NCBI RefSeq assembly: GCF_024972735.1
Contig: NZ_CP087723.1
Location: 2,914,001-2,978,000, forward strand
Direction: 5' to 3'
From: Halalkaliarchaeum sp. AArc-CO
GTDB taxonomy: Archaea > Halobacteriota > Halobacteria > Halobacteriales > Haloferacaceae
Length of the DNA: 64,000 nucleotides
Position numbers and translations under genes: made by a program. The notes beneath the pieces were generated by a model that made no database searches, was not told where the DNA came from, and saw only the letters and a list, made by a program, of their open reading frames with translations. Positions 1 to 64,000 of this stretch are shown here, piece by piece (the first letter of the stretch is position 1; every line of letters starts with the position of its first letter).

Positions 1-201
1 CCGACGGAGGTTCCGCTTTGCGGTTTCGACCCGCTCTCGTTCTCCCGACGGGATCGTCTCCCGGCGCTTGATCTCGAAGACGAACGACCGCAGCTGGATC
101 TCCTCGCCGCCGAGTTCGATCGTCTCCGGGATCGACGCGCCGACCGTGGCCGCCTCCCGATTCACGCGTTCGAGCAGCCCCTTGCGCTGATACTCTTTCA
201 C
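1..201 (-). CDS. DUF5788-like haloarchaeal protein, C-terminus cut by window edge
   Basis: The reading frame is open from a GTG at 201 down to the window edge, so only the first 67 residues are visible. They are charged and begin VKEYQRKGLLERVNREAATV, followed by a SIPETIELGG segment and a REFVFE-like stretch (RSFVFEIKRRETIPSGERER). This resembles the small haloarchaeal DUF5788 family, of unknown function, as I remember it. No ATG lies in frame near the start. GTG 201 is chosen because a TTAA-centred promoter lies about 31 bases upstream, which fits a leaderless transcript. It diverges from the amidohydrolase gene. Function unknown. Confidence 0.6.
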   Translation of the reverse strand, partial: MKEYQRKGLLERVNREAATVGASIPETIELGGEEIQLRSFVFEIKRRETIPSGERERVETAKRNLRR

Positions 202-225
202 CGCAGCGTAGGGGTTGACACCACG

Positions 226-239
226 GACGCTTAAGCGTC
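226..239. promoter_or_regulatory. Palindromic bidirectional promoter
   Basis: GACGCTTAAGCGTC is a perfect 14-bp palindrome centred at 232.5. Its TTAA core lies about 31 bases before the GTG at 201 and about 28 bases before the ATG at 261, the usual distance for a leaderless haloarchaeal TATA box. One box can therefore serve both divergent genes. The symmetric arms could also be an operator. Confidence 0.55.
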
Positions 240-260
240 TGGACCGTGGACTGTCAGCCG

Positions 261-1082
261 ATGCTGGAGCTGGAGCACGGGTTCCGGATCGTCGACGTGG
301 GTGTGCGCCTCGATCCGGACCGGGAGGCGGTCACTCGACGGGGGCGGGACATCACCCCCGAACGGCTCGAGCGGGAACTCCACCAGGCCGGAGTCGTTCG
401 CGCGGTCGTTGCACCTGGACCCAGAGAATCGGGCGGGTATCTCCGGATGAACAACGCCGTCGCGCGGTTGAGCGTCGATCGACCGTTCATGGCGTTCGCA
501 CGGGTGGGGGGTCCCCGCGTCCCCGACTCGTCGACGATCGGCCGGGTCCGGAACCTCGCTGTCAAGCGGGAGCCGTATCACGCCGATCCGGAGGACGTCG
601 AGCAGTACGCCTACGACGATCGGTTCCACGGGTTCCTCCTCGATCCTGCCCGGGACGGACTCCCGGAGGCCGACGTCCTCGAGATGCTCGCGGACGTCGG
701 TTCCCCCGTGCTCGTCAGAGGCGGGGTTCGATTCCCTCCCCAGGCGGTCGCGGAGTTCGTCCTCGACTACGAGTTTCCGGTCGTCCTCTCCGGATTCGGT
801 GGATTCCCGCTGAACCGGGAACTCATGGCCGAGTCGATCGAACTGCTGTCGGCACACGACGAACTCTACCTCGACACCCGGTTCGTCAGGTATCGCGATC
901 CGATGGAACGGGCGCTCCGCGAACATCCCGATCGGGTGCTGTTCGCCAGCGGGGCACCCGATTCGCATCCCGACGTTGCGGTGATGGAGATCCTCACGCT
1001 CGACGTTCCCGAGGACGCGATGCGGCGGGCGTTCTCGAAGAACCCCGGACGGGTGATCCCGGGGCTCGCCGGGAGCGAGTGA
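261..1082 (+). CDS. Amidohydrolase-family (TIM-barrel) protein
   Basis: This 273-residue protein looks like a single-domain amidohydrolase-2 type TIM barrel. It has a core of alternating strands and helices, including HGFLLDPARDGLPEADVLEM, a central VVLSGFGGFP segment, YLDTRF, and near the end VLFASGAPDSHPDVAVMEIL then AFSKNPGRVIPG. The last two match the family pattern in which a strand carrying the metal ligand Asp precedes a final NxxR-like helix. The N-terminal HxH metal motif is not obvious, so catalysis is uncertain. ATG 261 is preferred to the in-frame GTG at 246 because the TTAA box lies 28 bases upstream. Substrate unknown. Confidence 0.7.
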   Translation: MLELEHGFRIVDVGVRLDPDREAVTRRGRDITPERLERELHQAGVVRAVVAPGPRESGGYLRMNNAVARLSVDRPFMAFARVGGPRVPDSSTIGRVRNLAVKREPYHADPEDVEQYAYDDRFHGFLLDPARDGLPEADVLEMLADVGSPVLVRGGVRFPPQAVAEFVLDYEFPVVLSGFGGFPLNRELMAESIELLSAHDELYLDTRFVRYRDPMERALREHPDRVLFASGAPDSHPDVAVMEILTLDVPEDAMRRAFSKNPGRVIPGLAGSE

Positions 1083-1177
1083 CGGGTGCCACGTCCGAAC
1101 TCCACGGGTTCGGGTCGTTATCACGCCTGAAAGTTCGCGGGAAAGCGTAAAGGCCACGCGCTACCCGGGAACAATCG

Positions 1178-2047
1178 ATGGGGGAATCCGTCGTCGCCGA
1201 CTTCGTGGGGCGGGTCCACACCGCCGACGTAGCCGGGAACGAGCCCGTCGCGGGGCGAGTGTTGCTCAGCCAGCGTCGACTGGTGCTCGCCACCGACGAG
1301 GTCAAAACGACGGTGCCGCTCTCGTCGGTGTTCGACGTCGCCGTCGGGACGGTGCCCGGCGACCTCCAGTCGTTTTTCAGCGACACCGTCACCGTCGCGT
1401 ACACCGACGGGAACGCGCGACGGACTGCGGTTGTCGAAGGGAACCCGGAGCCGATGGAGCGGTTCACGACGGTGCTTTTCAAGGCGCTGTTGCACGACGT
1501 CACGGCGTCGGTCCGCCACCCCGCGAAGGTGGGTGGGCGCGTCACCGACGAACCGGACCAGCGGGCGGCGATCAAACTCGGCGACGGGGAGCTGAGCTTC
1601 GTTGGCTGTCGGGAGCCGTTTTCGATCGATCTCTCGACTGTCGTCGACTACGAGCGGCTCCAGCGGACGCTCGACGGCGAGACGCGACCGACGCTGTCGG
1701 TGCGGCACGTCCCCGAGGGATCGCCGGTGACGTCACTCGTCACCGTCTCCAGCGAGCGGACGCTCAACGTGATCGGTCGGTACGTCAAACTCGAGTACGG
1801 CGAGGTGATGGAGGAGGTGTACGAACTCGATCCGACCGAGGAGGAGCTCCAGATCCTCGTCACCCTCTACACCGCCGACGGGGACGTGACCGTCTCCGAC
1901 ATCGTCACCGGCGACGCCACCCGGGCGTCGATGGTGCTCGAGGGGCTCCGGGACCGGGGACTCGTCGTCGACGGGGAGGGTGGACCGACGCTGACGCCGA
2001 AAGGGCAGATGGTCGTCAGTACGTATCTAGAGTCCGTAAACGGCTGA
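1178..2047 (+). CDS. cheF: CheF-family archaeal chemotaxis protein (first copy)
   Basis: The 289-residue protein matches the archaeal DUF439/CheF family, which links CheY (and CheC/CheD) to the archaellum motor and has no bacterial counterpart. The N-terminal half has the family's GRVLLSQRRLVLATDE segment, followed by PLSSVFDVAVG. The C-terminal 80 residues form a winged-helix-like part (EEELQILVTLYT, SMVLEGLRDRGLVVDGEGGP, LTPKGQMVVSTYL). It converges on a second cheF copy on the other strand 41 bases away. Family members in Halobacterium interact with Che and archaellum proteins. Here that role is inferred from family and neighbourhood. Confidence 0.88.
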   Translation: MGESVVADFVGRVHTADVAGNEPVAGRVLLSQRRLVLATDEVKTTVPLSSVFDVAVGTVPGDLQSFFSDTVTVAYTDGNARRTAVVEGNPEPMERFTTVLFKALLHDVTASVRHPAKVGGRVTDEPDQRAAIKLGDGELSFVGCREPFSIDLSTVVDYERLQRTLDGETRPTLSVRHVPEGSPVTSLVTVSSERTLNVIGRYVKLEYGEVMEEVYELDPTEEELQILVTLYTADGDVTVSDIVTGDATRASMVLEGLRDRGLVVDGEGGPTLTPKGQMVVSTYLESVNG

Positions 2048-2088
2048 ACGGGTGAGGCGCTCGGCCCCTGTCGCGGACAGGCCACGGA

Positions 2089-2958
2089 TCACTGCTCGTT
2101 CATCGCCTCGCTCGCGATGTTCCGGCCGCGAGCGTTGAGCGCGACTTCCCGGCGAACCCTGACTTCCTCGACGACGTCGAGTTCGATCAGTCGCTCGAAG
2201 ATTTCCTCGACGTCGTCGACGTCCATCCCCAGAAACGCGGGGATCTCGAACGGTGACACACCCGAGTACAGCGCCATCAGCACTTCCCGTTCGCGCTCGT
2301 CGAGATCGACGTTCGTTTGGCTCCGTTCGACCCCCTTGTCCAGCCACGACTTGACGAACCGACACCGGCGCGGCGGCCCGGAGATGTGGGTTTCGATGCT
2401 CGTTCCCTCCTCGTCCGTGTGAGAGACCTCCAGGACCGGCTGTTTCTCCCCGTCGATCGTCCGTTCGGTCGTCTCGAGCCCGCTTATGTCGTCGAGGTCG
2501 AGGTTCACGAACGCGCCGCTTTCGAGGGCGGCGCTCAGCCCGTCCCCGTCGAGTTTGATCCGTGCCCGCTCCCAGGTGGCCGCTTCCTTGACCACGCCGC
2601 CGGCAACTGCCGGATGTTTCGCCCGCACCATCCGCTGGTCGAGCAGCGCCCGGTAGACGTCGCGCTCGAAGCTCTCGTGGTCGCCCGCGCTGACGAGGAT
2701 CACCTGCTCGCCCAGATCGAAGCTCACGTAGCCGGCGACCCTGGTGATCTCCTGGTTCGCGTCGTGTCTCCCGCCGAGGCTCTGCAGCTTCGACAGCGGG
2801 ATCGTCCGCTTGCCGTTGTTGCTCGCGAGGATTAGTCGCCGGTTCGAAAGCAGGATCCGACCGGACGTCCAGGAGACGTCGTTGACGGCGCGCCCCTCGT
2901 TGACTGCGATCGCGAACCGACCGGTCGTGTCGGCGATCTTGTATTCTTCGTTGCTCAC
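2089..2958 (-). CDS. cheF: CheF-family archaeal chemotaxis protein (second copy)
   Basis: Also 289 residues and of the same family: SGRILLSNRRLILASNNGKR near residue 35, PLSKLQSLGG, a central ISGLETTERTIDGEKQPVLE strand pair, and a winged-helix end (EREVLMALYSGVSPFEIPAF, IFERLIELDVVEEVRVRREV). It is the last gene of the cheB-cheA-cheR-HEAT-cheF run, 33 bases after the HEAT-repeat gene, and converges on the other cheF. Two divergent copies suggest separate partners, or a motor adaptor plus a regulator. The protein should act in the cytoplasm at the archaellum base. Confidence 0.88.
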   Translation of the reverse strand: MSNEEYKIADTTGRFAIAVNEGRAVNDVSWTSGRILLSNRRLILASNNGKRTIPLSKLQSLGGRHDANQEITRVAGYVSFDLGEQVILVSAGDHESFERDVYRALLDQRMVRAKHPAVAGGVVKEAATWERARIKLDGDGLSAALESGAFVNLDLDDISGLETTERTIDGEKQPVLEVSHTDEEGTSIETHISGPPRRCRFVKSWLDKGVERSQTNVDLDEREREVLMALYSGVSPFEIPAFLGMDVDDVEEIFERLIELDVVEEVRVRREVALNARGRNIASEAMNEQ

Positions 2959-2991
2959 GAACCGTCACCTCCGTTCATGGCGGAGCACCCC

Positions 2992-4203
2992 TCACGCGTC
3001 ACCACCTGCCCTGAGCTTCGACACCGCCGCGAAGGCTCGCTTCCGGACCGCGGCACTGTCGTCGTCTGTGAGCTTTTCGAGCCGGTCTCTGGCCTGCGTT
3101 CCGCCGACCTGGCCGAGGACGAACGCCGCCTTCGCCCGGGCACCTTCCTCGACATCGGGATCGAGTCGGTCCAGCAGCGCCGATTCGACGACCGGGCCAC
3201 CGATCGACGCCAGGCTCGTGGCCGCAAACTGAGCGGTTCGTTCGTCCTCGTCGGCCAACGCGTCGGCCAGCGCCCCGATCGCGGCCTCGGAGTCCGAGTC
3301 GGCGACTCTCCCGAGGATCCAGGCGGCGTTGCGGCGCTGCCGGTCCTGTCGACCTTTTCTGATGATCTCTACAAGGGGTTCGATCGCGGTGGCGTCACCG
3401 GTCTCGCGAAGCTGCGAGACGATCCGATCCCTGACCGCGTGGCTGCGGTCGGTCGGGACGTTCGACAGCAGTTCGAGGATCGAGTACACCGCCGCCTTGC
3501 GGACGATCTCGCTGTCGTCGCCGAGCGCTCGCGCCAACGGCTCGATCGGCCTGGCGTTGTTCGCCTCCCCGAGTGCGCTTGCGGCGATCCGACGGATCGA
3601 CTCGTCGTCGTCTTCGAGCAGTTCGATGAGCGCGGAAAGCGCCCGGTCGGTCGCGATCGCCCCCAGTGCGTTCGCGGCGGCGTGTCGGATCCGGGGCTGG
3701 TCGCCGAGTCGGTCGACCAGCCGCGGGACGGTTCGCGGATCGGCGATGGACCCGCAGGCGTGACATGCGCGCAGTCGAACTCGGGGATCCTCGTCCTCGA
3801 GTGCATTTACCAGCGCCGGGACGGTGTCGGGGTCGTTGAGTCGGCCGAGCGCGTTCGCCGCCGCCATCCGGAGCTCCGGCCGTTCGGCCGACAGCGCCCG
3901 GGCGAACCGCCGGGCCGCAACCCAGTCTGCGTCGCCGGCGCCGCCGCCGGTGAGCTCCCGGAGCAACTGTTCGACCGCCGACTGCCCCACCTGATCCAGC
4001 GCGTCGATCGCGGCCCCCCGTACGCGGGTTTCCTCGTCGCGGGTTGCCGCCCGCAACAGCGCGTCGATCGTGGGCTGGTCGTCCTCGTCTCCCAGCTCCC
4101 CCAGGAGTTCGGCCGCGCGCCGCCTGACTGCGGGGCTGTCGCTGTTGAGCGCGTCCCTGAGCCGTTCGACGTTGCCCTCGCGGGCGAGTTCGTACAGCGA
4201 CAT
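2992..4203 (-). CDS. HEAT-repeat taxis-associated protein
   Basis: The 403-residue protein is almost entirely tandem roughly 31-residue helical HEAT/PBS-type repeats. Each carries an Ala-Ala-x-x-Leu-Gly core, for example RRRAAELLGELGD near residue 30, MAAANALGRLND, IRHAAANALGAIA, IRRIAASALGEAN and RNAAWILGRVADS. Such solenoids are protein-binding scaffolds. A HEAT protein next to cheF is a known arrangement in Halobacterium taxis loci. The start is MSLYELAREG at 4203, whose ATGA overlaps the cheR stop, indicating translational coupling. A longer upstream extension in this frame would run through cheR and is rejected. Catalytic residues are not seen. Confidence 0.85.
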   Translation of the reverse strand: MSLYELAREGNVERLRDALNSDSPAVRRRAAELLGELGDEDDQPTIDALLRAATRDEETRVRGAAIDALDQVGQSAVEQLLRELTGGGAGDADWVAARRFARALSAERPELRMAAANALGRLNDPDTVPALVNALEDEDPRVRLRACHACGSIADPRTVPRLVDRLGDQPRIRHAAANALGAIATDRALSALIELLEDDDESIRRIAASALGEANNARPIEPLARALGDDSEIVRKAAVYSILELLSNVPTDRSHAVRDRIVSQLRETGDATAIEPLVEIIRKGRQDRQRRNAAWILGRVADSDSEAAIGALADALADEDERTAQFAATSLASIGGPVVESALLDRLDPDVEEGARAKAAFVLGQVGGTQARDRLEKLTDDDSAAVRKRAFAAVSKLRAGGDA

Positions 4204-5006
4204 CACGCCCACCTGAACACGCGACGGCGCTTGTTTACCGGTTCGTACCGATCCCGACGGTCCGGGGGAACGCTCTCGGTCATTCCCACCACCAGCACGC
4301 TCCCCGGGGACAGCGACGACTCGAGCGTGTCGAAGACGTCGCCCTTGTGCCCGGAGTCGATGTAGATGAGCAGGTTGCGACAAAACACGACGTCGAACGC
4401 CGACATCTGTCCGTCCCGGATCAGGTCGTGTTTCTCGAACTCGACGAGCTCTTTTACCGGGTCCCTGACCCGGAAGGAGTCGCCGTCCCGGTCGACCCAC
4501 TGTTCGGGCGCTGACAGCGGTTCGAGTTCCGCGGCGATGTCCGTGGTTCGGGTGGTGTGGTAGACGCCTGCCCTGGCGTTTTCCAGCGCCTCGTCGCTGA
4601 TGTCCGTCCCGAGCACGGAGAGCCGGCGCTCGTCGATCTCGGGGTCGTCACACGCGAGCATCGCCGCCGAGTACGGCTCCCGACCGTCCGCACACGGTGC
4701 AGACCAGACGTTTACCTGGCGCTTCGTTTCGGTCATCTCCCGGAGCACCCCCCTGAGAACCTCCCACATCTCGGGGTTGCGGAAGAACTCGGTGACGTTG
4801 ATCGTGAGTGCGTCCATCAGCGCCTCCCGTTCGTCGGGTTCCTCCCGGAGCAGCCGCTCGTACTCCGTGTGGTCGTCGACGTCGCGGCGCCGCATCCGGG
4901 CGGAGATCCGCCGATCGAGGTACGACTCGTTGTAATAGCCCGGCTCGAACGGGACGGAGTCTTCGATCTGGCGCAACACACCCTCGAAGGGAGTTTCACC
5001 GGTCAT
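4203..5006 (-). CDS. cheR: Chemoreceptor methyltransferase CheR
   Basis: CheR transfers methyl groups from S-adenosylmethionine to receptor glutamates during adaptation. At 267 residues it has the usual length. Visible motifs are NVTEFFRNPEMW before the methyltransferase fold, the SAM-binding WSAPCADGREPYSAAML, GTDISDEALENARAGVY, and FDVVFCRNLLIYID near the end. The ATG at 5006 overlaps the cheA stop by four bases and its own stop overlaps the next start, so cheA, cheR and the HEAT gene are probably one coupled transcript. Confidence 0.95.
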   Translation of the reverse strand: MTGETPFEGVLRQIEDSVPFEPGYYNESYLDRRISARMRRRDVDDHTEYERLLREEPDEREALMDALTINVTEFFRNPEMWEVLRGVLREMTETKRQVNVWSAPCADGREPYSAAMLACDDPEIDERRLSVLGTDISDEALENARAGVYHTTRTTDIAAELEPLSAPEQWVDRDGDSFRVRDPVKELVEFEKHDLIRDGQMSAFDVVFCRNLLIYIDSGHKGDVFDTLESSLSPGSVLVVGMTESVPPDRRDRYEPVNKRRRVFRWA

Positions 5007-7114
5007 AAGCTCATCACGTCGAGTACGGCGACCACGTCCCCGTCGCCGAGCACCGCCGTACCGCCGATGCCCGGGGTCCCAGAGAGCGGTCCTTCGAGCG
5101 GTTTCACAACGATCTCCTCCTGATCGAGCACCTCGTCGCAGTGTAACGCGACCTGTCGTGTCTCCTCGCGGATCCTGACGAGCATTCCGTCCTCGGTATC
5201 GACGCCGTTTGCGTCCCCGCCGTCGGTCGCCGCCGCGCTCGTCGAGGCGGCCGCGCTCGTCATCTCGCCGCCGGTATCCAGCGGTCGTTCCCCGAGGCGA
5301 TCCGCCAGCCGGATCACCGGATACAGGTCGTCCTCGTGGCGGATGACCTCCTCGCCGTGCACCTCCGCGACGTCGTCCGCGCGGGACACCTCGGCGATGC
5401 TCTTGATCGGGATGCCGTATTCGGTGTCGCCAACCCTGACGAACATTACCTTCACGATCGCGACGGTGACCGGCAGCCGAAACCGTATGGTCGTGCCGGC
5501 GCCCGGTTCGCTGTCGATCGACACCGAGCCGTCGAGCCCGCGGGCCGTCGTCCGTACGACGTCCATGCCGACACCGCGTCCGGAGACGTCGGTCACCTCC
5601 TCTGCGGTCGACAGGCCGGGATGAAACACCAGGTCGTAGATCTCCCCGTCGTCCATCGCCGTGACCTCCTCGCGGGTGACGACGCCCTCGTCGATCGCCT
5701 TCTCGGCGAGCTCGTCGGGGTCGATGCCGGCGCCGTCGTCGGACACCTCGATGACGACGTGATCGCGGCTCCGCGTCGCAGTCAACTCGACGGTTCCGGT
5801 CGGATCCTTGCCGGCGGCCTCGCGTTCCTCGGGCGATTCGATCCCGTGATCGACGGCGTTCCGGAGCACGTGAACCAGCGGATCCCGCATCTCGGTGAGG
5901 ATCGTCCGGTCGAGTTCGACGTCACCGCCTTCCATCTCGAAAGCGACCTGTTTGTCGACGTCGCGGGCGACGTCGCGCACCAGCCGGGGAAACGAGTCGG
6001 CGACCTGCGAGAAGGGGACGAGCCGCATGTCCATCGCGGTGTCCTGGAGGCTGTTTGCGAGCTTGTCCAGTTCGTCGAGCGCGTCCGACTCGACGCCCGC
6101 CGACTCCAGCTCGCGACGGAGCTTGATACGGCTCGTCACCAGCTGTTCGACCAGGCCGTACAGCTCGTCCACCTGTTCGACGTCGACCCGGATCGTGGAT
6201 ATCTCGTCGTTCGATTTCTCGTCGTCCGGTTTCTCGTCGTCCGGTTTCTCGTCGTCGTCCGGTTTTTCGCCGCCGGGTTCCTCGCTTCCTGTTCCGCCGG
6301 CGGGGTCGTCGGTCTCGTTCTCCGACGGACTGGCGTCTCCCTCGCGGTCGTCGTCTGAATCCGGCCCTCCTCCGAGGGGAACGGTCTCGACGCGCTCCAC
6401 CTGGGGCAACTCCTCGATCGCCGCGGTTGCGCCGGCGCCGTCTGCCGCCGGCAGATACGCGTCGAACCCGTCGCCGTACTCGCCGTCCTCGAGGAGTTCG
6501 GGGTCGGGATCGGTCGCGAACGCGTCGACGATTTCCTGCAGGGTTTCGAGCACGAACGTCGCGTCGACGCCCGGCATCGCCGTCTCGCCGATCCGAACCG
6601 ACGCCCGGACGAGCTCCGAGGAGTCGGCGTCCAGTTCGTCGATCGCCTCGGTCCCGCTGCCGGTATCGTCGCCGTCACCGAGACCGTCGCCGTCACCGAG
6701 ACCGTCGCCGTCACCGAGACCGTCGCCGTCACCGAGACCGTCGTCGGTTTCCCACTCCCGGAGGCGCCGTTCGATTCCGCCGGCATCCGTTCTCACCTCG
6801 CCGTCGTCGGCGATTTCTCCGACCATCGCCTCGATCGCGTCGACGCCCTCGAACAGCAGATCCATCAGTTCGGGCGTCACCTCGAGGTCGTCTGTCCTGA
6901 CGTCGTCGAGCAGGTCCTCTAGCGTGTGAGCCAGTTCCGAGACGCCGTCGTACCCCATCGCCGCGGCGTTGCCTTTCAGGGTGTGTGCGACCCGAAACAC
7001 GTCGTCGATCGCTCCGGAATCGCCGGGATCTGCTTCCAGCGCGAGCAGCGCGTTGTTCAGGTCGGTGATCCCGTCTTCCGCCTCGGCGACGAACGCGGCG
7101 CGATGGGAGTCCAT
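5003..7114 (-). CDS. cheA: Chemotaxis histidine kinase CheA
   Basis: CheA autophosphorylates and passes phosphate to CheY and CheB. The 703-residue protein starts with an HPt domain holding the phospho-histidine at residue 44 (VFRVAHTLKGNAAAMGY). An acidic linker of about 200 residues follows, with repeated GLGDGD and KPDDE units, then the dimerisation region. The kinase core has an N box LRNAVDHGIESPEE, G1 VSDDGAGIDPDEL and G2 GRGVGMDVVR. A CheW-like domain ends it. ATG 7114 overlaps the cheB stop by four bases. The linker contains an 18-bp minisatellite and may vary in length between strains. Confidence 0.96.
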   Translation of the reverse strand: MDSHRAAFVAEAEDGITDLNNALLALEADPGDSGAIDDVFRVAHTLKGNAAAMGYDGVSELAHTLEDLLDDVRTDDLEVTPELMDLLFEGVDAIEAMVGEIADDGEVRTDAGGIERRLREWETDDGLGDGDGLGDGDGLGDGDGLGDGDDTGSGTEAIDELDADSSELVRASVRIGETAMPGVDATFVLETLQEIVDAFATDPDPELLEDGEYGDGFDAYLPAADGAGATAAIEELPQVERVETVPLGGGPDSDDDREGDASPSENETDDPAGGTGSEEPGGEKPDDDEKPDDEKPDDEKSNDEISTIRVDVEQVDELYGLVEQLVTSRIKLRRELESAGVESDALDELDKLANSLQDTAMDMRLVPFSQVADSFPRLVRDVARDVDKQVAFEMEGGDVELDRTILTEMRDPLVHVLRNAVDHGIESPEEREAAGKDPTGTVELTATRSRDHVVIEVSDDGAGIDPDELAEKAIDEGVVTREEVTAMDDGEIYDLVFHPGLSTAEEVTDVSGRGVGMDVVRTTARGLDGSVSIDSEPGAGTTIRFRLPVTVAIVKVMFVRVGDTEYGIPIKSIAEVSRADDVAEVHGEEVIRHEDDLYPVIRLADRLGERPLDTGGEMTSAAASTSAAATDGGDANGVDTEDGMLVRIREETRQVALHCDEVLDQEEIVVKPLEGPLSGTPGIGGTAVLGDGDVVAVLDVMSL
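6671..6742. repeat. Four 18-bp tandem repeats inside cheA
   Basis: Four perfect head-to-tail copies of an 18-base unit (gccgtcaccgagaccgtc on the + strand) keep the reading frame and encode repeated Asp-Gly-Leu-Gly-Asp-Gly blocks in the CheA linker. Perfect identity points to recent slippage or unequal exchange. Confidence 0.95.
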
Positions 7115-8193
7115 CAGGACACACCCCCCACGATGGCGTCGGCGATGGCGTCGAGATCGCGAACGTCGTCGACTGCACCGGTCTCGACGGCTCGCCTGGG
7201 CATTCCGTAGATCACACAGGTGTCTTCACTTTGTGCGAGCGTCCGCCCCCCGGCCTCCCGGACCGCGCGGATCCCCTCCGCGCCGTCGGACCCCATCCCC
7301 GTCAACACGACGCCGACCAGCGGATCGTCGACGGCCCGAGCCGCCGACTTCATGGTCACGTCGACGGCAGGGGTGACCGGAAGGGAGTCGTCCTCCTCGA
7401 GGCGGACCCGGAGTCGGCCGGCGCGGTAGCTGTCGACTCTCGTGTGCGTGCCGCCGGGGGCCACGAGAGCCTCGCCCGGGCCGATCCGGTCGCCGTCGGT
7501 CGCTTCCGAGACGTCGTAGGCGGAGACCCCGTCGAGCCGGTCTGCGAACCGTCCGGTGAACGCCGCGGGCATGTGCTGGACCACGAGCACTCGACAGTTC
7601 GTTTCCGGAAGCGCCGCCATCACGTGCTCGACGGCGTTGGGACCGCCCGTCGAAGCGCCGATCACCACGGTGAGCGGTTGCTCGATCTCGACCGTCGACG
7701 CCGCTGCACTCGTTGGACTGTCGGTGGGGGTTCGATTCCGGGTTGCGGCCTCGAGGTCGGCGGCGGCAGCCGATCGCACAGCCTCGACCAGCCGATCGCG
7801 CTCCCGGGAGACCCCCGAGGAGATCTCGCCGCCCGGCTTCGCGAAGAAGTCGACTGCGCCGCGGTCCAGCGCCTCGAAGGTGACCTCGGCCCCCTCGTCG
7901 GTGTACGCCGACAGCATCAACACCGGCGTCGGCGTCTCCGCCATGATCCGATCCAGCGCCTCCAATCCGTCCATCCTGGGCATCTCGACGTCCATCGTGA
8001 CGACGTCCGGACGGGCTTCGGCGACGACCTCGATCGCCTCCCTCCCGTCGGAGGCCTCACCGACGACTGGAATGCCGGCGTCGGACAACAGGTCCGAGAT
8101 GACCGCCCGCATGAACGACGAGTCGTCGACGACGACCGCCCGGGGAGCGTCGTCCCCGGGGTCGCGGTCGCCCCGGTCGACGGTTCCTGACAT
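7114..8193 (-). CDS. cheB: Receptor methylesterase / response regulator CheB
   Basis: CheB demethylates or deamidates receptors when phosphorylated by CheA. The N-terminal receiver has VVDDSSFMRAVI and the phospho-acceptor in VTMDVEMPRMDG. After a linker comes the methylesterase domain with its Ser (VIGASTGGPNAV), His (VVQHMPAAFTGRFADRL) and Asp (VVLTGMGSDGAEG) triad regions. I choose MSGTVDRGDR at 8193 rather than the ATG 45 bases upstream because a TTTAT box at 8217-8222 sits about 27 bases upstream of 8193. It is first in the cheB-cheA-cheR-HEAT-cheF run and diverges from cheW. Confidence 0.95.
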   Translation of the reverse strand: MSGTVDRGDRDPGDDAPRAVVVDDSSFMRAVISDLLSDAGIPVVGEASDGREAIEVVAEARPDVVTMDVEMPRMDGLEALDRIMAETPTPVLMLSAYTDEGAEVTFEALDRGAVDFFAKPGGEISSGVSRERDRLVEAVRSAAAADLEAATRNRTPTDSPTSAAASTVEIEQPLTVVIGASTGGPNAVEHVMAALPETNCRVLVVQHMPAAFTGRFADRLDGVSAYDVSEATDGDRIGPGEALVAPGGTHTRVDSYRAGRLRVRLEEDDSLPVTPAVDVTMKSAARAVDDPLVGVVLTGMGSDGAEGIRAVREAGGRTLAQSEDTCVIYGMPRRAVETGAVDDVRDLDAIADAIVGGVS

Positions 8194-8294
8194 ACGCGAA
8201 AAGGGGCACAGCGATCCGATAAACCCACCGTCCCGCATATCGGTCGTGATAATTCGAGGGTCACCGTTATGGGAGTGCTAACGGAGTTTCGAAC

Positions 8295-8729
8295 ATGGCA
8301 GCTACGGAACCGACGGTCGAGGCCACCAAGGTCCTCGAGTTCGGGCTGGGATCCGACAGGTACTGTCTGGACATCGACACCATCGACGAGATCGTCGACG
8401 CCGCCGAACTGACGCGAATCCCCAACTCGCCCCCCCACATCGAGGGCGTGATGGATCTCCGTGGAAAGACGACGACGATCGTCGATCCCAAGACAGTGTT
8501 CGAGATCGACGAGGCGGGCCCCCGCGACCGGATCGTCGTGTTCGACGAGAACGCACTCGAAGAGGGTGGAACCGTCGGCTGGATGGTCGACGAGGTGTTC
8601 CAGGTTCGGGACGTCGATCCCGAACGTGTCGACGAGAACACGATCGCCGACGACGACGGGATCCGCGGAATCGTGAAGTCCGACGACCGGTTCGTCGTCT
8701 GGGTCGACCCCTCCGTGTCTGTCGAGTGA
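8295..8729 (+). CDS. cheW: Chemotaxis coupling protein CheW
   Basis: CheW links receptors to CheA. The 144-residue single-domain protein has family hallmarks: VLEFGLGSDRYCLDIDTIDE at the start, then LTRIPNSPPHIEGVMDLRGK, TTIVDPKTVF, DRIVVFDEN, and VGWMVDEVFQVRDVDPE. It diverges from cheB. The next gene follows on the same strand 69 bases later but has its own TATA-like box. Confidence 0.94.
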   Translation: MAATEPTVEATKVLEFGLGSDRYCLDIDTIDEIVDAAELTRIPNSPPHIEGVMDLRGKTTTIVDPKTVFEIDEAGPRDRIVVFDENALEEGGTVGWMVDEVFQVRDVDPERVDENTIADDDGIRGIVKSDDRFVVWVDPSVSVE

Positions 8730-8797
8730 TACGTCTCGTTCTCATCATTGAAAACCGGGGACGAACACTTATCGGCGGTCCTGTCGCTCGTTCGAGT

Positions 8798-9487
8798 ATG
8801 CGCATCTCTAGTGGGGTCCCCGGGTTCGACGATATTGTCGAGGGCGGGTTTCCCGAGGGCCGGCTCTACGTCGTCAGCGGGCCCCCCGGAAGCGGCAAAA
8901 CGACGTTTTGCGCGCAGTTCGCCGCCGAAGGGGCCAGGGCAGACGAGAAGACGCTCTTCGTCAGCATGCACGAGACGAAACGCGACATCATCGAGGACAT
9001 GGCCGGCTACGAGTTCGGGTTCGATCACGCGGTGTCGACCGACCGGATCACGTTTCTCGACGCACTGTCCTCGGACGGTCGGCGGTTCTTCGGGCAGAAG
9101 GGCGAACGTCGAAACCAAGCCAACGTCTCGAACAGACTCACCGCCTACATCGACTCCAGGGACGTCAGCCGGGTCGTCTTCGACTCGACGATGCTTCTGC
9201 ATTATCTGCTCGACGACGAGGAGGACACGGCGATCCAGTTCCTGTCGGCGCTCAAACGGACCGACGCCACGACGATTCTCATCTCCGAGATGACTGATCC
9301 GAACGCCTATTCGCGGGAACATTACCTCGCCCACGGCGTCGTCTTCATGCACAACTACCTCCAGGAGGACGGGATGGAACGGGGGATACAGGTGTTGAAG
9401 ATGCGCGGCACCGACGTCGACACCCGGATCCACGACGTCGGGTTCGGTGCCGACGGGCTCGAGGTTGGGCAGGCGAAACGCCGGTGA
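8798..9487 (+). CDS. RecA-superfamily (KaiC/RAD55-like) ATPase
   Basis: The 229-residue protein is a single RecA-like domain of the kind annotated as KaiC-like or RAD55-family in haloarchaea. Walker A is GPPGSGKTTFC near residue 30, Walker B is RVVFDSTMLLHYLL near 128, and TTILISEMTD follows. A C-terminal GIQVLKMRGTDVDTRIHDV resembles KaiC-domain ends. ATG 8798 is chosen over an earlier in-frame ATG overlapping cheW because CTTATC lies about 28 bases upstream of it. Its position between cheW and the archaellum genes, and the kinship of ArlH to KaiC, suggest a taxis or motor-assembly role. That is inference only. Confidence 0.8.
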   Translation: MRISSGVPGFDDIVEGGFPEGRLYVVSGPPGSGKTTFCAQFAAEGARADEKTLFVSMHETKRDIIEDMAGYEFGFDHAVSTDRITFLDALSSDGRRFFGQKGERRNQANVSNRLTAYIDSRDVSRVVFDSTMLLHYLLDDEEDTAIQFLSALKRTDATTILISEMTDPNAYSREHYLAHGVVFMHNYLQEDGMERGIQVLKMRGTDVDTRIHDVGFGADGLEVGQAKRR

Positions 9488-9538
9488 CTCAGCGGTTCTG
9501 GATGTCGACGTCCGTCCGACGAACAGCGGGCCCCGTCG

Positions 9539-11275
9539 TCAGATCGTCAGCAGGTTCCCCACGAGTATCCGCGTCGCGATCGCCGTCAGACAACCCAGCC
9601 ACGTGAGTAGCACGAAGTGGATGTAGCCGTTTGCGGGGTTGCCCCCGTCGATCGTGCGGATCATCACCGACGACAGCACCGCATTGAAGAGGATCACCAT
9701 GAGCAGGAGGAACTCGATGACGGGGATGTCGTAGACGCCGGCGTAGATGATCTGTCCGATGTCCATGTAATCGACGGAGAGATCCGCAGAGAGGTCCGCC
9801 AGGATGATGACGATCTCGAGGCCGATGAAGAAGGCGAACGCCGACGCTGCAGTGATCCCGTACACCAGCCCGATGAGCGTCACGGCCGACTGACGGCGCT
9901 GTTCGCGCAGCTGGTTGACCGCACTCATGTTCTTCGAAATCAGTTCGCCGAGCTGTTTGGGATCCCCGCCCATCTGCCGACCGACGAGATACATCTCGGA
10001 GAACTTCTGGATGAGATACGATCGGGTGTCGACGGTGAACTCCCGCCAGGCGCCCTCCTGGCTCAAGCGCATGTTGAGCCGGCGGTACAGCCGCTCGACC
10101 GACGGCGACAGCGCGCCGAAGTCCTTCTTTCGCAGGCTCTCGAGCACCTTCGAGGTGGTCGACTGCTTTGCGCTCTCGGTCGCGCCCAGCGCCCGGATGA
10201 AGGAGGGGAACGCCTGATCGCGGGCGGTGATCGCCTTCTCCTCGCGACGGAGAATGATCCCCGTAAGGAGCAGCGGCGTCAGGGGGACACACAGGTACAG
10301 CGGTTGCCGGACATCGTCGAGGAACCACAGCAGTCCGGGGAGGCCGGGGCCGATCCCCAGCAGTCCGGCCCCGGTGATCCAGATGAGCGCGAACGTGCTC
10401 ACTCCCCCAACCGCGAAGGCGGCGTACAGCTGTTTGTCGCGTCTGATCCGGGTTTCGGGGTGGTACCAGATCGGATCGTACGGCGACAGCGTCCGGATCG
10501 CGAGGTAAAACCCCGCCTGCACGAACGCGAACAGCACGATAACCGCTGCGACCGTCGCCGTCGGATCCGTGCCGGTGAGGATCGGCAACACGACCGCAAA
10601 CACCAGCGCGAACGTCATCGAGAGGATCATCGAGATGTACAGGTCCTTCATCACCTCGAGGTTCGCCAACGCCGACTCGTAGACGGTCTCGTAGTTCGAG
10701 AGCATCACGTCCAGTTCGGAAAGCAGGAAGTCTTCGAGCGGCTGTCCGGCGGCGACGGTGTAGCCGAGCCGGTCGAAGAAGTCCGCCATCACGTCGGAGG
10801 GGACCTCCTTCGCCCGGCGGCGGCAGGCGTCGTCGAGGCTCTGGTTCCAGGTGTCTACGAGATGGACGATCCGACCGATTTCCTCGGCTGCGACCCCGTA
10901 CTCCTCCTCGTTTGCGATCGTTCGGAACACTTCCATCCGATCGATGTTCGTCGTCGACAGCACCGTCATGTGGGTCATGACGAGATGCATCTGGTTTTCG
11001 ATGTGGGTCCGCCGGCTGTTGATGTACAGCTTGGGGTACAGCGCCGCCCCCGCAAACACGAGGGCGCCGACGAACGGGAAGATCGCCCGGATGGGGGCCG
11101 CGAACGGGAGCAGGAACGCGGCCACGACAGTGCCCGCAAGAAGCAGCGTCGACGGGAGGAGCACGTAGCCGACGTACTGCTGTTTCGGGATGTCGATCTT
11201 CTCGTAGGAGTCCAGCAGGTCCTCGGTGAACGCGACGGCGTTCGCGATCGTGGATCCTCCCTGTGACGTGGCCAT
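9539..11275 (-). CDS. arlJ: Archaellum membrane platform protein ArlJ (FlaJ)
   Basis: ArlJ is the polytopic membrane platform for archaellum assembly, related to TadC/PilC of type IV pili. The 578-residue protein has hydrophobic blocks near residues 45-90, 210-265, 285-345 and at the end, and two cytoplasmic T2SSF-like regions (GYTVAAGQPLEDFLLSE and the later QKFSEMYLVGRQMGGDPKQL). It begins MATSQGGSTIANAVAF one base downstream of the arlI stop. The order arlI-arlJ and this length are standard for haloarchaea. Confidence 0.95.
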   Translation of the reverse strand: MATSQGGSTIANAVAFTEDLLDSYEKIDIPKQQYVGYVLLPSTLLLAGTVVAAFLLPFAAPIRAIFPFVGALVFAGAALYPKLYINSRRTHIENQMHLVMTHMTVLSTTNIDRMEVFRTIANEEEYGVAAEEIGRIVHLVDTWNQSLDDACRRRAKEVPSDVMADFFDRLGYTVAAGQPLEDFLLSELDVMLSNYETVYESALANLEVMKDLYISMILSMTFALVFAVVLPILTGTDPTATVAAVIVLFAFVQAGFYLAIRTLSPYDPIWYHPETRIRRDKQLYAAFAVGGVSTFALIWITGAGLLGIGPGLPGLLWFLDDVRQPLYLCVPLTPLLLTGIILRREEKAITARDQAFPSFIRALGATESAKQSTTSKVLESLRKKDFGALSPSVERLYRRLNMRLSQEGAWREFTVDTRSYLIQKFSEMYLVGRQMGGDPKQLGELISKNMSAVNQLREQRRQSAVTLIGLVYGITAASAFAFFIGLEIVIILADLSADLSVDYMDIGQIIYAGVYDIPVIEFLLLMVILFNAVLSSVMIRTIDGGNPANGYIHFVLLTWLGCLTAIATRILVGNLLTI

Positions 11276-11276
11276 G

Positions 11277-12947
11277 TTAGACGTTCCGGTGCATGTCGAA
11301 CGGTAGCCCCTCGACGCCGTCGCGCTGGAAGGCGTCGATCGTCTCGTTCACCTCGTGGTAGCCGAGGATCCCCTCCTGGATCATCCGCTCGACGAGTTCG
11401 GCGCGGAACGCCAGGTCGTCGTAGATGTCGCGGGTGTCGGCGTAGCCGAGCAGCGTCGCGATCTGCTCTTCGAGCACGTAGGAGTTGTTCATTCCCTGGA
11501 AGACGATCTCGTCCTCGACGGGGTCCCAGGAGAACACCTCGCGGGTGATGACGCCGTCCATCTGCTTCGAGTAGCCCTCGATCTCCTGGACGCTTGTCAC
11601 TCGGCGCAACACCTGGTCGCCCTGCTTGACCCGGTTTTGAAACAGCGCGACGTCGGCGTTGTCCATGAACGTCTCGGGGACGTTGATCGGGTCGGAGGTG
11701 AACCGCTGGATCATCGAGACGATGTCGGAGGCGTGGAACGTCAACATCACCGGGTGGCCGGTCTGGGCCGCCTGGAACGCCATCCGCCCCTCCGCGCCGC
11801 GGACCTCCCCGACGATGATGTAATCCGGACGGGAGCGCAGCGCCGCCGCCACGAGGTCGAACATGTCGACGTCCGAGGAGCCCTCACCGGCCCCCTCACG
11901 GGTGAGCAGCTGCTGCCAGGTGTTGTGCGGCGGGATCACCTCGGCGGTGTCTTCTGCGGTGTAGATCTTCGAGTCGCTCGGGATGAACGACAGCGACGCG
12001 TTGAGCGTCGTCGTCTTCCCGGAGGCGGTCTCCCCGACGACGAAAACCGTCTGTTCGTTCTCGAGACACAGCCACAGGTACGCTGCGAGCTCCGGCGAGA
12101 GCGTTCCCCAATGGGTGATCTGGTTGATCGACAGCGGGGTCTCCTGGCCCTGCCGGATCGTCAGCGACGGCCCCTTCAGGGAGACGTCGTCGGAGTAGAT
12201 GATGTTGATACGCGAACCGCCCGGGAGCGTGGAGTCGACGATCGGATCCGAGTCGGAGACGGGATCGCCCATCCGTTCGCCCATGTTTCGAAGCCAGCTA
12301 TCGAACTGCTCCGGGCTGCCGAAGTCGATCGTCGTCTCGAGCATCCCGAACACGTCGTGGTCGACGTGACACTCGTGGGGACCGATGACGTGAATGTCCT
12401 CGTTCGCTGGATCGCGCATCACCGGTTCCAGCGGGCCGTAGCCGACGATATCGCGGTTCAATCGATATCGGATGTTCTCGTAGGTCTCCTTCGACACCGA
12501 GACCGTCCCCCAGTTGAGGGCCTTCTTGACGGAGTCGAGCCGGCCCGACTGCCGCGGTTCGACGTGTGTCACCTCCTCGAGTAACTCCTCGATGAGATCG
12601 TCGTACTCGGTCTCCGACTCCGGGGCAGCGTGTTGCCCGCTCACGGTCAACAGCTCGTCTTTCACCCGGTCGAGCACCTGCGACTCCGCGCCGGAAAGCT
12701 CCGGCTCGATGGCGTAGTACTTCGTGTCCTGCCCGATGTCGCCGTACACGTGACAGTAGATCGGCCCCCCGACCGGGTAGAGCACGTTCGGCCGGTCGGA
12801 CTCGTACTCGTCTTTCGCCTCTTCGATGAACTGCGGGAACTCGCCGGTGATCTGCTTGAACTTCCGCAGGTGGTCCCGGAGGTGGGGCCGCCGCATCGCT
12901 GCCTGGCGGAGTTCGTCCGACGGTTTGGTCGTCCCGTGTTCGGTCAT
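11277..12947 (-). CDS. arlI: Archaellum motor/assembly ATPase ArlI (FlaI)
   Basis: ArlI is the secretion-superfamily ATPase that drives archaellin export and rotation. The 556-residue protein has an N-terminal domain, a family DIHVIGPHECHVDHDVFGML stretch, Walker A VVGETASGKTTTLNA near residue 310, an Asp box TAEDTAEVIPP, Walker B-region DYIIVGEVRGAEG, and the His-box stretch QAAQTGHPVMLTFHASD. It lies between arlH (38 bases upstream) and arlJ (one base downstream), so the three genes are probably cotranscribed. Confidence 0.97.
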   Translation of the reverse strand: MTEHGTTKPSDELRQAAMRRPHLRDHLRKFKQITGEFPQFIEEAKDEYESDRPNVLYPVGGPIYCHVYGDIGQDTKYYAIEPELSGAESQVLDRVKDELLTVSGQHAAPESETEYDDLIEELLEEVTHVEPRQSGRLDSVKKALNWGTVSVSKETYENIRYRLNRDIVGYGPLEPVMRDPANEDIHVIGPHECHVDHDVFGMLETTIDFGSPEQFDSWLRNMGERMGDPVSDSDPIVDSTLPGGSRINIIYSDDVSLKGPSLTIRQGQETPLSINQITHWGTLSPELAAYLWLCLENEQTVFVVGETASGKTTTLNASLSFIPSDSKIYTAEDTAEVIPPHNTWQQLLTREGAGEGSSDVDMFDLVAAALRSRPDYIIVGEVRGAEGRMAFQAAQTGHPVMLTFHASDIVSMIQRFTSDPINVPETFMDNADVALFQNRVKQGDQVLRRVTSVQEIEGYSKQMDGVITREVFSWDPVEDEIVFQGMNNSYVLEEQIATLLGYADTRDIYDDLAFRAELVERMIQEGILGYHEVNETIDAFQRDGVEGLPFDMHRNV

Positions 12948-12985
12948 CGGTGGTTCGTTTCGTCGTTCTCGTCAGGTTCGGTCGG

Positions 12986-13735
12986 TCACGCGACGCTTCT
13001 GCTCTCGATTACGATTCCGGTCCCCGACCGGACGGAGTAGCCGATCGTGTCGCCGACCTGCTGTCCCATGCCCGCAAACCGCTTGACGCTGATCTGCCGG
13101 CGGACCTCGTTTCCGACCTCGATCATCTCCAGCTGCAGGAAGACGTCGGCGATCGCCCGGAACGGGCCGATCGCCTCCTCGTTGACGGTCGAGGGGTCGA
13201 ACGTCAACACGACTACCTTCCCATCCGAGATAATGTCCCTGAAAAAGGAGATGATCTCGAGGGCGGCCTGCCGCTCTTCGTTTTCCCGCACCAGCGCCTC
13301 GAAGGTCGGATCGTTCCGGAGGATGGCGTCGAAGGTGTCCAGAAAGACCACGTCCGACTGCCACATCACCTCCGCCTCCATCAACCGCTTGAGCAGTTCC
13401 TTTCGTTCGCCGTCCCCGTCCGAGAACGCCCCGCCGGAGTCGAAGTCGGCATGGAGGAACAGCAGCTGCTCGTTCAAGAGGGGCTTTACCACGTCGTAGG
13501 ACAGCGAGTGCATCTGGTCGATGAACCCCCGGACGGTGAGTTCGGTCGACAGGACGGTGGCCGAGGCGCCCTCCTGGAGCAGTCCGTAGGCGAACCGCTG
13601 TGTCATCGCGGACTTTCCGGCGCCGTAATCTCCCTCGATCAACACGATGCTTCCACGAGGGATCCCGCCGCCGAGTTCCTTGTTGAGTCGGTCGTGATCC
13701 TCCAGGCCGAGCGACAGCAGGTTGTTCCGTCCCAT
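12986..13735 (-). CDS. arlH: Archaellum KaiC-like regulator ArlH (FlaH)
   Basis: ArlH is a RecA/KaiC-like ATP-binding protein that sits under ArlI and ArlJ in the motor complex. The 249-residue protein starts [20 protein letters not shown] and has Walker [17 protein letters not shown] near residue 32. It also has [15 protein letters not shown], which holds the KaiC-like catalytic-Glu position, and a Walker B-like [12 protein letters not shown] near 125, then [11 protein letters not shown]. It lies three bases downstream of arlG. Confidence 0.95.
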
Positions 13736-13738
13736 AGT

Positions 13739-14200
13739 TCATTCCACGTGTCGGAACTGGAACGTCTCTTTCTCGCCGTTGATCGTCAGGTGGACCCGGT
13801 GGTCCCCCTCCTCGAGTCCCGTCTGAATATCTAGTCTGAGCACCTCGCTCCGGCTCCACGCGTCGTTCGGGCCGTTCACCACCTCCGTCTCGAGGTCGTC
13901 CGGCAGGACGTACTGTCCGTTGACGAGTACGTCGAGGTTCGTCCCGTCGGACGGTAAGGGCTGCGTCCCGGTGTTTTTCACGAGGAGCGTGAGCGTCTCG
14001 TCATTCGGGTCGTACACCTCGCTCCCGGAGTCGGAGATCACGGTGATGTCGGTCCGCAGTTGCTCGGATGCGTCGAGGCTGTTGTCCTCGAGTGCGGTGT
14101 TCACCCGATCGACGCCCGTCACCATGGTCCCCACGACTCCTGCGGCGATGACGAGGCTCGCGATGAAGATTACCATGTGGGAGATGGAGACGCTCGCCAT
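13739..14200 (-). CDS. arlG: Archaellum stator protein ArlG (FlaG)
   Basis: ArlG and ArlF form the pseudoperiplasmic stator that anchors the motor to the S-layer. The 153-residue protein has one N-terminal membrane helix (HMVIFIASLVIAAGVVGTMV) and then an immunoglobulin-like beta domain (ETLTLLVKNTGTQPLPSDG, DLDVLVNGQ-like strands, RVHLTINGEKETFQF). It begins one base after the arlF stop. Its N-terminus resembles archaellin, but no prepilin peptidase site is evident. Confidence 0.93.
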   Translation of the reverse strand: MASVSISHMVIFIASLVIAAGVVGTMVTGVDRVNTALEDNSLDASEQLRTDITVISDSGSEVYDPNDETLTLLVKNTGTQPLPSDGTNLDVLVNGQYVLPDDLETEVVNGPNDAWSRSEVLRLDIQTGLEEGDHRVHLTINGEKETFQFRHVE

Positions 14201-14683
14201 CTACGCTCCCTCCTCCAGTTCGACGTCGCCGCCGACGGCGACGCCGTACTCCGTGACGACGGTGATCCGGTCACCCTCGCTCACCTCGATCCCGTCCACG
14301 TCGACACTGATCTGTAGCGTCTCGCCGGGGAGCCACAGCTCGGTATCCGCGTCGCCGTCGCCGCCGACGTCGCCGTCGATGGCGGTGTCGTCGCCTCCGA
14401 CCGCAACCAACTCGTTGTCGACCACCAGCGACGTCTCCGGGATCGCGAGCCCGACGGTACCGGTGTTGTTCGCCTCGACTGTGAGTGTTTCCTCCTCGTC
14501 GTCGTAGACGGCGTCGACGAACTCCAGGTCGGTGTTTTGCGCCTCCAGGTGACGATCCTGGAGGTCGCTGTTTGCGGTCGCGACGCGGTCGAACCCGTTG
14601 GCCGCAACCGGGTACAGCGCCCCGACGACGACCAGGAGGCCCGCAAAGATGATCGCGGTGGACGCCGAGACGCTAATGCCCAT
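14201..14683 (-). CDS. arlF: Archaellum stator protein ArlF (FlaF)
   Basis: This is the partner of ArlG in the stator. The 160-residue protein begins MGISVSASTAIIFAGLLVVV with a membrane helix followed by a beta-rich domain (TLTVEANNTGTVGLAIPETS, GETLQISVDVDGIEVSEGDR, ITVVTEYGVAVGG). ATG 14683 is chosen because it places this signal-anchor at the N-terminus, and it overlaps the end of arlCE by 11 bases. The longer frame upstream encodes low-complexity Pro/Ala/Gly antisense to nothing recognisable and is rejected. Confidence 0.93.
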   Translation of the reverse strand: MGISVSASTAIIFAGLLVVVGALYPVAANGFDRVATANSDLQDRHLEAQNTDLEFVDAVYDDEEETLTVEANNTGTVGLAIPETSLVVDNELVAVGGDDTAIDGDVGGDGDADTELWLPGETLQISVDVDGIEVSEGDRITVVTEYGVAVGGDVELEEGA

Positions 14684-16259
14684 CGCCCCACCCCCCGGCG
14701 TGCGGCTCGGACTGGCCCGCACCGTTGCCGGACCGAGCGCCGCCGGAGGCGGAACTCCCGCCGCCCGCCCCCGGCCCACCGAAGGCGGCTCCGCTCCCGA
14801 GTTCGTCCCACCGATCGAGCAGCACCGAGTGGGCCGTCGCCCCGTTCAACTGCATGATGTATCGGAGGCTCTGTGTGTGGTGTTCGCGAGTGAGCACGTC
14901 GGTTCCGGGCTGATCGACCAGGTTCAAATCGACCCGACCGAACCCCGAAAGGAACTCGCGAAGTCCCTCGGCGACCTCCGGGGTGATCCACTCGATGCGC
15001 TCGTAGTAATTGACTGCCCGCACCGCGTCGGTGACGTCGGCGTTGGAGACTAGAAACTCCAGCCACTCCATCACGACGAGATCGCCGACGTAATCGCCCG
15101 GCAACGAGGTGAGGTACGGCTTCTCCTGGTTCGCCATCCCGCCGGTGCTGACGTACTCGAATCCGTCCTCGCCCCGTCGTCGGTTTCGCTTGCCGGCTGC
15201 CGCCGGATCCCGCCCGTTCTCCGGGTCGAACCCCTGTCCCGCCGGGGACGAACGCGGATCCTGTTTCGATTCCGGTTCGGGCCCGGCCTGTGGATCGGGC
15301 TCCGGTTCGGGCTCCGGCTCCGGTTCGGACTCGAACCCGGGCTGTGGGTCGGGTTCAGGTTCCGTTTCGAACGCCGGCTCCGATTCCTCTTCCATCTCGT
15401 TCGGGATCGGCTCGACCGACACTTCGTCGTCCGCGTCGGCTCCGTCGGCGGGATCGTCTTCCGCGCCGACGTCGTCGGCCCAGTCGGCCTCTCCGGCGTC
15501 GTACTCCTCCTTTAGCTCGCTGAAACTCTTGCCTTCGTCGTTCATGTCGGTCTCCGTGGTGTCGCTGTCGGTCGTGTCCGATTCCTCGTCGAGATCGTCA
15601 CCGAGCGCGTCGTCGAGTTCGTCGTCGAGTTCGTCGTCGGGTTCGACGACGGATTCGTCGAAGAACTCGTCCGCCTCCGCGCCGGCGACTGACTCGTCGA
15701 GTTCTTCCGCTTCCTCTTCGGCGCCGGCGTCGTCGAACAGCCCGAAGTCGCCGCCCCCGCCGCCGGCGCCGTCGAACCCCTCGTCGTCGACGAACGGGTT
15801 GATCCCCCGGGTCACCATCTCGTAGATGTCCAGCAGGTTCCGGACGTCCTCCTCGATGTTCTCGACGGTTTCGGAGATCTCCTCGTTCTCCGAGCGGACC
15901 GTCGAGACGGTCGAGGAGAGCGTCGCGACCTCGTTTTCCAGTTCGTCCAGCCGGTTTTCCAGTTCGTCGGTGTCGGCCCCCTCCTCGTCGAACTCGCCGC
16001 CGAGTCCGTCGTCGAAGTCGTCGAACTCGCCGCCGAGGCCGTCGCCGAACTCGTCGCCGCCGAGGCCGTCCCCGCCGAGGTCGTCGCCACCGAGGCCGTC
16101 GTCGCCGAACCCTCCGTCGTCGCCGAGTGGGTCGCCGTCCCCGTCGTCGCCGTCCTCTCCGTCGAGGAGACGGTCGAGGATACTGGCCCCGACGAGTCCG
16201 AGCGTGGCCGCCAGCCACGCGACGGTCGGCGCGGCCACGACCGGCGTTTCGATACCCAT
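14673..16259 (-). CDS. arlCE: Archaellum switch-complex protein ArlCE (FlaC/FlaE fusion)
   Basis: ArlC/D/E proteins form the cytoplasmic ring that receives taxis signals through CheF/CheY. The 528-residue protein begins MGIETPVVAAPTVAWLAATL, has a Gly-Asp-rich region of about 80 residues, and a predicted coiled coil near residues 100-150 (ELENRLDELENEVATLSSTV). A long acidic linker follows, with alternating Pro-Glu repeats, then the FlaE domain near the end (PYLTSLPGDYVGDLVVMEWL, YYERIEWITPEVAEGLREFL). ATG 16259 has a CTTATAT box 28 bases upstream. No separate arlD is seen, so this gene may supply all C/D/E functions here. Confidence 0.92.
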   Translation of the reverse strand: MGIETPVVAAPTVAWLAATLGLVGASILDRLLDGEDGDDGDGDPLGDDGGFGDDGLGGDDLGGDGLGGDEFGDGLGGEFDDFDDGLGGEFDEEGADTDELENRLDELENEVATLSSTVSTVRSENEEISETVENIEEDVRNLLDIYEMVTRGINPFVDDEGFDGAGGGGGDFGLFDDAGAEEEAEELDESVAGAEADEFFDESVVEPDDELDDELDDALGDDLDEESDTTDSDTTETDMNDEGKSFSELKEEYDAGEADWADDVGAEDDPADGADADDEVSVEPIPNEMEEESEPAFETEPEPDPQPGFESEPEPEPEPEPDPQAGPEPESKQDPRSSPAGQGFDPENGRDPAAAGKRNRRRGEDGFEYVSTGGMANQEKPYLTSLPGDYVGDLVVMEWLEFLVSNADVTDAVRAVNYYERIEWITPEVAEGLREFLSGFGRVDLNLVDQPGTDVLTREHHTQSLRYIMQLNGATAHSVLLDRWDELGSGAAFGGPGAGGGSSASGGARSGNGAGQSEPHAGGWGDGH

Positions 16260-16356
16260 TACCTGAGCAGACCGCGCACGCTCACTTATATGCACCCCCG
16301 CAGCTATCAACAGTGATATTCGTTGTCGGCGACAGTACTGACTGCCAGTTTCCCAC

Positions 16357-16875
16357 TTAAAGTGTTCGTTCGAATCCGTCGGCGGCACGGACACGGAGCG
16401 ATCCGTCGGGTTCGAACCGGATCGTCCGCCCGACGTCGCCGCCGACGTCGGAGCCGACGATCGGGATCGACCGCGCCTCGAGTTCCGCCTTCGCCGCCTC
16501 GACGTTCCGCGGACCCACCGGATCGTCGCCCAGGTCGATCATCTCGCTGCCGCCGACGAGCCGAGCCTCGAGCCCGGTCGGGTCGCCGCCGGCCTTCCGG
16601 ATCCGGTCGAGCAGGCTCTCGATCCCCGAATCGACGTACTTGGCGGCGGAGGCGGTCGGCGGCGCCTGTGCGTCCCGGTCGGGCAGCATCGCGTGGAGCA
16701 GTCCTCTGGCGTCGGTTTCCGGATCGTACAGGGCGACGGCGACACAGGAGCCGAGCCCGCTCGTGGTCAGCGTCTCCCCGTTGGTCGCGACGGCGTGTTC
16801 GGCGATCCCGACCGCGATACGTTCCGGGCCGCCGTGAACTCGCGGTTCGCCGGGCGGGGTCGGTCGTCTGGTCAC
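16357..16875 (-). CDS. cheD: Receptor glutamine deamidase CheD
   Basis: CheD deamidates receptor glutamines and binds CheC. The 172-residue protein has the family core: IAVGIAEHAVATNGETLTTS, GLGSCVAVALYD with the catalytic Cys, GLLHAMLP with the catalytic His 17 residues later, and RLVGGSEM. The GTG at 16875 is chosen because the ATG at 16953 would give 68 bases of overlap with cheC, while GTG leaves 10 bases after the cheC stop. The start is not certain. Confidence 0.92.
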   Translation of the reverse strand: MTRRPTPPGEPRVHGGPERIAVGIAEHAVATNGETLTTSGLGSCVAVALYDPETDARGLLHAMLPDRDAQAPPTASAAKYVDSGIESLLDRIRKAGGDPTGLEARLVGGSEMIDLGDDPVGPRNVEAAKAELEARSIPIVGSDVGGDVGRTIRFEPDGSLRVRAADGFERTL

Positions 16876-16885
16876 GGTCGGCGCC

Positions 16886-18100
16886 TCACCGTCCTTCGAG
16901 GGCGGACAGCGCGGCGGCGAGCTCCCGTTCGTTCGGGAGCGCGTAGATGTCACAGGTCGCCGCCACGCCCGCGGTTTCGATGGTCGCGTCGATCACGAAG
17001 CCGTACTCCTGTCGCCGTCCGAGTCGGGTGACAAGGGGACTCATCACCGCCGAACCCATGTCGTTGACGTAGTTCGGCGGGGTGTGTTCGATCGTGGTTT
17101 CGAGCACGTTTGCCCAGCTGTCGATGAAGCCGCTGGTCATCACGTTCCCCAGCTCCGAGAGGGCGTTTTGCGCCATCTCGCCCAGCGGCTCGCCGGGCTC
17201 CATCGGCAACATCGCCCCGGCGATCCGGGCGGCGTCCCGTTCCTCGAAGAGAATCGCGAGATACCCCCCGATGTCGCCCTCCAGCTCGAAGACGGTGCCG
17301 GCCCGGCGGGCGTCGCCGATCTCGGTCGGGAGATCCGAAAGCGCGACGAACCGGAGCCGGCTCACCTCGACGCTGGTGTCCAGTCCCGTCATGGCGGCGA
17401 CGTTGCCGGCGGCGTTCTCGGAGCCGCGTTTTGCAAGCGACGCGAACGTCGACAGCGACTCGTAGGGGATCGACGTCGTCTGTTGCCCGTCGGCGTGAGC
17501 TGTGGCGTCAGCGTCGGCGGACGCTTCGGCAGCCGGCCCGACAGGGGTGGGAGAGCTGTTCAACAGTTTCCGGAACGGATCCGACTCCGGAAGCATGTAG
17601 ATCGCAAAGCCCAGGTCGTCCGACAGCGCCTCCAGCCGGCTCTCGAAGAGGAACACCCCGTCGTCGGCCTGTGCGCCGTGGGGGAGCACGGCGGCACCTT
17701 CCGCCTCGATGTACCGGGGTGGGGTCATGTCGATGCCGGTCTCGAGGTAGTTCGCCCAGCCGTCGAGGAAGCCGCCGAGTGCGATGTTGCCGAGTTCGGA
17801 GATCACGCTTTTGCCCATCGACTCCCCGCCGGGCAACAGCGCGGTCACCTCCTCGGCGGCGTCGGCGTCGAACGCGAGGACGGCCTCGCCCTCGATCCCG
17901 CCCCGGAGGCCGACGCTCACGCCGACCGACTGGCGGTTTTTAAAGGAGTCGGCGAGGTCGGCGCCGGTCGCGAGACTCGCGCCGGTGACCTCCACCCGGA
18001 GGTCGGTGCCCGTCAACTCGGCGAGCGCGCTTGCGGCCCTGTCTGCGCCCCGATCCGCGAGCCGGCTGTAGGCGCCCAGCGCCCGGACGTCGATGCGCAT
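16886..18100 (-). CDS. cheC: Double-domain CheC phosphatase
   Basis: CheC removes phosphate from CheY-P and partners CheD. This 404-residue protein contains two CheC domains. Domain 1 (about 1-195) has VISELGNIALGGFLDGWANY followed by DMTPP. Domain 2 (about 220-404) has ALSELGNVMTSGFIDSWANV followed by EHTPP. Each keeps the Glu-x-x-Asn phosphatase residues and the downstream Pro. A short Ala/Asp-rich linker joins them. It begins three bases after cheY ends and is followed by cheD, so enzyme, target and partner are adjacent. Confidence 0.93.
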   Translation of the reverse strand: MRIDVRALGAYSRLADRGADRAASALAELTGTDLRVEVTGASLATGADLADSFKNRQSVGVSVGLRGGIEGEAVLAFDADAAEEVTALLPGGESMGKSVISELGNIALGGFLDGWANYLETGIDMTPPRYIEAEGAAVLPHGAQADDGVFLFESRLEALSDDLGFAIYMLPESDPFRKLLNSSPTPVGPAAEASADADATAHADGQQTTSIPYESLSTFASLAKRGSENAAGNVAAMTGLDTSVEVSRLRFVALSDLPTEIGDARRAGTVFELEGDIGGYLAILFEERDAARIAGAMLPMEPGEPLGEMAQNALSELGNVMTSGFIDSWANVLETTIEHTPPNYVNDMGSAVMSPLVTRLGRRQEYGFVIDATIETAGVAATCDIYALPNERELAAALSALEGR

Positions 18101-18103
18101 CGA

Positions 18104-18460
18104 TCAGACCGCCGCATTGATGGCTTCGAGGACGTTGGGCTTTTGAAACGGCTTCGTGATGTACCCCTCGGCCCCGGCCTTGATCGCGGCTTTCATCTTC
18201 TCCTCCTGTCCGACGCTTGTGCACATGATCACCGTCGCGTTCGGATCCGTGTCGGTGATCTCGCTCGTCGCTTCGATCCCGTCGCGGATCGGCATCACGA
18301 TGTCCATCATCACCAGGTCCGGGTCGTGTTCGCCGTACAAGTCGACGGCTTCGACCCCGTTTTCCGCCTCGCCGACGATCTCGAACTCCCCCTCGAGAAT
18401 CTCCCGGAGCAGGTTGCGCATGAACTCCGAGTCGTCGGCGATGAGCACGCGCGTAGCCAT
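18104..18460 (-). CDS. cheY: Chemotaxis response regulator CheY
   Basis: The 118-residue single receiver domain has acidic pocket residues in LIADDSEFMRN, the phospho-Asp in DLVMMDIVMPIRDG, the switch Thr/Ser region ATVIMCTSVGQEEKMK and the invariant Lys in YITKPFQKPN. When phosphorylated by CheA it signals to the archaellum through CheF. A TTAAG box about 28 bases upstream of 18460 fits leaderless transcription of a cheY-cheC-cheD unit. Confidence 0.96.
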   Translation of the reverse strand: MATRVLIADDSEFMRNLLREILEGEFEIVGEAENGVEAVDLYGEHDPDLVMMDIVMPIRDGIEATSEITDTDPNATVIMCTSVGQEEKMKAAIKAGAEGYITKPFQKPNVLEAINAAV

Positions 18461-18637
18461 ACCCGGAGTGGCGTCCGTCCCACACTTAATCGCTCGCCCG
18501 CGGTTCTCATCGCTGAGAATCGCTGACTATAGAATTAATCGTCACGAAACCGTGGGTGTGCAGGGAGAGCTTCGCGCGAGGGTATGTGGAAACGTCCATA
18601 CGTTTATGGGTATGGAGAAGACAACATAGGTTGTTGG

Positions 18638-18943
18638 ATGGCGTCTTACACCACCATCGCAGACTGGCAAGCTGTCGAAGCCGGTTACGTCGTCGACGTC
18701 ACCATCCGGAAAACTGAAGACGAGACGTATCCGAGCGGATGGAACTACAGTCTCCATCTCGGGAAAATCGGTGGGGACACCGTTCTTCGATACGATAACG
18801 CTCACGAACGGGTGAAGGGTCACGAGCGTCACACCAGGGAGAGCGTCGAAACCATCGAATTTCCGGGGATGCTATCACTGTATCATCGATTCAAAAGAGA
18901 ATGTGAAGAGTTGTCCCCTGTAACGTGGGACTGGCAGGAGTAG
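18638..18943 (+). CDS. TumE-family (DUF6516) putative toxin
   Basis: The 101-residue protein starting MASYTTIADWQAVEAGYVVD resembles the DUF6516/TumE toxin family: DVTIRKTEDE, PSGWNYSLHLGKIGGDTVL, RYDNAHERVKGHERHT, then VETIEFPGMLSLYHRFKREC. It is followed 23 bases later by a small winged-helix regulator, the usual partner in this two-gene arrangement. The earlier in-frame ATG at 18584 is disfavoured because it adds unrelated residues and a TTTATG box lies about 30 bases before 18638. Toxic activity is inferred from family only. The pair interrupts the motility locus. Confidence 0.78.
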   Translation: MASYTTIADWQAVEAGYVVDVTIRKTEDETYPSGWNYSLHLGKIGGDTVLRYDNAHERVKGHERHTRESVETIEFPGMLSLYHRFKRECEELSPVTWDWQE

Positions 18944-18966
18944 GACGTCTCCAGGAGGAACACACC

Positions 18967-19374
18967 ATGGCCACGCTCAAAATCACCGTCGGCGAACGAG
19001 ACCGTCTCGATCAGCGAACGCAGCGTCGTATCGAGGCTGTCCAGGAAGGAAACGAACTCGAGGACACACAGCCAGTGCTGAACTTCGACACGTATGCGGA
19101 ACTCAGTCGCCTCTTGAGTCCCAAGAACCTGGAGCTGCTGGAGGCGATATCCGCACACGAACCGGAGAGTATCCGCCACGCTGCCGAACTGGTGGATCGG
19201 GACTACAAGCAGGTCCATCGAAACCTCTCCGAACTCGAAGATCTCGGGGTCATCGAATTCGAGGGAGGCGGACCCGGGAAGGCGAAGAAACCGATCCTGG
19301 TCTACGATGCCCTCGAAATCGACATTCCGTTCGCCAGTCGGAACGATCCCAACGCCGGCGCCGCCGCACCCTAA
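18967..19374 (+). CDS. Winged-helix antitoxin/regulator (TumA-like, HVO_A0114 type)
   Basis: The 135-residue protein has a short N-terminal beta segment (ATLKITVGERD) and a central winged helix-turn-helix (LLSPKNLELLEAISAHEPES, IRHAAELVDRDYKQVHRNL, LGVIEFEGGGPGKAKKPIL). This resembles the haloarchaeal HVO_A0114-type DNA-binding proteins paired with TumE toxins. ATG 18967 is chosen so that the conserved MATLKI start is first. The frame is open to 18925, overlapping the toxin. It probably neutralises the toxin and autoregulates the pair. Confidence 0.78.
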   Translation: MATLKITVGERDRLDQRTQRRIEAVQEGNELEDTQPVLNFDTYAELSRLLSPKNLELLEAISAHEPESIRHAAELVDRDYKQVHRNLSELEDLGVIEFEGGGPGKAKKPILVYDALEIDIPFASRNDPNAGAAAP

Positions 19375-19394
19375 CAGTCCGGTTCCGCCTGTCG

Positions 19395-20096
19395 CTATCG
19401 GTCGTCGCGTCCGTTCCCTTCACCGCCTTTATTACCCCTACCATCCCCCTCGATCCGGAGCCCGCCGTGGGCCTCCGCCACGGCGAGCAGGTCGGCGATG
19501 GAGTCGTCCGGCGAGAGATCGTGGCGTTCGACGTACCGCAGCAGTGTTCCCGGAGGGTACTGGACGGGCGTTTCGGCGGCCGCAAGCAGGATGCCGAGCG
19601 CCTCCGGCGGCGGGGCGTCCTCGCCGACGTTGCGGACGAACCACGTCACCAGGGTGTCGAAGGTGGCGGTGACGTCGTTCGAGACCATCCGGTGGCGGAC
19701 GACGTCGTCTTCGGTCGACAGCGTCGCGTCGAAGCCGTAGCCGAAGCCGTCGTTTTGAAACGAGGCGGCCAGCCACCGGCTCACGTCGCCGGCGGTGACC
19801 TCCTGGCGCCGGGGATCGGGGCGGGAGCGGTTCCGGGTGGTGTCTCTTGCGTCGCCTGTCCCGTCGTCCGCGTCATTCCCGTCGTCGTCGAGGTCGTCGA
19901 GTCCTTCCGGCGGCACGTTCGGCGGATCGTCGCTGGCGGAGACGACGTAGCGCCCCTCGTCGAGCTCCTCGACGCGTTTGTCCTCGCTGAAGTCGAGGTC
20001 GTCCGGGTCGAAGGCGGGTCCCTCCTTCTCGTCGGCGTCGGGCGGGATCCGGGCGATGTCCTCCGGATCGAGGGGGGACTCGTCGTCGTCACTCAT
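19395..20096 (-). CDS. Conserved haloarchaeal protein, function unknown, archaellum locus
   Basis: The 233-residue acidic protein begins MSDDDESPLDPEDIARIPPD, followed by a short DKRVEELDEGRYVVS element, a disordered Asp/Arg-rich linker of about 40 residues, and then a helical domain from about residue 98 (DVSRWLAASFQNDGFGYGF, STEDDVVRHRMVSNDVTATF, LLRYVERHDLSPDDSIADLL). The N-terminal part resembles small haloarchaeal proteins I recall as DUF7500-like, but I am not sure of that. No membrane segment or catalytic motif is seen. Its place between the archaellins and cheY hints at a motility role. Confidence 0.6.
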   Translation of the reverse strand: MSDDDESPLDPEDIARIPPDADEKEGPAFDPDDLDFSEDKRVEELDEGRYVVSASDDPPNVPPEGLDDLDDDGNDADDGTGDARDTTRNRSRPDPRRQEVTAGDVSRWLAASFQNDGFGYGFDATLSTEDDVVRHRMVSNDVTATFDTLVTWFVRNVGEDAPPPEALGILLAAAETPVQYPPGTLLRYVERHDLSPDDSIADLLAVAEAHGGLRIEGDGRGNKGGEGNGRDDR

Positions 20097-20176
20097 CAGG
20101 CGGCGGTTCGCGGTGAAAACGAATAGGTGTTTGGGCGAGTCGGTCTGGTCGGCCGTAAAAATCGTGTCCGGTGCCG

Positions 20177-20797
20177 TTAGAGGATTACTGCCTCGCCCTC
20201 CTCACCGAACAGGTCCGGTGCGTTCAGCGTCTCCGAGGTCGTTGCCGAGGACGGGGCGACGATGTCGAGTTGGGCCTCGTCACCTTGGCCGAAGCCAGTT
20301 AGTGAAGTGCTCGCATCGGGACTGATGATTATCGTGAACCTATCGTTGTCGATAACAGCTTCGGATCCACCTTCAACCCACTCACCATCAGAGTCTTGGA
20401 CTCCGAACTCTCCTTCTTCGAGGTCGTCTATGCTGTTAATATCTGTAGATGCGTTGGCCACGAGGTTCTCCTGGCCCTCGGGACCGACCACCTGAATGGT
20501 TGTTTCGTTCAGGTCGATCTGGTCAGCGCCGGCCGCATTAGTGACACTCACGTTAATTGATTCCAACCCCTCGCCACTACTGTCAACAATACCAACGGAA
20601 CTCACGACCTCGATGCGATCGCTGACCTGTTGAGTACTTTCCTGCCCCGTTGCCTCTGCTTGCGTCTGGAGGAACCCGGCGGTGTTGATCAACACGCCGG
20701 CGGCGATCGCAGCGACCAGCACCATCGCGATGAACACGATGAGCGTGCCGATCCCCACCTGACCACGTTCCTCCTTTTCGAGGATATTTTCGAACAT
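20177..20797 (-). CDS. arlA: Archaellin (second of a tandem pair)
   Basis: Archaellin is the secreted filament subunit. The 206-residue protein begins [20 protein letters not shown]. The class III signal peptide should be cut by prepilin peptidase before GQVGIG, leaving the hydrophobic filament core helix. A beta-rich outer domain follows ([20 protein letters not shown], a variable acidic region, [16 protein letters not shown]), ending in [12 protein letters not shown]. The start is two bases after the upstream archaellin stop. The first 44 codons or so are nearly identical in DNA to the upstream copy while the outer domains have diverged. Confidence 0.95.
20634..20764. repeat. Archaellin core repeat, copy 1
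   Basis: This 131-base segment of the second archaellin matches 21203-21333 at all but one position by my reading. Sequence outside it differs widely, as expected for gene conversion or a recent duplication of only the filament-core part. Confidence 0.9.
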
Positions 20798-20799
20798 TG

Positions 20800-21363
20800 T
20801 TATAGCCTCACTGAGCTGTCATTTTCTGTAAGGGTCGTCGGCACTCGGATCTCGACCGTGGTTGTTGCACCAGCATCAGTGGTGAACGTCACGGTGAGAT
20901 CTTCACCTTCGTCAAGGGCCCCACCGTAATCATCAGTCATACCTAACGTGATCTCGGCCCGATCGCTGCTATCGGTGAGAACGAAATTGTCCACCCCACG
21001 GATATTATCAATGTGGTCCCCCTCATCCAATTCAAAGACGTACTGTCCCTGCTCTCCAGTAAGTTCGACAGTAGTCTCGTTGAGGTCAATGTCGTCGGAT
21101 CCGGGCGCCTGTGCGACCACGAATGTGAGTTCGTCTATGCTGTCGCCCCCTTCGACATTACCTGACTGACTCACTACCTGCAACCGGTCACTGACCTGTT
21201 GTGTACTTTCCTGCCCCGTTGCCTCTGCTTGCGTCTGGAGGAACCCGGCGGTGTTGATCAACACGCCGGCGGCGATCGCGGCGACCAGCACCATCGCGAT
21301 GAACACGATGAGCGTGCCGATCCCCACCTGACCGCGCTCTTCCTCTTGCATGAATTCGAACAT
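20800..21363 (-). CDS. arlA: Archaellin (first of a tandem pair)
   Basis: The 187-residue archaellin starts [20 protein letters not shown] with a class III signal peptide cut before GQVGIG, followed by the same core helix as its neighbour. The outer domain shows [20 protein letters not shown] and ends [20 protein letters not shown] 21363 is chosen because it gives the standard short signal peptide; the frame is open further upstream, but that extension is not archaellin-like. It is probably cotranscribed with the second archaellin. Confidence 0.95.
21203..21333. repeat. Archaellin core repeat, copy 2
   Basis: Partner of the 20634-20764 segment, within the first archaellin. The identical part covers the signal peptide end and the hydrophobic core helix. 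Confidence 0.9.
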
Positions 21364-21701
21364 GGTTTTCGTTCGGCCCGCGGCTTTCTCCCCCGCGGAC
21401 TTACTCGAAACGAGCATCAAGGGAGTGTTAAAAGCCCCGTCCAAAATATCTCTCCTGATAAGAGTACGCTGTCTTGCGATTTCGGTGTGATTTTACCCCA
21501 ACAACCATCCGTTTGTGGGCCGATTTTTTGCTTCTGGTTTTCAGCAGTGAAAATTGGAGACCCTCTCGAAGCGAACTCATCGCGGTTTTTCTCGCGAGAG
21601 GGTCCGAAACCGGAGAAATCCCAATTTCTGGCCCGTTTAATCGGTGGTTTATCGGGGTGGAGAGACGGCGACACGGAGGCGGCTCGAGACGGCGGCACTC
21701 G
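21364..21701. promoter_or_regulatory. AT-richer leader region upstream of the archaellins
   Basis: No convincing gene is seen here. The region is visibly richer in A and T than its surroundings and should hold the archaellin promoter; on the minus strand a GATATTTT stretch near 21441-21450 is a candidate. A 10-bp perfect inverted repeat (GACCCTCTCG at 21559-21568, CGAGAGGGTC at 21595-21604) is nested within AAATTGG (21551-21557) and CCAATTT (21621-21627). Together they make a broken, longer inverted repeat that could be a regulatory hairpin or an operator. The 93-residue frame across it has no protein character. Confidence 0.4.
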
Positions 21702-21983
21702 TCACTCGTGGACGATCAGGCTGTACACGACGAAGGTGAATCCGGAGGCGGTCAACCCGCTGTTGACCAGCAGTAACGACCGAACGCTTTCGAAATCGGT
21801 GACAAAGGCGCTTATCGTAGTCGCAATCGCCGCGCCCACGACCAGCGTGAACCCGATCGAGAGGTGGACCATCGACTGTCGGTGTGTCTGGGCGTACGCC
21901 CGGATAGCGAGCCAGACCATGGCCAGGCCCGCCGCGACGAGCGCCGCCGTGGTGGCCAGATACAGGCCTTCCACGAGTTGCAT
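21702..21983 (-). CDS. Small three-helix membrane protein (DUF7521-like)
   Basis: The 93-residue protein begins MQLVEGLYLATTAALVAAGL and has three evident membrane helices (about residues 7-27, 42-62 and 72-90), with an ATTISAFVTDFESVRSLLLV turn between the last two. It resembles haloarchaeal DUF7521 proteins of unknown function. MQLVEG at 21983 is chosen over an ATG 18 bases upstream because it starts directly at the first helix. The link to motility is positional only. Confidence 0.65.
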   Translation of the reverse strand: MQLVEGLYLATTAALVAAGLAMVWLAIRAYAQTHRQSMVHLSIGFTLVVGAAIATTISAFVTDFESVRSLLLVNSGLTASGFTFVVYSLIVHE

Positions 21984-22292
21984 ATCTACCCGTCGCTCCA
22001 CCGACCCAATAAATCTCAGGGCCCATCTATCACGTCCGATAACGAACGATCGATGGGCTTTCGATCTGTAATGTGTCGTTAATAGTGCGTTTAATAAGCA
22101 ATAGTCTTTCTATTTTAAGGCCTGTCAAATCGGTTTTTCATTCTACTTAAACCCCAGATATAAGGCGGTTTTTTCTCAAAACGGATTATTCGTCCCCCGA
22201 GATAGTATTGTATACTTAACACACGTTAAAAGAACGGGAGTCGAAACGTCATTTACCGGCTGACCCAGAGGCGATACACTACGGCAAGACGA
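21984..22292. other. AT-rich intergenic region
   Basis: No gene or RNA is recognised. The stretch has several TTAA/TTTAAT motifs (for example 22078-22100, 22145-22165 and 22216-22235) and a run of T near 22170. It must hold the promoter of the small membrane protein and the 3' end of the chelatase transcript. The base composition differs clearly from neighbouring coding DNA. Confidence 0.35.
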
Positions 22293-24467
22293 CTACCGAT
22301 CCCGGTGGACCGATTCCGCGGCGTCAGTGACGCGCTCGGCCGACAGCTCCGCGAGGGGAATCCGCCGACCGCCGGTTTCGGTCTCGATCACGTCGACCAG
22401 CCCGGTTCCCCGCCCGGTCCCCCGTCCGTTTCCGGATTCCTCGCTTGCGTCGACGACCAGCGTGTCGACATCGGCCTCGGCGAGCCCCCGCGCGGCCTCC
22501 CGAGTCCGGGCGGTCGGGCTGCCGTCGGCGACGTTCGCCCGGCCGTCGGTGACCACCACGACCAGGCCGGCGTCGGCGTCCGATCTGGCGACCAGCCGCC
22601 GGGCGGCATCGAGCCCCGACGGCAGGGGGGTTCGGTCGCCGGTCGGCAGTTCCTTGAGGTGCCTGGCGGCGAGGGTGACACTGTCGGTCGGCGGCAGGAG
22701 GACCTCGCTCTCCTCTCCCGCGACGGCCACGAACGCCACCCGATCGCGGTGCTCGTAGGCGTCCTGTAGCATCGACAGCACCACCCCTTTGGCGTCGCGC
22801 ATCGCGGCGCGCATCGAGGCGCTCGCGTCGACGACGAACACCACGAGCGTCCCCGCGGTGCCGCTCTTCACGGAGGTTTTTAAGTCCCGCTCCGTCGGGG
22901 TGGTCCGCCCCTCGGCGGCGGCGGCCCGGATCGAGGCGGCGGCGTCGACGGCGTCGTCTTCGCCCGCGGGTTCGGTTCGCACCCGCGCCCCTCGGGCATC
23001 CGTCGACTCCGACACCCGGGCACGGGTACCGTCCCGGACCCGGGCGGTTTCGGCGGTCGGCTCGACACCGTCCGGTCGGTCGGCCCCTCCGATCTCCGCC
23101 CGGGCCTCGCCGGGGACGATCGGCGTCGCCTCCTCGGTTTCGTCCGACTCGCCGTCGTCGTCGCCGTCCGGATCGTCGTGACCGTCTTCGTCGACACTGC
23201 CTTCGGTAGCCTCGTCGCCAGTTGGTGCTTCCTCCGTGAACCCTTCACCGACGTCGGGGGACGATCCCTCTCCACCCGCCGGGTCGCCGCCGTTGTCGCC
23301 GCCGTCGCCGTCGGCCGCCCCATCGCAGTCGTCGCTTTCATCCGGCCCCGTGCGTTCCCCCTCACTTCCACCGTCACCGCTCTCCGATCCGTCGCCGCTC
23401 TCCGATCCCTCACCGCTCTCCGATCCCTCACCACTCTCCGATCCGTCGCCGCCCTCGTCGTCCCCGTCGAAGTGATCCTCGAGTACGTCGTCGACGTCGG
23501 GATCGTCCTCGAACGGTCGACTCTGTAGTCGGTGGGAGAGCGCGAGCCGAGCCGCCTCCCGCAGGTCGGGTTCGATCACCTTCCCCCGGTCGTCGAGCGC
23601 GGCGAGCGTCCGGGCTGTGTGGGCGATCGCGATGTCCCCCCGGTGGCCGTCGACGCCGGCGTCCCGACAGAGTTCGGCGATCTCGCGTTTGAATCCCTCG
23701 GGTACGGACACGTCGTCGAGTCGATCGCGCGCGCCGAGCAGACGCTCCCGCTCGGCGTGGGTCCCCTCGCGGTAGTCACCCTCGAACCCTTCGGGCGCGG
23801 CGTCCCGCGAGAGCGCCCGATCGATGATCTCGACCCGGGCGTCGACGTCGCGACAGCCCGTCACCGTCGCCTGGAGCGCGAACCGGTCTCGGAGCTGTGG
23901 CCGGAGGCTCCCCTCCTCGGGATTCATCGTCCCGATCAGGGTGAACTCCGCCGGATGCGTGAGGCTCACGCCGTCCCGCTCGACCCGGTTGACGCCGCTT
24001 TCTGCGGCGTCCAAGAGCACGTCGACCAGGTGATCCTCGAGCAGGTTCACCTCGTCGACGTACAGGATGCCGCGGTTGGCCCGCGCCAGCAGGCCTGGAT
24101 CGAACTCCGCCTCGCCCTCGAGCGCGTCCGCCACCGACAGGGTCCCGACGACGCGCTCGCGGGTCGCTCCGAGCGGCAGCGTGACGAGCGGGATCGCCCT
24201 CGTCTCCACCGGCGGATCCTCGCGCGTCCGGCAGGACCCACACTGGCGCGCGGAGTCGTCGGGCGGACAGCCGTACGGGCAGTCCGCGACCGCGCGTTGC
24301 TCGGGAAGCAGGTCCACGAGCCCCCTGACGGCTGTCGACTTCGCGGTCCCTTTCTCGCCGCGGATCAACAGTCCGTCCAGCGCGTCGTTGGCCGCGACGG
24401 CCAGAAGCGCTCGCTTCAACTCCTCTTGCCCGACGATCGCGGGGAACGGCGTCCGGTGGTGAGCCAT
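22293..24467 (-). CDS. Chelatase ATPase/VWA fusion (ChlI-ChlD type), cobalt chelatase partner
   Basis: The 724-residue protein joins two chelatase subunits. Residues 1-340 are an AAA+ ATPase: Walker A IRGEKGTAKSTAVRGL, Walker B ANRGILYVDEVNLLEDHLVD, and an early Cys cluster (CPYGCPPDDSARQCGSC). A disordered acidic middle with Ser-Glu-Gly repeats follows. Residues from about 540 are a von Willebrand A domain with MIDAS DASASMRAAM. In haloarchaea this fusion works with CobN to insert metal into the corrin ring. No chlorophyll genes are present, so cobalt is preferred over magnesium. It diverges from cobN. Confidence 0.9.
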   Translation of the reverse strand: MAHHRTPFPAIVGQEELKRALLAVAANDALDGLLIRGEKGTAKSTAVRGLVDLLPEQRAVADCPYGCPPDDSARQCGSCRTREDPPVETRAIPLVTLPLGATRERVVGTLSVADALEGEAEFDPGLLARANRGILYVDEVNLLEDHLVDVLLDAAESGVNRVERDGVSLTHPAEFTLIGTMNPEEGSLRPQLRDRFALQATVTGCRDVDARVEIIDRALSRDAAPEGFEGDYREGTHAERERLLGARDRLDDVSVPEGFKREIAELCRDAGVDGHRGDIAIAHTARTLAALDDRGKVIEPDLREAARLALSHRLQSRPFEDDPDVDDVLEDHFDGDDEGGDGSESGEGSESGEGSESGDGSESGDGGSEGERTGPDESDDCDGAADGDGGDNGGDPAGGEGSSPDVGEGFTEEAPTGDEATEGSVDEDGHDDPDGDDDGESDETEEATPIVPGEARAEIGGADRPDGVEPTAETARVRDGTRARVSESTDARGARVRTEPAGEDDAVDAAASIRAAAAEGRTTPTERDLKTSVKSGTAGTLVVFVVDASASMRAAMRDAKGVVLSMLQDAYEHRDRVAFVAVAGEESEVLLPPTDSVTLAARHLKELPTGDRTPLPSGLDAARRLVARSDADAGLVVVVTDGRANVADGSPTARTREAARGLAEADVDTLVVDASEESGNGRGTGRGTGLVDVIETETGGRRIPLAELSAERVTDAAESVHRDR

Positions 24468-24516
24468 GTCGATATGAAATCTTATTTGTAGTACCTAAAT
24501 AATGCTTTACTAAATC
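24468..24516. promoter_or_regulatory. Divergent chelatase promoter region
   Basis: The 49 bases between the chelatase fusion and cobN contain CTTATTTGTAG, CCTAAATAATG and CTTTAC, placed to give TATA boxes for both leaderless genes (start 24467 on the minus strand, GTG 24517 on the plus strand). Shared control of the two chelatase subunits is likely. Confidence 0.5.
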
Positions 24517-27500
24517 GTGACGACGATCGGGCTGTACACGGCGACCGAAAACGAACTGGGCGCGGTCGGCGAGGCGGCCGACAGGCTCGCGGCCGGCGGG
24601 CACGGGGAGATCCGCGAGGACACAGCGTCGATCCGGCTTTCGGTCCGATCGAAGGGCGATTTGCGCGAGGAGACCGACATCTCGGCGTTTCTCGCGGAGC
24701 TGGAGTCTGTCGACGCGGCGGTGTTCTGGCTCCACGGCGGTCCCGAGAGCATGCCCGGCTACGACCGCGCGGTCGAACGGCTGACCCGGGCCGGGGTGCC
24801 GCTGGTCGTGGTGTCGACCGGCGGCGGTACCGACACTGAGTCCGTCGGTGACGCGACGGTCGCCGACGCCGACCGCGAGCGCGTGGCCGCCTACCTCGAA
24901 CGGGGAGGCGTCGTGAACGTCGAGAACTGCTGTCGGTACCTCGCGAGCGAGTACGGTGACTACGAGGGCGGCTACGACGATCCCGTCGAGCTCCCGACGG
25001 AAGGCGTCTACCACCCCGACTATCCGGGAGTCACCTACGAGGAGCTGTGCGAGTTGCACGATTCCGGAGCGCCGACGGTCGGGATCTGGTTTTACGAGTC
25101 CCACTGGATCCACGCCAACACGGGGTTCGTGGATGCGCTCGTCCGCCGGCTGGAGGCGCTGGGGACGAACGTCCTGCCGGCGTTTTGCGTCCCGGTCGCC
25201 GGCGAGGAGGACCGCAAGGACGCCGAGTGGGTCGCGCGCAACTGGTTTTCCGGGGTCGACGCCGTGATAAGCACGTTCGTGTTCTCGCTGGCGATGAACG
25301 AACGCGGACGGGACGCGATCGAACCCGGCGGCGAAGACGGGTCGAGGGCGGCGTCCGAACTCGAGGAGCTGTTCCTGCGAGAGCTCGGTGTTCCCGTCCT
25401 GCAGGCGATGACGACGAAACGCTCCCGCGAGGCGTACGCGGACGCCGACACCGGCGTGTTGGGGTTCGAACTCGCGCTGTCGGTGGCGCTGCCGGAGTTC
25501 GACGGCCCCATCGTCACCCATCCGATAAGCGGGAACGAACCGGTCGACGTCGAGGCGGGGATCGGTACCCAACCACGACGTCACCTCCCGATCGAGAACC
25601 GGATCGACCATCTCGCCCGCCTGGCACTCAACTGGGCCCGGCTCCGGCACCTTCCGAATCGCGACAAGAAGATCGCAGTCGTCCTGCACAACTACCCACC
25701 CAGCGACGACGGGATCGGGACCGCGTTCGGGCTCGACACGCCCGAAAGCGTCGTCAACCTGCTCCGGGAGTTCGACCGTCGCGGATACGACGTCGGAACG
25801 GTGCCGGAAGACGGCGCGGCGGTGCCGGAAGACGGCGCGGCCGTGTCGGAGGGCCGTACGGGGGTACCTGAGGACGGCGCGGCAGTGATCGACCGCCTGA
25901 CGGCCCAGCTCACCCTCGACGGCCGGTGGATCGACCCCGACGACGTCAGGGAGGCGAGCGTCGACGTCGTCTCGCCCGACCGGTACCGAACCTGGTTCGA
26001 CGGGCTCGACGGGCGCCTGCAGGAGCGCGTCCGCGAGGAGTGGGGCGAACCGCCGGACCGGCCCATCGCCATCCCCGGCTGCGAGTACGGCAACGTCCTC
26101 GTGACGGTCCAGCCCCCCCGCGGGTTCGGGATGGACCCCTCGAAAGTGTACCACGACGCCGACCTGCAGCCCCCCCACGAGTACGTCGCCTTCTACCGGT
26201 GGCTCCGGGAGTCGTACGGGGCCGACGCGGTCGTTCATCTGGGAACCCACGGCAGCCTTGAGTGGCTCCCCGGGAAGACGGTCGGGCTCGACGGCGCGAG
26301 CGCCCCCGACGCCCTGATCGACGACCTGCCGAACGTCTACCCGTACGTGATCAACAACCCCGGCGAGGGGACGCAGGCGAAGCGGCGCTCCTACGCCGCG
26401 ATCGTCGACCACCTCACGCCGCCGATGCGCGAGGCCGGCACCTACGACGACCTCACAGAGCTCGAGGAGCTGGCCCGCGAGTACCGGGAGGCCGGCACCG
26501 AACGCGAGGGTCCCCTCGCCGACCTCGTCCGCGAGCGTGTGACCGAACTGGATCTCGGGACGGAGCTCGGGATCGGCCACGGTGCGGGTCCGGACACGGT
26601 CGAGGAGGTTCCGATCGACGACCTCGTCGAGTCGATCCACGAGTACCTCACCGACGTAAAGACCACCCAGATACGAATGGGGCTGCACACGCTTGGGGAA
26701 CCACCCGCAGGCGAGCGGTTCGTGGAGTACCTGGTCGCGCTTACCCGGATGGAGAACCCCGGCGCGCCGAGCCTCCACCGGAGCGTGGCCGACGCCCTCG
26801 GGCTCGACTACGACCGGCTGCGGGACTCGCCCGGCGCCTACGACGAGAGGCTCGAGATGTACTGCTCGGAGGCGATCGATTTCGTCGGCGAGGTCGCGAC
26901 CGAGCTGGTCGAGGAGCTCGCTCGAACCGAGTTCGACACCGCGACCACGGAGTTCGACACCGCGACCACGGAGTTCGACATCGGACGGGTTGGGCGGAAC
27001 CTCGATCCGTCGCCGTGCGACCTCGGCCTCGACTGTCCTGATCCATCCGAACACGACGACCTCCGGACGGTTCTCGAATACGTCTGCGAGGAAGCCGTCC
27101 CGCGGGTCCGGGGCGCGAGCGCCGAGATTCCCCGAATCGCCGACGCACTCGACGGGGGCTACGTTCCGCCGGGGGGCAGCGGCGCGCCGACCCGCGGGGG
27201 CGTCGACCTGCTGCCCACCGGACGGAACTTCTACACGCTGGATCCCCGGAAGGTGCCAGCCCGGCCCGCCTGGGAGGTCGGCCGGGAGGTTGCCGAGGGC
27301 GTCCTCGAACGGCACCGCGATGAACACGGCGAATACCCCGAGGAGATCGGCGTCGTGGCGTGGGGGACGCCCACGGTCCGGACCAGAGGGGAGACGATCG
27401 CACAAGTGCTCGCCGCGATGGGCGTCGAGCCGGTCTGGACCGACGCGGGGCGAATCGAGGGCGTCGAACCGATCCCGCTATCGGAGCTGGATCGTCCCCG

Positions 27501-28446
27501 CGTCGACGTGACGACGCGCGTCTCCGGGCTGTTCCGGGACGCGTTCCCGGCGGCGGCAAGCGTGATCCACGAGGCGATCGACACCGTCGCCGACCTCGAG
27601 GAGCCCCACGATCGCAACTACGTCAAAAAGCACGTCGAGGAGGACACCGCGACCTACAAGCAGGAGGGACACGACGCCGGGACGGCCAGGGAGGCGGCCG
27701 TCCGGCGGGTGTTCACGACCGCGCCCGGCGGCTACGGCGCGGGAACGAACAAGGTGCTCGACGAGGCCGACTGGGACGACCGGTCGGACCTCGCGCGGGC
27801 GTTCCTCCAGTGGGGCGGCTACGCGCTCGACGAGGACGGCGAGGTGACGGAAGCCCACGACACCTTCGAGCGTCGTCTCGGGGGGATCGACGCGACCGTG
27901 AAACTCGAGGACACCGACGAGCAAGACGAGTTCGACTCCTCGGACTGGTACGCCTTCCACGGCGGACTCGTCGCCGCCGTCGGCGAGGTGTCGGGGAGCG
28001 ACCCCGCCTCCTACGTGGGCGACTCCAGCGACCCGGGTGACGTGCGGGTTTACACCAACGAACAGAAGGTCCGCAAGTCGATGCGGACCCGGGTGTTGAA
28101 TCCGGACTGGCTCGAGAGCATGGAGGAGCACGGCTACAAGGGCGCCGGCGACCTCGCGACGACGGTCGAGGTGACCCTCGGGTGGGACGCGACTGCGGAC
28201 GTCGTGAGCGATACGCTCTGGGAGAACGTCGCCGAGGAGTACGCGTTCGACGAGGACCGACGGGAGTGGATGCGCGAGGTCAACCCCTGGGCGCTGTCGT
28301 CGATCACGGCGACGCTGCTCGAGGCGATCGATCGGGAGCTGTGGGATGCCGATCCGGAGACGGAAGACAGGCTGCGCGATCTCAATCTTTCGGTCGAGGG
28401 CGACCTGGAGGCGAGGGCAACCGACGCGGAGCTGTCGAGACACTAA
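24517..28446 (+). CDS. cobN: Cobaltochelatase large subunit CobN
   Basis: CobN is the catalytic, corrin-binding subunit of the ATP-dependent cobaltochelatase. At 1309 residues it has the family's length. Landmarks are GGTDTESVGD, VENCCRYLASEYGDYEGGYD, FCVPVAGEEDRKDAEW, the family signature VVHLGTHGSLEWLPGKTVGL near residue 570, INNPGEGTQAKRRSYAAIVD and TTAPGGYGAGTNKVLDEADW. The start is GTG 24517, with TATA-like sequence upstream. Two insertions carry in-frame repeats absent from the family core: VPEDGAA units near residue 430 and FDTATTE units near 808. It heads the cobN-cbiC-cbiE-cbiX operon. Confidence 0.95.
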   Translation: MTTIGLYTATENELGAVGEAADRLAAGGHGEIREDTASIRLSVRSKGDLREETDISAFLAELESVDAAVFWLHGGPESMPGYDRAVERLTRAGVPLVVVSTGGGTDTESVGDATVADADRERVAAYLERGGVVNVENCCRYLASEYGDYEGGYDDPVELPTEGVYHPDYPGVTYEELCELHDSGAPTVGIWFYESHWIHANTGFVDALVRRLEALGTNVLPAFCVPVAGEEDRKDAEWVARNWFSGVDAVISTFVFSLAMNERGRDAIEPGGEDGSRAASELEELFLRELGVPVLQAMTTKRSREAYADADTGVLGFELALSVALPEFDGPIVTHPISGNEPVDVEAGIGTQPRRHLPIENRIDHLARLALNWARLRHLPNRDKKIAVVLHNYPPSDDGIGTAFGLDTPESVVNLLREFDRRGYDVGTVPEDGAAVPEDGAAVSEGRTGVPEDGAAVIDRLTAQLTLDGRWIDPDDVREASVDVVSPDRYRTWFDGLDGRLQERVREEWGEPPDRPIAIPGCEYGNVLVTVQPPRGFGMDPSKVYHDADLQPPHEYVAFYRWLRESYGADAVVHLGTHGSLEWLPGKTVGLDGASAPDALIDDLPNVYPYVINNPGEGTQAKRRSYAAIVDHLTPPMREAGTYDDLTELEELAREYREAGTEREGPLADLVRERVTELDLGTELGIGHGAGPDTVEEVPIDDLVESIHEYLTDVKTTQIRMGLHTLGEPPAGERFVEYLVALTRMENPGAPSLHRSVADALGLDYDRLRDSPGAYDERLEMYCSEAIDFVGEVATELVEELARTEFDTATTEFDTATTEFDIGRVGRNLDPSPCDLGLDCPDPSEHDDLRTVLEYVCEEAVPRVRGASAEIPRIADALDGGYVPPGGSGAPTRGGVDLLPTGRNFYTLDPRKVPARPAWEVGREVAEGVLERHRDEHGEYPEEIGVVAWGTPTVRTRGETIAQVLAAMGVEPVWTDAGRIEGVEPIPLSELDRPRVDVTTRVSGLFRDAFPAAASVIHEAIDTVADLEEPHDRNYVKKHVEEDTATYKQEGHDAGTAREAAVRRVFTTAPGGYGAGTNKVLDEADWDDRSDLARAFLQWGGYALDEDGEVTEAHDTFERRLGGIDATVKLEDTDEQDEFDSSDWYAFHGGLVAAVGEVSGSDPASYVGDSSDPGDVRVYTNEQKVRKSMRTRVLNPDWLESMEEHGYKGAGDLATTVEVTLGWDATADVVSDTLWENVAEEYAFDEDRREWMREVNPWALSSITATLLEAIDRELWDADPETEDRLRDLNLSVEGDLEARATDAELSRH

Positions 28447-28450
28447 TGCT

Positions 28451-29161
28451 ATGACGACAAGAGACACCGACGACGAATACGCGGACCTGGGTGCAACGAC
28501 GCAGGAAGCAATGGACATCGCAGAGACGAGCATCGACATCGTCCGTCAGTTCGTCCCCGACGTGACGCTCGCGGACCGGTTCCGTCAGAAGGCGGTCCAC
28601 TCCTCGGGCGACATCGAGTTCCAGCATCTGCTGCGGTTCGGAAACGATCCCGCAGTAGCGGGCGCGCGGGCCGTCCTCGAGGGATCACCGATCGTGACGG
28701 ACATCTCGATGGCCGCCGCCGGGATCACCGAGCGCGGCCACGACTGTCCGATCCGGACGACGATCGGCCACGGGGACGACCTGGCCGAGGAAACCGGGAT
28801 GACGCGGTCGGCCGCCGCGACGCTGGAGCTAGACCGAGAACGCGTCTACGACGGGGCGATCGTCACGATCGGCAACGCCCCGACCGCCGCGTTGACGCTC
28901 GCTGACTGTATCGAATCCGGCACCCGGCCGGCGGTCGTCGTCGCGACGCCGGTGGGCTTCGTGAAGGCCCCCGAGAGCCGAGAGCGGCTCCGGCAGGTCG
29001 GCAGGGAGTACGGCGTCCCGACGATCACGAACGTCGGCCGGCGCGGCGGGAGCGGGCTCGCCGCTGCGCTCACGAACGAACTGATCCACGTCGCCACCGA
29101 TGCACGGGACGGAGAGATCGATCTCGAGGCGCGGGAGGACGACCGGGGGGACGACAAGTGA
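28451..29161 (+). CDS. cbiC: Precorrin-8X / cobalt-precorrin-8 methylmutase
   Basis: This enzyme moves the C11 methyl to C12, making hydrogenobyrinate or cobyrinate. The 236-residue protein has the family's KAVHSSGDIEFQHLLRF with the catalytic His, PIVTDISMAAAGI, DGAIVTIGNAPTAALTLAD and VVVATPVGFVKAPESRERL, then NVGRRGGSGLAAA. ATG 28451 lies four bases after the cobN stop. Its stop overlaps the next GTG, so the operon is tightly coupled. Confidence 0.95.
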   Translation: MTTRDTDDEYADLGATTQEAMDIAETSIDIVRQFVPDVTLADRFRQKAVHSSGDIEFQHLLRFGNDPAVAGARAVLEGSPIVTDISMAAAGITERGHDCPIRTTIGHGDDLAEETGMTRSAAATLELDRERVYDGAIVTIGNAPTAALTLADCIESGTRPAVVVATPVGFVKAPESRERLRQVGREYGVPTITNVGRRGGSGLAAALTNELIHVATDARDGEIDLEAREDDRGDDK

Positions 29162-29991
29162 GCGACGAGTACGACCTCGATTCGGGGCCGGATCCGGCGA
29201 CCGCCGCTGCCGCTGCGCCCGAACCGGAACCGGAACCGGAGCTCGATGGCGACGACGAGACGAACGCTTCCGGCACCGTACACGCGGTGGGGATCGGTCC
29301 GGGGAACCCGGAGTATCTCACCCGTCGGGGCGCTCGGGCGATCCAGGAGGCCGACGTTGTGGTCGGCTTCCAGGCTGTAGTCGACTTCGTCGCCGACGAG
29401 ACCGACGCCGACCTGCTCACCTGCGGCTACGCCGACGAGGCGGAGGCGCTCTCGGCGTTCGCCGACCGGGTCGCCGACGGCGAGACGGGGACTGCGGTGT
29501 TGATGGGCGACCCGAACCACTCGGGATACCAGTTCCTCGGGAAGGTCCAGAAGGCCGTCACGGGGGAGGTACCCGACGCGACGGTTCGGGTGATCCCCGG
29601 CATTTCGGCCATCCAGTTGGCCGCGAGCCGGGCGCGGACGCCGATGGAGGACTCCCGGTTCGTCACGCTCCACAAGAGCGGCGCCATCGACGCGGAGCTC
29701 GAGACGCTCGCCCGGAACGCCGGCGACCGCCACCTGCTGGTGTTGCCCCGGCCGTTCGACTGGATGCCCGGCGACGTGGCGGCGTTCCTGCTCGACAGGG
29801 GCGCCTCCGAGGACCTCGAGGGGCTGGTGTTCGAGCACCTGACCCACGACGAGGAGGCACACACCCGAACGACGCTCGACGAACTGGCCGAACACGCCGG
29901 CGGGGACGACGCCGAGTCGACGCCGTTTTCGGATCTCTCGGTGCTGGTCGTCCGGGCGGACGTCGAGTCGGACGGAGGTGACGAAACGTGA
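29158..29991 (+). CDS. cbiE: Cobalt-precorrin-7 (C5)-methyltransferase, CbiE type
   Basis: A SAM-dependent tetrapyrrole methylase of 277 residues. After a 35-residue Ala/Pro/Glu tail absent from most relatives comes the signature VGIGPGNPEYLTRRGARAI, then EADVVVGFQAVVDFV, VLMGDPNHSGYQFLGKV, VIPGISAIQLAASRARTP and DSRFVTLHKSG. The IPGISAIQLA segment favours CbiE over the CbiH/CobJ branch, but the match is not clean: the usual GDPLFYG glycine-rich loop reads GDPNHSGYQ. The GTG at 29158 overlaps the cbiC stop. No separate CbiT is seen in the window. Confidence 0.75.
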   Translation: MSDEYDLDSGPDPATAAAAAPEPEPEPELDGDDETNASGTVHAVGIGPGNPEYLTRRGARAIQEADVVVGFQAVVDFVADETDADLLTCGYADEAEALSAFADRVADGETGTAVLMGDPNHSGYQFLGKVQKAVTGEVPDATVRVIPGISAIQLAASRARTPMEDSRFVTLHKSGAIDAELETLARNAGDRHLLVLPRPFDWMPGDVAAFLLDRGASEDLEGLVFEHLTHDEEAHTRTTLDELAEHAGGDDAESTPFSDLSVLVVRADVESDGGDET

Positions 29992-30929
29992 CCGACGAAG
30001 CGACGCTTCTGGTCGGCCACGGCTCCACCCGCGAGCAGTCGAACGAACAGGTCGAGGCGGTCGCGTCGCTGCTCGACAACCGGATCGATCCCCCGGTCGA
30101 AACGGGGTTCATCGAGCTCACGGAGCCGCTGTTGCCGGAAGCGCTCGACGAGAGAGCCGCCCGGGTCGACGAACTCACGGTCGTCCCCCTCGCCCTGTTC
30201 GCCGCGGGACACGTCAAAAACGACATTCCGCTGGCGATTCAGCAGGCTCGAGGGCACCACGACGGCGTCGAAATCAACGGCGGCGCACCGATCGGCGTGT
30301 CGCCGACGATGGTCGAACTCGTCGACGATCGGATCGCCGACGCCGAAGCCGAGCTCGGCATCGATCGAAAGGTGGACGACGTCGCCGTCGCCTTCTGTGC
30401 CCGGGGGTCGAGCGATCCCGACGCCAACGCCGACGCGTACAAACTCGGTCGGTTGCTCTTCGAGGGGCGGGCGTTCGCTCGCGTGGAGACGACGTTCATC
30501 GGCATCACCGAGCCGCTGCTCGACGAGACGCTTTCGGCGATCGCCTTACACGAGCCCGACGCCGTCGTCGTCGTGCCCTACATGCTCGGGGACGGCGTGT
30601 TGACCCGGCGGATCGCCGACTGGACCGCCGACTTTGCCGAAGGTCGAGATCTCGTCGCCGGGACGACCGACGTGATCGGTACCGATTCCCGGCTGATCGA
30701 CGTTCTCGTTCGTCGGTGGCGGGACGCCCGGGAGGAAGAGGTCACGATGTCGTGTGACACCTGCAAGTACAAGGTCTCGCTTTCGGGCTACGAGGAGGAG
30801 GTCGGCGGCGAGAAGGCGCTCGAGGAGGCGATTGCACACCAGCACGCACACGCTCACGGCGGGGACGACCACGACCACGATCACGGCCACGACCACGATC
30901 ACGGCCACAACCACGATCACGGAAACTGA
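29988..30929 (+). CDS. cbiX: CbiX-type cobalt chelatase with CxxC element and His-rich tail
   Basis: CbiX inserts cobalt into sirohydrochlorin without ATP. The 313-residue protein has two CbiX domains: LLVGHGSTREQSNEQVEAV with VVPLALFAAGHVKNDIP, and a second ending VVVVPYMLGDGVLTRRIADW. A C-terminal extension has SCDTCKYKVSLSGYEEEVGG and a tail of about 30 residues alternating His and Asp from residue 280, suited to storing cobalt or nickel. The GTG at 29988 overlaps the cbiE stop by four bases. Confidence 0.93.
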   Translation: MTDEATLLVGHGSTREQSNEQVEAVASLLDNRIDPPVETGFIELTEPLLPEALDERAARVDELTVVPLALFAAGHVKNDIPLAIQQARGHHDGVEINGGAPIGVSPTMVELVDDRIADAEAELGIDRKVDDVAVAFCARGSSDPDANADAYKLGRLLFEGRAFARVETTFIGITEPLLDETLSAIALHEPDAVVVVPYMLGDGVLTRRIADWTADFAEGRDLVAGTTDVIGTDSRLIDVLVRRWRDAREEEVTMSCDTCKYKVSLSGYEEEVGGEKALEEAIAHQHAHAHGGDDHDHDHGHDHDHGHNHDHGN

Positions 30930-30982
30930 ACCGACGCCTCGCGAGCCGCAGTCTTTTATATACATCCCGGCAATCACCGCCC

Positions 30983-31609
30983 GTGACGGACACCTATCGG
31001 ACGGTCGCCGGGGAAGCGAGCGCGGCCTTCGAGATCGAGGGCTCGGAGTTCGTCGGCTACGTGGCGCCGGTGGACACCGTCGCGGAGGCGGAGGCGTTCA
31101 TCGAGCAGGTCGAGAGTCGGCACGCCGACGCGACCCACAACGTGCCAGCCTACCGGGTGCCGGCGGGGGAGGCGTCGGCCGACCGCCCCGGAGAGGTGAT
31201 GTTGCGGGAGTACGCAAGCGACGACGGCGAGCCGACGGGATCGGCCGGCAAACCGGCGTTGAACGTGCTCCAGCAGCAGGAGATCCAAAACGTCGTCGCT
31301 GTCGTAACACGATACTACGGCGGGACGAACCTCGGCGTCGGCGGACTCGCCCGGGCGTACGCCCGCGGCGTGAAGGACGCCGTCGCGGAAGCCGGCGTCG
31401 TCGAAGAGCGTCCCCACAGGACGCTGTCGATCGTGACCGACTACGACGACTCCGGGACGGTTCGTGGCATCCTCGAATCCGCCGACGTGGAGTTCGAAGC
31501 CGACTACGACGAACGCGTTTCCTTTTCGGTTCGGGTAGCCGTCGAAGCGGTCTCACAGCTGGAGGAGCGACTCAACGACGCGACGAGCGGGCGCGTAGAG
31601 ATCGAGTAG
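30983..31609 (+). CDS. IMPACT/YigZ-family protein
   Basis: The 208-residue protein matches the UPF0029/IMPACT family: FEIEGSEFVGYVAPVDTVAE, THNVPAYRV, EYASDDGEPTGSAGKPALNV, and VAVVTRYYGGTNLGVGGLAR, the family signature. A C-terminal EF-G domain-IV-like fold follows (SIVTDYDDSGTVRGIL). Members are linked to translation control in eukaryotes; the archaeal role is unknown. The GTG start at 30983 has TTTTATATAC about 28 bases upstream, a strong leaderless promoter. Confidence 0.9.
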   Translation: MTDTYRTVAGEASAAFEIEGSEFVGYVAPVDTVAEAEAFIEQVESRHADATHNVPAYRVPAGEASADRPGEVMLREYASDDGEPTGSAGKPALNVLQQQEIQNVVAVVTRYYGGTNLGVGGLARAYARGVKDAVAEAGVVEERPHRTLSIVTDYDDSGTVRGILESADVEFEADYDERVSFSVRVAVEAVSQLEERLNDATSGRVEIE

Positions 31610-31652
31610 CCCCGAGTAGTCGGCGCAGTTCGAGATCGAGTAGTGCGGTCGC

Positions 31653-32467
31653 TCACGCCCGAACGCGGGAGGCGACCAGTTCGCGCACCGTCAATCCCTG
31701 CTCGACGACGTCCCGGCGGTACTGCATGTACACCGCACCGAGCGGTGGCTGGATCACGTACGCAAGCGCGATCGGCAACACCGCAGACGCCGGCGGGAAG
31801 CCGGGAGCAGCGGCGATCGCGATCGCGATCGAGAGGTTTCGCATGCTCGTGGCGTACACCAGAGCGACCTCGCCCGGTCCGTCCATCAGGAGCCGGCCGA
31901 CCGCGGAGCCTGCCCCCAGGACGATCGCATAAAACAGCACCAGCGGGACGACCACCAGCGCCGAGGCGACCGGGTCCGCAAGAATCTCCGTCGATCGCAT
32001 TGCCATCGCGATAAAAACGATCAACATCACCCCGAACGAGCTGATCCCGCCGAAGGTGGGCTTGAGCCGCTTGAACCCCTCCGGCCCGTATCGCCGGAGG
32101 AGGTACCGCCGCGTCAGGTTCCCCGCCACCATCGGGATCGCGACGATCACCGCGAGTTGACGGTACAGGGCGGCGGGATCGAACCCGACCCCCTGCTCCA
32201 GGAGAACCGACAGATACAGCGGCAGGATGACGACCGCCGCGAGGAGGTTGACCGCCATCGCAACCAGCGCACCCTCCAGGTCGCCGCCCGCCAGCCCGGT
32301 CCAGGCGGCGGTCATCCCGGAGGTGGGGATCAGCGCGATGAAGTACAACCCGACGGCGTACTCGGGCGTCCCTGCGAAGAAGAGCCGGGCGAGCGCCACC
32401 GCGACGAGCGGAGCGAGCCCGAAGTTCAAAAGGAGGCTCGCGAGGACGACCCGTGCGTGGAGCCGTA
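31653..32467 (-). pseudogene. ACR3/SBF-type transporter, C-terminal part (split by IS630 element)
   Basis: From about 32465 downward this frame encodes RLHARVVLASLLLNFGLAPL followed by about eight membrane helices, including YFIALIPTSGMTAAWTGLAG, GISSFGVMLIVFIAMAMRS and YATSMRNLSIAIAIAAAPGF. These fit the bile acid:sodium symporter/ACR3 superfamily (efflux or solute transport). The N-terminal 67 codons lie beyond the insertion, at 33588-33788. When the element and one TA are removed, the two halves are out of frame by one base, so another small change has also occurred. A TTG at 32429 could restart translation, but that product would lack the first helices. Confidence 0.88.
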
Positions 32468-33585
32468 GTGTTTAAGGAAGATATTTACCGATAGACGTAG
32501 TAGAGTGGGTAATGGGTCGGCTCGACGAGGTTTCGCTTGAGGAACTCTACGAACTCAAAGAGGAGATTGATCAGGGAAAGCCGCGAGAACGTGTTCTCGC
32601 GGCGATCGGGCGCAAGCAGGGCGACCAACTCGATACGTTGGCTGAGCGGCATGGCGTCGTTGAGAAAACGATCCGCAACTGGCTCGATCGGTTCGAGGAA
32701 GAACCGATCGAGCAAGCTCCCTACGACGCTCCTCGACCGGGGGGTCCAGCAAAGATCGAGGGAGAAGAACGCCAACAGCTGTTCGAACAGTTGCAACAGC
32801 CGCCAACCGAACTCGGCTACGACCAACAAGCGTGGTCAGCGAAGCTCTTGCTTCATCACGTCAAAGAGGAGTATGACGTCGAATACCACGAGAACTACGC
32901 CTACGAGTTGTTGAGAGAGGCCGGGCTGTCCTTGCGGACAGCACGGCCTCAACACCACGAGGCTGACCCCGAGGAGAAGGCCGAGTTCCAGGAGACAGTC
33001 GAAAAAAACGGCCCGAACTGAGCGAGAAAACCGTCGTTGTCGTCGATCAATTCACCAAACACGTCGGAACTGTCCAGCGGCGTGGCTGGTACCCAATCGG
33101 TTCAGATCCGACGATAGAGACGTCAACGTCCTGGGAGTCGGTGACAGTGCTGGGCGCTGTCACCGACGACGGTGACAGCTTCTACTGCTGGACAGAGGAG
33201 AACTTGACCAGATTCCACGGGATTCGGTTGTTAGAGGCATTGAAAGACAAGTTTGGCGAGGAGTTAGTGGTGTTTCTGGATCGAGCGGGCTACTTCTACG
33301 CGAGGGATCTCTGGGAACACGTGAGCGGAAAGCGCGAGACCGAAACTGTCGGAGACAGTTCGGTCTCGTGCGTGCGCGGTGACGATCTCGAAGTGTGGTA
33401 CTTCCCATCGAAACTCCCCGAATTGAACGCTGTCGAAGGGTGCTGGGACCAACTGCAGGAGTGGTTCAAGTACCGCCTTATGCCAGATCTCTTGACGCTG
33501 AAAGACTACATTCCGCGAGGACTGAGCGCGATCACCGAACCGAACATCTGGCCGTATCTTACCGGTAAAGATTCGAACTAAACAC
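32468..33585 (+). mobile_element. IS630-family insertion sequence, 1118 bp
   Basis: The ends are imperfect inverted repeats of about 26 bases (GTGTTTA... at 32468 and ...TAAACAC at 33585), both running inward to ACCG/CGGT. They are flanked by TA at 32466-32467 and 33586-33587, the target duplication expected of IS630-family elements. Inside is a transposase in two overlapping frames joined by a slippery heptamer. The element splits a transporter gene. Confidence 0.93.
32512..33581 (+). CDS. IS630-family transposase, made by predicted -1 frameshifting
   Basis: Frame 1 (32512-33021, 169 residues) is the helix-turn-helix part: MGRLDEVSLEELYELKEEID, LAERHGVVEKTIRNWLDRFE and WSAKLLLHHVKEEYDV. It stops after VEKNGPN. 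In the -1 frame the protein continues RPELSEKTVVVVDQFTKHVG through the DDE catalytic core: Asp in VVVVDQF, Asp in VVFLDRAGYF, Glu in PELNAVEGCW. The switch point is the canonical heptamer A-AAA-AAC at 33003-33009, read in the zero frame as GAA-AAA-AAC. Slipping back one base gives CGG-CCC-GAA, exactly the continuation. The usual LDNA motif reads LDRA here. A simple one-A deletion is the alternative. Confidence 0.85.
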
Positions 33586-33788
33586 TACCGGACGTTGAGC
33601 ACCTCCTGCAGGTCGATGTTGATCATCATCGGGTAGATCATCACGAACAGTACCGGGAGCACCGCCGACTGCAGTGCCGTCTTCGTTCCGGGGCCGATCA
33701 CCTGACCGGCGACGAGACCCAGAAACAGCGACACGACCACGGCCGATATCAGGTTCGCCTTGATCGTCCGGAACAGCTCCCCGATCAT
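33586..33788 (-). pseudogene. ACR3/SBF-type transporter, N-terminal part (split by IS630 element)
   Basis: The 67 codons from ATG 33788 encode MIGELFRTIKANLISAVVVS with two membrane helices and the family-like PVLFVMIYPMMINIDLQEVL segment. Translation now ends at a TAG formed by the duplicated TA and the first base of the element. The remaining helices continue at 31653-32467. The gene is almost certainly non-functional. Confidence 0.87.
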
Positions 33789-34168
33789 CGGCTGTCACCG
33801 CCGTTGAATGCTCCGGAGCTGGCACACGGCGATCCGTGCTCCAGGTCAGCTGTCGTGCCAGTGCTCGGTTCCGCCATGCAGGTAGTATTGTTTAATATAG
33901 TCAAAAGCGTTCCGATTAGTCCTCAGGTGTCGCTAGGTTTGTTCCGAATTTCCAACCCTCTTTGGGCACTCTTAAGGCGCATTTGTCGGAGGATCTGTTT
34001 GACATCGTTGGAGGGATGATGTTTATTACCCCCAATACCACAGTGTTCGAGTCGGGGACGGGAGCCGCGGTGCCGGTGGGGACGGAATCGGACGAACAGC
34101 GACGAAAGTCTCCCTCACTCCCCACCCGCAAAACACACTTTGGCGATCAGTTCCACGTAGGTACCGAC
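33789..34168. other. Intergenic region, partly AT-rich
   Basis: No supported gene is seen. It separates the divergent broken transporter and a small membrane-protein pair. An AT-rich patch (GTTTAATATAGTC near 33889-33901) and GTTTATTACCCCC near 34021-34033 are candidate promoter elements. Two short frames crossing it (33804-34019, and the 5' part of 33962-34357) show no domain character. Confidence 0.35.
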
Positions 34169-34357
34169 ATGAGTAGTGAAGTGATAACATACCTATTAAT
34201 CGGGCTCTGCGGTACCCCCTTCGTCTTTATCGTGGGGTTCGTTCTCGCGAAAGAACACATCCAGTATCTGGCGAGGAAGGGGGGCGAGGAACGGTATCCA
34301 GAACGGCTGCAGCGGGTCGTACAGAAGTATCGACAGGAGCACTATCCCGATCGCTGA
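34169..34357 (+). CDS. Small single-helix membrane protein
   Basis: The 62-residue protein begins MSSEVITYLLIGLCGTPFVF and has one N-terminal membrane helix (about residues 6-26). A basic, helical cytoplasmic tail follows (AKEHIQYLARKGGEERYPER, then VVQKYRQEHYPDR). ATG 34169 is chosen because the 69 residues before it in the open frame look non-coding. The next small membrane protein starts six bases after its stop. I do not recognise the family. Confidence 0.6.
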   Translation: MSSEVITYLLIGLCGTPFVFIVGFVLAKEHIQYLARKGGEERYPERLQRVVQKYRQEHYPDR

Positions 34358-34363
34358 AGAGCC

Positions 34364-34585
34364 ATGTTCGAACTCCTGGTACTGGCTTCGGTCCTCGGGG
34401 CGTGGTACGTCGCCGTGTTCCTTTTCAGCTACCACGTCGCCATCGGGCACGTGGACAGGCTCCTCGAGATCGAAGAGGGCCAAGCGCCGCCGCAGTTGCT
34501 GCCCGAACTGGGCGAGTACGGAGAAAAACGGGCGTTATCCGCCGACGACATCGATCGGATGGACGACTGGGACCGGTGGGAGTGA
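34364..34585 (+). CDS. Small single-helix membrane protein, partner of upstream gene
   Basis: The 73-residue protein begins MFELLVLASVLGAWYVAVFL with one membrane helix (about residues 3-24). A soluble acidic tail follows, HVDRLLEIEEGQAPPQLLPE then ALSADDIDRMDDWDRWE. It lies six bases after the upstream small membrane protein, whose tail is basic. The opposite charges suggest the two may interact, though this is inference. No family is recognised. Confidence 0.6.
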   Translation: MFELLVLASVLGAWYVAVFLFSYHVAIGHVDRLLEIEEGQAPPQLLPELGEYGEKRALSADDIDRMDDWDRWE

Positions 34586-34628
34586 CGGATAGAGAGCGCG
34601 ACTGACCGTGGCGTCGTGTCTGGTGGGT

Positions 34629-35999
34629 TCAGTCCCAGTCGTCCGGGAGACGACCGCCGACCTCGAGCTCCTGGATGTAGCCGTCGTCCATCTTCTCGCG
34701 GATCCGCTGTGAGGTCGTGTGGGTCGGTTCGACCTCGTCGTCTGCGAGTCGGGAGACGGCTTCCGTAACGAGCGTTACTACCTCGGTGAGATCACGTGGG
34801 TCGAGTTTGTCCAGGGTGTCGGCGTGGGTGTGCCCCCAGCCACGACCTGACTGGTCGGAGGTGGTCGAGACCATCACCGCGGGGATCCCCTCCTGGACGA
34901 ACGCCCACTGATCGCCGTGGGGAGAAATCGTGTCGCCAGTCGATAGCGGCGCGTCGTAGTCGTCGGTCACGGACTCGAAGACGTCCCCGATCGTCGCGAA
35001 GCCGTTCGTCCCCACCCGGAGGTTCCGGGAGTTGCAAGCGCCATCGAGGTTGACGACGCATTTGACCGCCTCCTTCGGGAGCGACTCCGCACAGTGGTAC
35101 GCGCCCCACAGCCCGATCTCCTCGGCGCCGAACGTCACGAGCCTGAGCCGGCAGTCGAGGTCGTCGGCGACCCGGGCGAGCAGCCGACCGATCCCGGCGA
35201 CAGCCGCACAGCCGGCGGCGTTGTCGTTCGCGCCGTCGCTGATGTCGTGACCGTCGACGTGCGCCGTCACCAGCACCTCCCGGTCGGCGTCCGCCGGACC
35301 GACCGTCGCCTGGACGTTCCGGGACGTCGCCGGCTCGTTCCGGCAGTCGACGTCGAGTTCGACGACGGGAGCATCGTTCCCGCCGTCGTGGTCGGCCGCG
35401 AGGCGGGCGAGCCGGTCGCCGACCTCCGCCGAGACGCCCACCGCGGGGATCGGTCCCGGTCGTTCGTGGTAGCCGATCTCGCCGGTAGGCGGGAGTGCAC
35501 CCTCGATGTGGTTCTGGAAGACGAACCCGGCTGCGCCCCGGTCGGCGGCGTTGACGTACTTTTCCATCCGGTGGATCCACCGATCCGACGAGTCGGGACT
35601 CTCGCTGGAGGCCATCACGATCGCACCCTGGATATCCTCCGCCGCGTCCGCGAAGTCGTCGTACGAACCCGTCCCGACGTCGACGAGGGGTCCCGAGACC
35701 ATGTCTGCGGGAGTGCCGGGCAACGCGATCACCTCGTGGCTCTCCTCGTGGGCGCGTTCGAGGGGGCCGGAGATCCGCAAGGAGGAGTCGCCGCGCCACC
35801 ACCCCGGGATCTCGAACTCCACGATCTCGGCGTCGGCGAGTCCCGCCGAATCGAACGCCTCACAGACGAGTTCGGCTCCCCGGCGCTCACCCTCCTGGCC
35901 GGCCATCCGGTTCCCCACGTCAGCGAGGTCTTCGAGCAGCCCCCACGCGAACGAACTGGTCCGTGCGTCGCCGACGACGCTCTCCGGAAGGTCCGTCAT
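34629..35999 (-). CDS. M28-family metallopeptidase with PA domain
   Basis: The 456-residue protein has a PA-like insertion near residues 95-200 and an M28 zinc aminopeptidase core. Ligand-region motifs are VTAHVDGHDISDGANDNAAG (His and bridging Asp), VTFGAEEIGLWGAYH (catalytic Glu pair), CVVNLDGACNSRNLR, and GWGHTHADTLDKLDPRDL (final His). No secretion signal is evident, so it is probably cytoplasmic. MTDLPESVVG at 35999 is chosen as start because the longer frame upstream is antisense to the radB leader. It diverges from radB. Confidence 0.9.
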   Translation of the reverse strand: MTDLPESVVGDARTSSFAWGLLEDLADVGNRMAGQEGERRGAELVCEAFDSAGLADAEIVEFEIPGWWRGDSSLRISGPLERAHEESHEVIALPGTPADMVSGPLVDVGTGSYDDFADAAEDIQGAIVMASSESPDSSDRWIHRMEKYVNAADRGAAGFVFQNHIEGALPPTGEIGYHERPGPIPAVGVSAEVGDRLARLAADHDGGNDAPVVELDVDCRNEPATSRNVQATVGPADADREVLVTAHVDGHDISDGANDNAAGCAAVAGIGRLLARVADDLDCRLRLVTFGAEEIGLWGAYHCAESLPKEAVKCVVNLDGACNSRNLRVGTNGFATIGDVFESVTDDYDAPLSTGDTISPHGDQWAFVQEGIPAVMVSTTSDQSGRGWGHTHADTLDKLDPRDLTEVVTLVTEAVSRLADDEVEPTHTTSQRIREKMDDGYIQELEVGGRLPDDWD

Positions 36000-36098
36000 A
36001 TCTTCCCTTCGGATCCCCTGGCCCTTCACGCTGCGGGTCCCGGAACCGAAACGATCGAACGAGGCACTTTTTATCGGGTGGCGCCGAAACGTCTCTCC

Positions 36099-36812
36099 GT
36101 GAGCGATCCCCTTCCGGTCGGCTGTTCGTCGATCGACGATCTGCTGGGCGGCGGTCTCGAACGCGGCACCGTCACCCAGGTGTACGGCCCGCCCGCGGCC
36201 GGAAAGACGAACCTCGCGCTTTCGGCGGCCGTCGAGGTCGCTGCCGGCGGAGGGCGGGTCTGTTACGTCGACACTGAAGGGCTCTCCGTCGATCGCTTTC
36301 ACCAGCTACTCGAGGGGCGAATCGGCCGGCCGGACGTCGATGGCTCGCTGGAGGAAATCGCGGGACGGCTCGTTATCTCCGATGCCTACGACTTCGAGCA
36401 ACAGCAACAGGCCGTCCGGGACGCCGAGGATCTCGCTCCAGACCTGGAGCTGATCGTCCTCGACAGCGCGACCGGCTTTTATCGGCTCGAACGTACCCTC
36501 GAAGCCGACGAGGACGCCGGCGAGTCGCTCCGGGCGGTCGCCCGGCAGGTAACCCATCTGCTGTCGCTTGCGCGCAAACACGACCTCGCCGTCGTGATCA
36601 CCAACCAGGTGTTTACCGATCCCGACAGCGACCGGGCGAAACCGCTGGGCGGACACACGCTGGATCACTGGACGGGCGTGATTCTCCGCCTCGACCGATT
36701 CCGTGGCGGGAACCGCCGGGCCACCCTGGAGAAACATCGATCGAAGGCGGCCGGCGAGTCGACGACGTTCAAGATAACCGGCACTGGACTTGCAGACGCC
36801 GACAAGATGTGA
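36099..36812 (+). CDS. radB: RadB recombinase paralogue
   Basis: RadB is an archaeal RecA/RadA paralogue that assists RadA in recombinational repair. The 237-residue protein has CSSIDDLLGGGLERGTVTQV, Walker A YGPPAAGKTNLALSAAV near residue 30, VCYVDTEGLSVDRFHQLLEG, Walker B LELIVLDSATGFYRLE, and the L2-like VVITNQVFTDPDSDRAKPLG. It ends with HSKAAGE-like ATPase tail residues. No N-terminal HhH domain is present, as is normal for RadB. The GTG at 36099 has TTTTTATCGG about 28 bases upstream. Confidence 0.95.
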   Translation: MSDPLPVGCSSIDDLLGGGLERGTVTQVYGPPAAGKTNLALSAAVEVAAGGGRVCYVDTEGLSVDRFHQLLEGRIGRPDVDGSLEEIAGRLVISDAYDFEQQQQAVRDAEDLAPDLELIVLDSATGFYRLERTLEADEDAGESLRAVARQVTHLLSLARKHDLAVVITNQVFTDPDSDRAKPLGGHTLDHWTGVILRLDRFRGGNRRATLEKHRSKAAGESTTFKITGTGLADADKM

Positions 36813-36888
36813 GACAGTCGAACTGAGACGGACGAGATTCCGGGTAGCAGCAACGGTCCTTTTATATCCCGGACGACCACAAACGGCC

Positions 36889-37797
36889 ATGACCGGGAGT
36901 CACGACGAGCCCGACGAAAACGGGTCCGAACACCCCGATCCTGCCGACGTCTTCTCGTGGCTGGGGAACGAAACCCGGCTTTCGACCGTCAGTGTTCTCC
37001 ACGGCGCAGAGGAGTCCCCCGTCCAGTTTTCCACGCTGTACGACCGCGTGGACGTCGACGACAGCGCGCAGTTCAACTACCACCTCAAGAAACTGGTCCC
37101 CTATTTCATCTCGAAAACGGACGACGGGTACGAGTTGACCGCCGCTGGTCGCCGGCTCGCCCGCGCGGTGACCGCCGGGATGTACACGCGTAGTCCGACC
37201 GTCGATCCGTTCGACGTCGGCGGCGAATGCTACGCCTGCGGCGACTCCCGACTCCGGGGCGCGTACGCCGACGAGCGGTTCACCGTCGACTGTGACGAGT
37301 GCGGCGAGTCGATCCTGCGGGTCCACGTTCCGCCGACGCTGGTTCGCGGTCGGGACCCCGACGAACTCGCCGACGCCTTCGAGCGGTGGTCGAGATACCA
37401 GGTCGAACAGGCCCGAACCGGGATCTGTCCCGAATGCGGCGGCACCGTCGACCCCCAGGTGCGGACCGATCTGGGCGAGGAGATTCCGTTCGAGGCGGTG
37501 GCGGCGTACCGCTGTACCGTCTGTGGTCGAGAGGCGGTGACGTCGTTCGGCTCGATCGCCTACCGACACCCGGACGTTCGGGGGTTCCACGAGCGCCGGG
37601 AGGCGTCGCTTTCGGACCGCCGGATCTGGGAGATCGGCCAGTACGTCGCCGGCGAGGGAGTCGAGGTGCACTCCCGGGACCCCTGGCTGGTCCGGGTGAC
37701 GTTCCGCGCCGACGAAGACGTCTGCCAGGTGGAGATCGACGGCGACCTCGACGTGGTCGGAGTCGAGATCGCGGCCGACGAAGCTGGAGGCAAGTGA
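36889..37797 (+). CDS. ArsR-type winged-helix regulator with zinc-ribbon domains
   Basis: The 302-residue protein starts with a winged helix (ADVFSWLGNETRLSTVSVLH, FSTLYDRVDVDDSAQFNYHL, YFISKTDDGYELTAAGRRLA). It continues with two Cys4-type zinc ribbons (CYACGDSRLRG with CDECGES, then CPECGGTVD with CTVCGRE) and a C-terminal ligand-like domain (WLVRVTFRADEDVCQVEIDG). Haloarchaea carry many such regulators; the target is unknown. TTTTATATCC lies about 28 bases before ATG 36889. Confidence 0.87.
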   Translation: MTGSHDEPDENGSEHPDPADVFSWLGNETRLSTVSVLHGAEESPVQFSTLYDRVDVDDSAQFNYHLKKLVPYFISKTDDGYELTAAGRRLARAVTAGMYTRSPTVDPFDVGGECYACGDSRLRGAYADERFTVDCDECGESILRVHVPPTLVRGRDPDELADAFERWSRYQVEQARTGICPECGGTVDPQVRTDLGEEIPFEAVAAYRCTVCGREAVTSFGSIAYRHPDVRGFHERREASLSDRRIWEIGQYVAGEGVEVHSRDPWLVRVTFRADEDVCQVEIDGDLDVVGVEIAADEAGGK

Positions 37798-37801
37798 GAA
37801 A

Positions 37802-38392
37802 TCACTCCTTGCTCGGGCCGAACAGCTCTCCGGCGTCGGCGGGCACGTCGAAGTCGTGGAAGTGGTCGCCCTCCTCTTTCGAGAGGATGTTCAGCGCGGC
37901 GGCGGCGCCGTCGCCGGCGGAGATGACGGCCTGCCACTCCTCGGTCCTGACCATCGCGCCCGTCGCATAGGCGTCTGCGACGCTGGTCTCCATCGTCACG
38001 TCGACGTCGACGACATCGCCGTCGAACGCGCAGCCGAGCGATTCGGCCAGGTCCCGGTTCGCGCCGGTCGCGAGCACCAGGTAGTCGGCGCCGTACTCGC
38101 CCTGGGCGGTCTCGACGACGAACCCGTCGTCGGTCGCCGAAACGTCGGTCACTTCCTCGCCCTGGCGCCTGTCGACGCCGAAGCTGTCGACCTGTTTGCG
38201 GGCGGTCTCCAGGAACGCCGTCCCGTCGACGGAGCCGATCCCGAGGTAGTTGAACAGGTGGGCCTTGTGCATCCACGTCCCGTCGGTGTCGAAGACGGTC
38301 GTCTCGAGCCCGTTCTTCTGGGCGAACAGGGCGGCGCTCAGGCCGGCGGGGCCGCCTCCGACCACGAGTACGTCTGTGTTAATACTACTCAT
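37802..38392 (-). CDS. Short FAD-dependent thioredoxin-reductase-like oxidoreductase
   Basis: The 196-residue protein has the FAD-binding VLVVGGGPAGLSAALFAQKN at residue 8, DGTWMHKAHLFNYLGIGSVD, YGADYLVLATGANRDLAESL, and a TGAMVRTEEWQAVISAGDGA second dinucleotide-contact region. It is much shorter than thioredoxin reductase (about 310), lacks the CxxC pair and most of the NAD(P)H domain, yet ends cleanly (PADAGELFGPSKE). This short form looks like a real haloarchaeal family rather than a truncation. Electron donor and substrate are unknown. It converges on the regulator gene. Confidence 0.8.
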   Translation of the reverse strand: MSSINTDVLVVGGGPAGLSAALFAQKNGLETTVFDTDGTWMHKAHLFNYLGIGSVDGTAFLETARKQVDSFGVDRRQGEEVTDVSATDDGFVVETAQGEYGADYLVLATGANRDLAESLGCAFDGDVVDVDVTMETSVADAYATGAMVRTEEWQAVISAGDGAAAALNILSKEEGDHFHDFDVPADAGELFGPSKE

Positions 38393-38516
38393 GCAACTGA
38401 CGTTCGGACTGAACCGTCAAAACGTTGACCCGGTTGCGCGTCTGGCACGTGGGCCCGGGGTGAAACCCGTCCGCAAGGAGCCGGGTTTTTAAGCGACTCC
38501 CGCCATTTCAGAAGAT

Positions 38517-38978
38517 ATGCTCGAGACAGGCGAGGACGCACCCGATTTCACCCTCCAGAACCAGGACGACGAGCCGGTCACGCTGTCGGACATCGACGCG
38601 GAATACACGGTCGTGTATTTCTATCCCCGGGCGGACACCCCGGGCTGTACGACCGAGGCGTGCGGCTTCCGCGACGAGTGGGGTGCCTTTTCCGACGCCG
38701 GCGTGGCCGTCGTCGGAATCAGCGACGACCCGGTCGAGGACCTCGCGGACTTCGCCGAGAAGTACGATCTCCCGTTCGACCTGCTGTCAGATCCCGACGG
38801 CGAGGTCGCATCGGCGTACGACTCCTACGGCGAGAAGAACGTGTTCGGCAACACCGTCGACGGCGTCTTCCGGAACACCTACGTCGTCGACGCCGGGAGC
38901 GAGATCGTACTCGCCTACGAGGGAGTCTCCCCCGAGGATCACGCCGAGGAGATCCTCGCCGATCTCGAATCGCTGTAG
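38517..38978 (+). CDS. bcp: Peroxiredoxin, BCP/PrxQ type
   Basis: This thiol peroxidase reduces hydrogen and organic peroxides. The 153-residue protein has EDAPDFTLQNQDDEPVTLSD, the active-site YPRADTPGCTTEACGFRDEW with the peroxidatic Cys and the PrxQ resolving Cys five residues later, and VVGISDDPVEDLADFAEKYD. Length and motifs are standard. A TTTTTAAG box about 30 bases upstream fits leaderless transcription. It diverges from the FAD oxidoreductase, a plausible redox partner. Confidence 0.94.
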   Translation: MLETGEDAPDFTLQNQDDEPVTLSDIDAEYTVVYFYPRADTPGCTTEACGFRDEWGAFSDAGVAVVGISDDPVEDLADFAEKYDLPFDLLSDPDGEVASAYDSYGEKNVFGNTVDGVFRNTYVVDAGSEIVLAYEGVSPEDHAEEILADLESL

Positions 38979-39548
38979 GTCCCCGGATTCGAGACGCCGG
39001 CGTGGTGACGCTGGACGACCACGACGGCCACCCGAGCATCAGGTCGCTCGTGGCGGACGGCGCCGAGGTCACCACGTTCTAGACACCCAGCGTTTGCTGC
39101 GGTCGCTCGCTGGCTCGCGGCTTCGCCGCTCGCGATTCGAGGTGCTCACTTCGTTCGCACCTCGCTCCGCTCACTCCCTGTCGCCGGGCGGCGACGCCGC
39201 CCGGCTGCAAGAGGTTCCGTTGGAACCTCCCTGGCAAAAGCTGGACCAAAAGCCTGCGAGCCGAGCGACTACGTGGCGGCTGCAATCGGTTCCACGAACC
39301 CACAAAGATGACGAGCAGTAGTATCCGATAGTATCCGTGAACCGCCTCGGGGTCAAGCCCCGTGGCATTCGCCTCGACAGCCTGTAAAAAGACGAGCGGT
39401 AGCACCGGCGGATCTGCGCGACAGATTTTTTGGCGGGGGTCGAGGGAAGCGAGGCGCGACCGGATGGAGCGCCTCGCCTTCCCGAGGCACCCGTTAAAAA
39501 AGGTGGAGGTACAAGACATTTATCGCGTCGTGTGTTAGGGGTCAGTGA
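38979..39548. other. Long intergenic region with a run of GC-rich hairpins
   Basis: No supported gene is seen across 570 bases. Between about 39105 and 39230 there are consecutive perfect inverted repeats: CGAGGTGC/GCACCTCG (8 bp), GCCGGGCGGC/GCCGCCCGGC with a 3-base loop (10 bp), and GAGGTTCC/GGAACCTC with a 3-base loop (8 bp). An imperfect hairpin spans 39344-39366 (GCCTCGGGG/CCCCGTGGC). The end (39517-39530, ACATTTATCGC) is the promoter of the DUF373 gene. The hairpin run could be a structured RNA, a relic of a mobile element, or a termination zone. Confidence 0.45.
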
Positions 39549-40661
39549 ATGCTGCTGATCCTCTGTGTCGACCTCGACGACGACCTCGGCCGGAAGACCG
39601 GGCTACAGACCCCGGTGATCGGCCGCGACGAAGTCGAACGATCCGCGGTCGCGCTCGCGACGGTGGATCCGGAGGATTCCGACGTCAACGTCCTGTTTCA
39701 GGGAGTTCATCTCTACGACGAACTCGTCCACCGCGAGGACCAGGAAGTCGAGGTCGCGGCCGTGACCGGCGTCGAAGGCAAAGACGTCGCCGCCAACCGC
39801 GCGGTCGGGCGGGAGGTCGACCGCGTGCTCGCCGAGCTGGAGACCGGCGAGGAAGTACACGCGATCGTCATCACCGACGGCGCACAGGACGAGTCGGTGC
39901 TGCCGGTGATCCGCTCGCGGATGCCGATCGACGGCGTCCGGCGGGTCGTCGTCCGGCAGGCACAGGACCTCGAGTCGATGTACTACACCATAAAGCAGGT
40001 GCTGGCCGACCCCGAAACCCGCGGTACCGTCCTGGTGCCGCTGGGAATCCTGCTGTTGATCTACCCGTTCGTGGTGATCGCGGGGCAGTTCGACGTCGGT
40101 GGGGCCGTCGTTTTGGGGCTCATTTCGGCGCTTCTGGGGCTGTACTCGCTGTTTCGCGGGCTGGGCCTCGAGACCACCATCGACAGCGTCGCAGAGCGGG
40201 TCCGGTCCGGGCTGTACGCCGGCCGGGTGACGCTCATCACCTACGTGGTCGCGCTCGCGCTGCTGGTCGTCTCGGGGGTCCAGGGGTACGAAACGGCGGT
40301 GACCGTCTCGGCGACCGTCGAAGACGCCTCCCGGACGGTCGCGCTCGCGGCGTTCGTCCACGGCGCGATCCAGTGGGTCGCTGCAGCGGGGATCACCTCC
40401 AGTCTGGGCCAGATAACCGACGAGTACCTCGCGGGACGGTTCCGGTGGCGCTACCTCAACGCGCCGTTTTACGTGATCGCGATCGCCGGGGTCGTGTTCG
40501 CGCTGTCGGGCTTTTTCCTCCCCGAGGCGCCCGGCATCACCACCGTGACGCTCTCGGAGCTCGCGATCGCGCTGACCGCCGGCACGCTCCTCGGCGTCCT
40601 GTCGACGCTCACGTTCGCGGTCGCCGAGTCGAAGACCCCCTCGACTGCAGAACCCGCCTGA
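39549..40661 (+). CDS. DUF373-family membrane protein
   Basis: The 370-residue archaeal protein has a soluble N-terminal half (MLLILCVDLDDDLGRKTGLQ, FQGVHLYDELVHREDQEVEV, HAIVITDGAQDESVLPVIRS, VVVRQAQDLESMYYTIKQVL) with an Asp-rich start and a TDGAQDE motif. About five membrane helices follow from residue 155 on. Function is unknown in the family; the N-terminal motifs suggest a metal- or nucleotide-binding domain. ATG 39549 has a TTTATC box about 28 bases upstream. Confidence 0.88.
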   Translation: MLLILCVDLDDDLGRKTGLQTPVIGRDEVERSAVALATVDPEDSDVNVLFQGVHLYDELVHREDQEVEVAAVTGVEGKDVAANRAVGREVDRVLAELETGEEVHAIVITDGAQDESVLPVIRSRMPIDGVRRVVVRQAQDLESMYYTIKQVLADPETRGTVLVPLGILLLIYPFVVIAGQFDVGGAVVLGLISALLGLYSLFRGLGLETTIDSVAERVRSGLYAGRVTLITYVVALALLVVSGVQGYETAVTVSATVEDASRTVALAAFVHGAIQWVAAAGITSSLGQITDEYLAGRFRWRYLNAPFYVIAIAGVVFALSGFFLPEAPGITTVTLSELAIALTAGTLLGVLSTLTFAVAESKTPSTAEPA

Positions 40662-40674
40662 CCGGTGCGACCGC

Positions 40675-41238
40675 TCAGTCCCGATCCGCCAACAGCTCGG
40701 TTGCGGTGAGCAGCGACTCCAGTTCGATCCCGTGATCCGCCAGCAGCTCGCTCGCCCCCTCCTCTCGGTCGACGACGACGAACACCCGGTCGACCGTCGC
40801 GCCGGCTTCCCGGAGCGCCTCGACCGCCGAAAGCGCCGATTTCCCGGTGGTCGCGATGTCTTCGAGAACGATCACCTCCTCGCCGTCGTCGAGTCGTCCT
40901 TCGACCCGGTTTCCGGTGCCGTACTCTTTGGTCTCCTTGCGGACGATAACGTACGGACGACCGAGTTCCGTCGCCGTCACCGCGACCAGCGGCACCGCCC
41001 CAAGCGCCACGCCAGCGAGCGTCGACTCGGTGTCGGCGAGCCGCTCTGCAAACGCCGACGCGATCGCCTCGAGGCAGTCGGGATCGGTCTCGAAGAGGTA
41101 CTTGTCGACGTAGTAGTCGCTCGTGCCACCGTGCGAGAGCTCGAACTCGCCGAACTCGACGGCCTCGGCCGCCCGGAGCGCAGCCACGAGGTCGCGATCG
41201 GTGCCGTCGTTCGTCCGGGGGGAGTCGGAATCACTCAT
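40675..41238 (-). CDS. pyrE: Orotate phosphoribosyltransferase
   Basis: PyrE makes orotidine 5'-phosphate from orotate and PRPP in pyrimidine synthesis. The 187-residue protein has [60 protein letters not shown], and the PRPP-binding [20 protein letters not shown]. All are standard for haloarchaeal PyrE. It converges on the DUF373 gene. Confidence 0.95.
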
Positions 41239-41301
41239 TATCCAACCCAGACGCGGGTGGTGCCTAAAAGCGCCGCGGACGGGTCCTGGTCGGCTGTGGA
41301 G

Positions 41302-41775
41302 TCATTCGGTGCGGACCTGAACCGTTCCGTCCCCAGTGACGCCCACGAGCAGCTCCCGCCGGACCTTCCGCCCCTGGACGGCGTCGCCTGCGGCGTCGCT
41401 GATTGCCTTCATCAGGTCCGGCGCGGTGCGGTTCACCTTCACGCCCGCCTCGTCGCAGGCGTCGTACACCCGGTTCGGGATGTCGTACAGGTCGGTTCCG
41501 GTGTCGATCCGAACCTGCACCGGGGCGGTGAGCGCCTCCGCGAAACTGACGGTCTCGTGTGCCTTCCTGACGTTCTCGCGGGCGCTGGCCTCGACGCTGG
41601 AGACGTTCGCTCGTGACGTCCCGAGACGACTCGCGATGTCGGCCTGCCGGAGCCCCCGCTCGCGGAGCGCGAGCACCTCTGCCTGCCGCCTGGTGAGAAT
41701 GTTCTCGTCGGGATCGAATCCGAGCCGCTCCAGCAGCTCGTCGACGTCCGCGGCGTCACCGGCGTCGTCACTCAT
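41302..41775 (-). CDS. Tfx-family DNA-binding regulator
   Basis: The 157-residue protein has the Tfx helix-turn-helix (LTRRQAEVLALRERGLRQAD, IASRLGTSRANVSSVEASAR) and the family's C-terminal domain (VQVRIDTGTDLYDIPNRVYD, TAPDLMKAISDAAGDAVQGR, ELLVGVTGDGTVQVRTE). Tfx was first described in methanogens next to a molybdenum enzyme operon; its target here is unknown. MSDDAGDAADVDEL at 41775 is preferred over an ATG nine codons earlier because it gives the usual start. Confidence 0.9.
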   Translation of the reverse strand: MSDDAGDAADVDELLERLGFDPDENILTRRQAEVLALRERGLRQADIASRLGTSRANVSSVEASARENVRKAHETVSFAEALTAPVQVRIDTGTDLYDIPNRVYDACDEAGVKVNRTAPDLMKAISDAAGDAVQGRKVRRELLVGVTGDGTVQVRTE

Positions 41776-41925
41776 ACCTGCCGGTTCGTAGGGTGTACTC
41801 AAAAAGGCAACCGAAAACTGCAGGCGCCGACCGTCCGGCTGTGGTCCGTCCGGCCGATATCAGTCCGCTGGCGATTATCCGAGAGTGCCGACTGTCCGCA
41901 CCGGCTCGAGGACTGTGCAGTCGCG

Positions 41926-42393
41926 TTATCCGCCCCAGAAGTTCTCCCGGCTCCCGAGCCGCTCCCGGCCGACCGACTCCTCGTCGTCCTCCGAGGGCTC
42001 TGCGCCGTCGTCCTCACCTTCGGAGACGCCCTCGATCTCGTCTTCCTCTTCCGACTCCAGCGGGAGCCGTTCGACGATCTCTTTTGCGGTGGCGTGGTTC
42101 GACTTCACCCGGTCGATCCGCACCCTCGCCCTGGCCTCCGGCAACAGCCCGTCGATCAGGACGATGAATCCGTCGTCGGTCCGGCCGACACCGGCGCCGC
42201 TTTCGTGGATGTCGTCGACCTCGACGATCACTTCCTCGCCGGGCTGGACCGGCTGCTGTTTTAGCTCCGAGATGGGCATGTTGTAGTGGTTGCACCACTC
42301 GGCGCCCCCGCGGTCGCCGTAGTGCTGGCATCCCATTCCCTGGATTCGTTCCTGAAAACTCGGGCAGTCGTCTGCGAGCGGACAGTTCGGCAT
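41926..42393 (-). CDS. TRAM-domain protein with N-terminal Cys motif
   Basis: The 155-residue protein begins MPNCPLADDCPSFQERIQGM with a Cys/His cluster (CPLADDC, CQHYGDRGGAEWCNHY). A TRAM beta-barrel follows at about residues 47-112 (PGEEVIVEVDDIHESGAGVG, DDGFIVLIDGLLPEARARVR), then an acidic disordered tail. TRAM domains bind RNA and often act as RNA chaperones or on tRNA. The Cys motif probably binds zinc. Confidence 0.88.
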   Translation of the reverse strand: MPNCPLADDCPSFQERIQGMGCQHYGDRGGAEWCNHYNMPISELKQQPVQPGEEVIVEVDDIHESGAGVGRTDDGFIVLIDGLLPEARARVRIDRVKSNHATAKEIVERLPLESEEEDEIEGVSEGEDDGAEPSEDDEESVGRERLGSRENFWGG

Positions 42394-42418
42394 GTCTACC
42401 GGTAGGCAACGGAGCGGT

Positions 42419-43234
42419 CTAAACGTTTCCGGCCTCGTTCCACGGCGCCTCCTCGAAGTCGACGATCCGCTCCTCCCGTTCGATTTCGTCGATCCGGGCG
42501 AGCGCGTCGTCGTCGAGATCCAGGTCGCGGGCCGCCCAGTTGTCCTCGATGTGATCGAAACTCGCCGCCTTCGGGATCGGCGCGACGGTCTCCTTCGAGA
42601 GCAGCCATGCCAGACTCACCTGGGCTGGCGAGGCGTCGTACTCGTCGGCGATTTCCTGGAGGGTGTCGACGTCTGCGACCCGGTTGCGCGCGATCGGCGA
42701 GTACGCCACCAGCCAGTGGTCGTCCTCGAGGGCCACCGCTCTGAGTTCCCGCTGCTGGAGCAGCGGGTGACACTCCACCTGGTGGGCGAAAACCGGGCTG
42801 TCCAGCCGGTCGATCGCCGCCTCGAGCTGGTCGGGACGGAAGTTCGAGAGGCCGACGTGCTCGATCACGCCCTCCTCGACCAGGTGATCCAGTGCCGGCA
42901 GCGTCTCCGCGGGATCGTACGTTCGGATCGGCCAGTGGACGTACAACAGGTCGATCGAGTCGACGCCCAGCCGCTTGCGGCTTTCCTTCGCCGTTTCGAT
43001 GACGTCGTCGTATGCGAGGTTGTCCGTCGAAAGCTTCGTGGCCACGAACAGTTCGTCGCGGTCGACCCCCGACCGATCGATTCCGTCAGCGACGGACGCC
43101 TCGTTGTCGTACCCCTGCGCGGTGTCGATATGCCGGTACCCGACGTCGATCGCGTGGGTGACCGCCGCCGCACACTCCGCGGGGTTCTCGAGCTTGTACG
43201 TCCCGTAACCGAGCCGGTCGAAGGTGTCGCTCAT
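42419..43234 (-). CDS. Aldo/keto reductase
   Basis: The 271-residue NADP-dependent TIM-barrel reductase has GYGTYKLENPAECAAAVTHA, GYRHIDTAQGYDNEASVADG with the catalytic Asp and Tyr, FVATKLSTDNLAYDDV with the Lys, DLLYVHWPIRTYDPAETLPA with the His, and VGLSNFRPDQLEAAI. The C-terminal cofactor segment is VAPIPKAASFDHIEDNW. The start at 43234 is chosen to begin MSDTFDRLGYGTYKL; the longer frame runs antisense into the next gene. Substrate unknown. Confidence 0.93.
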   Translation of the reverse strand: MSDTFDRLGYGTYKLENPAECAAAVTHAIDVGYRHIDTAQGYDNEASVADGIDRSGVDRDELFVATKLSTDNLAYDDVIETAKESRKRLGVDSIDLLYVHWPIRTYDPAETLPALDHLVEEGVIEHVGLSNFRPDQLEAAIDRLDSPVFAHQVECHPLLQQRELRAVALEDDHWLVAYSPIARNRVADVDTLQEIADEYDASPAQVSLAWLLSKETVAPIPKAASFDHIEDNWAARDLDLDDDALARIDEIEREERIVDFEEAPWNEAGNV

Positions 43235-43315
43235 GTGGCACACTCGATCCGGATGGCGTGTATAGCTGTCGGCAGCGGGGGTGTACTTAAGTGGGACCTC
43301 GTCAGAAGGAACGGC

Positions 43316-43723
43316 ATGCGCGAGGTCACCGTCGACGGATTCGTCCGGGAGTCGCCGCCGTCGATAAAGCGGCACCTCACCCCCGAGCAAGTGGTCGAAT
43401 ACGAGGGGAGCTTCGAGGTCGACCGCGTCGAGGCGGCCGGCGAGGCGACGTTCGTGACGGCGACGGGTCCGGGACTATCGATGACGCTCCGGTTCGAGAC
43501 CCGCGAGGGGCGGCTCTACTACACCCAGGAGGGGGAATCCGGCCCGTTCGCGGCGATGGAGACGTGGATCGACGTGGAGCCGGAAAACGAGGGGTCCCGG
43601 GTGCGGTTCACCTCCGTGGTGAAGCTGTCGGCGCCGCTGCCGTTCGGCGACCGGATCGCCGCATGGAAGCGGAGAGGGGAGTTGAAACGGGCGATACGCT
43701 CGCTGCGCGAGGACGTCGAGTGA
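43316..43723 (+). CDS. SRPBCC (START-like) domain protein
   Basis: The 135-residue protein begins MREVTVDGFVRESPPSIKRH. It has VVEYEGSFEVDRVEAAGEAT, the beta strands MTLRFETREGRLYYTQEGES and ETWIDVEPENEGSRVRFTSV, and a long C-terminal helix RIAAWKRRGELKRAIRSLRE, typical of polyketide-cyclase/SRPBCC ligand-binding folds. Ligand unknown. ATG 43316 has ACTTAAGTG about 28 bases upstream. A much longer frame reading from 42392 is antisense to the aldo/keto reductase and is rejected. Confidence 0.85.
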   Translation: MREVTVDGFVRESPPSIKRHLTPEQVVEYEGSFEVDRVEAAGEATFVTATGPGLSMTLRFETREGRLYYTQEGESGPFAAMETWIDVEPENEGSRVRFTSVVKLSAPLPFGDRIAAWKRRGELKRAIRSLREDVE

Positions 43724-43746
43724 GGTCGGGAACTCGCCGGAGCAGT

Positions 43747-44715
43747 TCACAGGCGGGACCGGTCGCCAGTGCCGTCGGTGAGTGCGCTGGCAAGCGCCCC
43801 CTCGACGACGACGTCGTCACCCAGGTCGGTGAGCCCGATCTCGGGGACGTTGATGAACACCATCTCCTCGAGCCGTTCGCGGATCGGATCGAGCACACGC
43901 TCGGGATTGTTGAGCGCGACCGCGCCGCCGACCGAGATCACGAGCGGCGCGTACGCGTGGATGACGTTCGCGACGCCCATCGTGTTCCAGTGAGAGAACT
44001 GATCGAGGACGTAGTCGGCGAATTCGTCCTCGCCGGCGTGGGCGAAGACGTCCGCCGCCGAAAAGTCGGGGTCCTCGACGTCCAGCACCGTCTCGATGGG
44101 ATCCTCGGCGTGGAGACGGCGGGCGTAGCGGGGAATGTTGTTACCGGAGCAGTAGGCTTCCCAGTGACCGTCCTTCCCGCAGCCGCAGGTCATGAATCCG
44201 GTCGGGTCGAGCGTCATGTGGCCGACCTCGCCGGCGTTGCCGTCCCAGCCGTCGAGCACCTCGCCGTCGACGCAGACGCCGGCCCCGATCCCCGAGGAGA
44301 TGGTCAGATACACCATGTCGTCGGGGTTGCGGTCCGAGTGGAACCGCTCGCCGATGACGCCGGCGTTCGTGTCGTTGTGGAGATACACCTGATCGGTGTC
44401 CAGTAGGGCCGACAGCGGGCCGGTAAGCGGGATCCGGTCGATCGCGTCCGGCAGGTTCGCCGGGTTCTCGACGACGCCGGCCGCCAGGTCCAAGGGACCG
44501 ATCGAGCCGATTCCCGCTGCGACCGCCGATGACGGCTCGACGCCTGCCTCCGCACACGCCTCCCTGACCCGGTCGAGCACCGCCTCAGTGACCGCGATCC
44601 CGGACGGTCCCTGTGGCGTGGGCCCCTCGGCGGAACCGAGAACTGTCGCGTCGTCGTCGCCGACGACGGCCCTGACGTTCGTCGCCCCGATATCGACGCC
44701 CACGTAGTAGGCCAT
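43747..44715 (-). CDS. ROK-family sugar kinase, probable glucokinase
   Basis: The 322-residue protein has the ROK ATP-binding start YYVGVDIGATNVRAVVGDDD, VYLHNDTNAGVIGERFHSDR with the catalytic Asp, VYLTISSGIGAGVCVDGEVL, and the zinc motif GHMTLDPTGFMTCGCGKDGH followed by WEAYCSG. Haloarchaeal relatives act as glucokinases, but other hexoses are possible. ATG 44715 lies about 28 bases after a CTTAAG box on its strand, supporting a leaderless start; the codon before is GTG. Confidence 0.9.
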   Translation of the reverse strand: MAYYVGVDIGATNVRAVVGDDDATVLGSAEGPTPQGPSGIAVTEAVLDRVREACAEAGVEPSSAVAAGIGSIGPLDLAAGVVENPANLPDAIDRIPLTGPLSALLDTDQVYLHNDTNAGVIGERFHSDRNPDDMVYLTISSGIGAGVCVDGEVLDGWDGNAGEVGHMTLDPTGFMTCGCGKDGHWEAYCSGNNIPRYARRLHAEDPIETVLDVEDPDFSAADVFAHAGEDEFADYVLDQFSHWNTMGVANVIHAYAPLVISVGGAVALNNPERVLDPIRERLEEMVFINVPEIGLTDLGDDVVVEGALASALTDGTGDRSRL

Positions 44716-44804
44716 CACCTCAAGGAGGTGGCCGACGCGACTTAAGAAAGGCGTTTCACGCCGATGCGTTCGGAGTCAACCGGGGACGCCACAGAGAAGA
44801 GAGA

Positions 44805-45263
44805 TCACTGGGTGTCGCTGCGGACGAACGTCACCGGGCACGGCGAGGAGAGCATCACTTCCTGTGCGACGCTCCCGAACACCGCCTTGCCGGTCGGCGA
44901 TCGGCGCCGGCCGCCGACGACGACGCTGTCGGCGTCGACCTCGTCGGCCAGGCGCACGATCTGGTCGCCCCGGTCGCCCACCGCACCACGGACCTCGTAG
45001 TCGATCCCCACCGCGTCCAGTTCCTCTGTAAGCTGTCGGATCAGCGAGTGCCGGCTGACGACGTCGGTCGGGAACACCTCGCCGTTGTCCGGATCGAACC
45101 CGAGTTTCACGGCGAGTTCGTCGTACGCGTCCCGATCCAGAACCTGAGCGATCACGACGGTTGCATCCGTCGGTTCCGCGAGCTCGATCGTTTCTTCGGT
45201 CAGTCGGTCGATGCGGTCGGCTTCGTCCGGCCCGATTGCCAGGAGGACTGTCTCTATTGCCAT
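44805..45263 (-). CDS. Universal stress protein (UspA family)
   Basis: The 152-residue single Usp domain starts MAIETVLLAIGPDEADRIDR. It ends with the nucleotide-binding loop region ADSVVVGGRRRSPTGKAVFG and SVAQEVMLSSPCPVTFVRSD, matching the GGRxRSPTGK(A/V)FGS form seen in haloarchaea. ATP binding is likely from the G-2x-G-9x-G(S/T)-like pattern. A GGATAAG stretch upstream could carry its TATA box. Confidence 0.9.
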   Translation of the reverse strand: MAIETVLLAIGPDEADRIDRLTEETIELAEPTDATVVIAQVLDRDAYDELAVKLGFDPDNGEVFPTDVVSRHSLIRQLTEELDAVGIDYEVRGAVGDRGDQIVRLADEVDADSVVVGGRRRSPTGKAVFGSVAQEVMLSSPCPVTFVRSDTQ

Positions 45264-45577
45264 GTCGATTAGTCGTTCGTCTCGGAAAGGGATAAGTTTG
45301 TTGGAGAATTTACTCGATTTAGAATAAAAATCTTTCAGGGTCTGTAATCCCCGGTTTCAGAAGGTATAGATAAACAAGTGTTAGCTCTCCACACGAAATC
45401 GAGGGGTCATGAACCAAGATATGACAGTTTTAGCAATTGTTTCGAACCGTCGTGTTGGCCCCGGAACGCCGGAGGATTTCGCGACCGAGGATCCGGCGAC
45501 GAGACGGCCGCACCGGGAGTGCAGTCAAAACGGCAGCAAAGGAAACACCGATACGGGAGGATTTCCTGGATAGTGGT
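45264..45577. other. Intergenic region between divergent usp and CBS genes
   Basis: No gene is supported. The left part (45285-45400) is AT-rich with GATAAGTTTG, GATTTAGAATAAAAAT and GGTATAGATAAAC, candidate TATA elements for usp on the minus strand or for the CBS gene. The right part is GC-rich. A frame open from 45437 into the CBS gene has no domain before MNSQNRT and is treated as leader. Confidence 0.35.
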
Positions 45578-45952
45578 ATGAACAGCCAGAACAGAACACG
45601 CGTCAAGGAAGTAATGTCGACCCCGCTGGAGACGATCGCACCGGACGCATCCATCTCCGAGGCCGCAGAGAAGATGCACGAACGTGAAATCAGCGCACTA
45701 GTCGTGCGGACCACCCCGCGCTCGATCGTGAGCAGTTCCGACATCATCGCCGCCGTGGCACAGGGGGAGGACGTCACCGAACTTCGAGTGTCGGACGTGA
45801 TGACCACGGACGTGGAGACGGTGACGCCGGACCTCTACATGGAGGAAGTGGCAGCGATGATGACGACCTACGGGATCAAACACCTCCCGGTCGTCGACGA
45901 CGACTACGTGGGCATGGTCTCCTCGACGGACGTGACCGCCCACCTCTCGTGA
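45578..45952 (+). CDS. Two-CBS-domain protein
   Basis: The 124-residue protein is a bare CBS pair: RVKEVMSTPLETIAPDASIS with EREISALVVRTTPRSIVSSS, then RVSDVMTTDVETVTPDLYME with YGIKHLPVVDDDYVGMVSST. CBS pairs bind adenosine nucleotides and sense energy or redox state. No effector domain is attached. ATG 45578 is chosen because MNSQNRTRVKEVM begins at the domain edge. Confidence 0.9.
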   Translation: MNSQNRTRVKEVMSTPLETIAPDASISEAAEKMHEREISALVVRTTPRSIVSSSDIIAAVAQGEDVTELRVSDVMTTDVETVTPDLYMEEVAAMMTTYGIKHLPVVDDDYVGMVSSTDVTAHLS

Positions 45953-46006
45953 GGGCGTGACCGTTCACCGTTCCCGAGACGATCGGAAAAACGGCAGGGG
46001 ACGGAC

Positions 46007-46744
46007 TTAAGAGACAGCGGCCATCGCTTCCTCGAGCGTGAACGCCCCCTCGTACAGAGCGGTGCCGACGACGACGGCGGCCGCGCCCGCCTCCCTCAAG
46101 GTACGGACGTCCTCGACGCTTGCGACCCCGCCGCTTGCGACCACCGGGATCTCCACCGCGTTTGCGACCCGAGAGACCAGCTCCGCGTTTACCCCCTCGA
46201 GTTGCCCCTCGACGTCGACGTCGGTAAACAGGATCGCGCCGGCACCGAGCTCCTCGTAACGCTGTGCAGCCTCGGCGGGGTCCAGCCCGGTCGACTCCGT
46301 CCAGCCCGCGACGACGACGTTCCCGTCCTTCGCGTCGAGGCTCACCACCACGCGCCCGGGGTGGGTCTCGGAGATCTCCGCGACAACATCCGGGTTCTCG
46401 ACGGCGGCGGTCCCGAGGATCACCCGGTCCACGCCGAGATCGAGTAGTTCCCGGGCGTCGGCGGCGGTCCGGATTCCCCCGCCGAGTTGGACGTCGACGC
46501 CGAGGCCGTCGACAGCCTCGACGATCGCCTCGATCGCGTCGGCGTTGACGCGCTCACCCTCGAAGGCGCCGTCGAGATCAACGAGGTGGAGACTGCGAGC
46601 GCCGGCGTCGACCCACCGGCGCGCCGCCGCGACCGGGTCGCCGTAGCGCTTCCCGGTGCCGCGCTCGCCTTGCACCAGCTGGACGACCTCGCCGCCGGAG
46701 ACGTCGACGGCCGGAACGACCTCGAACTGTGAAAACGGGTTCAT
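46007..46744 (-). CDS. hisA: Phosphoribosylformimino-5-aminoimidazole carboxamide isomerase
   Basis: HisA opens the ribose ring of ProFAR in histidine synthesis. The 245-residue TIM barrel has VVPAVDVSGGEVVQLVQGER with the catalytic Asp, LHLVDLDGAFEGERVNADAI, VDVQLGGGIRTAADARELLD, VVVSLDAKDGNVVVAGWTES, ILFTDVDVEGQLEGVNAELV with the second Asp, and IPVVASGGVASVEDVRTLRE. ATG 46744 gives MNPFSQFEVVPAVDV. hisB lies about 13 kb away beyond the large transposon. Confidence 0.96.
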   Translation of the reverse strand: MNPFSQFEVVPAVDVSGGEVVQLVQGERGTGKRYGDPVAAARRWVDAGARSLHLVDLDGAFEGERVNADAIEAIVEAVDGLGVDVQLGGGIRTAADARELLDLGVDRVILGTAAVENPDVVAEISETHPGRVVVSLDAKDGNVVVAGWTESTGLDPAEAAQRYEELGAGAILFTDVDVEGQLEGVNAELVSRVANAVEIPVVASGGVASVEDVRTLREAGAAAVVVGTALYEGAFTLEEAMAAVS

Positions 46745-46800
46745 TCGACCGGAACGAGGAACCGCGGAACCTATATTCGTTGCCTTCGCAGGGGCCAAGC

Positions 46801-47397
46801 GTGCCGCGTTTCCAGTATCCGTGCCCCGGCTGCCGGACGACGAACAGCCTCCACCAGCAGGGCTGCTCGTTCGAGGGCGCCGACTGGAGCGCGATCGAGA
46901 AGGCGTACACCGACCTGCTCGCCGTCCTGTCGGATCCCGACGCGGCGCCGCTTTCGGAGGCCGCGCTTCGAGAGGCGGTCCACGGCGAGTGGGGCGGACT
47001 GTACAAAGCCGCACTGGGCGTGCTCCGTCACGAGGGGCGCGTCGTGGAAGACGACGGGCGCCTTCGGCTGCTCACCGCCGCCGAGTACAAAGAGCAGGTG
47101 TCGGAGCCGGATCGGGAACCGCTGCGGACGATCTACGAACACGGCTCCGTGCCGGGGTGTCACGACAACGCCGTCTTCGCGATGATCGCCTGGTACGAGA
47201 TGGTCGGACTCTCGTGGGCCGAAACGAAGGAGAACGTGGTCGAGTGGCTCCGGACCTCCGGCGCGTGGGATCGCGGCGGGTTCGAAGAGTCGTCGCCCGA
47301 GGAACTCGTCGAGAGCAAGCGCCACGTCTACGACGCCGGCTACGGCTGGAAGGAGAAGGCCCAGGCGGCGAAACGCGTCATCGAGCGTCACCGATAG
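46801..47397 (+). CDS. Conserved zinc-ribbon-containing haloarchaeal protein
   Basis: The 198-residue protein begins VPRFQYPCPGCRTTNSLHQQ, a CPGC...H...C zinc-binding start. A helical region follows (DWSAIEKAYTDLLAVLSDPD, LREAVHGEWGGLYKAALGVL, HEGRVVEDDGRLRLLTAAEY), then a C-terminal helical part (HDNAVFAMIAWYEMVGLSWA, TKENVVEWLRTSGAWDRGGF, AKRVIERHR). The middle resembles a winged helix, and the protein may be an RNA- or DNA-binding factor. GTG 46801 is chosen because CCTATATTC lies about 28 bases upstream. I do not recognise a named family. Confidence 0.7.
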   Translation: MPRFQYPCPGCRTTNSLHQQGCSFEGADWSAIEKAYTDLLAVLSDPDAAPLSEAALREAVHGEWGGLYKAALGVLRHEGRVVEDDGRLRLLTAAEYKEQVSEPDREPLRTIYEHGSVPGCHDNAVFAMIAWYEMVGLSWAETKENVVEWLRTSGAWDRGGFEESSPEELVESKRHVYDAGYGWKEKAQAAKRVIERHR

Positions 47398-47466
47398 CTC
47401 CCCGTTCGTCTCACCGTCCGCCGGCTGTCAAAGCATACTTACCGCCAGCGCGGCGAATAACGGGTA

Positions 47467-48717
47467 ATGAGTACCGACACGGAGGAGCCGAGCGAGGACC
47501 GGCGGAAGTACGAGTTCCGCAAGGTCATCGAGGAGCTCCAGGAGTACGAGGGGTCGGGCACCCAGCTCGTCACCATCTACATCCCCGAGGACAAGCAGAT
47601 CGCCGACGTCGTCTCCCACGTCACCCAGGAGCACAGCGAGGCGGCGAACATCAAGTCCAAACAGACCCGGACGAACGTCCAGGACGCGCTTACAAGCATA
47701 AAGGACCGCCTCCGCTACTACGACACCTATCCGCCGGAAAAAGGGATGGTTATCTTCTCCGGGGCGGTCGACGCCGGCGGCGGCCAGACGGATATGGTGA
47801 CCCGGACCCTGGAATCGCCCCCGGAGCCGATCCAGTCGTTCCGCTACCACTGCGACTCGGACTTCCTCACCGGGCCGCTCGAGGACATGCTGATGGACAA
47901 GGGCCTGTTCGGCCTGATCGTCCTCGACCGGCGGGAGGCCAACGTCGGCTGGCTGAAAGGCAAACGCGTCGAACCAGTCAAGTCTGCCTCCTCGCTGGTT
48001 CCCGGAAAGCAGCGGAAGGGTGGCCAGTCGGCCCAGCGGTTCGCCCGCCTGCGCCTGGAGGCGATCGACAACTTCTATCAGGAGGTCGCGGAGATGGCCA
48101 ACGAACTGTTCGTCTCGAAGCGTCACGATCTCGACGGGATCCTCGTCGGCGGCCCCTCGCCGACCAAAGACGAGTTCCTCGACGGCGACTACCTCCACCA
48201 CGAGATCCAGGACAAGGTGATCGGCAAGTTCGACGTCGCCTACACCGACGAGTCCGGACTGTACGACCTGGTGGACGCCGCCGACGAGGCGCTTGCAGAC
48301 CAGGAGGTCATCAAGGACAAAAAGCAGATGGAGGAGTTTTTCGAGAACCTCAACACCGGCGAGAAGGCCACCTACGGCTTCGACCAGACTCGCCGAAACC
48401 TCGTGATGGGCTCTGTCGACCGGCTGCTGATCTCCGAGGATCTCCGGTCGGACGTCGTCGTCTACGAGTGCCCGAACGGCCACGAGGAGTACGAGGTGGT
48501 CGATAGCCGGCACTCGACGCCCGATCACGACTGTACCGAGTGCGGCGAGCCCGCCGACGTCCAGGAGCGGGAGGACGTGATCGAGCACCTGATGTCGATC
48601 GCCGAACAGCGCGGCACCGAAACGAAGTTCATCTCTACCGACTTCGAGAAGGGCGAACAGCTGCTGGACGCCTTCGGCGGCGTTGCCGGTATTCTGCGGT
48701 ACTCGACGGGGATCTGA
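47467..48717 (+). CDS. prf1: Peptide chain release factor aRF1
   Basis: aRF1 recognises all three stop codons and triggers peptide release. The 416-residue protein has the stop-codon-reading NIKS motif (AANIKSKQTRTNVQDALTS) near residue 62 and the catalytic GGQ loop (SGAVDAGGGQTDMVT) near 102-105. The middle-domain core is HDLDGILVGGPSPTKDEFLD. A zinc-like C-terminal insert has CPNGHEEYEVVDSRHSTPDH with CTECGEP. The length is typical of archaeal aRF1. Confidence 0.97.
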   Translation: MSTDTEEPSEDRRKYEFRKVIEELQEYEGSGTQLVTIYIPEDKQIADVVSHVTQEHSEAANIKSKQTRTNVQDALTSIKDRLRYYDTYPPEKGMVIFSGAVDAGGGQTDMVTRTLESPPEPIQSFRYHCDSDFLTGPLEDMLMDKGLFGLIVLDRREANVGWLKGKRVEPVKSASSLVPGKQRKGGQSAQRFARLRLEAIDNFYQEVAEMANELFVSKRHDLDGILVGGPSPTKDEFLDGDYLHHEIQDKVIGKFDVAYTDESGLYDLVDAADEALADQEVIKDKKQMEEFFENLNTGEKATYGFDQTRRNLVMGSVDRLLISEDLRSDVVVYECPNGHEEYEVVDSRHSTPDHDCTECGEPADVQEREDVIEHLMSIAEQRGTETKFISTDFEKGEQLLDAFGGVAGILRYSTGI

Positions 48718-48848
48718 TTTTCGTCCGAGACAGTCGCTCTCGGAGCCGGGAAACGGTCCCGGAACGAGTCAGGGAACAGATAGTGGGAATGGGATGACCC
48801 CCGTTTTTTGGGGAAAGATACAATTTCTACCCACAGCAATACGCACGT

Positions 48849-49079
48849 ATGTCCGAAGCAACGCTGGACGACCGAGGCCGCCTCACACTACCGAAGGCGA
48901 TGCGCGAGCGATACGGCGACCGGTACTACGTCGTCGAGGTACACGACGGGATCAAGCTCATTCCGATCGCTGACGATCCCCTGGCGGCACTCCAGGACGA
49001 GTTCGCCGACGTCGAGAAAACCGCCGAGGAACTCCGCGAGGAGGCACGTGACACAGCGCTGAACGAGGCAGGTGAATGA
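48849..49079 (+). CDS. vapB: AbrB/SpoVT-type antitoxin (VapB)
   Basis: The 76-residue protein begins MSEATLDDRGRLTLPKAMRE, the swapped-hairpin AbrB DNA-binding fold, then YYVVEVHDGIKLIPIADDPL and an acidic helical tail EDTA-type segment (DVEKTAEELREEARDTALNE) suited to wrapping the toxin. Its TGA is directly followed by the toxin ATG. It should neutralise VapC and repress the operon. The large transposon begins 28 bases after this operon. Confidence 0.9.
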   Translation: MSEATLDDRGRLTLPKAMRERYGDRYYVVEVHDGIKLIPIADDPLAALQDEFADVEKTAEELREEARDTALNEAGE

Positions 49080-49466
49080 ATGTACGCGGAAACCGATTTT
49101 CTGTTGGCACTCATCAAGGACGAAGACTGGCTCGATACGGCCGCAAAAGTGGTGTATCGCAATCACCGAGACGAACTGTGGACGTCACCGTTCACGCTCG
49201 TCGAGCTCCTCCTCGTCGCCTACAGGGAGGATCGAAACGCCGAACGGGTCGTTGCCAACGCCGCTGCGCTCGTGGATGTACGCGGAGACGTCAACACGAT
49301 CATCGCGGCGGCCACCTACGTAGAGGAGAACGGATTTACGCCGTTCGATGCGCTCCATCTCGTCGAATCCGAGGGAGACACGATCGTTTCCAGCGACGAG
49401 ACGTACGAGGACTTCTCGCCGAGATTGGACCTCAAAACTGTCAACGCTGAACTCGAAGAGGAATGA
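49080..49466 (+). CDS. vapC: PIN-domain ribonuclease toxin (VapC)
   Basis: The 128-residue PIN nuclease starts MYAETDFLLALIKDEDWLDT. Acidic active-site residues are Asp6, Glu43 or so (TLVELLLVAYRED), and the later FTPFDALHLVESEGDTIVSS followed by DETYEDFSPRLDL. Targets of such toxins are usually tRNA or rRNA. It starts immediately after vapB. The gene is intact, unlike the VapBC remnant at 60.1-60.45 kb. Confidence 0.9.
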   Translation: MYAETDFLLALIKDEDWLDTAAKVVYRNHRDELWTSPFTLVELLLVAYREDRNAERVVANAAALVDVRGDVNTIIAAATYVEENGFTPFDALHLVESEGDTIVSSDETYEDFSPRLDLKTVNAELEEE

Positions 49467-49494
49467 GTCGAACGAGGAAGGAAATCAGATATAA

Positions 49495-49511
49495 CAGTTG
49501 TTGGCAATGTG
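49495..49511 (+). repeat. Left terminal inverted repeat of the large transposon
   Basis: Perfect 17-base match to the reverse complement of 59081-59097. A further TTATTCA at 49519-49525 matches the other end at the same offset. Confidence 0.9.
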
Positions 49512-49554
49512 GGTGATGTTATTCAATTCGAGAGGGTCGAAGGCGGAACCTCTT

Positions 49555-51425
49555 TCAGACGCTGAACTTCAGGTAAAAATCCTTCCGAATCATCTCACTG
49601 AATTCTGATAACTCCCCCTCGGGAACTTCCCCAATTTCGAGTGACGCCGGGTCGTCAATCATGTTACTCAGGAACACGACCGCCTTCCAGTATTTCCCGT
49701 GCTTTCCGAGGTCATGATCGTCATCCCGGTCGGCACCAATCGCGTTCGCCACTGTCCACATGTTGTACAGCAGCACCGCGTACCCGAACAGGAATATCCG
49801 GTGTTCAATCTGGCTTGATCCTGACTGTGGTAGAAACCGGTTCTTGATCACTCGATATGAGGTTTCTACACCCCATCTTCCGCGGAATTTCTCAGCCAGT
49901 ACCTCCGCGCCGTTTCGCTCCTTGGTGGCGAACTCTCGCGGTTGGTGTAGAACTGCGTCAGCGCGTCGGTCGGGTCGTCAAAGTCCTCTTTCTGGAGACG
50001 CGATTTCTTCTCTTCCGGCAGCACGAACATGTAGTCGCGTTCGTCCTTGACGTCGCCGACGCCCCACCGGAACATGTCCCACTCCTTGTCTTCTTCGAGG
50101 ACCTCTTTGACCTCCTGAAGCTTGTCTGAGCCCTTCTTGCCCTTGATGATGAAGTCGGCCTCGCTCCGGACTTTGGTCGCTACGCCGCCTTGGTAGAACT
50201 CGCTGTCTAGGTAGACCCAATCGATGTCGAACTTCGCCGTAGCGAACCGCAGCAGCCGATCAACCACGCCATCCAGGTTCGAGGCCGACTTCACCGGAAG
50301 CGACACGACCGTGATCGGCGTGTTCGTACCGACGAGAGCCAGCGTAGCGAACTTCCACGCGTAGGCGTAGTTGCGACCAGCCTTCGTCCCCGAGACCCAC
50401 TCGGGAATCTCGCCGTCCTCGTACGTGCCGAACCACGGCCACGGCGTCACGTCGATGGCGACTTCCACCGTGTCCCCGAAGTAGTCGTACTCCTCTTCGA
50501 GCAGCTGGATCATCGACTCGTTCGCCGCCAGGTACATCGCCGTGATTTCACGGCGGTCGGACTTGGCGAGGTGCGTGACGAAGTTGCGGCGCTTGGGTGG
50601 TTCACTACCCCACAGCCACGGCTTTCCCTCGATCACTTCCTGCGAAGTCTCCATGCTCGTCCCATGAAGACAGGCGACATCCAGCAGTTTGAACAGCACG
50701 TTCTTTTCGTGGGTGAGGTTGTTAGAGCGCTTGATCTGAAGGAATTTCAGGGCCTTCTGACGAAGATCGCGCGTGATTAGCTGGAGATCGCGTGGGCCTT
50801 CACCATCGGAAGCGAGAGACGGTGGGGCAGGTACGAGTTCTTCGTGTTTTGTCCCTTGGACGAATTCGATTACGTCATCCTGAAGCCGGTCAAAGTACGG
50901 TTGGAAGAGTTCTTCGACATCATCTTGATACCGAGACAGCGTCGGCTGAGTCACGGGCTCGGAGAGATTCAGCTCATCATCGTACTTTCCGGTGTTCTCA
51001 CCTGACGATTTGGTAATACTATTCACCGATTCGTCTTTGAGTAGATTCGCCAGCAACAATGAGCGGACCAACTCATCAACAGCAAATTTCTGTCCGAACG
51101 ATGGGAGTTCATCGACGTGTCCGTGGCCAGCTCGGAGCTCCAACTCTCCGACGGCACTGGCCAGATCGTCGTGTCTGATGATGTTCTGAAACAGTTGTTG
51201 CTTCAGGTTCTTATACGCGGGATCGCTGGTCTTGATGAAGGTACCCTTCCCGTCCCTGAGCGACTCTTCTGGATCAAGATCGCCGTGAATTAACTCGTAC
51301 TCCTCTTTGAGAAAGTCCTGGATCGATTCGATCCGAGGTAGCTGCGACTCGTCGGTATCCCCACCGCTGTCTCCCGGCTCAAACGTGTATTCCGTCTTTT
51401 CGGGGTCGTAATCTGAATCGTCCAC
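49555..51425 (-). pseudogene. DDE (IS4-superfamily-like) transposase, frameshifted
   Basis: From GTG 51425 the frame encodes about 500 residues ([20 protein letters not shown] near the start) with catalytic-region Asp residues in [19 protein letters not shown] and [19 protein letters not shown]. Near 49935 an extra AG turns an expected CGC-GAG-TTC-GCC into CGC-GAG-AG-TTC, and the first frame stops at 49866. The downstream frame continues [20 protein letters not shown] then [20 protein letters not shown], which holds the third catalytic residue (Glu) and the YREK-like signature, and runs to 49555. The intact enzyme would be about 620 residues. A TTTAAAAG box lies about 28 bases upstream. I cannot name the IS family. 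Confidence 0.85.
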
Positions 51426-51805
51426 TGTTCGTAGATATTTTCGATATCTTTTAAATTCTGCCAGTCAAACACACACGCTCTTACGCAAAACAGTGGAATA
51501 TACTCAACATCCAGACATTGGTCCTGCCTAGCTTGCAAGATATAGAGCTTGTAGTCATCACCTGAGTAAGTAGCGCGGTTACGCATTTCTTCCCGGGATA
51601 TGAGAACCGGACGATACACTTATTTGGCCTTTGTGGAGATTAGTGGTATGGGGCGTTATCGTTCCCACCAGTCCGTAAAGCGTGTTTCCGGACTCGTACG
51701 CGCCACTACCCCATATGGGGATTCCCACTTCTGTATCTTGGCTGGGCGTACCTGTTTTGGCTTCCGGTAGTTGCGTCAGACGCCTCGGTCTGGTCGTACC
51801 CGAAC
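51426..51805. other. Intergenic/decayed region between transposase and CPBP gene
   Basis: A 9-bp perfect inverted repeat, TCCACTGTT (51421-51429) and AACAGTGGA (51489-51497), brackets the transposase promoter and could be a transposase-binding operator. From about 51710 the plus strand encodes residues that fit the missing N-terminus of the CPBP protease but without a start codon in frame. A short frame from ATG 51649 ends within 40 codons. No copy of the 17-base transposon end is present here. Confidence 0.45.
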
Positions 51806-52534
51806 GTGGTTCTGTTCCTGATTGGCGGGGTAAGTCCCCTTCTGGCTGGACTCGTGCTGTTGTGGATGAACCACGGGCGAGCTGGGTTCGCCGATCTCCG
51901 TCGGCGATTGCTCGAAGTCGGTCGGATCAGTGGCCGATGGTGGCTGATCATCGTGCTGTTCTACCCGCTGTTCAATCTCGGTACGGCTGCTGTTGCGCTC
52001 GTCACCGGATTCACTGCCGAACCACTGGCGTTCATCGGCTCTGACCGACTGTTTGACCCCGGAGCGTTGTTCTTCTTGCTTGCGGTCGCGCTCCTCTTCC
52101 CCGCAATCGAAGAGATCGGTCTTCGTGGCTACTGGTTCGATCAACTCCAGGCACGCTGGAGCGCACTCGTGAGCAGTTTGATTTTGGGGACTGTGTGGGC
52201 GCTGTGGCACGTTCCACTTTTCTACATGTCCGGCTACTACGAGGGGACGACGTTCCAGCCCGAACTGTGGTGGTTTCTACCGAGCATCGTTCTGACTGCG
52301 ATCATCGGAACGTGGGTCTACAACAATACTGCCCGGAGCGTCCTCGCGGTCATTGTCTTTCACTTCTTCGGAAACTTCACCGGCGAAACGATGGGATTTG
52401 CTGCCGAACTGTATCCCCTCGTCCACATCGGGACTGTGATTGTCGCGCTCGCGCTCGTGATCTGGTTCGGGCCGAGTTCGCTACGAGGCCGGGATACTCC
52501 ACGACCGGTACCGGACTGGGGAATTGACCGCTAA
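51806..52534 (+). CDS. CPBP-family intramembrane protease, probably damaged at the 5' end
   Basis: The family (CAAX protease/bacteriocin-processing, ABI) consists of multi-pass membrane metalloproteases. Active-site motifs are intact: [20 protein letters not shown] (Glu-Glu-x3-Arg), [16 protein letters not shown] (His), and [16 protein letters not shown] (His and Asn). The first usable in-frame start is GTG 51806, but the frame stays open upstream and encodes [20 protein letters not shown], a convincing first membrane helix. This suggests the true start was lost by a frameshift near 51710. Bacterial relatives serve in self-immunity or phage exclusion; the role here is unknown. Confidence 0.75.
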
Positions 52535-52576
52535 GCTCCGTGAGCGATACGCACGCTCTATTTAACAGCATCGACT

Positions 52577-54064
52577 TCACTCGTAGGTCATTTTCGGGAA
52601 TACTGCCATCAGGAACAGGAGTATTGCAACGAAAGAAAGCGAACCACCGAGCCAGTCAGCAAGTCTCGGCAGGAACAGGTCAGCCACTGGATATGCTACT
52701 CCCCACCAGAGGACGAGTAAGACAACCGCTACGCTTGCAACGACCCCTCGCTTCAGACGAGAATGGTCTGCAAGCGGCACGAATGTTCTTGTCCCATTCC
52801 GAAGGTCGCGGCCGAGAAGCCATGTTAGCCCTACCCCAGCGATTCCGAGAACGCCTGCCCCTATTCGACCGGCAGTTTCTACCCGGGAATATGTACGAGC
52901 GAGGGAGATTGTCCCGAGTCCGCGACTCTCGGCCCATTCTGTGAGTATGGCAGCGATCAACCGGAGGCTCCGGTTACTGTTGGTGAGAATCACGATCCCG
53001 TCGCCGGTCTCCGGGATGCTGTGATACCAGGTCCACGTACCGGTTCCCTGCCCTCCATGTGAGACTGCTCGATGCCCATCTGGAAGGGTCTCGACGAGGT
53101 GACCAAGCCCATACCCATCTGAGCCGTATCCGTAAAACCCGGTCGTCTCCACTTCCTTCGAGTGCAGTTCCGCAACACGCTCGGAACTCAACACCTCTCT
53201 ACCGGCCTCTCGTCCGTCGGCTGCTGGCATCCCTGCTGCAACAATGGTAGCGATGTCTTCCACGGTCGCATACAGCATCCCGTGGGCCAGCGGTGCTTCA
53301 CGATACGGCTCGACTGCTTCACCGGCCCGCTCGTGGCTGGTCGCAAGCCCCGATTGCAGGGCTTCATCCAGATCGAACGTCGCTGTGTCCATTCCAAGCG
53401 GCTCGAACACGGTGGCTTCCATGTACTGTGCGTAGTCTTGTCCGGTAACCTCCTCGACGAGCAGTTCGAGTAACACATAGCCGGGATTCGAATATCGGAA
53501 TGTCGTTCCGGGAGGGTCTTCCGGTCGTGCTGGTGGCGCACCTGCGTTCCCGCGGACAGCTTCCTCTAAGGAGGGAATCGACGACTCGGGTGGATAGTTC
53601 GTGTATATTCCCTCTGGAAGACCTGCAGTATGACTGAGGAGCCGTCGGACGGTCACCTCGTCCCACGCATCCGAATCGGGGAGTTTTGCAGTCGGGATAT
53701 ACTCGCTGACCGGGGTATCAAGATCAACCTCGTCTCGCTCGACAAGGACCATTACACCCCACGCAGTGATCGATTTCGTGATCGACTGTGGTCGGCAGAG
53801 CGTGTCCGGCGTCATCGGGCAGTTCGTCTCCCGATCAGCGTCGCCGTATGCATTAGCCCACGATACTTCACCATCGGTGATGACGGCAACGGCCGCACCG
53901 GGAACATCGTATCGGTTGAGCAGTGTCGGGACGCGGTCATCCAGAACGGATGCAAGGTCTTTGTCGTCACCAGCACTTCGCTCCGAGAGAACAGAAATAC
54001 CAGCAAAACCCGTGACCGCGGCGATAGAAGACCGACGGAGATAGTCGCGGCGTGAGTACTCCAT
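52577..54064 (-). CDS. Serine hydrolase, class C beta-lactamase/DD-peptidase fold, membrane-anchored
   Basis: The 495-residue protein begins MEYSRRDYLRRSSIAAVTGF, a twin-arginine-like signal, so it is probably exported folded. The beta-lactamase domain (about residues 35-370) has the nucleophile motif QSITKSITAWG (Ser-x-x-Lys), YSNPGYVLLELL (Tyr-x-Asn), and AVSHGGQGTGTW in place of the KTG-like motif. The C-terminal 120 residues contain three or four membrane helices (ETAGRIGAGVLGIAGVGLTW, VASVAVVLLVLWWGVAYPVA, FVAILLFLMAVFP). Archaea lack murein, so the substrate is more likely a peptide or ester. It lies inside the large transposon. Confidence 0.88.
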   Translation of the reverse strand: MEYSRRDYLRRSSIAAVTGFAGISVLSERSAGDDKDLASVLDDRVPTLLNRYDVPGAAVAVITDGEVSWANAYGDADRETNCPMTPDTLCRPQSITKSITAWGVMVLVERDEVDLDTPVSEYIPTAKLPDSDAWDEVTVRRLLSHTAGLPEGIYTNYPPESSIPSLEEAVRGNAGAPPARPEDPPGTTFRYSNPGYVLLELLVEEVTGQDYAQYMEATVFEPLGMDTATFDLDEALQSGLATSHERAGEAVEPYREAPLAHGMLYATVEDIATIVAAGMPAADGREAGREVLSSERVAELHSKEVETTGFYGYGSDGYGLGHLVETLPDGHRAVSHGGQGTGTWTWYHSIPETGDGIVILTNSNRSLRLIAAILTEWAESRGLGTISLARTYSRVETAGRIGAGVLGIAGVGLTWLLGRDLRNGTRTFVPLADHSRLKRGVVASVAVVLLVLWWGVAYPVADLFLPRLADWLGGSLSFVAILLFLMAVFPKMTYE

Positions 54065-54212
54065 GTAGTTCGATTGGCATGAGAGAGAATAATTCTATTT
54101 TGGATTCCCAGACTGTCGGAATGCTGCATACGCGCCTTGTATCCATCACGGCGTATTCTGAACGAAAAGCAGCGCGAGTTCCCCGCCCCACCGTGGGCGG
54201 GGGTGAAGCGCG

Positions 54213-54620
54213 TCACTCCGCCGCGTGTTCCGTCTCTTCGATATACCGTTCAACCACTTCCTCAGACATCGCTCCCGTCGTCCCAACGTAGTATCCGACT
54301 TTCCAGAATCCGCCACCCCAGAAATACGACTCTCGAATCTCGGGGTACCGTTCCAGCAAGTGCTTGCCAGAGTACGACTTGAATTGCCGAGCGATGTTCG
54401 CAGGGCTGTACTTCGGGTCTGTTTGCACGAACAGGTGAACGTGGTCGTCTGCAATCTCCAAGGCGAGAATCTTGTGACCGAAGTGGTCAGCAGTCTCACC
54501 AAACAACTCCCGCACATCGTCTTCAACTACGTTGAGAACCGGATGGCGGTACTTTGGACACCACACGAAGTGATACTTACAGGAACTAACCGAATGTGCA
54601 TGACTACGGTATTCTTCCAT
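54213..54620 (-). CDS. tnpA: IS200/IS605 HUH transposase TnpA
   Basis: This Y1 transposase moves the element as single-stranded DNA. The 135-residue protein has SSCKYHFVWCPKYRHPVLNV, the HUH metal motif in ALEIADDHVHLFVQTDPKYS, a GGGFWKVGYYVGTTG stretch, and the nucleophile Tyr helix EEVVERYIEETEH near the end. Length and motifs are complete, so it may be active. It diverges from tnpB with only a few dozen bases between them. Confidence 0.95.
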   Translation of the reverse strand: MEEYRSHAHSVSSCKYHFVWCPKYRHPVLNVVEDDVRELFGETADHFGHKILALEIADDHVHLFVQTDPKYSPANIARQFKSYSGKHLLERYPEIRESYFWGGGFWKVGYYVGTTGAMSEEVVERYIEETEHAAE

Positions 54621-54664
54621 CTTGAATCCCTATATTTATGACAGTCTGGAACGAGTGTCAAAGC

Positions 54665-55969
54665 ATGGGTGAAGAAGCCACAAAGACGATTCAGACGCGC
54701 CTTCACATCGCGTCTGGTGAGCGGTCGTGGCTTCACGACGCCCGCCTTGCATCACGCGAGATATTCAACGACACCATCAGCCTCACACAACAGGGCCACA
54801 CGCGCACTGAGATACAGAACGAGGTTGACCGCGACGACTTCTTGCGGAACAACAAGTGCGCGGTCGTCGGCAAAGCCCTCCAAACGTGGGACTCATACCA
54901 GTCACTCCTTAACTGGTGGGAAGAACAGGATGATCCTGATGGAGGCAAGCCAACGCCTCCGAGTACGGACAAATCTGGTGCGTATCCGGTCGTGATGGCA
55001 CACACGGAAGGCTACCGCCTCACCGTAGATGAAGACACGAACCGCGTCCAGTTCCGCATCAGCCCGAAACCCTACAAGAAGGTGAAAGGACACCTACGCG
55101 GCGGCCCAGATGCGATGGACGAACTTCGAGACGCTATCACGTCGGATGAAGTGGATGTTGGGCAGGCCGAACTCCTGTACCGCGATGGCGTGTACTACCT
55201 ACACGTCACGGTCACACGCGAGTTCGACGTGCCCGACCCCGACACCAGCGACACGCTTGTTGGCGTGGACATCAACGAGCGCAATATCGCTCTCACCGCC
55301 CTCGACCGCGACACGATGCGGACGAAGGGCACGCTCGTCCTCGACTACGGACGAGTCAAGCAGGAACGCCAACGCTACCACACCATCACGAAACGCTGTC
55401 AGGAACACGGTAAGACGAGCATCCACCGGAAACTCGGTGACAAGGAGGAGCGGTTCACCGAGTGGGTGTTGCATCGGCTTTCCCGTGCTGTCGTGGAGTT
55501 CGCAGAGCAATTCTCGACTCCGGTTATCGTGTTCGAGGATATGAGCGGCATCCGCGACGAAATCAAGTACGGGACGTATATGAACCGCCGGTTGCACAAA
55601 CTGCCGTTCCACAAGTTCGAGAAGTTTGTCTCGTACAAGGCGACGTGGCAAGAGATTCCCACGGACACAGTGGACGCTTATTACAATTCGCAGACGTGTT
55701 CGTGCTGTGGTGAGCGTGGCAGTCGGCAGGGACGGCGGTTCCGATGTGCGAACGACGAGTGTGATGTGACACAAGACCACGCCGACCGGAATGCGTCTGT
55801 GAACATTGCATGGCGCGAGAAGGCGAAATTCGACGGTAACACGACGAATTACCGGACTCACAAAACCCAGCCACAGGTTCGGTTGGTGCGTCTGTCCGGG
55901 TCGGGACGCGTAAGCCGCCCACCCTCATCCCGCTCGCTTGCCGAGCAGGGAGTGCTACTGCACGGCTGA
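54665..55969 (+). CDS. tnpB: TnpB RNA-guided nuclease of an IS605-type element
   Basis: TnpB proteins are RNA-guided DNA endonucleases ancestral to Cas12. The 434-residue protein has RuvC residues in LVGVDINERNIALTAL (Asp), VIVFEDMSGIRDEI (Glu) and QDHADRNASVNIAW (Asp), and a zinc finger CSCCGERGSRQG with CANDECD. All catalytic residues are present. ATG 54665 (MGEEATKTIQ) is preferred over ATG 54638 because TATATTTA (54631-54638) overlaps the earlier ATG and lies about 30 bases before the later one. The guide (omega) RNA is expected to overlap its 3' end. Confidence 0.93.
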   Translation: MGEEATKTIQTRLHIASGERSWLHDARLASREIFNDTISLTQQGHTRTEIQNEVDRDDFLRNNKCAVVGKALQTWDSYQSLLNWWEEQDDPDGGKPTPPSTDKSGAYPVVMAHTEGYRLTVDEDTNRVQFRISPKPYKKVKGHLRGGPDAMDELRDAITSDEVDVGQAELLYRDGVYYLHVTVTREFDVPDPDTSDTLVGVDINERNIALTALDRDTMRTKGTLVLDYGRVKQERQRYHTITKRCQEHGKTSIHRKLGDKEERFTEWVLHRLSRAVVEFAEQFSTPVIVFEDMSGIRDEIKYGTYMNRRLHKLPFHKFEKFVSYKATWQEIPTDTVDAYYNSQTCSCCGERGSRQGRRFRCANDECDVTQDHADRNASVNIAWREKAKFDGNTTNYRTHKTQPQVRLVRLSGSGRVSRPPSSRSLAEQGVLLHG

Positions 55970-56010
55970 GGGAACTACAAAAGCCTCGGGCCACCGCGCC
56001 CGAGGTTGTT
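55860..56010 (+). ncRNA. Probable TnpB omega RNA region (right end of IS605 element)
   Basis: In characterised TnpB elements the guide RNA comes from the end of tnpB and the right end of the element, with the guide lying just beyond the boundary. Here the tnpB tail and the hairpin at 55984-56005 occupy that position. Boundaries are approximate and no promoter is pinpointed; the call rests on family knowledge. Confidence 0.35.
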
Positions 56011-56040
56011 TACGTTGGTGGCCAATAGAGATGTAGCTGA

Positions 56041-56112
56041 GAAGCGCGGGATGGCTGAAAATGAGACCGGTGTTGAAGGCACCGACCTCGCGCTTCGTGG
56101 AGCACACGAAGC
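56041..56112 (+). promoter_or_regulatory. Leader with mutually exclusive hairpins
   Basis: GAAGCGCG (56041-56048) pairs perfectly with CGCGCTTC (56089-56096), enclosing an inner stem CGGTG/CACCG (56068-56072 with 56080-56084). GCTTCGTG (56092-56099) pairs perfectly with CACGAAGC (56105-56112), ending one base before ATG 56113. The two outer stems share bases 56092-56096 and cannot form together, as in attenuators and riboswitches. Folding and function are untested. Confidence 0.4.
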
Positions 56113-56445
56113 ATGAAGAACTCAACCCTAAAACCAGATGAAGACATCGGACTGAAGCTGTCAGACGATATGAAGCAGCGGGATAACCTGCTGCTGTACC
56201 ATGACAGTGAACCGCACTGCAGGGAGCCGCTTGAAGCCAACGCGAAGACACAACTGGAGAAGTTAGAACACTCCTGCGAGAGGATTACTGATGATTACCG
56301 GGACGGTTGTGGGAATGAACGACCTGATCCGCCAGCAGCACATGGGTGGCGTCGTTTACACCTCTCTCGACGCGCCGAGGAACGCACCCGATACTCGCTG
56401 ACCTTTAAACGTGATCAGGTCACAAAACTGGCTCACCATGATTGA
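56113..56445 (+). CDS. Hypothetical protein upstream of the RAMP operon
   Basis: The 110-residue frame begins MKNSTLKPDEDIGLKLSDDM. Its first 60 residues have protein-like helix periodicity (EANAKTQLEKLEHSCERITD). The rest is Arg/His-rich (AAHGWRRLHLSRRAEERTRY) and looks less coding, so the gene may be truncated or frameshifted near 56310. It overlaps the first RAMP gene by eight bases. No family is recognised. Confidence 0.35.
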   Translation: MKNSTLKPDEDIGLKLSDDMKQRDNLLLYHDSEPHCREPLEANAKTQLEKLEHSCERITDDYRDGCGNERPDPPAAHGWRRLHLSRRAEERTRYSLTFKRDQVTKLAHHD

Positions 56446-57301
56446 AGACATCGACCACGACGTATTCGTGCGGATTCAGACTGACCTGCTGGTGGTCGGT
56501 GACAGCATCATGACCGACAGACACCACGCCTCGAACGGCAACTACGAGGACGACGATCCGCAGAACCAAATCGGCGGCATCATCCCCGCCTTTCCACTCT
56601 CGGGCTGGCTCCGCCACGGAATGGAGCGCGTCGTCTCCGAGAACGACGGTACTGCCTGCCATCCCGGCGAGGCCAACGCGAATTTCATGAAGGAAGATGT
56701 CTACGAGCGCGACCTCGATGACGGCTACCACGAGAAGGGCGCGTGCGTCGATGACCCGAAAGAAGACCACGGCTGCGTGGTTTTCGACCTCTTCGGCGGC
56801 TTCGGCAACCAGCCGGGAAAGGTGATGCGTCGCCCGATCAAGTTCAACCCCGTCCGCTCCAGCGTGGACTACACGCGCGGACAGGCCGAAGGCCACTACC
56901 GCCGGCTCAACCGGAACATCGTCTCCCGCAATCGGGAGGACAACCGCGAACCGCTGCGGAACGCCGAAGTGGACGCCGTCGCCAATCTTGACGGTTGCTG
57001 GCACCTCTCCTTCCGGGAGACGAAGCCCGAGTTCATCGGCCTGCTCGCCGAGGGGATCGACTTCCTCGATGGGCACAAGACGGACTTCATGCACCAGCTC
57101 GGTGGCGCGCGGAACTTCGGCGCGGGGATCGTCGATTGCCACCTCATCAATCCGCTCTACGAGGAACGCGAACTGAAGCGCGTCTTCGACCGCGGGAAGG
57201 GCAACACGAACAAGATGGACGAGAAAGACGACCAGTGGGCCGAAGAGTATCGCCCGGCATTCGTGGAGGCGCTGGAAGAGCGCATCGAGGAGGGGCCGTA
57301 G
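56438..57301 (+). CDS. RAMP-superfamily Cas7-like protein (Csm3/Csf2-like)
   Basis: The 287-residue protein has a RAMP layout: a first ferredoxin-like strand VFVRIQTDLLVVGDSIM, then IPAFPLSGWLRHGMERVV, which matches the conserved helix of Csm3/Cmr4/Csf2 backbone proteins. It also has HGCVVFDLFGGFGNQPGKVM (the Cys...LFG element) and a late glycine-rich loop QLGGARNFGAGIVDCHLI. Cas7-type proteins coat guide RNA in effector complexes. ATG 56438 has CCTTTAAAC about 30 bases upstream, fitting leaderless transcription. It heads a tightly packed three-gene operon. No CRISPR array is nearby, so the bound RNA, if any, is unknown. Confidence 0.78.
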   Translation: MIEDIDHDVFVRIQTDLLVVGDSIMTDRHHASNGNYEDDDPQNQIGGIIPAFPLSGWLRHGMERVVSENDGTACHPGEANANFMKEDVYERDLDDGYHEKGACVDDPKEDHGCVVFDLFGGFGNQPGKVMRRPIKFNPVRSSVDYTRGQAEGHYRRLNRNIVSRNREDNREPLRNAEVDAVANLDGCWHLSFRETKPEFIGLLAEGIDFLDGHKTDFMHQLGGARNFGAGIVDCHLINPLYEERELKRVFDRGKGNTNKMDEKDDQWAEEYRPAFVEALEERIEEGP

Positions 57302-58084
57302 ATGCCCGAGAACGTCACCCTCAGCGACTTCCAGGGCGACGGCGGCCAAGACGTGATGGTCGCAGCCTACCGCCACGACGCCCACAAGCTGAACGGCGAG
57401 ACGCACAACTACGCGCCGGACACCTTCCACGGCGTCCCCGTCAACCAGACCGTCCCGCACGGCGCGGACGGCGACGCGTCGGCGCTCTCACGGCCTAACG
57501 GGAAGCCCGAACAGACGGTAGACAACCACGAAACGCACTACCGGCTCTCGCTGCTGACGGGCGACTCTCACTACGACCCCGAGGAGTTCTCACGCCCGCG
57601 CCTCTCTGAGGCCATCAACGACCTGCTGACGGGCTCCGACCCCGAGGCGATGCATCGGGCATGGCTCACGTCGGACGTAGCGAGCGGGTTCAACGAGAGT
57701 ATCTACTACCCGTACACGAGCTTGAAGTACCACACGCTGCTCGTAGCGTCGCTCTTGGACAACTACCGCGCCGGTCACGAGTTCCCCGATCTCCTCCTGG
57801 TCGTGGACGATGCCGAGGAGATCGTGCCCCACCGGACGGTCTACGCGGGCGACCGCTTCGCGCTTCGAATCGACGAGGACGCGGACGCGCAACCGTGGGC
57901 GCGCTTTGGAAGCCGCCCGTGGCAGTCGTGGGCGTCGGCGTGGAAGCGCCTCACCGCGCACCCGCTCGACGTTAATCACGACAAGCACGACATGGTTCTC
58001 GATGCGAACCTCCGTCGGATCTGGAGTTGGAGTACCGCACTCCAGTACATCGAGGATCTCGAAACCCGGAGGGAGAACGCATGA
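57302..58084 (+). CDS. Unrecognised protein between two RAMP genes
   Basis: The 260-residue protein starts directly after the stop of the Cas7-like gene and overlaps the next gene by four bases, so it is surely cotranscribed. Visible segments are FQGDGGQDVMVAAYRHDAHK, FHGVPVNQTVPHGADGD, a helical RPRLSEAINDLLTGSDPEAM and HTLLVASLLDNYRAGHEFPD, a strand DLLLVVDDAEEIVPHR, and WARFGSRPWQSWASAWKRLT near the end. In CRISPR effectors this place is held by a large or small subunit (Cas8, Csf1 or Cas11 types). I see no zinc finger, HD or HEPN motif to decide. Function unknown. Confidence 0.7.
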   Translation: MPENVTLSDFQGDGGQDVMVAAYRHDAHKLNGETHNYAPDTFHGVPVNQTVPHGADGDASALSRPNGKPEQTVDNHETHYRLSLLTGDSHYDPEEFSRPRLSEAINDLLTGSDPEAMHRAWLTSDVASGFNESIYYPYTSLKYHTLLVASLLDNYRAGHEFPDLLLVVDDAEEIVPHRTVYAGDRFALRIDEDADAQPWARFGSRPWQSWASAWKRLTAHPLDVNHDKHDMVLDANLRRIWSWSTALQYIEDLETRRENA

Positions 58085-59016
58085 CCCGCATCCAGCAGGT
58101 TCATTGGGAACTCGACATGGACTACCTCGGGCATCCGTACTACGTCTCGGGGAACGCGATTTACCACGCGCTCGGGATGCAACTGGAGCACGATGTCCAC
58201 CAGCACATCAACGCCAGCCACGGGATGTTCGTGCCGGGGCAGTTCGGGACGTTCCCCGAGGAACACTCGCAGAGCGGGATTCGCCCGTACATGGGGTCGT
58301 CGCTCCCCGACGTGGAGAGATACGACGACCTGTTCCTCTTCCGGCACCCAGACCATCCGTGGCTGCTCGATACCCGACCCCGCGACGGGCTGAACGCCCA
58401 CGACATCCGATTCCAGAGCGGGATGCCCGCGCTGGCTCACGAGACGATCATGGGCCGGCCCGACGACGCTCGGAAACAGCAGCAGACCACGCGTTGGTAC
58501 GTGAACGCCTACTTGCACGCCGATGACCCGGACGTTCTGCCCCTCGGCGAGGACGTGCTTGACGGCCTCCAGTTCGGAGGCAAACGGAACTACGGCTACG
58601 GGACGACCACGCTGAAAGACACGCAGGTCGTTGACCTGGAGGCAGTGGACTACTCGCGTCTCGAAGACGGCGAGGCGTTCATCCTCGAACTCGTGACGCC
58701 GTTCGTCCTCCGGTCGGAGTACCCCAAGGCGAACAACGTGGACGTGCCGTGGTGGTGGAGCGTAGACGACGAAGCGCAGCTGCGCCACCGCCTGGAGAAG
58801 GTCATCGAGGGCGGCGACGTATACGAGTTGGAGACCGTCGATCACGGCGTGGTCGTTGGCTACGATGGCGACCGTCCGGTGGAGACCGCGATGTCCGGAC
58901 TCACCCGCGTCGGGAACCACTCGAAGTACGGCTTCGGAGAGCTTCGAGTGAAGCCCGTCACTCCAGATGAAACGAACGTCAAGAAACAGATAGAAAAGCC
59001 GAAGTCGGAGCACTGA
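58081..59016 (+). CDS. RAMP-superfamily Cas5/Cas6-like protein
   Basis: The 311-residue protein begins MTRIQQVHWELDMDYLGHPY, a ferredoxin-like first strand. YVSGNAIYHALGMQLEHDVH follows with the helix and His positions seen in Cas6/Csf5- and Cas5-type RAMPs. Two Gly-rich loops are evident: QFGGKRNYGYGTTTLKDTQV near residue 175, and the C-terminal GNHSKYGFGELRVKPV, the hallmark RAMP loop. The many His residues near the N-terminus could support RNA cleavage as in Cas6, but this is inference. The start overlaps the previous stop by four bases. It is the last gene before the right transposon end. Confidence 0.75.
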   Translation: MTRIQQVHWELDMDYLGHPYYVSGNAIYHALGMQLEHDVHQHINASHGMFVPGQFGTFPEEHSQSGIRPYMGSSLPDVERYDDLFLFRHPDHPWLLDTRPRDGLNAHDIRFQSGMPALAHETIMGRPDDARKQQQTTRWYVNAYLHADDPDVLPLGEDVLDGLQFGGKRNYGYGTTTLKDTQVVDLEAVDYSRLEDGEAFILELVTPFVLRSEYPKANNVDVPWWWSVDDEAQLRHRLEKVIEGGDVYELETVDHGVVVGYDGDRPVETAMSGLTRVGNHSKYGFGELRVKPVTPDETNVKKQIEKPKSEH

Positions 59017-59080
59017 CAAACGAATAATGACTGGCAAGGATTCCGCAGTGTCCAGGTCGGTCAGACTGAATAAAGTAGAT

Positions 59081-59097
59081 CACATTGCCAACAACTG
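59081..59097 (-). repeat. Right terminal inverted repeat of the large transposon
   Basis: Reverse complement of the 49495-49511 end, preceded inward by TGAATAA at 59067-59073. ATAA follows at 59098-59101 and matches the bases before the left end. Confidence 0.9.
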
Positions 59098-59125
59098 ATA
59101 AAGCCGGAAATACGACCACCACACC

Positions 59126-59455
59126 ATGTCCCTCGACAGATACGAACCCGCGCTCGACGACCTCGATCCCGAGGAGGGCGAGGTCGAGACCGCCGAACTC
59201 GTCGTCACTGACGACGTGCTCGTGAAGGCGTTCGCGCTGGGTCCCGGCGCGGAACTCGATCCCCACGAGCACGCAGACAGCACCAACGTCTTCCACGTTC
59301 TGTCGGGCACCGTCACCGTGCTCCAGGGCGACGAGACCGAGACGGTCGCGGCCCCCGGCGTCGTCCTCCACGAACGCGGCGTCGATCACGGCGCGCGAAA
59401 CGACACCGACGAGACCGTGGTGTTCACGGCGAGCCTCTGTCCGCTGCCGTCCTAG
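59126..59455 (+). CDS. Cupin-domain protein
   Basis: The 109-residue single cupin has ALGPGAELDPHEHADSTNVF (metal-ligand HEH motif) and VFHVLSGTVTVLQGDETETV, then VVLHERGVDHGARNDTDETV. The metal-binding His residues of both cupin motifs are present, but the substrate is unknown. Its TATA box coincides with the transposon target site: bases 59098-59104 (ATAAAGC) lie 28 bases before ATG 59126, so the insertion replaced everything upstream of the box. Confidence 0.88.
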   Translation: MSLDRYEPALDDLDPEEGEVETAELVVTDDVLVKAFALGPGAELDPHEHADSTNVFHVLSGTVTVLQGDETETVAAPGVVLHERGVDHGARNDTDETVVFTASLCPLPS

Positions 59456-59541
59456 CGGAGGACCGCCGTTTCGCACCGTCAGGAACCCGTTGACTCCGAC
59501 GGAGGAGAACCCCTTTAAGAGCCCCGACCGTCCGAATACGC

Positions 59542-60129
59542 ATGAGCGAGCGACGCGGTGCCGTCTCCCGGGAGACAGCCGAGACCGACGTGGAGGTGAC
59601 GCTCGTCGTCGACGGCGACGGCGAAAGCGAGATCGACACCGGCGTGAGCTTCTTCGATCACATGCTCGCGTCGTTTTCGAAACACGGGCTGTTCGACCTG
59701 ACGGTCCGGTGTGACGGCGACCTCGAGATCGACGACCACCACACCGTCGAGGACGTCGCCATCGCGCTCGGCGAGGCGTTCGAGGAGGCGCTGGGCGACA
59801 AGCGCGGCATCGTCCGGTACGCCGACCGGCGGGTCCCGCTGGACGAGGCCGTCTCGAGCGTCGTCGTCGACGTCTCGGGTCGCCCGCGGTGGTACTTCGA
59901 GGGCGAGTTCTCACAGGAACAGGTCGGCGGGTTCACGAGCGACATGGCCCGCCACTTCGGCGAGTCGCTGGCGATGAACGCCGGCCTCACTCTCCACGCC
60001 GGCGTCGACGGCGAGAACGCCCACCACGAGATCGAGGCGCTATTCAAGTGCCTCGCCCGGGCGCTCGACGACGCCACCCGGATCGACGAGCGGCGGAGCG
60101 ACACGCCGAGCACGAAAGGAGAGCTGTAA
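59542..60129 (+). CDS. hisB: Imidazoleglycerol-phosphate dehydratase
   Basis: HisB dehydrates IGP in histidine synthesis. The 195-residue single-domain enzyme has [60 protein letters not shown] (DHHxxED metal motif) and the second such motif near the end, [20 protein letters not shown] (HHxxE). Its stop lies within the remnant antitoxin frame. A TTTAAGA box about 28 bases upstream supports ATG 59542. Confidence 0.96.
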
Positions 60130-60305
60130 AAGAGGACACCCACGACACACTCGCCGCGCTCAAAGGTGAAGACGAGACGTTCGACGACGTACTCTCGCGT
60201 TTGATCCAGGACCGTTGCGAACGGGTGCAAGCGGGCGCCGGACTCTGGGAAGGGACCGATGCCGCCGAGAAAGCCCGGGAGAAGCGATGGGAGATGAAGC
60301 GGTAG
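60126..60305 (+). pseudogene. VapB-type antitoxin remnant
   Basis: The frame encodes [20 protein letters not shown] then DVLSRLIQDRCERVQAGAGL and AAEKAREKRWEMKR, matching short haloarchaeal antitoxins of the DUF7557 kind. There is no ATG, GTG or TTG at the proper place: the first recognisable codon (GTA 60126) overlaps the hisB stop. The start appears lost. Confidence 0.65.
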
Positions 60306-60316
60306 GTCTGTTCCAC

Positions 60317-60453
60317 GTGGCCGTATCCGACAGCAGTGTACTCACCGACTATTTAGCTGGCGAACGGAAGGCCGTTGACTACGTCGAGTCGCACGCAAAC
60401 GAGAGAGCCCTCGTCCCGAAGTTAGCGATGTTCGAGGTGTATCAGGGACGTGC
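60317..60453 (+). pseudogene. VapC (PIN-domain) toxin remnant, 3' truncated
   Basis: From GTG 60317 the frame encodes VAVSDSSVLTDYLAGERKAV (first PIN Asp), then VPKLAMFEVYQGRAH with the second acidic residue (Glu). PIN similarity ends near 60450, where the 3' end of the opposing SDR gene begins. Roughly 45 of about 130 residues remain and the later catalytic Asp residues are gone, so it cannot be an active nuclease. Confidence 0.75.
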
Positions 60454-61404
60454 TCACCGTCGATTTTCTCTGAGTCCGAACTCGACGCCAGTCAGTTCCG
60501 CCGAAACCTCCCACAGCCGCCGCGCAGCCTCGCGGTCGTACGATCGCTCGGAGGAACGTTGTCGCTCTGGCGGCCCGCGCATAGTGAAGAATCCACCGGG
60601 GCCGTAGTACTCGCCACCCTGGACATCGGAGGCGGTCGCGGCGTACAGCGTCGGCAACGCGCCGTCTGCCGCCGGCTGGGCGAAGACCGCGTTCGCGGCG
60701 CGCATCATCACTTTTCGAACCGCAGAGTCAGTCATTTCGGGACCGCGCGATTGCAGGCTGGTGTCGGCGTATCCCGGGTGAACCCCGACACTTGTGATGT
60801 CGACCTCGGCGTCCTCGACCCGCCGGTCGAGCTCGTAGGCGAAAAGCAGGTTCGCGAGCTTCGACTGTGCGTACGCGTCCCACTTGCCGTACGACTCCTC
60901 CCCGTGGAGGTCCTCGAAGTCGATCTCCCCACGTTCGTGCATCCCGCTGGAGACGGTAACCACCCGTGCGTCGTCATCGAGCGAGTCGACCAGCGTCCCC
61001 GTGAGCGCGAAGTGTCCCAGGTGGTTGACGCCGAACTGTCGCTCGAACCCGTCCTCGGTTTCCCGTCTCGGAATTCCCATGATCCCGGCGTTGTTCACCA
61101 GGACGTCGATCGGGTAGTCGTCGAGCTCCAGCCGTTTCGGAAACGACGTCACCGACTCGAGATCGGCGAGATCGAGTCGCCGGACTACGACGTCGCCTGC
61201 GTTCGTCTCCCCTGTGTTCCTGATCGACGCCCGAACCGCTTTGGCTGCGGCCTCGCCCCGGTCCAGGCTCCGGCAGGCCATCACAACCCGGGCACCCTTC
61301 CGGACGAGAACCTTCGCCGCCTCGAACCCGATCCCGCTGTTCGCGCCCGTGATCACGATCCGACGACCGGTCTGCGGTGGGACGTCGTCGACAGTCCAGA
61401 CCAT
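60454..61404 (-). CDS. Short-chain dehydrogenase/reductase (retinol-dehydrogenase-like)
   Basis: The 316-residue NAD(P)-dependent oxidoreductase has IVITGANSGIGFEAAKVLVR (cofactor Gly motif), RKGARVVMACRSLDRGEAAA with Arg residues favouring NADP, DVLVNNAGIMGIPRRETEDG, and the catalytic Tyr-Lys in WDAYAQSKLANLLFAYELDR. Its 3' end directly abuts the truncated vapC. Substrate unknown. It is followed upstream by a cupin gene ending one base before its start. Confidence 0.93.
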   Translation of the reverse strand: MVWTVDDVPPQTGRRIVITGANSGIGFEAAKVLVRKGARVVMACRSLDRGEAAAKAVRASIRNTGETNAGDVVVRRLDLADLESVTSFPKRLELDDYPIDVLVNNAGIMGIPRRETEDGFERQFGVNHLGHFALTGTLVDSLDDDARVVTVSSGMHERGEIDFEDLHGEESYGKWDAYAQSKLANLLFAYELDRRVEDAEVDITSVGVHPGYADTSLQSRGPEMTDSAVRKVMMRAANAVFAQPAADGALPTLYAATASDVQGGEYYGPGGFFTMRGPPERQRSSERSYDREAARRLWEVSAELTGVEFGLRENRR

Positions 61405-61803
61405 TTATTCGAGGAGTTCGATCGCGTCGTCCCCGTTCGGCACCGCACACAGGAACGCACCCTCCACCTCGCCGTCGTTGCGGTACCAGTGGACGGTGCC
61501 CGCGGGGATCAACAGCGCGTCGCCCGCCGAGACGACGTACTCCTCGGCGTCGTCACCCTCCCCGATGCCGACAGTGTACTCCCCCGCGAGGACGTACTGT
61601 TCGTGCTCGACCTCGTTGGTGTGTTTCGGAACCTCGGCGCCCGGCGCGAGGGTGAACCGCCGGATCGCGAAGTTCGGCGCCCCGTCGGACTCGTCGATCA
61701 GAACGCCTTTTTCGAGACCGTCGGCGGCGGCGACCGCCTCGTACGTGACGTCTGCTGTGCGCTTGACGACCGGATCGACGTTTCGAGAGGATGTATCGTT
61801 CAC
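61405..61803 (-). CDS. Cupin-domain protein
   Basis: The 132-residue cupin has the core RRFTLAPGAEVPKHTNEVEH, EQYVLAGEYTVGIGEGDDAE, and VVSAGDALLIPAGTVHWYRN, with His/Glu metal ligands largely present. It ends just before the SDR start on the same strand (stop and ATG adjacent), so the two are probably cotranscribed. Function may be a small-molecule isomerase, dioxygenase or regulator. Confidence 0.88.
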   Translation of the reverse strand: MNDTSSRNVDPVVKRTADVTYEAVAAADGLEKGVLIDESDGAPNFAIRRFTLAPGAEVPKHTNEVEHEQYVLAGEYTVGIGEGDDAEEYVVSAGDALLIPAGTVHWYRNDGEVEGAFLCAVPNGDDAIELLE

Positions 61804-61880
61804 ATTCGATCACTGGATCCCGACGAACAAAAACCCGGGCGCCAGCACGCTTTTAAGGCCCATCGGACCGAAGGCAAACT

Positions 61881-63071
61881 ATGCGCGGTATTCACATCGG
61901 GAGCGCGTTCGGTATCCCCGTCAGACTCAACTGGACGTTTCTCATCATTCTCCCGATCTTCGCGTACATCATCGGCGCGGACATCGGACTGATTGCCGAG
62001 GCGTTAAACGAACTGTTCGCCGCCGACATCGACATCGGACAGCTCGAAAACGGAATGACCCAGTGGGTGCTCGGACTGGTTGCCGCGATCGGATTGTTCG
62101 TCGGCGTGCTGCTCCACGAGTTCGGCCACTCGCTGGTCGCGATGCGGTACGGCTACGAGATCGACTCGATCACGCTGTGGCTGCTGGGCGGACTCGCGAG
62201 CTTCACCGAGTTCCCCGAAAACTGGAAACACGAGTTCTGGATCGCGATCGCCGGGCCGGTGGTCAGCGTCGCCGTCGGCGTCGTCGCGTACGTCGGCTTC
62301 CTGTTGACGCCGTCGGGGCTGGACGGCGTGGCGTTCGTGCTGGGCTATCTGGCGCTGCTCAACGTCGTGCTCGCGGTTTTCAACATGCTCCCCGGCTTCC
62401 CGATGGACGGCGGTCGGGTACTCCGGGCGCTTCTGGCACGCAACCGCCCGCACGCGAAGGCGACCCAGATGGCCGCCGAAGTGGGGAAGATCTTCGCGTT
62501 CGTGCTCGGGCTGCTCGGGTTGTTCGCGTTCAACGTGATTTTGATCCTGCTCGCGTTCTTCATCTACATCGCCGCCTCCGGAGAGGCCCAGCAGACCGTA
62601 CTCAAAGCCACCTTCGAAGGCGTCTGCGTCCGCGACGTGATGACCCCCAGAAACGAACTCAAGACCGTGACGGAAATCGAAACCGTCGCGGAGCTGTTCG
62701 AACGCATGTTTCGGGAGCGCCACACCGGCTATCCGGTCGTCCGTGGCGGGGAACTGGTCGGGGTGGTGACCCTCGACGATGCGAGCGATATCAAAGAGAT
62801 CGAGCGCGACGCGTACCGGATCGAGGACATCATGTCGTCCGACGTGGCGACGATCCAGCCCGACGACGACGCGTTGACTGCCCTGCGAACCATGCAAGAG
62901 AACGGTGTCGGTAGACTGCCAGTCGTTGACGAGGACGGGACTCTCGTCGGTCTCATCTCCCGGACCGACCTGATGACCGCCTTCGAGGTCATCCAGTCGG
63001 GTGGATCGGTCAGCGCCTTCGACGACGAGGCCATTCCGGGGCCGTTCGACGCCGGAAGCCCGTCGAAGTGA
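61881..63071 (+). CDS. Site-2-protease family M50 metalloprotease with CBS pair
   Basis: The 396-residue protein has about six membrane helices and the intramembrane zinc motif GVLLHEFGHSLVAMRYGYEI near residue 75. The second motif is FNMLPGFPMDGGRVLRALLA with the ligand Asp. After the last helix come two CBS domains (VRDVMTPRNELKTVTEIETV, GYPVVRGGELVGVVTLDDAS, EDIMSSDVATIQPDDDALTA, VGRLPVVDEDGTLVGLISRT). CBS domains suggest control by adenosine nucleotides. Likely role: regulated cleavage of membrane-bound factors. TTTTTAAGG about 28 bases upstream fits leaderless transcription from ATG 61881. Confidence 0.94.
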   Translation: MRGIHIGSAFGIPVRLNWTFLIILPIFAYIIGADIGLIAEALNELFAADIDIGQLENGMTQWVLGLVAAIGLFVGVLLHEFGHSLVAMRYGYEIDSITLWLLGGLASFTEFPENWKHEFWIAIAGPVVSVAVGVVAYVGFLLTPSGLDGVAFVLGYLALLNVVLAVFNMLPGFPMDGGRVLRALLARNRPHAKATQMAAEVGKIFAFVLGLLGLFAFNVILILLAFFIYIAASGEAQQTVLKATFEGVCVRDVMTPRNELKTVTEIETVAELFERMFRERHTGYPVVRGGELVGVVTLDDASDIKEIERDAYRIEDIMSSDVATIQPDDDALTALRTMQENGVGRLPVVDEDGTLVGLISRTDLMTAFEVIQSGGSVSAFDDEAIPGPFDAGSPSK

Positions 63072-63089
63072 ACGGAGAGCAGGGCAGCG

Positions 63090-64000
63090 CTACGTTTCTA
63101 TTTCCTCGTCGCCGGCGCCAGGCGCGTGTCGCTTCACGCGTTCGACCGCCTCGATACAGCCGGATCGGGAGGCGTACCCCTCGCCCGAATCGGCGATGAT
63201 GTTGCCGTTCCGGTGTCGCAGCCGCCAGCGCCACTCCCCGCCTTTGTCCTCGTACACCTCGAACGCGGCGCGTTCGACGTCGAGGACGTCCGCCTCGCGG
63301 GCGTACTCGCGAACGCGATCGACGGCCTCGATGCAGCCAGACCTGGCGGAGTAGCCCTCCCCAGAGTCTGCGATGACGTTCCCGTTCCGGTGGACGAGCC
63401 GCCAGCGCCACTCGCCGCCCTTGTCCTCGTACACCTCGAAGACGGCGTCGGTGTTGGTTTCTTCCTCGGGTTCGGTCCCCGGGTCGACGATCGGCGCCTC
63501 GGTAACGTTCTTCCGGACGCTTTCGAGTCCCTTCCGGGCGTCACTGCGGCGGGTGTATCCCTGGCCGGAGTCGCCGAGGATGTTCCCGTTCTCGTGGAGG
63601 AGCCGCCAGCGATACTGGCCGGCCCGGTCGCGGTACACCTCGAACGCCGCCGGGTCGATGTCGAGATAATCCGCCGCCGAAACGTGATCGCGGACGTTCC
63701 GCATCGCCCGCCGTGTGTTGGACTTCGAGGCGTACCCCTCGCCCGAGTCGGCGACGATGTTGCCGTTTTCGTGTCTGAGCCGCCAGCGCCACCGGCCGCC
63801 CTCGTCCTCGAACACCTCGAACGTGGCAGCGCTCTCGAGGTCCTCGTCGACGCTGGGTACCGCGAGGTCGGGTTCGTCGGCGTCTTCGGGAACCGGCTCG
63901 CCGTCCTCGGTCGTCGTCTCGACGGCCTCGGATTCGAGCCGCAGGACGCCCGCACCGAGCGCGTTCCGCATCACGCTGTGCATTCCCTGCTGGCACTTCT
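63090..64000 (-). CDS. Tandem YegP/DUF1508-repeat protein, start beyond window
   Basis: At least four full roughly 50-residue YegP-type repeats are visible, each reading like FEVYEDKGGEWRWRLRHRNG then NIIADSGEGYASRSGCIEAV. Although an ATG lies at 63983, the frame stays open to the window edge and the residues before and after it (KCQQGMHSVMRNALGAGV) match the end of another repeat. So the true start lies further on and there are at least five repeats. Relatives such as HVO_2922 are beta-rich dimers of unknown function. An acidic linker separates repeats one and two. Confidence 0.85.
   Translation of the reverse strand, partial: KCQQGMHSVMRNALGAGVLRLESEAVETTTEDGEPVPEDADEPDLAVPSVDEDLESAATFEVFEDEGGRWRWRLRHENGNIVADSGEGYASKSNTRRAMRNVRDHVSAADYLDIDPAAFEVYRDRAGQYRWRLLHENGNILGDSGQGYTRRSDARKGLESVRKNVTEAPIVDPGTEPEEETNTDAVFEVYEDKGGEWRWRLVHRNGNVIADSGEGYSARSGCIEAVDRVREYAREADVLDVERAAFEVYEDKGGEWRWRLRHRNGNIIADSGEGYASRSGCIEAVERVKRHAPGAGDEEIET

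What the first reader, a model, noticed from the sequence alone, without database searches (positions are those of the whole stretch)
56438..59016. Array-less three-gene RAMP operon (Cas7-like, unknown, Cas5/Cas6-like)
Two proteins carry RAMP Gly-rich loops and Cas7 or Cas5/Cas6 landmarks, and the genes abut or overlap. There is no CRISPR array, Cas1/Cas2, Cas10, helicase or nuclease gene in the window. It may be a minimal RNA-binding complex co-opted by a transposon, acting with a genomic CRISPR RNA, with the TnpB guide RNA, or with its own RNA. I recall haloarchaeal RAMP-only sets (called HRAMP) and minimal type IV systems; whether this belongs to them needs a search.
Basis: partly seen in the sequence, partly recalled or inferred. 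Interest (0 to 1): 0.9.

Follow-up and report, generated by a model that had tools for sequence, protein, structure and literature searches.

The report
CRISPR-like operon riding an archaeal transposon
A three-gene set of CRISPR-type RNA-binding proteins, with no CRISPR array, sits inside a jumping gene of salt-loving archaea, and its 'unknown' middle protein looks like a shrunken version of the CRISPR enzyme Cas10.

Summary
The three-gene RAMP operon is real (56438-59016) and belongs to the described HRAMP group: Csm3-like Cas7, a middle protein, and a Cmr3/Csm4-like Cas5. Four things go beyond that. (1) The middle protein is predicted to be a miniature Cas10 keeping the HD motif (VIA Z 13.0 to Csm1 over 221-235 residues); the sequence evidence alone is not significant. 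(2) The operon lies inside a 9.6-kb transposon (49495-59097) with inverted ends CAGTTGTTGGCAATGTG, a 4-bp duplication ATAA and an ISH3-related DDE transposase, whose frame is broken here. Of 59 related loci, 18 have identical 4-bp duplications; two insertions have empty sites in relatives, the window's own was not found. (3) This clade lacks the exonuclease and HNH gene of the sister HRAMP clade (1 of 64 loci each, against 30 and 26 of 32). (4) A covarying leader RNA with two mutually exclusive helices ends at the first start codon; it also precedes other operons, so it is not a dedicated HRAMP guide. None of 20 elements tested carries sequence matching its own flanks better than others', which argues against CAST-like guidance. 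Most likely this is transposon-borne, type III-derived machinery for defence or competition. Bound RNA and target are unknown.

The parts
49491..49494 (.). left copy of the 4-bp target duplication ATAA
   Evidence: identical to 59098-59101
49495..49511 (+). left terminal inverted repeat CAGTTGTTGGCAATGTG
   Evidence: exact inverted match to 59081-59097; PWM score 25.8 against a null maximum of 11.05
49555..51425 (-). DDE transposase gene related to the ISH3 family, frame broken (ORFs 49866-51425 and 49555-49851)
   Evidence: NCBIfam NF033541 E 2.3e-15, below its cut-off; no Pfam match for the window copy itself; intact 618-aa homologue in L032
51806..52534 (+). passenger gene, Rce1-like CAAX peptidase
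   Evidence: PF02517 E 7.4e-14
52577..54064 (-). passenger gene, beta-lactamase-fold serine hydrolase
   Evidence: PF00144 E 3.8e-69
54151..56013 (.). separate IS200/IS605 insertion (TnpA 54213-54620 -, TnpB 54638-55969 +; sot2652 RNA match 55848-56033)
   Evidence: 86.5% identical 1914-nt copy in L051; PF07282; RF02657 E 1.8e-35
56037..56115 (+). structured leader RNA: strand A 56041-56049, hairpin 56068-56084, strand B 56089-56096, alternative hairpin B:C 56092-56112, start codon 56113-56115
   Evidence: R1 hit E 2.1e-6; coordinates checked; covariation
56113..56445 (+). 110-aa ORF starting at the end of the leader; no Pfam match
56438..57301 (+). Cas7 (Csm3-like)
   Evidence: PADLOC Csm3 E 7.8e-5; alignment A6
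57302..58084 (+). predicted miniature Cas10 with HD-type motif YRHDxHK (R24, H25, D26, H28 and K29 invariant in 35 sequences)
   Evidence: AlphaFold2 pLDDT 88.7; VIA Z 13.0 to Csm1; Foldseek E 0.083; A4
58081..59016 (+). Cas5 (Cmr3/Csm4/type VII Cas5-like RAMP)
   Evidence: Cmr3 in 33 of 33 members; VIA Z 12.9
59081..59097 (-). right terminal inverted repeat, ends 81 nt after the cas5 stop
59098..59101 (.). right copy of the target duplication ATAA

Best explanation
The operon is an HRAMP module: an array-less effector derived from type III CRISPR, made of Cas7, a miniature Cas10 that keeps an HD-type site, and Cas5. Here it is the right-hand module of a DDE transposon of haloarchaea (49495-59097). 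Shown by sequence: the inverted ends, the duplications, empty sites for two sister insertions, the associated transposase, the conserved operon and the covarying leader RNA. Predicted: the Cas10 fold of the middle protein. Inferred: Cas7 and Cas5 coat an RNA, the HD domain of the small Cas10 cuts nucleic acid of a competing mobile element, and the transposon gains by protecting its host, as other transposons carry defence genes. The leader RNA is inferred to be a two-state switch on expression of the operon: helix A:B leaves the start region free, helix B:C closes next to the start codon. The window's own copy is probably not self-mobile, because its transposase frame is broken.
For: Operon and families. 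Transposon: inverted ends and ATAA duplication in the window. Of 64 fetched loci of this clade, 59 had enough sequence around cas5 to test (L033, L041, L050, L064 and L065 dropped). 46 have a right end scoring above the null maximum, 19 have both ends above it, and 18 have identical 4-bp duplications of the form NTAN (17 automatic, L042 by hand). The right end, sought within 600 nt, lies 46-129 nt after cas5 in the 39 loci scoring above 25. Empty sites: the L068 insertion is absent from three congeners at 86-91% identity, two of them matching all 360 nt of the joined flanks; the L067 insertion is absent from other genera at 68-76% identity, with a single ATAA in the three that were aligned. 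Transposase: in 9 of 146 genomes at E 1e-40; 7 of these carry this HRAMP clade, in 6 beside the operon or its remnant. Recent spread: Cas7 91-98% identical across genera and families. Mini-Cas10: all 50 rows shown by VIA are Cas10 chains, Z 9.6-13.0. HD residues invariant in 35 sequences of both clades.
Against: No target, bound RNA or activity has been observed. Defence is not supported by any neighbour that only defence would explain. The mini-Cas10 call rests on a predicted model: Foldseek E 0.083 is weak, the profile comparison with 19 Cas10s is not significant (E 0.19, although its only alignment falls on the HD motif), and PADLOC found nothing in 35 members. The window insertion has no contiguous empty site in 79 genomes searched, its own included; only the right flank is kept in the congener G293 (91%). 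L084 has none in 15 genomes of its genus, its own included. 41 of the 59 loci show no exact duplication (short contigs, degenerate, missing or exchanged ends; L063, L069, L080 and L081 mismatch). In G010 the transposase copy is a fragment away from HRAMP. Relatives of the transposon without HRAMP exist (L154, L129, and a second copy in L158), so HRAMP is not required for movement.
Confidence: 0.6

Rival explanations
1. RNA-guided transposition: the RAMP complex selects the insertion site for the transposase, as CRISPR effectors do in CASTs.
For: The RAMP operon is fixed to the right end and the transposase, where present, lies towards the left end. The transposase is rare and mostly found in genomes with this HRAMP clade. 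The usual HRAMP nuclease genes are missing in this clade.
Against: In 20 elements the own flanks (250 nt each side) match the element interior no better than other elements' flanks: longest exact match 11.5 against 11.6 on average, 24-mer best match 18.2 against 18.4. Sites share only NTAN. The transposase is a stand-alone DDE type, and copies without HRAMP carry matching duplications too. A guide drawn from elsewhere in the genome was not tested.
Confidence: 0.12
2. The operon is only hitchhiking: an HRAMP locus was captured between ends of an ordinary insertion sequence, with no functional link to transposition or to the leader.
For: HRAMP-less relatives of the transposon. The sister HRAMP clade shows no ends of this type within 600 nt after cas5: best score 4.2 in 32 loci, below the null maximum. 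The leader RNA also precedes other operons.
Against: The narrow distance of the right end from cas5 and the wide spread of the joint unit over many genera suggest selection for the combination, or one old capture that persisted.
Confidence: 0.2
3. The leader RNA is the guide or cofactor RNA of HRAMP, bound by Cas5/Cas7 through the B:C hairpin in the manner of a CRISPR repeat.
For: The leader lies upstream of most HRAMP operons tested: 38 of 59 clade-A loci by nhmmer and 28 aligned loci of the 32 in clade B. It ends in GAAGC or GAACCC after a hairpin, like a CRISPR repeat with its handle (recalled).
Against: 67 of 106 genomes with an R1 match have no HRAMP Cas7 match. In the 20 places fetched because no HRAMP Cas7 was known beside them, it mostly precedes other small genes. 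What follows is a coding start, not a variable guide.
Confidence: 0.15

Closest known systems
HRAMP (haloarchaeal RAMP), Makarova et al. 2019 (not held; described in PMC8730458 and PMC12669027, passages read)
   Same: Haloarchaea, diverged Cas5 and Cas7, further conserved protein, no array, type III affinity. The sister clade B found here has HNH in 26 of 32 and an RNase H-fold exonuclease in 30 of 32 loci (two members of each checked with Pfam).
   Different: The window's clade lacks those two genes (1 of 64 loci each; 52 of the 64 have 2.5 kb or more after cas5), is compact with abutting or overlapping genes, and in part transposon-borne. The middle protein is assigned here to Cas10 and a leader RNA is added. 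Whether the 2019 paper notes any of this could not be read.
Type III CRISPR-Cas effector (Csm/Cmr)
   Same: Cas7 like Csm3, Cas5 like Cmr3/Csm4, middle protein with predicted Cas10 fold and HD motif.
   Different: No array in the window, no Cas1 found in the genome, no GGDD motif in the middle protein (1 of 35 members has these letters, in its C-terminal tail), no separate Cas11 or Cas6 recognised in the operon.
CRISPR-associated transposons (CAST)
   Same: A CRISPR-derived effector inside a transposon with defined ends and target duplications.
   Different: ISH3-related single DDE transposase instead of Tn7 or Mu machinery, no array, no sequence in the tested elements matching the insertion site.
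ISH3 family insertion sequences
   Same: Best NCBIfam match for all five transposases tested (E 2.3e-15 to 3.6e-35); 4-bp duplications (4-5 bp recalled for the family).
   Different: Scores below the curated cut-off; proteins of 609-686 aa in the four unbroken copies tested; elements of 3.4-10.9 kb with cargo among those with exact duplications.

Membership tests
HRAMP | diverged Cas7 and Cas5 homologues in one operon in haloarchaea | tested here: met
   the 35 named loci come from haloarchaea or archaeal MAGs
HRAMP | further conserved uncharacterised protein | tested here: inconclusive
   the middle protein is conserved in both clades, but its identity with the published one could not be checked
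HRAMP | no CRISPR array at the locus and no adaptation genes | tested here: met
   no array-like repeat in the 64-kb window; no Cas1 match in the genome, controls working; arrays elsewhere in the genome not searched
HRAMP | associated nuclease gene (typically HNH or PD-(D/E)xK) | tested here: not met
   HNH and exonuclease in 1 of 64 loci of the window's clade, that one beside a second, clade-B copy; 26 and 30 of 32 in clade B. PD-(D/E)xK was not searched for by itself. PMC12669027 says 'typically', so the feature is not obligatory
type III CRISPR-Cas | Cas10 large subunit | tested here: inconclusive
   fold match Z 13.0, HD motif kept, no conserved GGDD; sequence comparisons not significant
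type III CRISPR-Cas | CRISPR array at the locus supplying crRNA | tested here: not met
   none in the window; no Cas1 in the genome
CAST | stored guide matching the insertion site | tested here: not met
   20 elements, own against other flanks
CAST | Tn7- or Mu-type transposition genes | tested here: not met
   single ISH3-related DDE transposase
ISH3 family | transposase over the NCBIfam cut-off of 225 bits | tested here: not met
   best 121.5 bits for L038, 56.5 for the window

The most novel reading that the evidence does not exclude
An archaeal transposon family in which a minimal type III-like RNA-binding complex (Cas7, HD-Cas10, Cas5), possibly loaded with its own bistable leader RNA or with host-derived RNA, takes part in transposition or in killing rival elements: a CRISPR-derived transposon system that arose independently of the Tn7- and Mu-type CASTs.
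Probability: 0.15. Interest if true: 0.95.

Novelty: new variant of a known kind. Interest (0 to 1): 0.76.

Why it matters
HRAMP has been listed for years as an array-less CRISPR derivative with an unknown mechanism. If the middle protein is a small Cas10 with a live HD site, HRAMP becomes a complete minimal type III-like effector whose activity can be tested by mutating two residues. Finding one clade of it inside a transposon with defined ends and an associated transposase links CRISPR-derived machinery to a transposon type not among the Tn7-like, Mu-like and telomeric carriers named in the 2025 classification passage read here. It makes the question 'what is HRAMP for' directly testable by transposition and pull-down assays in Haloferax. 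The leader RNA is a separate gain: a covarying, two-state structured leader in haloarchaea with no match in Rfam in the stretches searched.

Tried and rejected
TnpB guide RNA as partner: rejected, because the IS200/IS605 unit looks like an independent insertion. Genomic CRISPR RNA: unlikely, no Cas1 found. Leader RNA as a dedicated HRAMP guide: weakened by 67 genomes with an R1 match but no HRAMP Cas7 match. Element-stored guide for the target site: no signal in 20 elements. HRAMP in viral contigs: no match to the peptide patterns; that scan finds close relatives only. PDB sequence searches with the three protein alignments: no relevant match. R1, built from 16 clade-A leaders, gave no match better than E 0.031 in 32 clade-B loci. 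The clade-B leader was instead seen by its helices: A:B of 7 or more pairs in 26 and B:C of 5 or more in 24 of 28 loci. For that count 28 of 32 loci were aligned (A7): the pattern gave 30 distinct sequences; I dropped L102 and L121, where it had caught the wrong place, and the script had dropped L103 (same wrong place as L102) and L109 (same letters as L108). A leader-like stretch is visible at the right place in L102, L103 and L121 but was not counted. For the B:C count on clade A, 29 of 31 sequences were used (A8; L068 and L067 left out as near repeats). In that count two of five measures (number of pairs with double changes, number of pair types) do not exceed the shuffles; in A2 likewise; in A3 all five do. 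Empty sites of the window copy and of L084: not found. Annotation of HRAMP on a plasmid record: the record carries no features. Papers: the 2019 HRAMP paper and the Asgard paper are not held. PMC8730458, PMC12669027, PMC4158269 and PMC3119063 were read as passages only; the other papers were seen as search listings. Searches for HRAMP (11 papers, of which by their titles only PMC8730458 and PMC12669027 concern this system), Cas10 with HRAMP (2), RAMP with transposase and terminal inverted repeats (1) and three wider ones showed me no report of a transposon-borne HRAMP or of its Cas10 in this library; subscription papers are not covered.
Full report
The operon. Three genes lie at 56438-57301, 57302-58084 and 58081-59016 on the + strand; the first two abut and the last two overlap by 4 nt. 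Gene 1 matches Csm3 models of PADLOC (E 7.8e-5; best member 9.7e-7; the most frequent model hits 15 of 31 aligned members), and Pfam RAMPs below cut-off (E 0.074). Gene 3 matches a Cmr3 model in 33 of 33 aligned members, best 7.4e-9. Gene 2 had no relevant family match. The AlphaFold2 model of gene 3 (pLDDT 73.9) matches Cas6 in Foldseek (E 7.2e-5) and, in the second look, a chain of the type VII effector that I take for Cas5 (Z 12.9), type III-D (12.1), Cmr3 of the Cmr complex (10.7), a Csm chain taken for Csm4 (10.0) and Cas6 (9.3). Gene 1 was not folded.

The middle protein. Its model is good (pLDDT 88.7, pTM 0.89). Foldseek gives only weak E-values (best 0.083, probability 0.80), but the first 25 rows are all chains of type III complexes that by title and length are Cas10, 24 of them Csm1 and one from Cmr. 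VIA-align aligned 180 chains; 54 reached Z 2 and the 50 shown are all Csm1 or Csm complex chains, Z 9.6 to 13.0. The three at Z 13.0 have rmsd 3.5-4.0 over 221-235 residues, spanning residues 11-260 of the model and about 1-566 of the chains. The tool warns that Z near 13 can be a common arrangement in helical proteins. Against that stand the uniform list and the coverage. R24, H25, D26, H28 and K29 are invariant in 35 sequences, in the place of the HDxGK motif at the start of Cas10. I extracted 19 Cas10 ORFs from archaeal genomes; 16 show HDxGK. The profile comparison gave one short alignment, exactly on this motif, but it is not significant (E 0.19, probability 0.3%). No conserved GGDD is present. 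I read it as a miniature Cas10 with an HD site and no cyclase; this is a prediction.

The group. Cas7 homologues occur in 78 of 293 genomes of the order (43 of 88 genera). The full-length ones fall in two bands of identity, 69% and above (clade A, with the window) and 54-60% (clade B), with one at 35%. In clade B (32 loci) the genes are mostly spaced and are followed by an RNase H-fold exonuclease (30 of 32) and an HNH protein (26 of 32) (families of two members each), matching what PMC12669027 and PMC8730458 say of HRAMP (passages read). In clade A those two genes are found in 1 of 64 loci each, L038, which carries a second, clade-B copy nearby; 52 of the 64 loci have 2.5 kb or more of sequence after cas5. 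The window is thus in HRAMP as a group, but in a clade without the usual nuclease genes.

The transposon. The right end of the unit was seen first as an abrupt end of similarity 81 nt after cas5. Its inverted copy lies at 49495-49511, and both are flanked by ATAA. A weight matrix made from 14 right ends, the window's included, was scanned over 59 of the 64 clade-A loci; so right ends of those 14 match by construction. 46 right ends and 19 pairs of ends score above 11.05, the highest value in 96 reversed loci. Exact 4-bp duplications occur in 17 loci by script and one more by hand (L042), all of the form NTAN. Five of these 18 (L062, L070, L073, L077, L079) have a left end scoring below the null maximum and rest on the duplication as well. 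Mismatching duplications (L063, L069, L080, L081) and loci without a left end are in the same tables. Two insertions have empty sites: L068 in three congeners at 86-91% identity (contiguous across the junction) and L067 in other genera at 68-76%, with one ATAA in the three aligned. The window copy and L084 have none in the genomes searched. The transposase is related to ISH3 (E 2.3e-15 to 3.6e-35, all under the cut-off). In a sample of 146 genomes it occurs in 9 at E 1e-40, of which 7 carry clade-A HRAMP; in 6 of them the two lie side by side (G028 with a Cas7 remnant only), in G010 not. Elements without HRAMP exist: L154 (2.8 kb, ATAT), L129 (1.9 kb, ATAA) and a copy in L158 (4.9 kb, TTAT; one end scores 9.5). 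In the window the transposase frame is broken, and the unit also holds two passenger genes and an IS200/IS605 element.

The leader RNA. Upstream of the operon lies an 80-odd-nt element ending at an ATG (window 56037-56115). An iterated nhmmer search of 3 kb upstream found 39 hits in 38 of 59 clade-A loci. Model R1 gave 40 hits at E 0.05 or better in 36 of 64 sources, a few of them away from the operon. On the 38 distinct rows, 96.6% of cells pair, 16 of 21 pairs show changes on both sides and 81 cells are double changes; the slid controls pair 34-50%. The rows were fitted to this model, which favours it; the unfitted alignment of 16 sequences shows 96.7% and 13 double changes against 5.0 in shuffles, but no more double-changed pairs than the shuffles (3 against 3.1). 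A second helix, between strand B and strand C next to the ATG, excludes the first one and covaries as well (88.7% of cells, 28 double changes in 28 rows against 11.1 in shuffles). Clade B carries the same arrangement with other letters: helix A:B in 26 and B:C in 24 of 28 loci counted. Rfam has no match to it in the window stretch and three loci searched. R1 also hits 106 of 293 genomes, 67 of them without HRAMP Cas7 match. Of 20 places fetched because no HRAMP Cas7 was known there, two hold the other two HRAMP genes (L130, L132) and one a distant Cas7 fragment (L143); the others have different small genes behind the leader (part of the listing was cut). It is therefore a general haloarchaeal leader that HRAMP operons use, not an HRAMP-only RNA.

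Function. I tested whether elements carry a guide for their own target: in 20 elements own flanks match the interior no better than foreign flanks. No Cas1 was found in the genome. The likeliest reading is a transposon-borne defence or competition system with an RNA yet to be found. This rests on the predicted HD-Cas10/Cas7/Cas5 composition and on the known habit of transposons to carry defence genes (general knowledge), not on a direct observation.

Noticed in passing
window 56037-56115; genome handles: Covarying two-state leader RNA with matches in 106 of 293 haloarchaeal genomes, up to 6 per genome, in front of diverse small genes in the places looked at; no Rfam family in the stretches searched.
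   Followed up: partly
L038 10001-12585 and 20861-16123: Halosimplex pelagicum carries a clade-A HRAMP and, a few kb away in the opposite direction, a clade-B HRAMP with exonuclease and HNH.
   Followed up: no
L142 8002-9346: Three leader-RNA copies within 1.4 kb (two on +, one on -), each before a small gene.
   Followed up: no
window 63090-63983 (- strand): Protein with four repeats (FEVYEDKGGEWRWRLRHRNGNIIADSGEGY and similar), resembling DUF1508-type repeats (name recalled, not tested).
   Followed up: no
L130 7212-10770: TIR-bounded element with duplication GTAA that has no cas7 match and a shortened middle gene but keeps cas5.
   Followed up: no
right ends of L040, L046, L054, L086, L088-L093: The inner right-end motif (about AATAAAGAAATC) stays recognisable in loci whose outer repeat is lost, so it may have a second role such as a terminator or protein site.
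   Followed up: no
positions after the leader ATG in L079, L078, L063, L042 and others: Seen by eye: a further hairpin inside the coding start seems to covary (GCCGGA/TCCGGC, GACGGA/TCCGTC, GGCGGA/TTCCGCC), changing the encoded residues.
   Followed up: no
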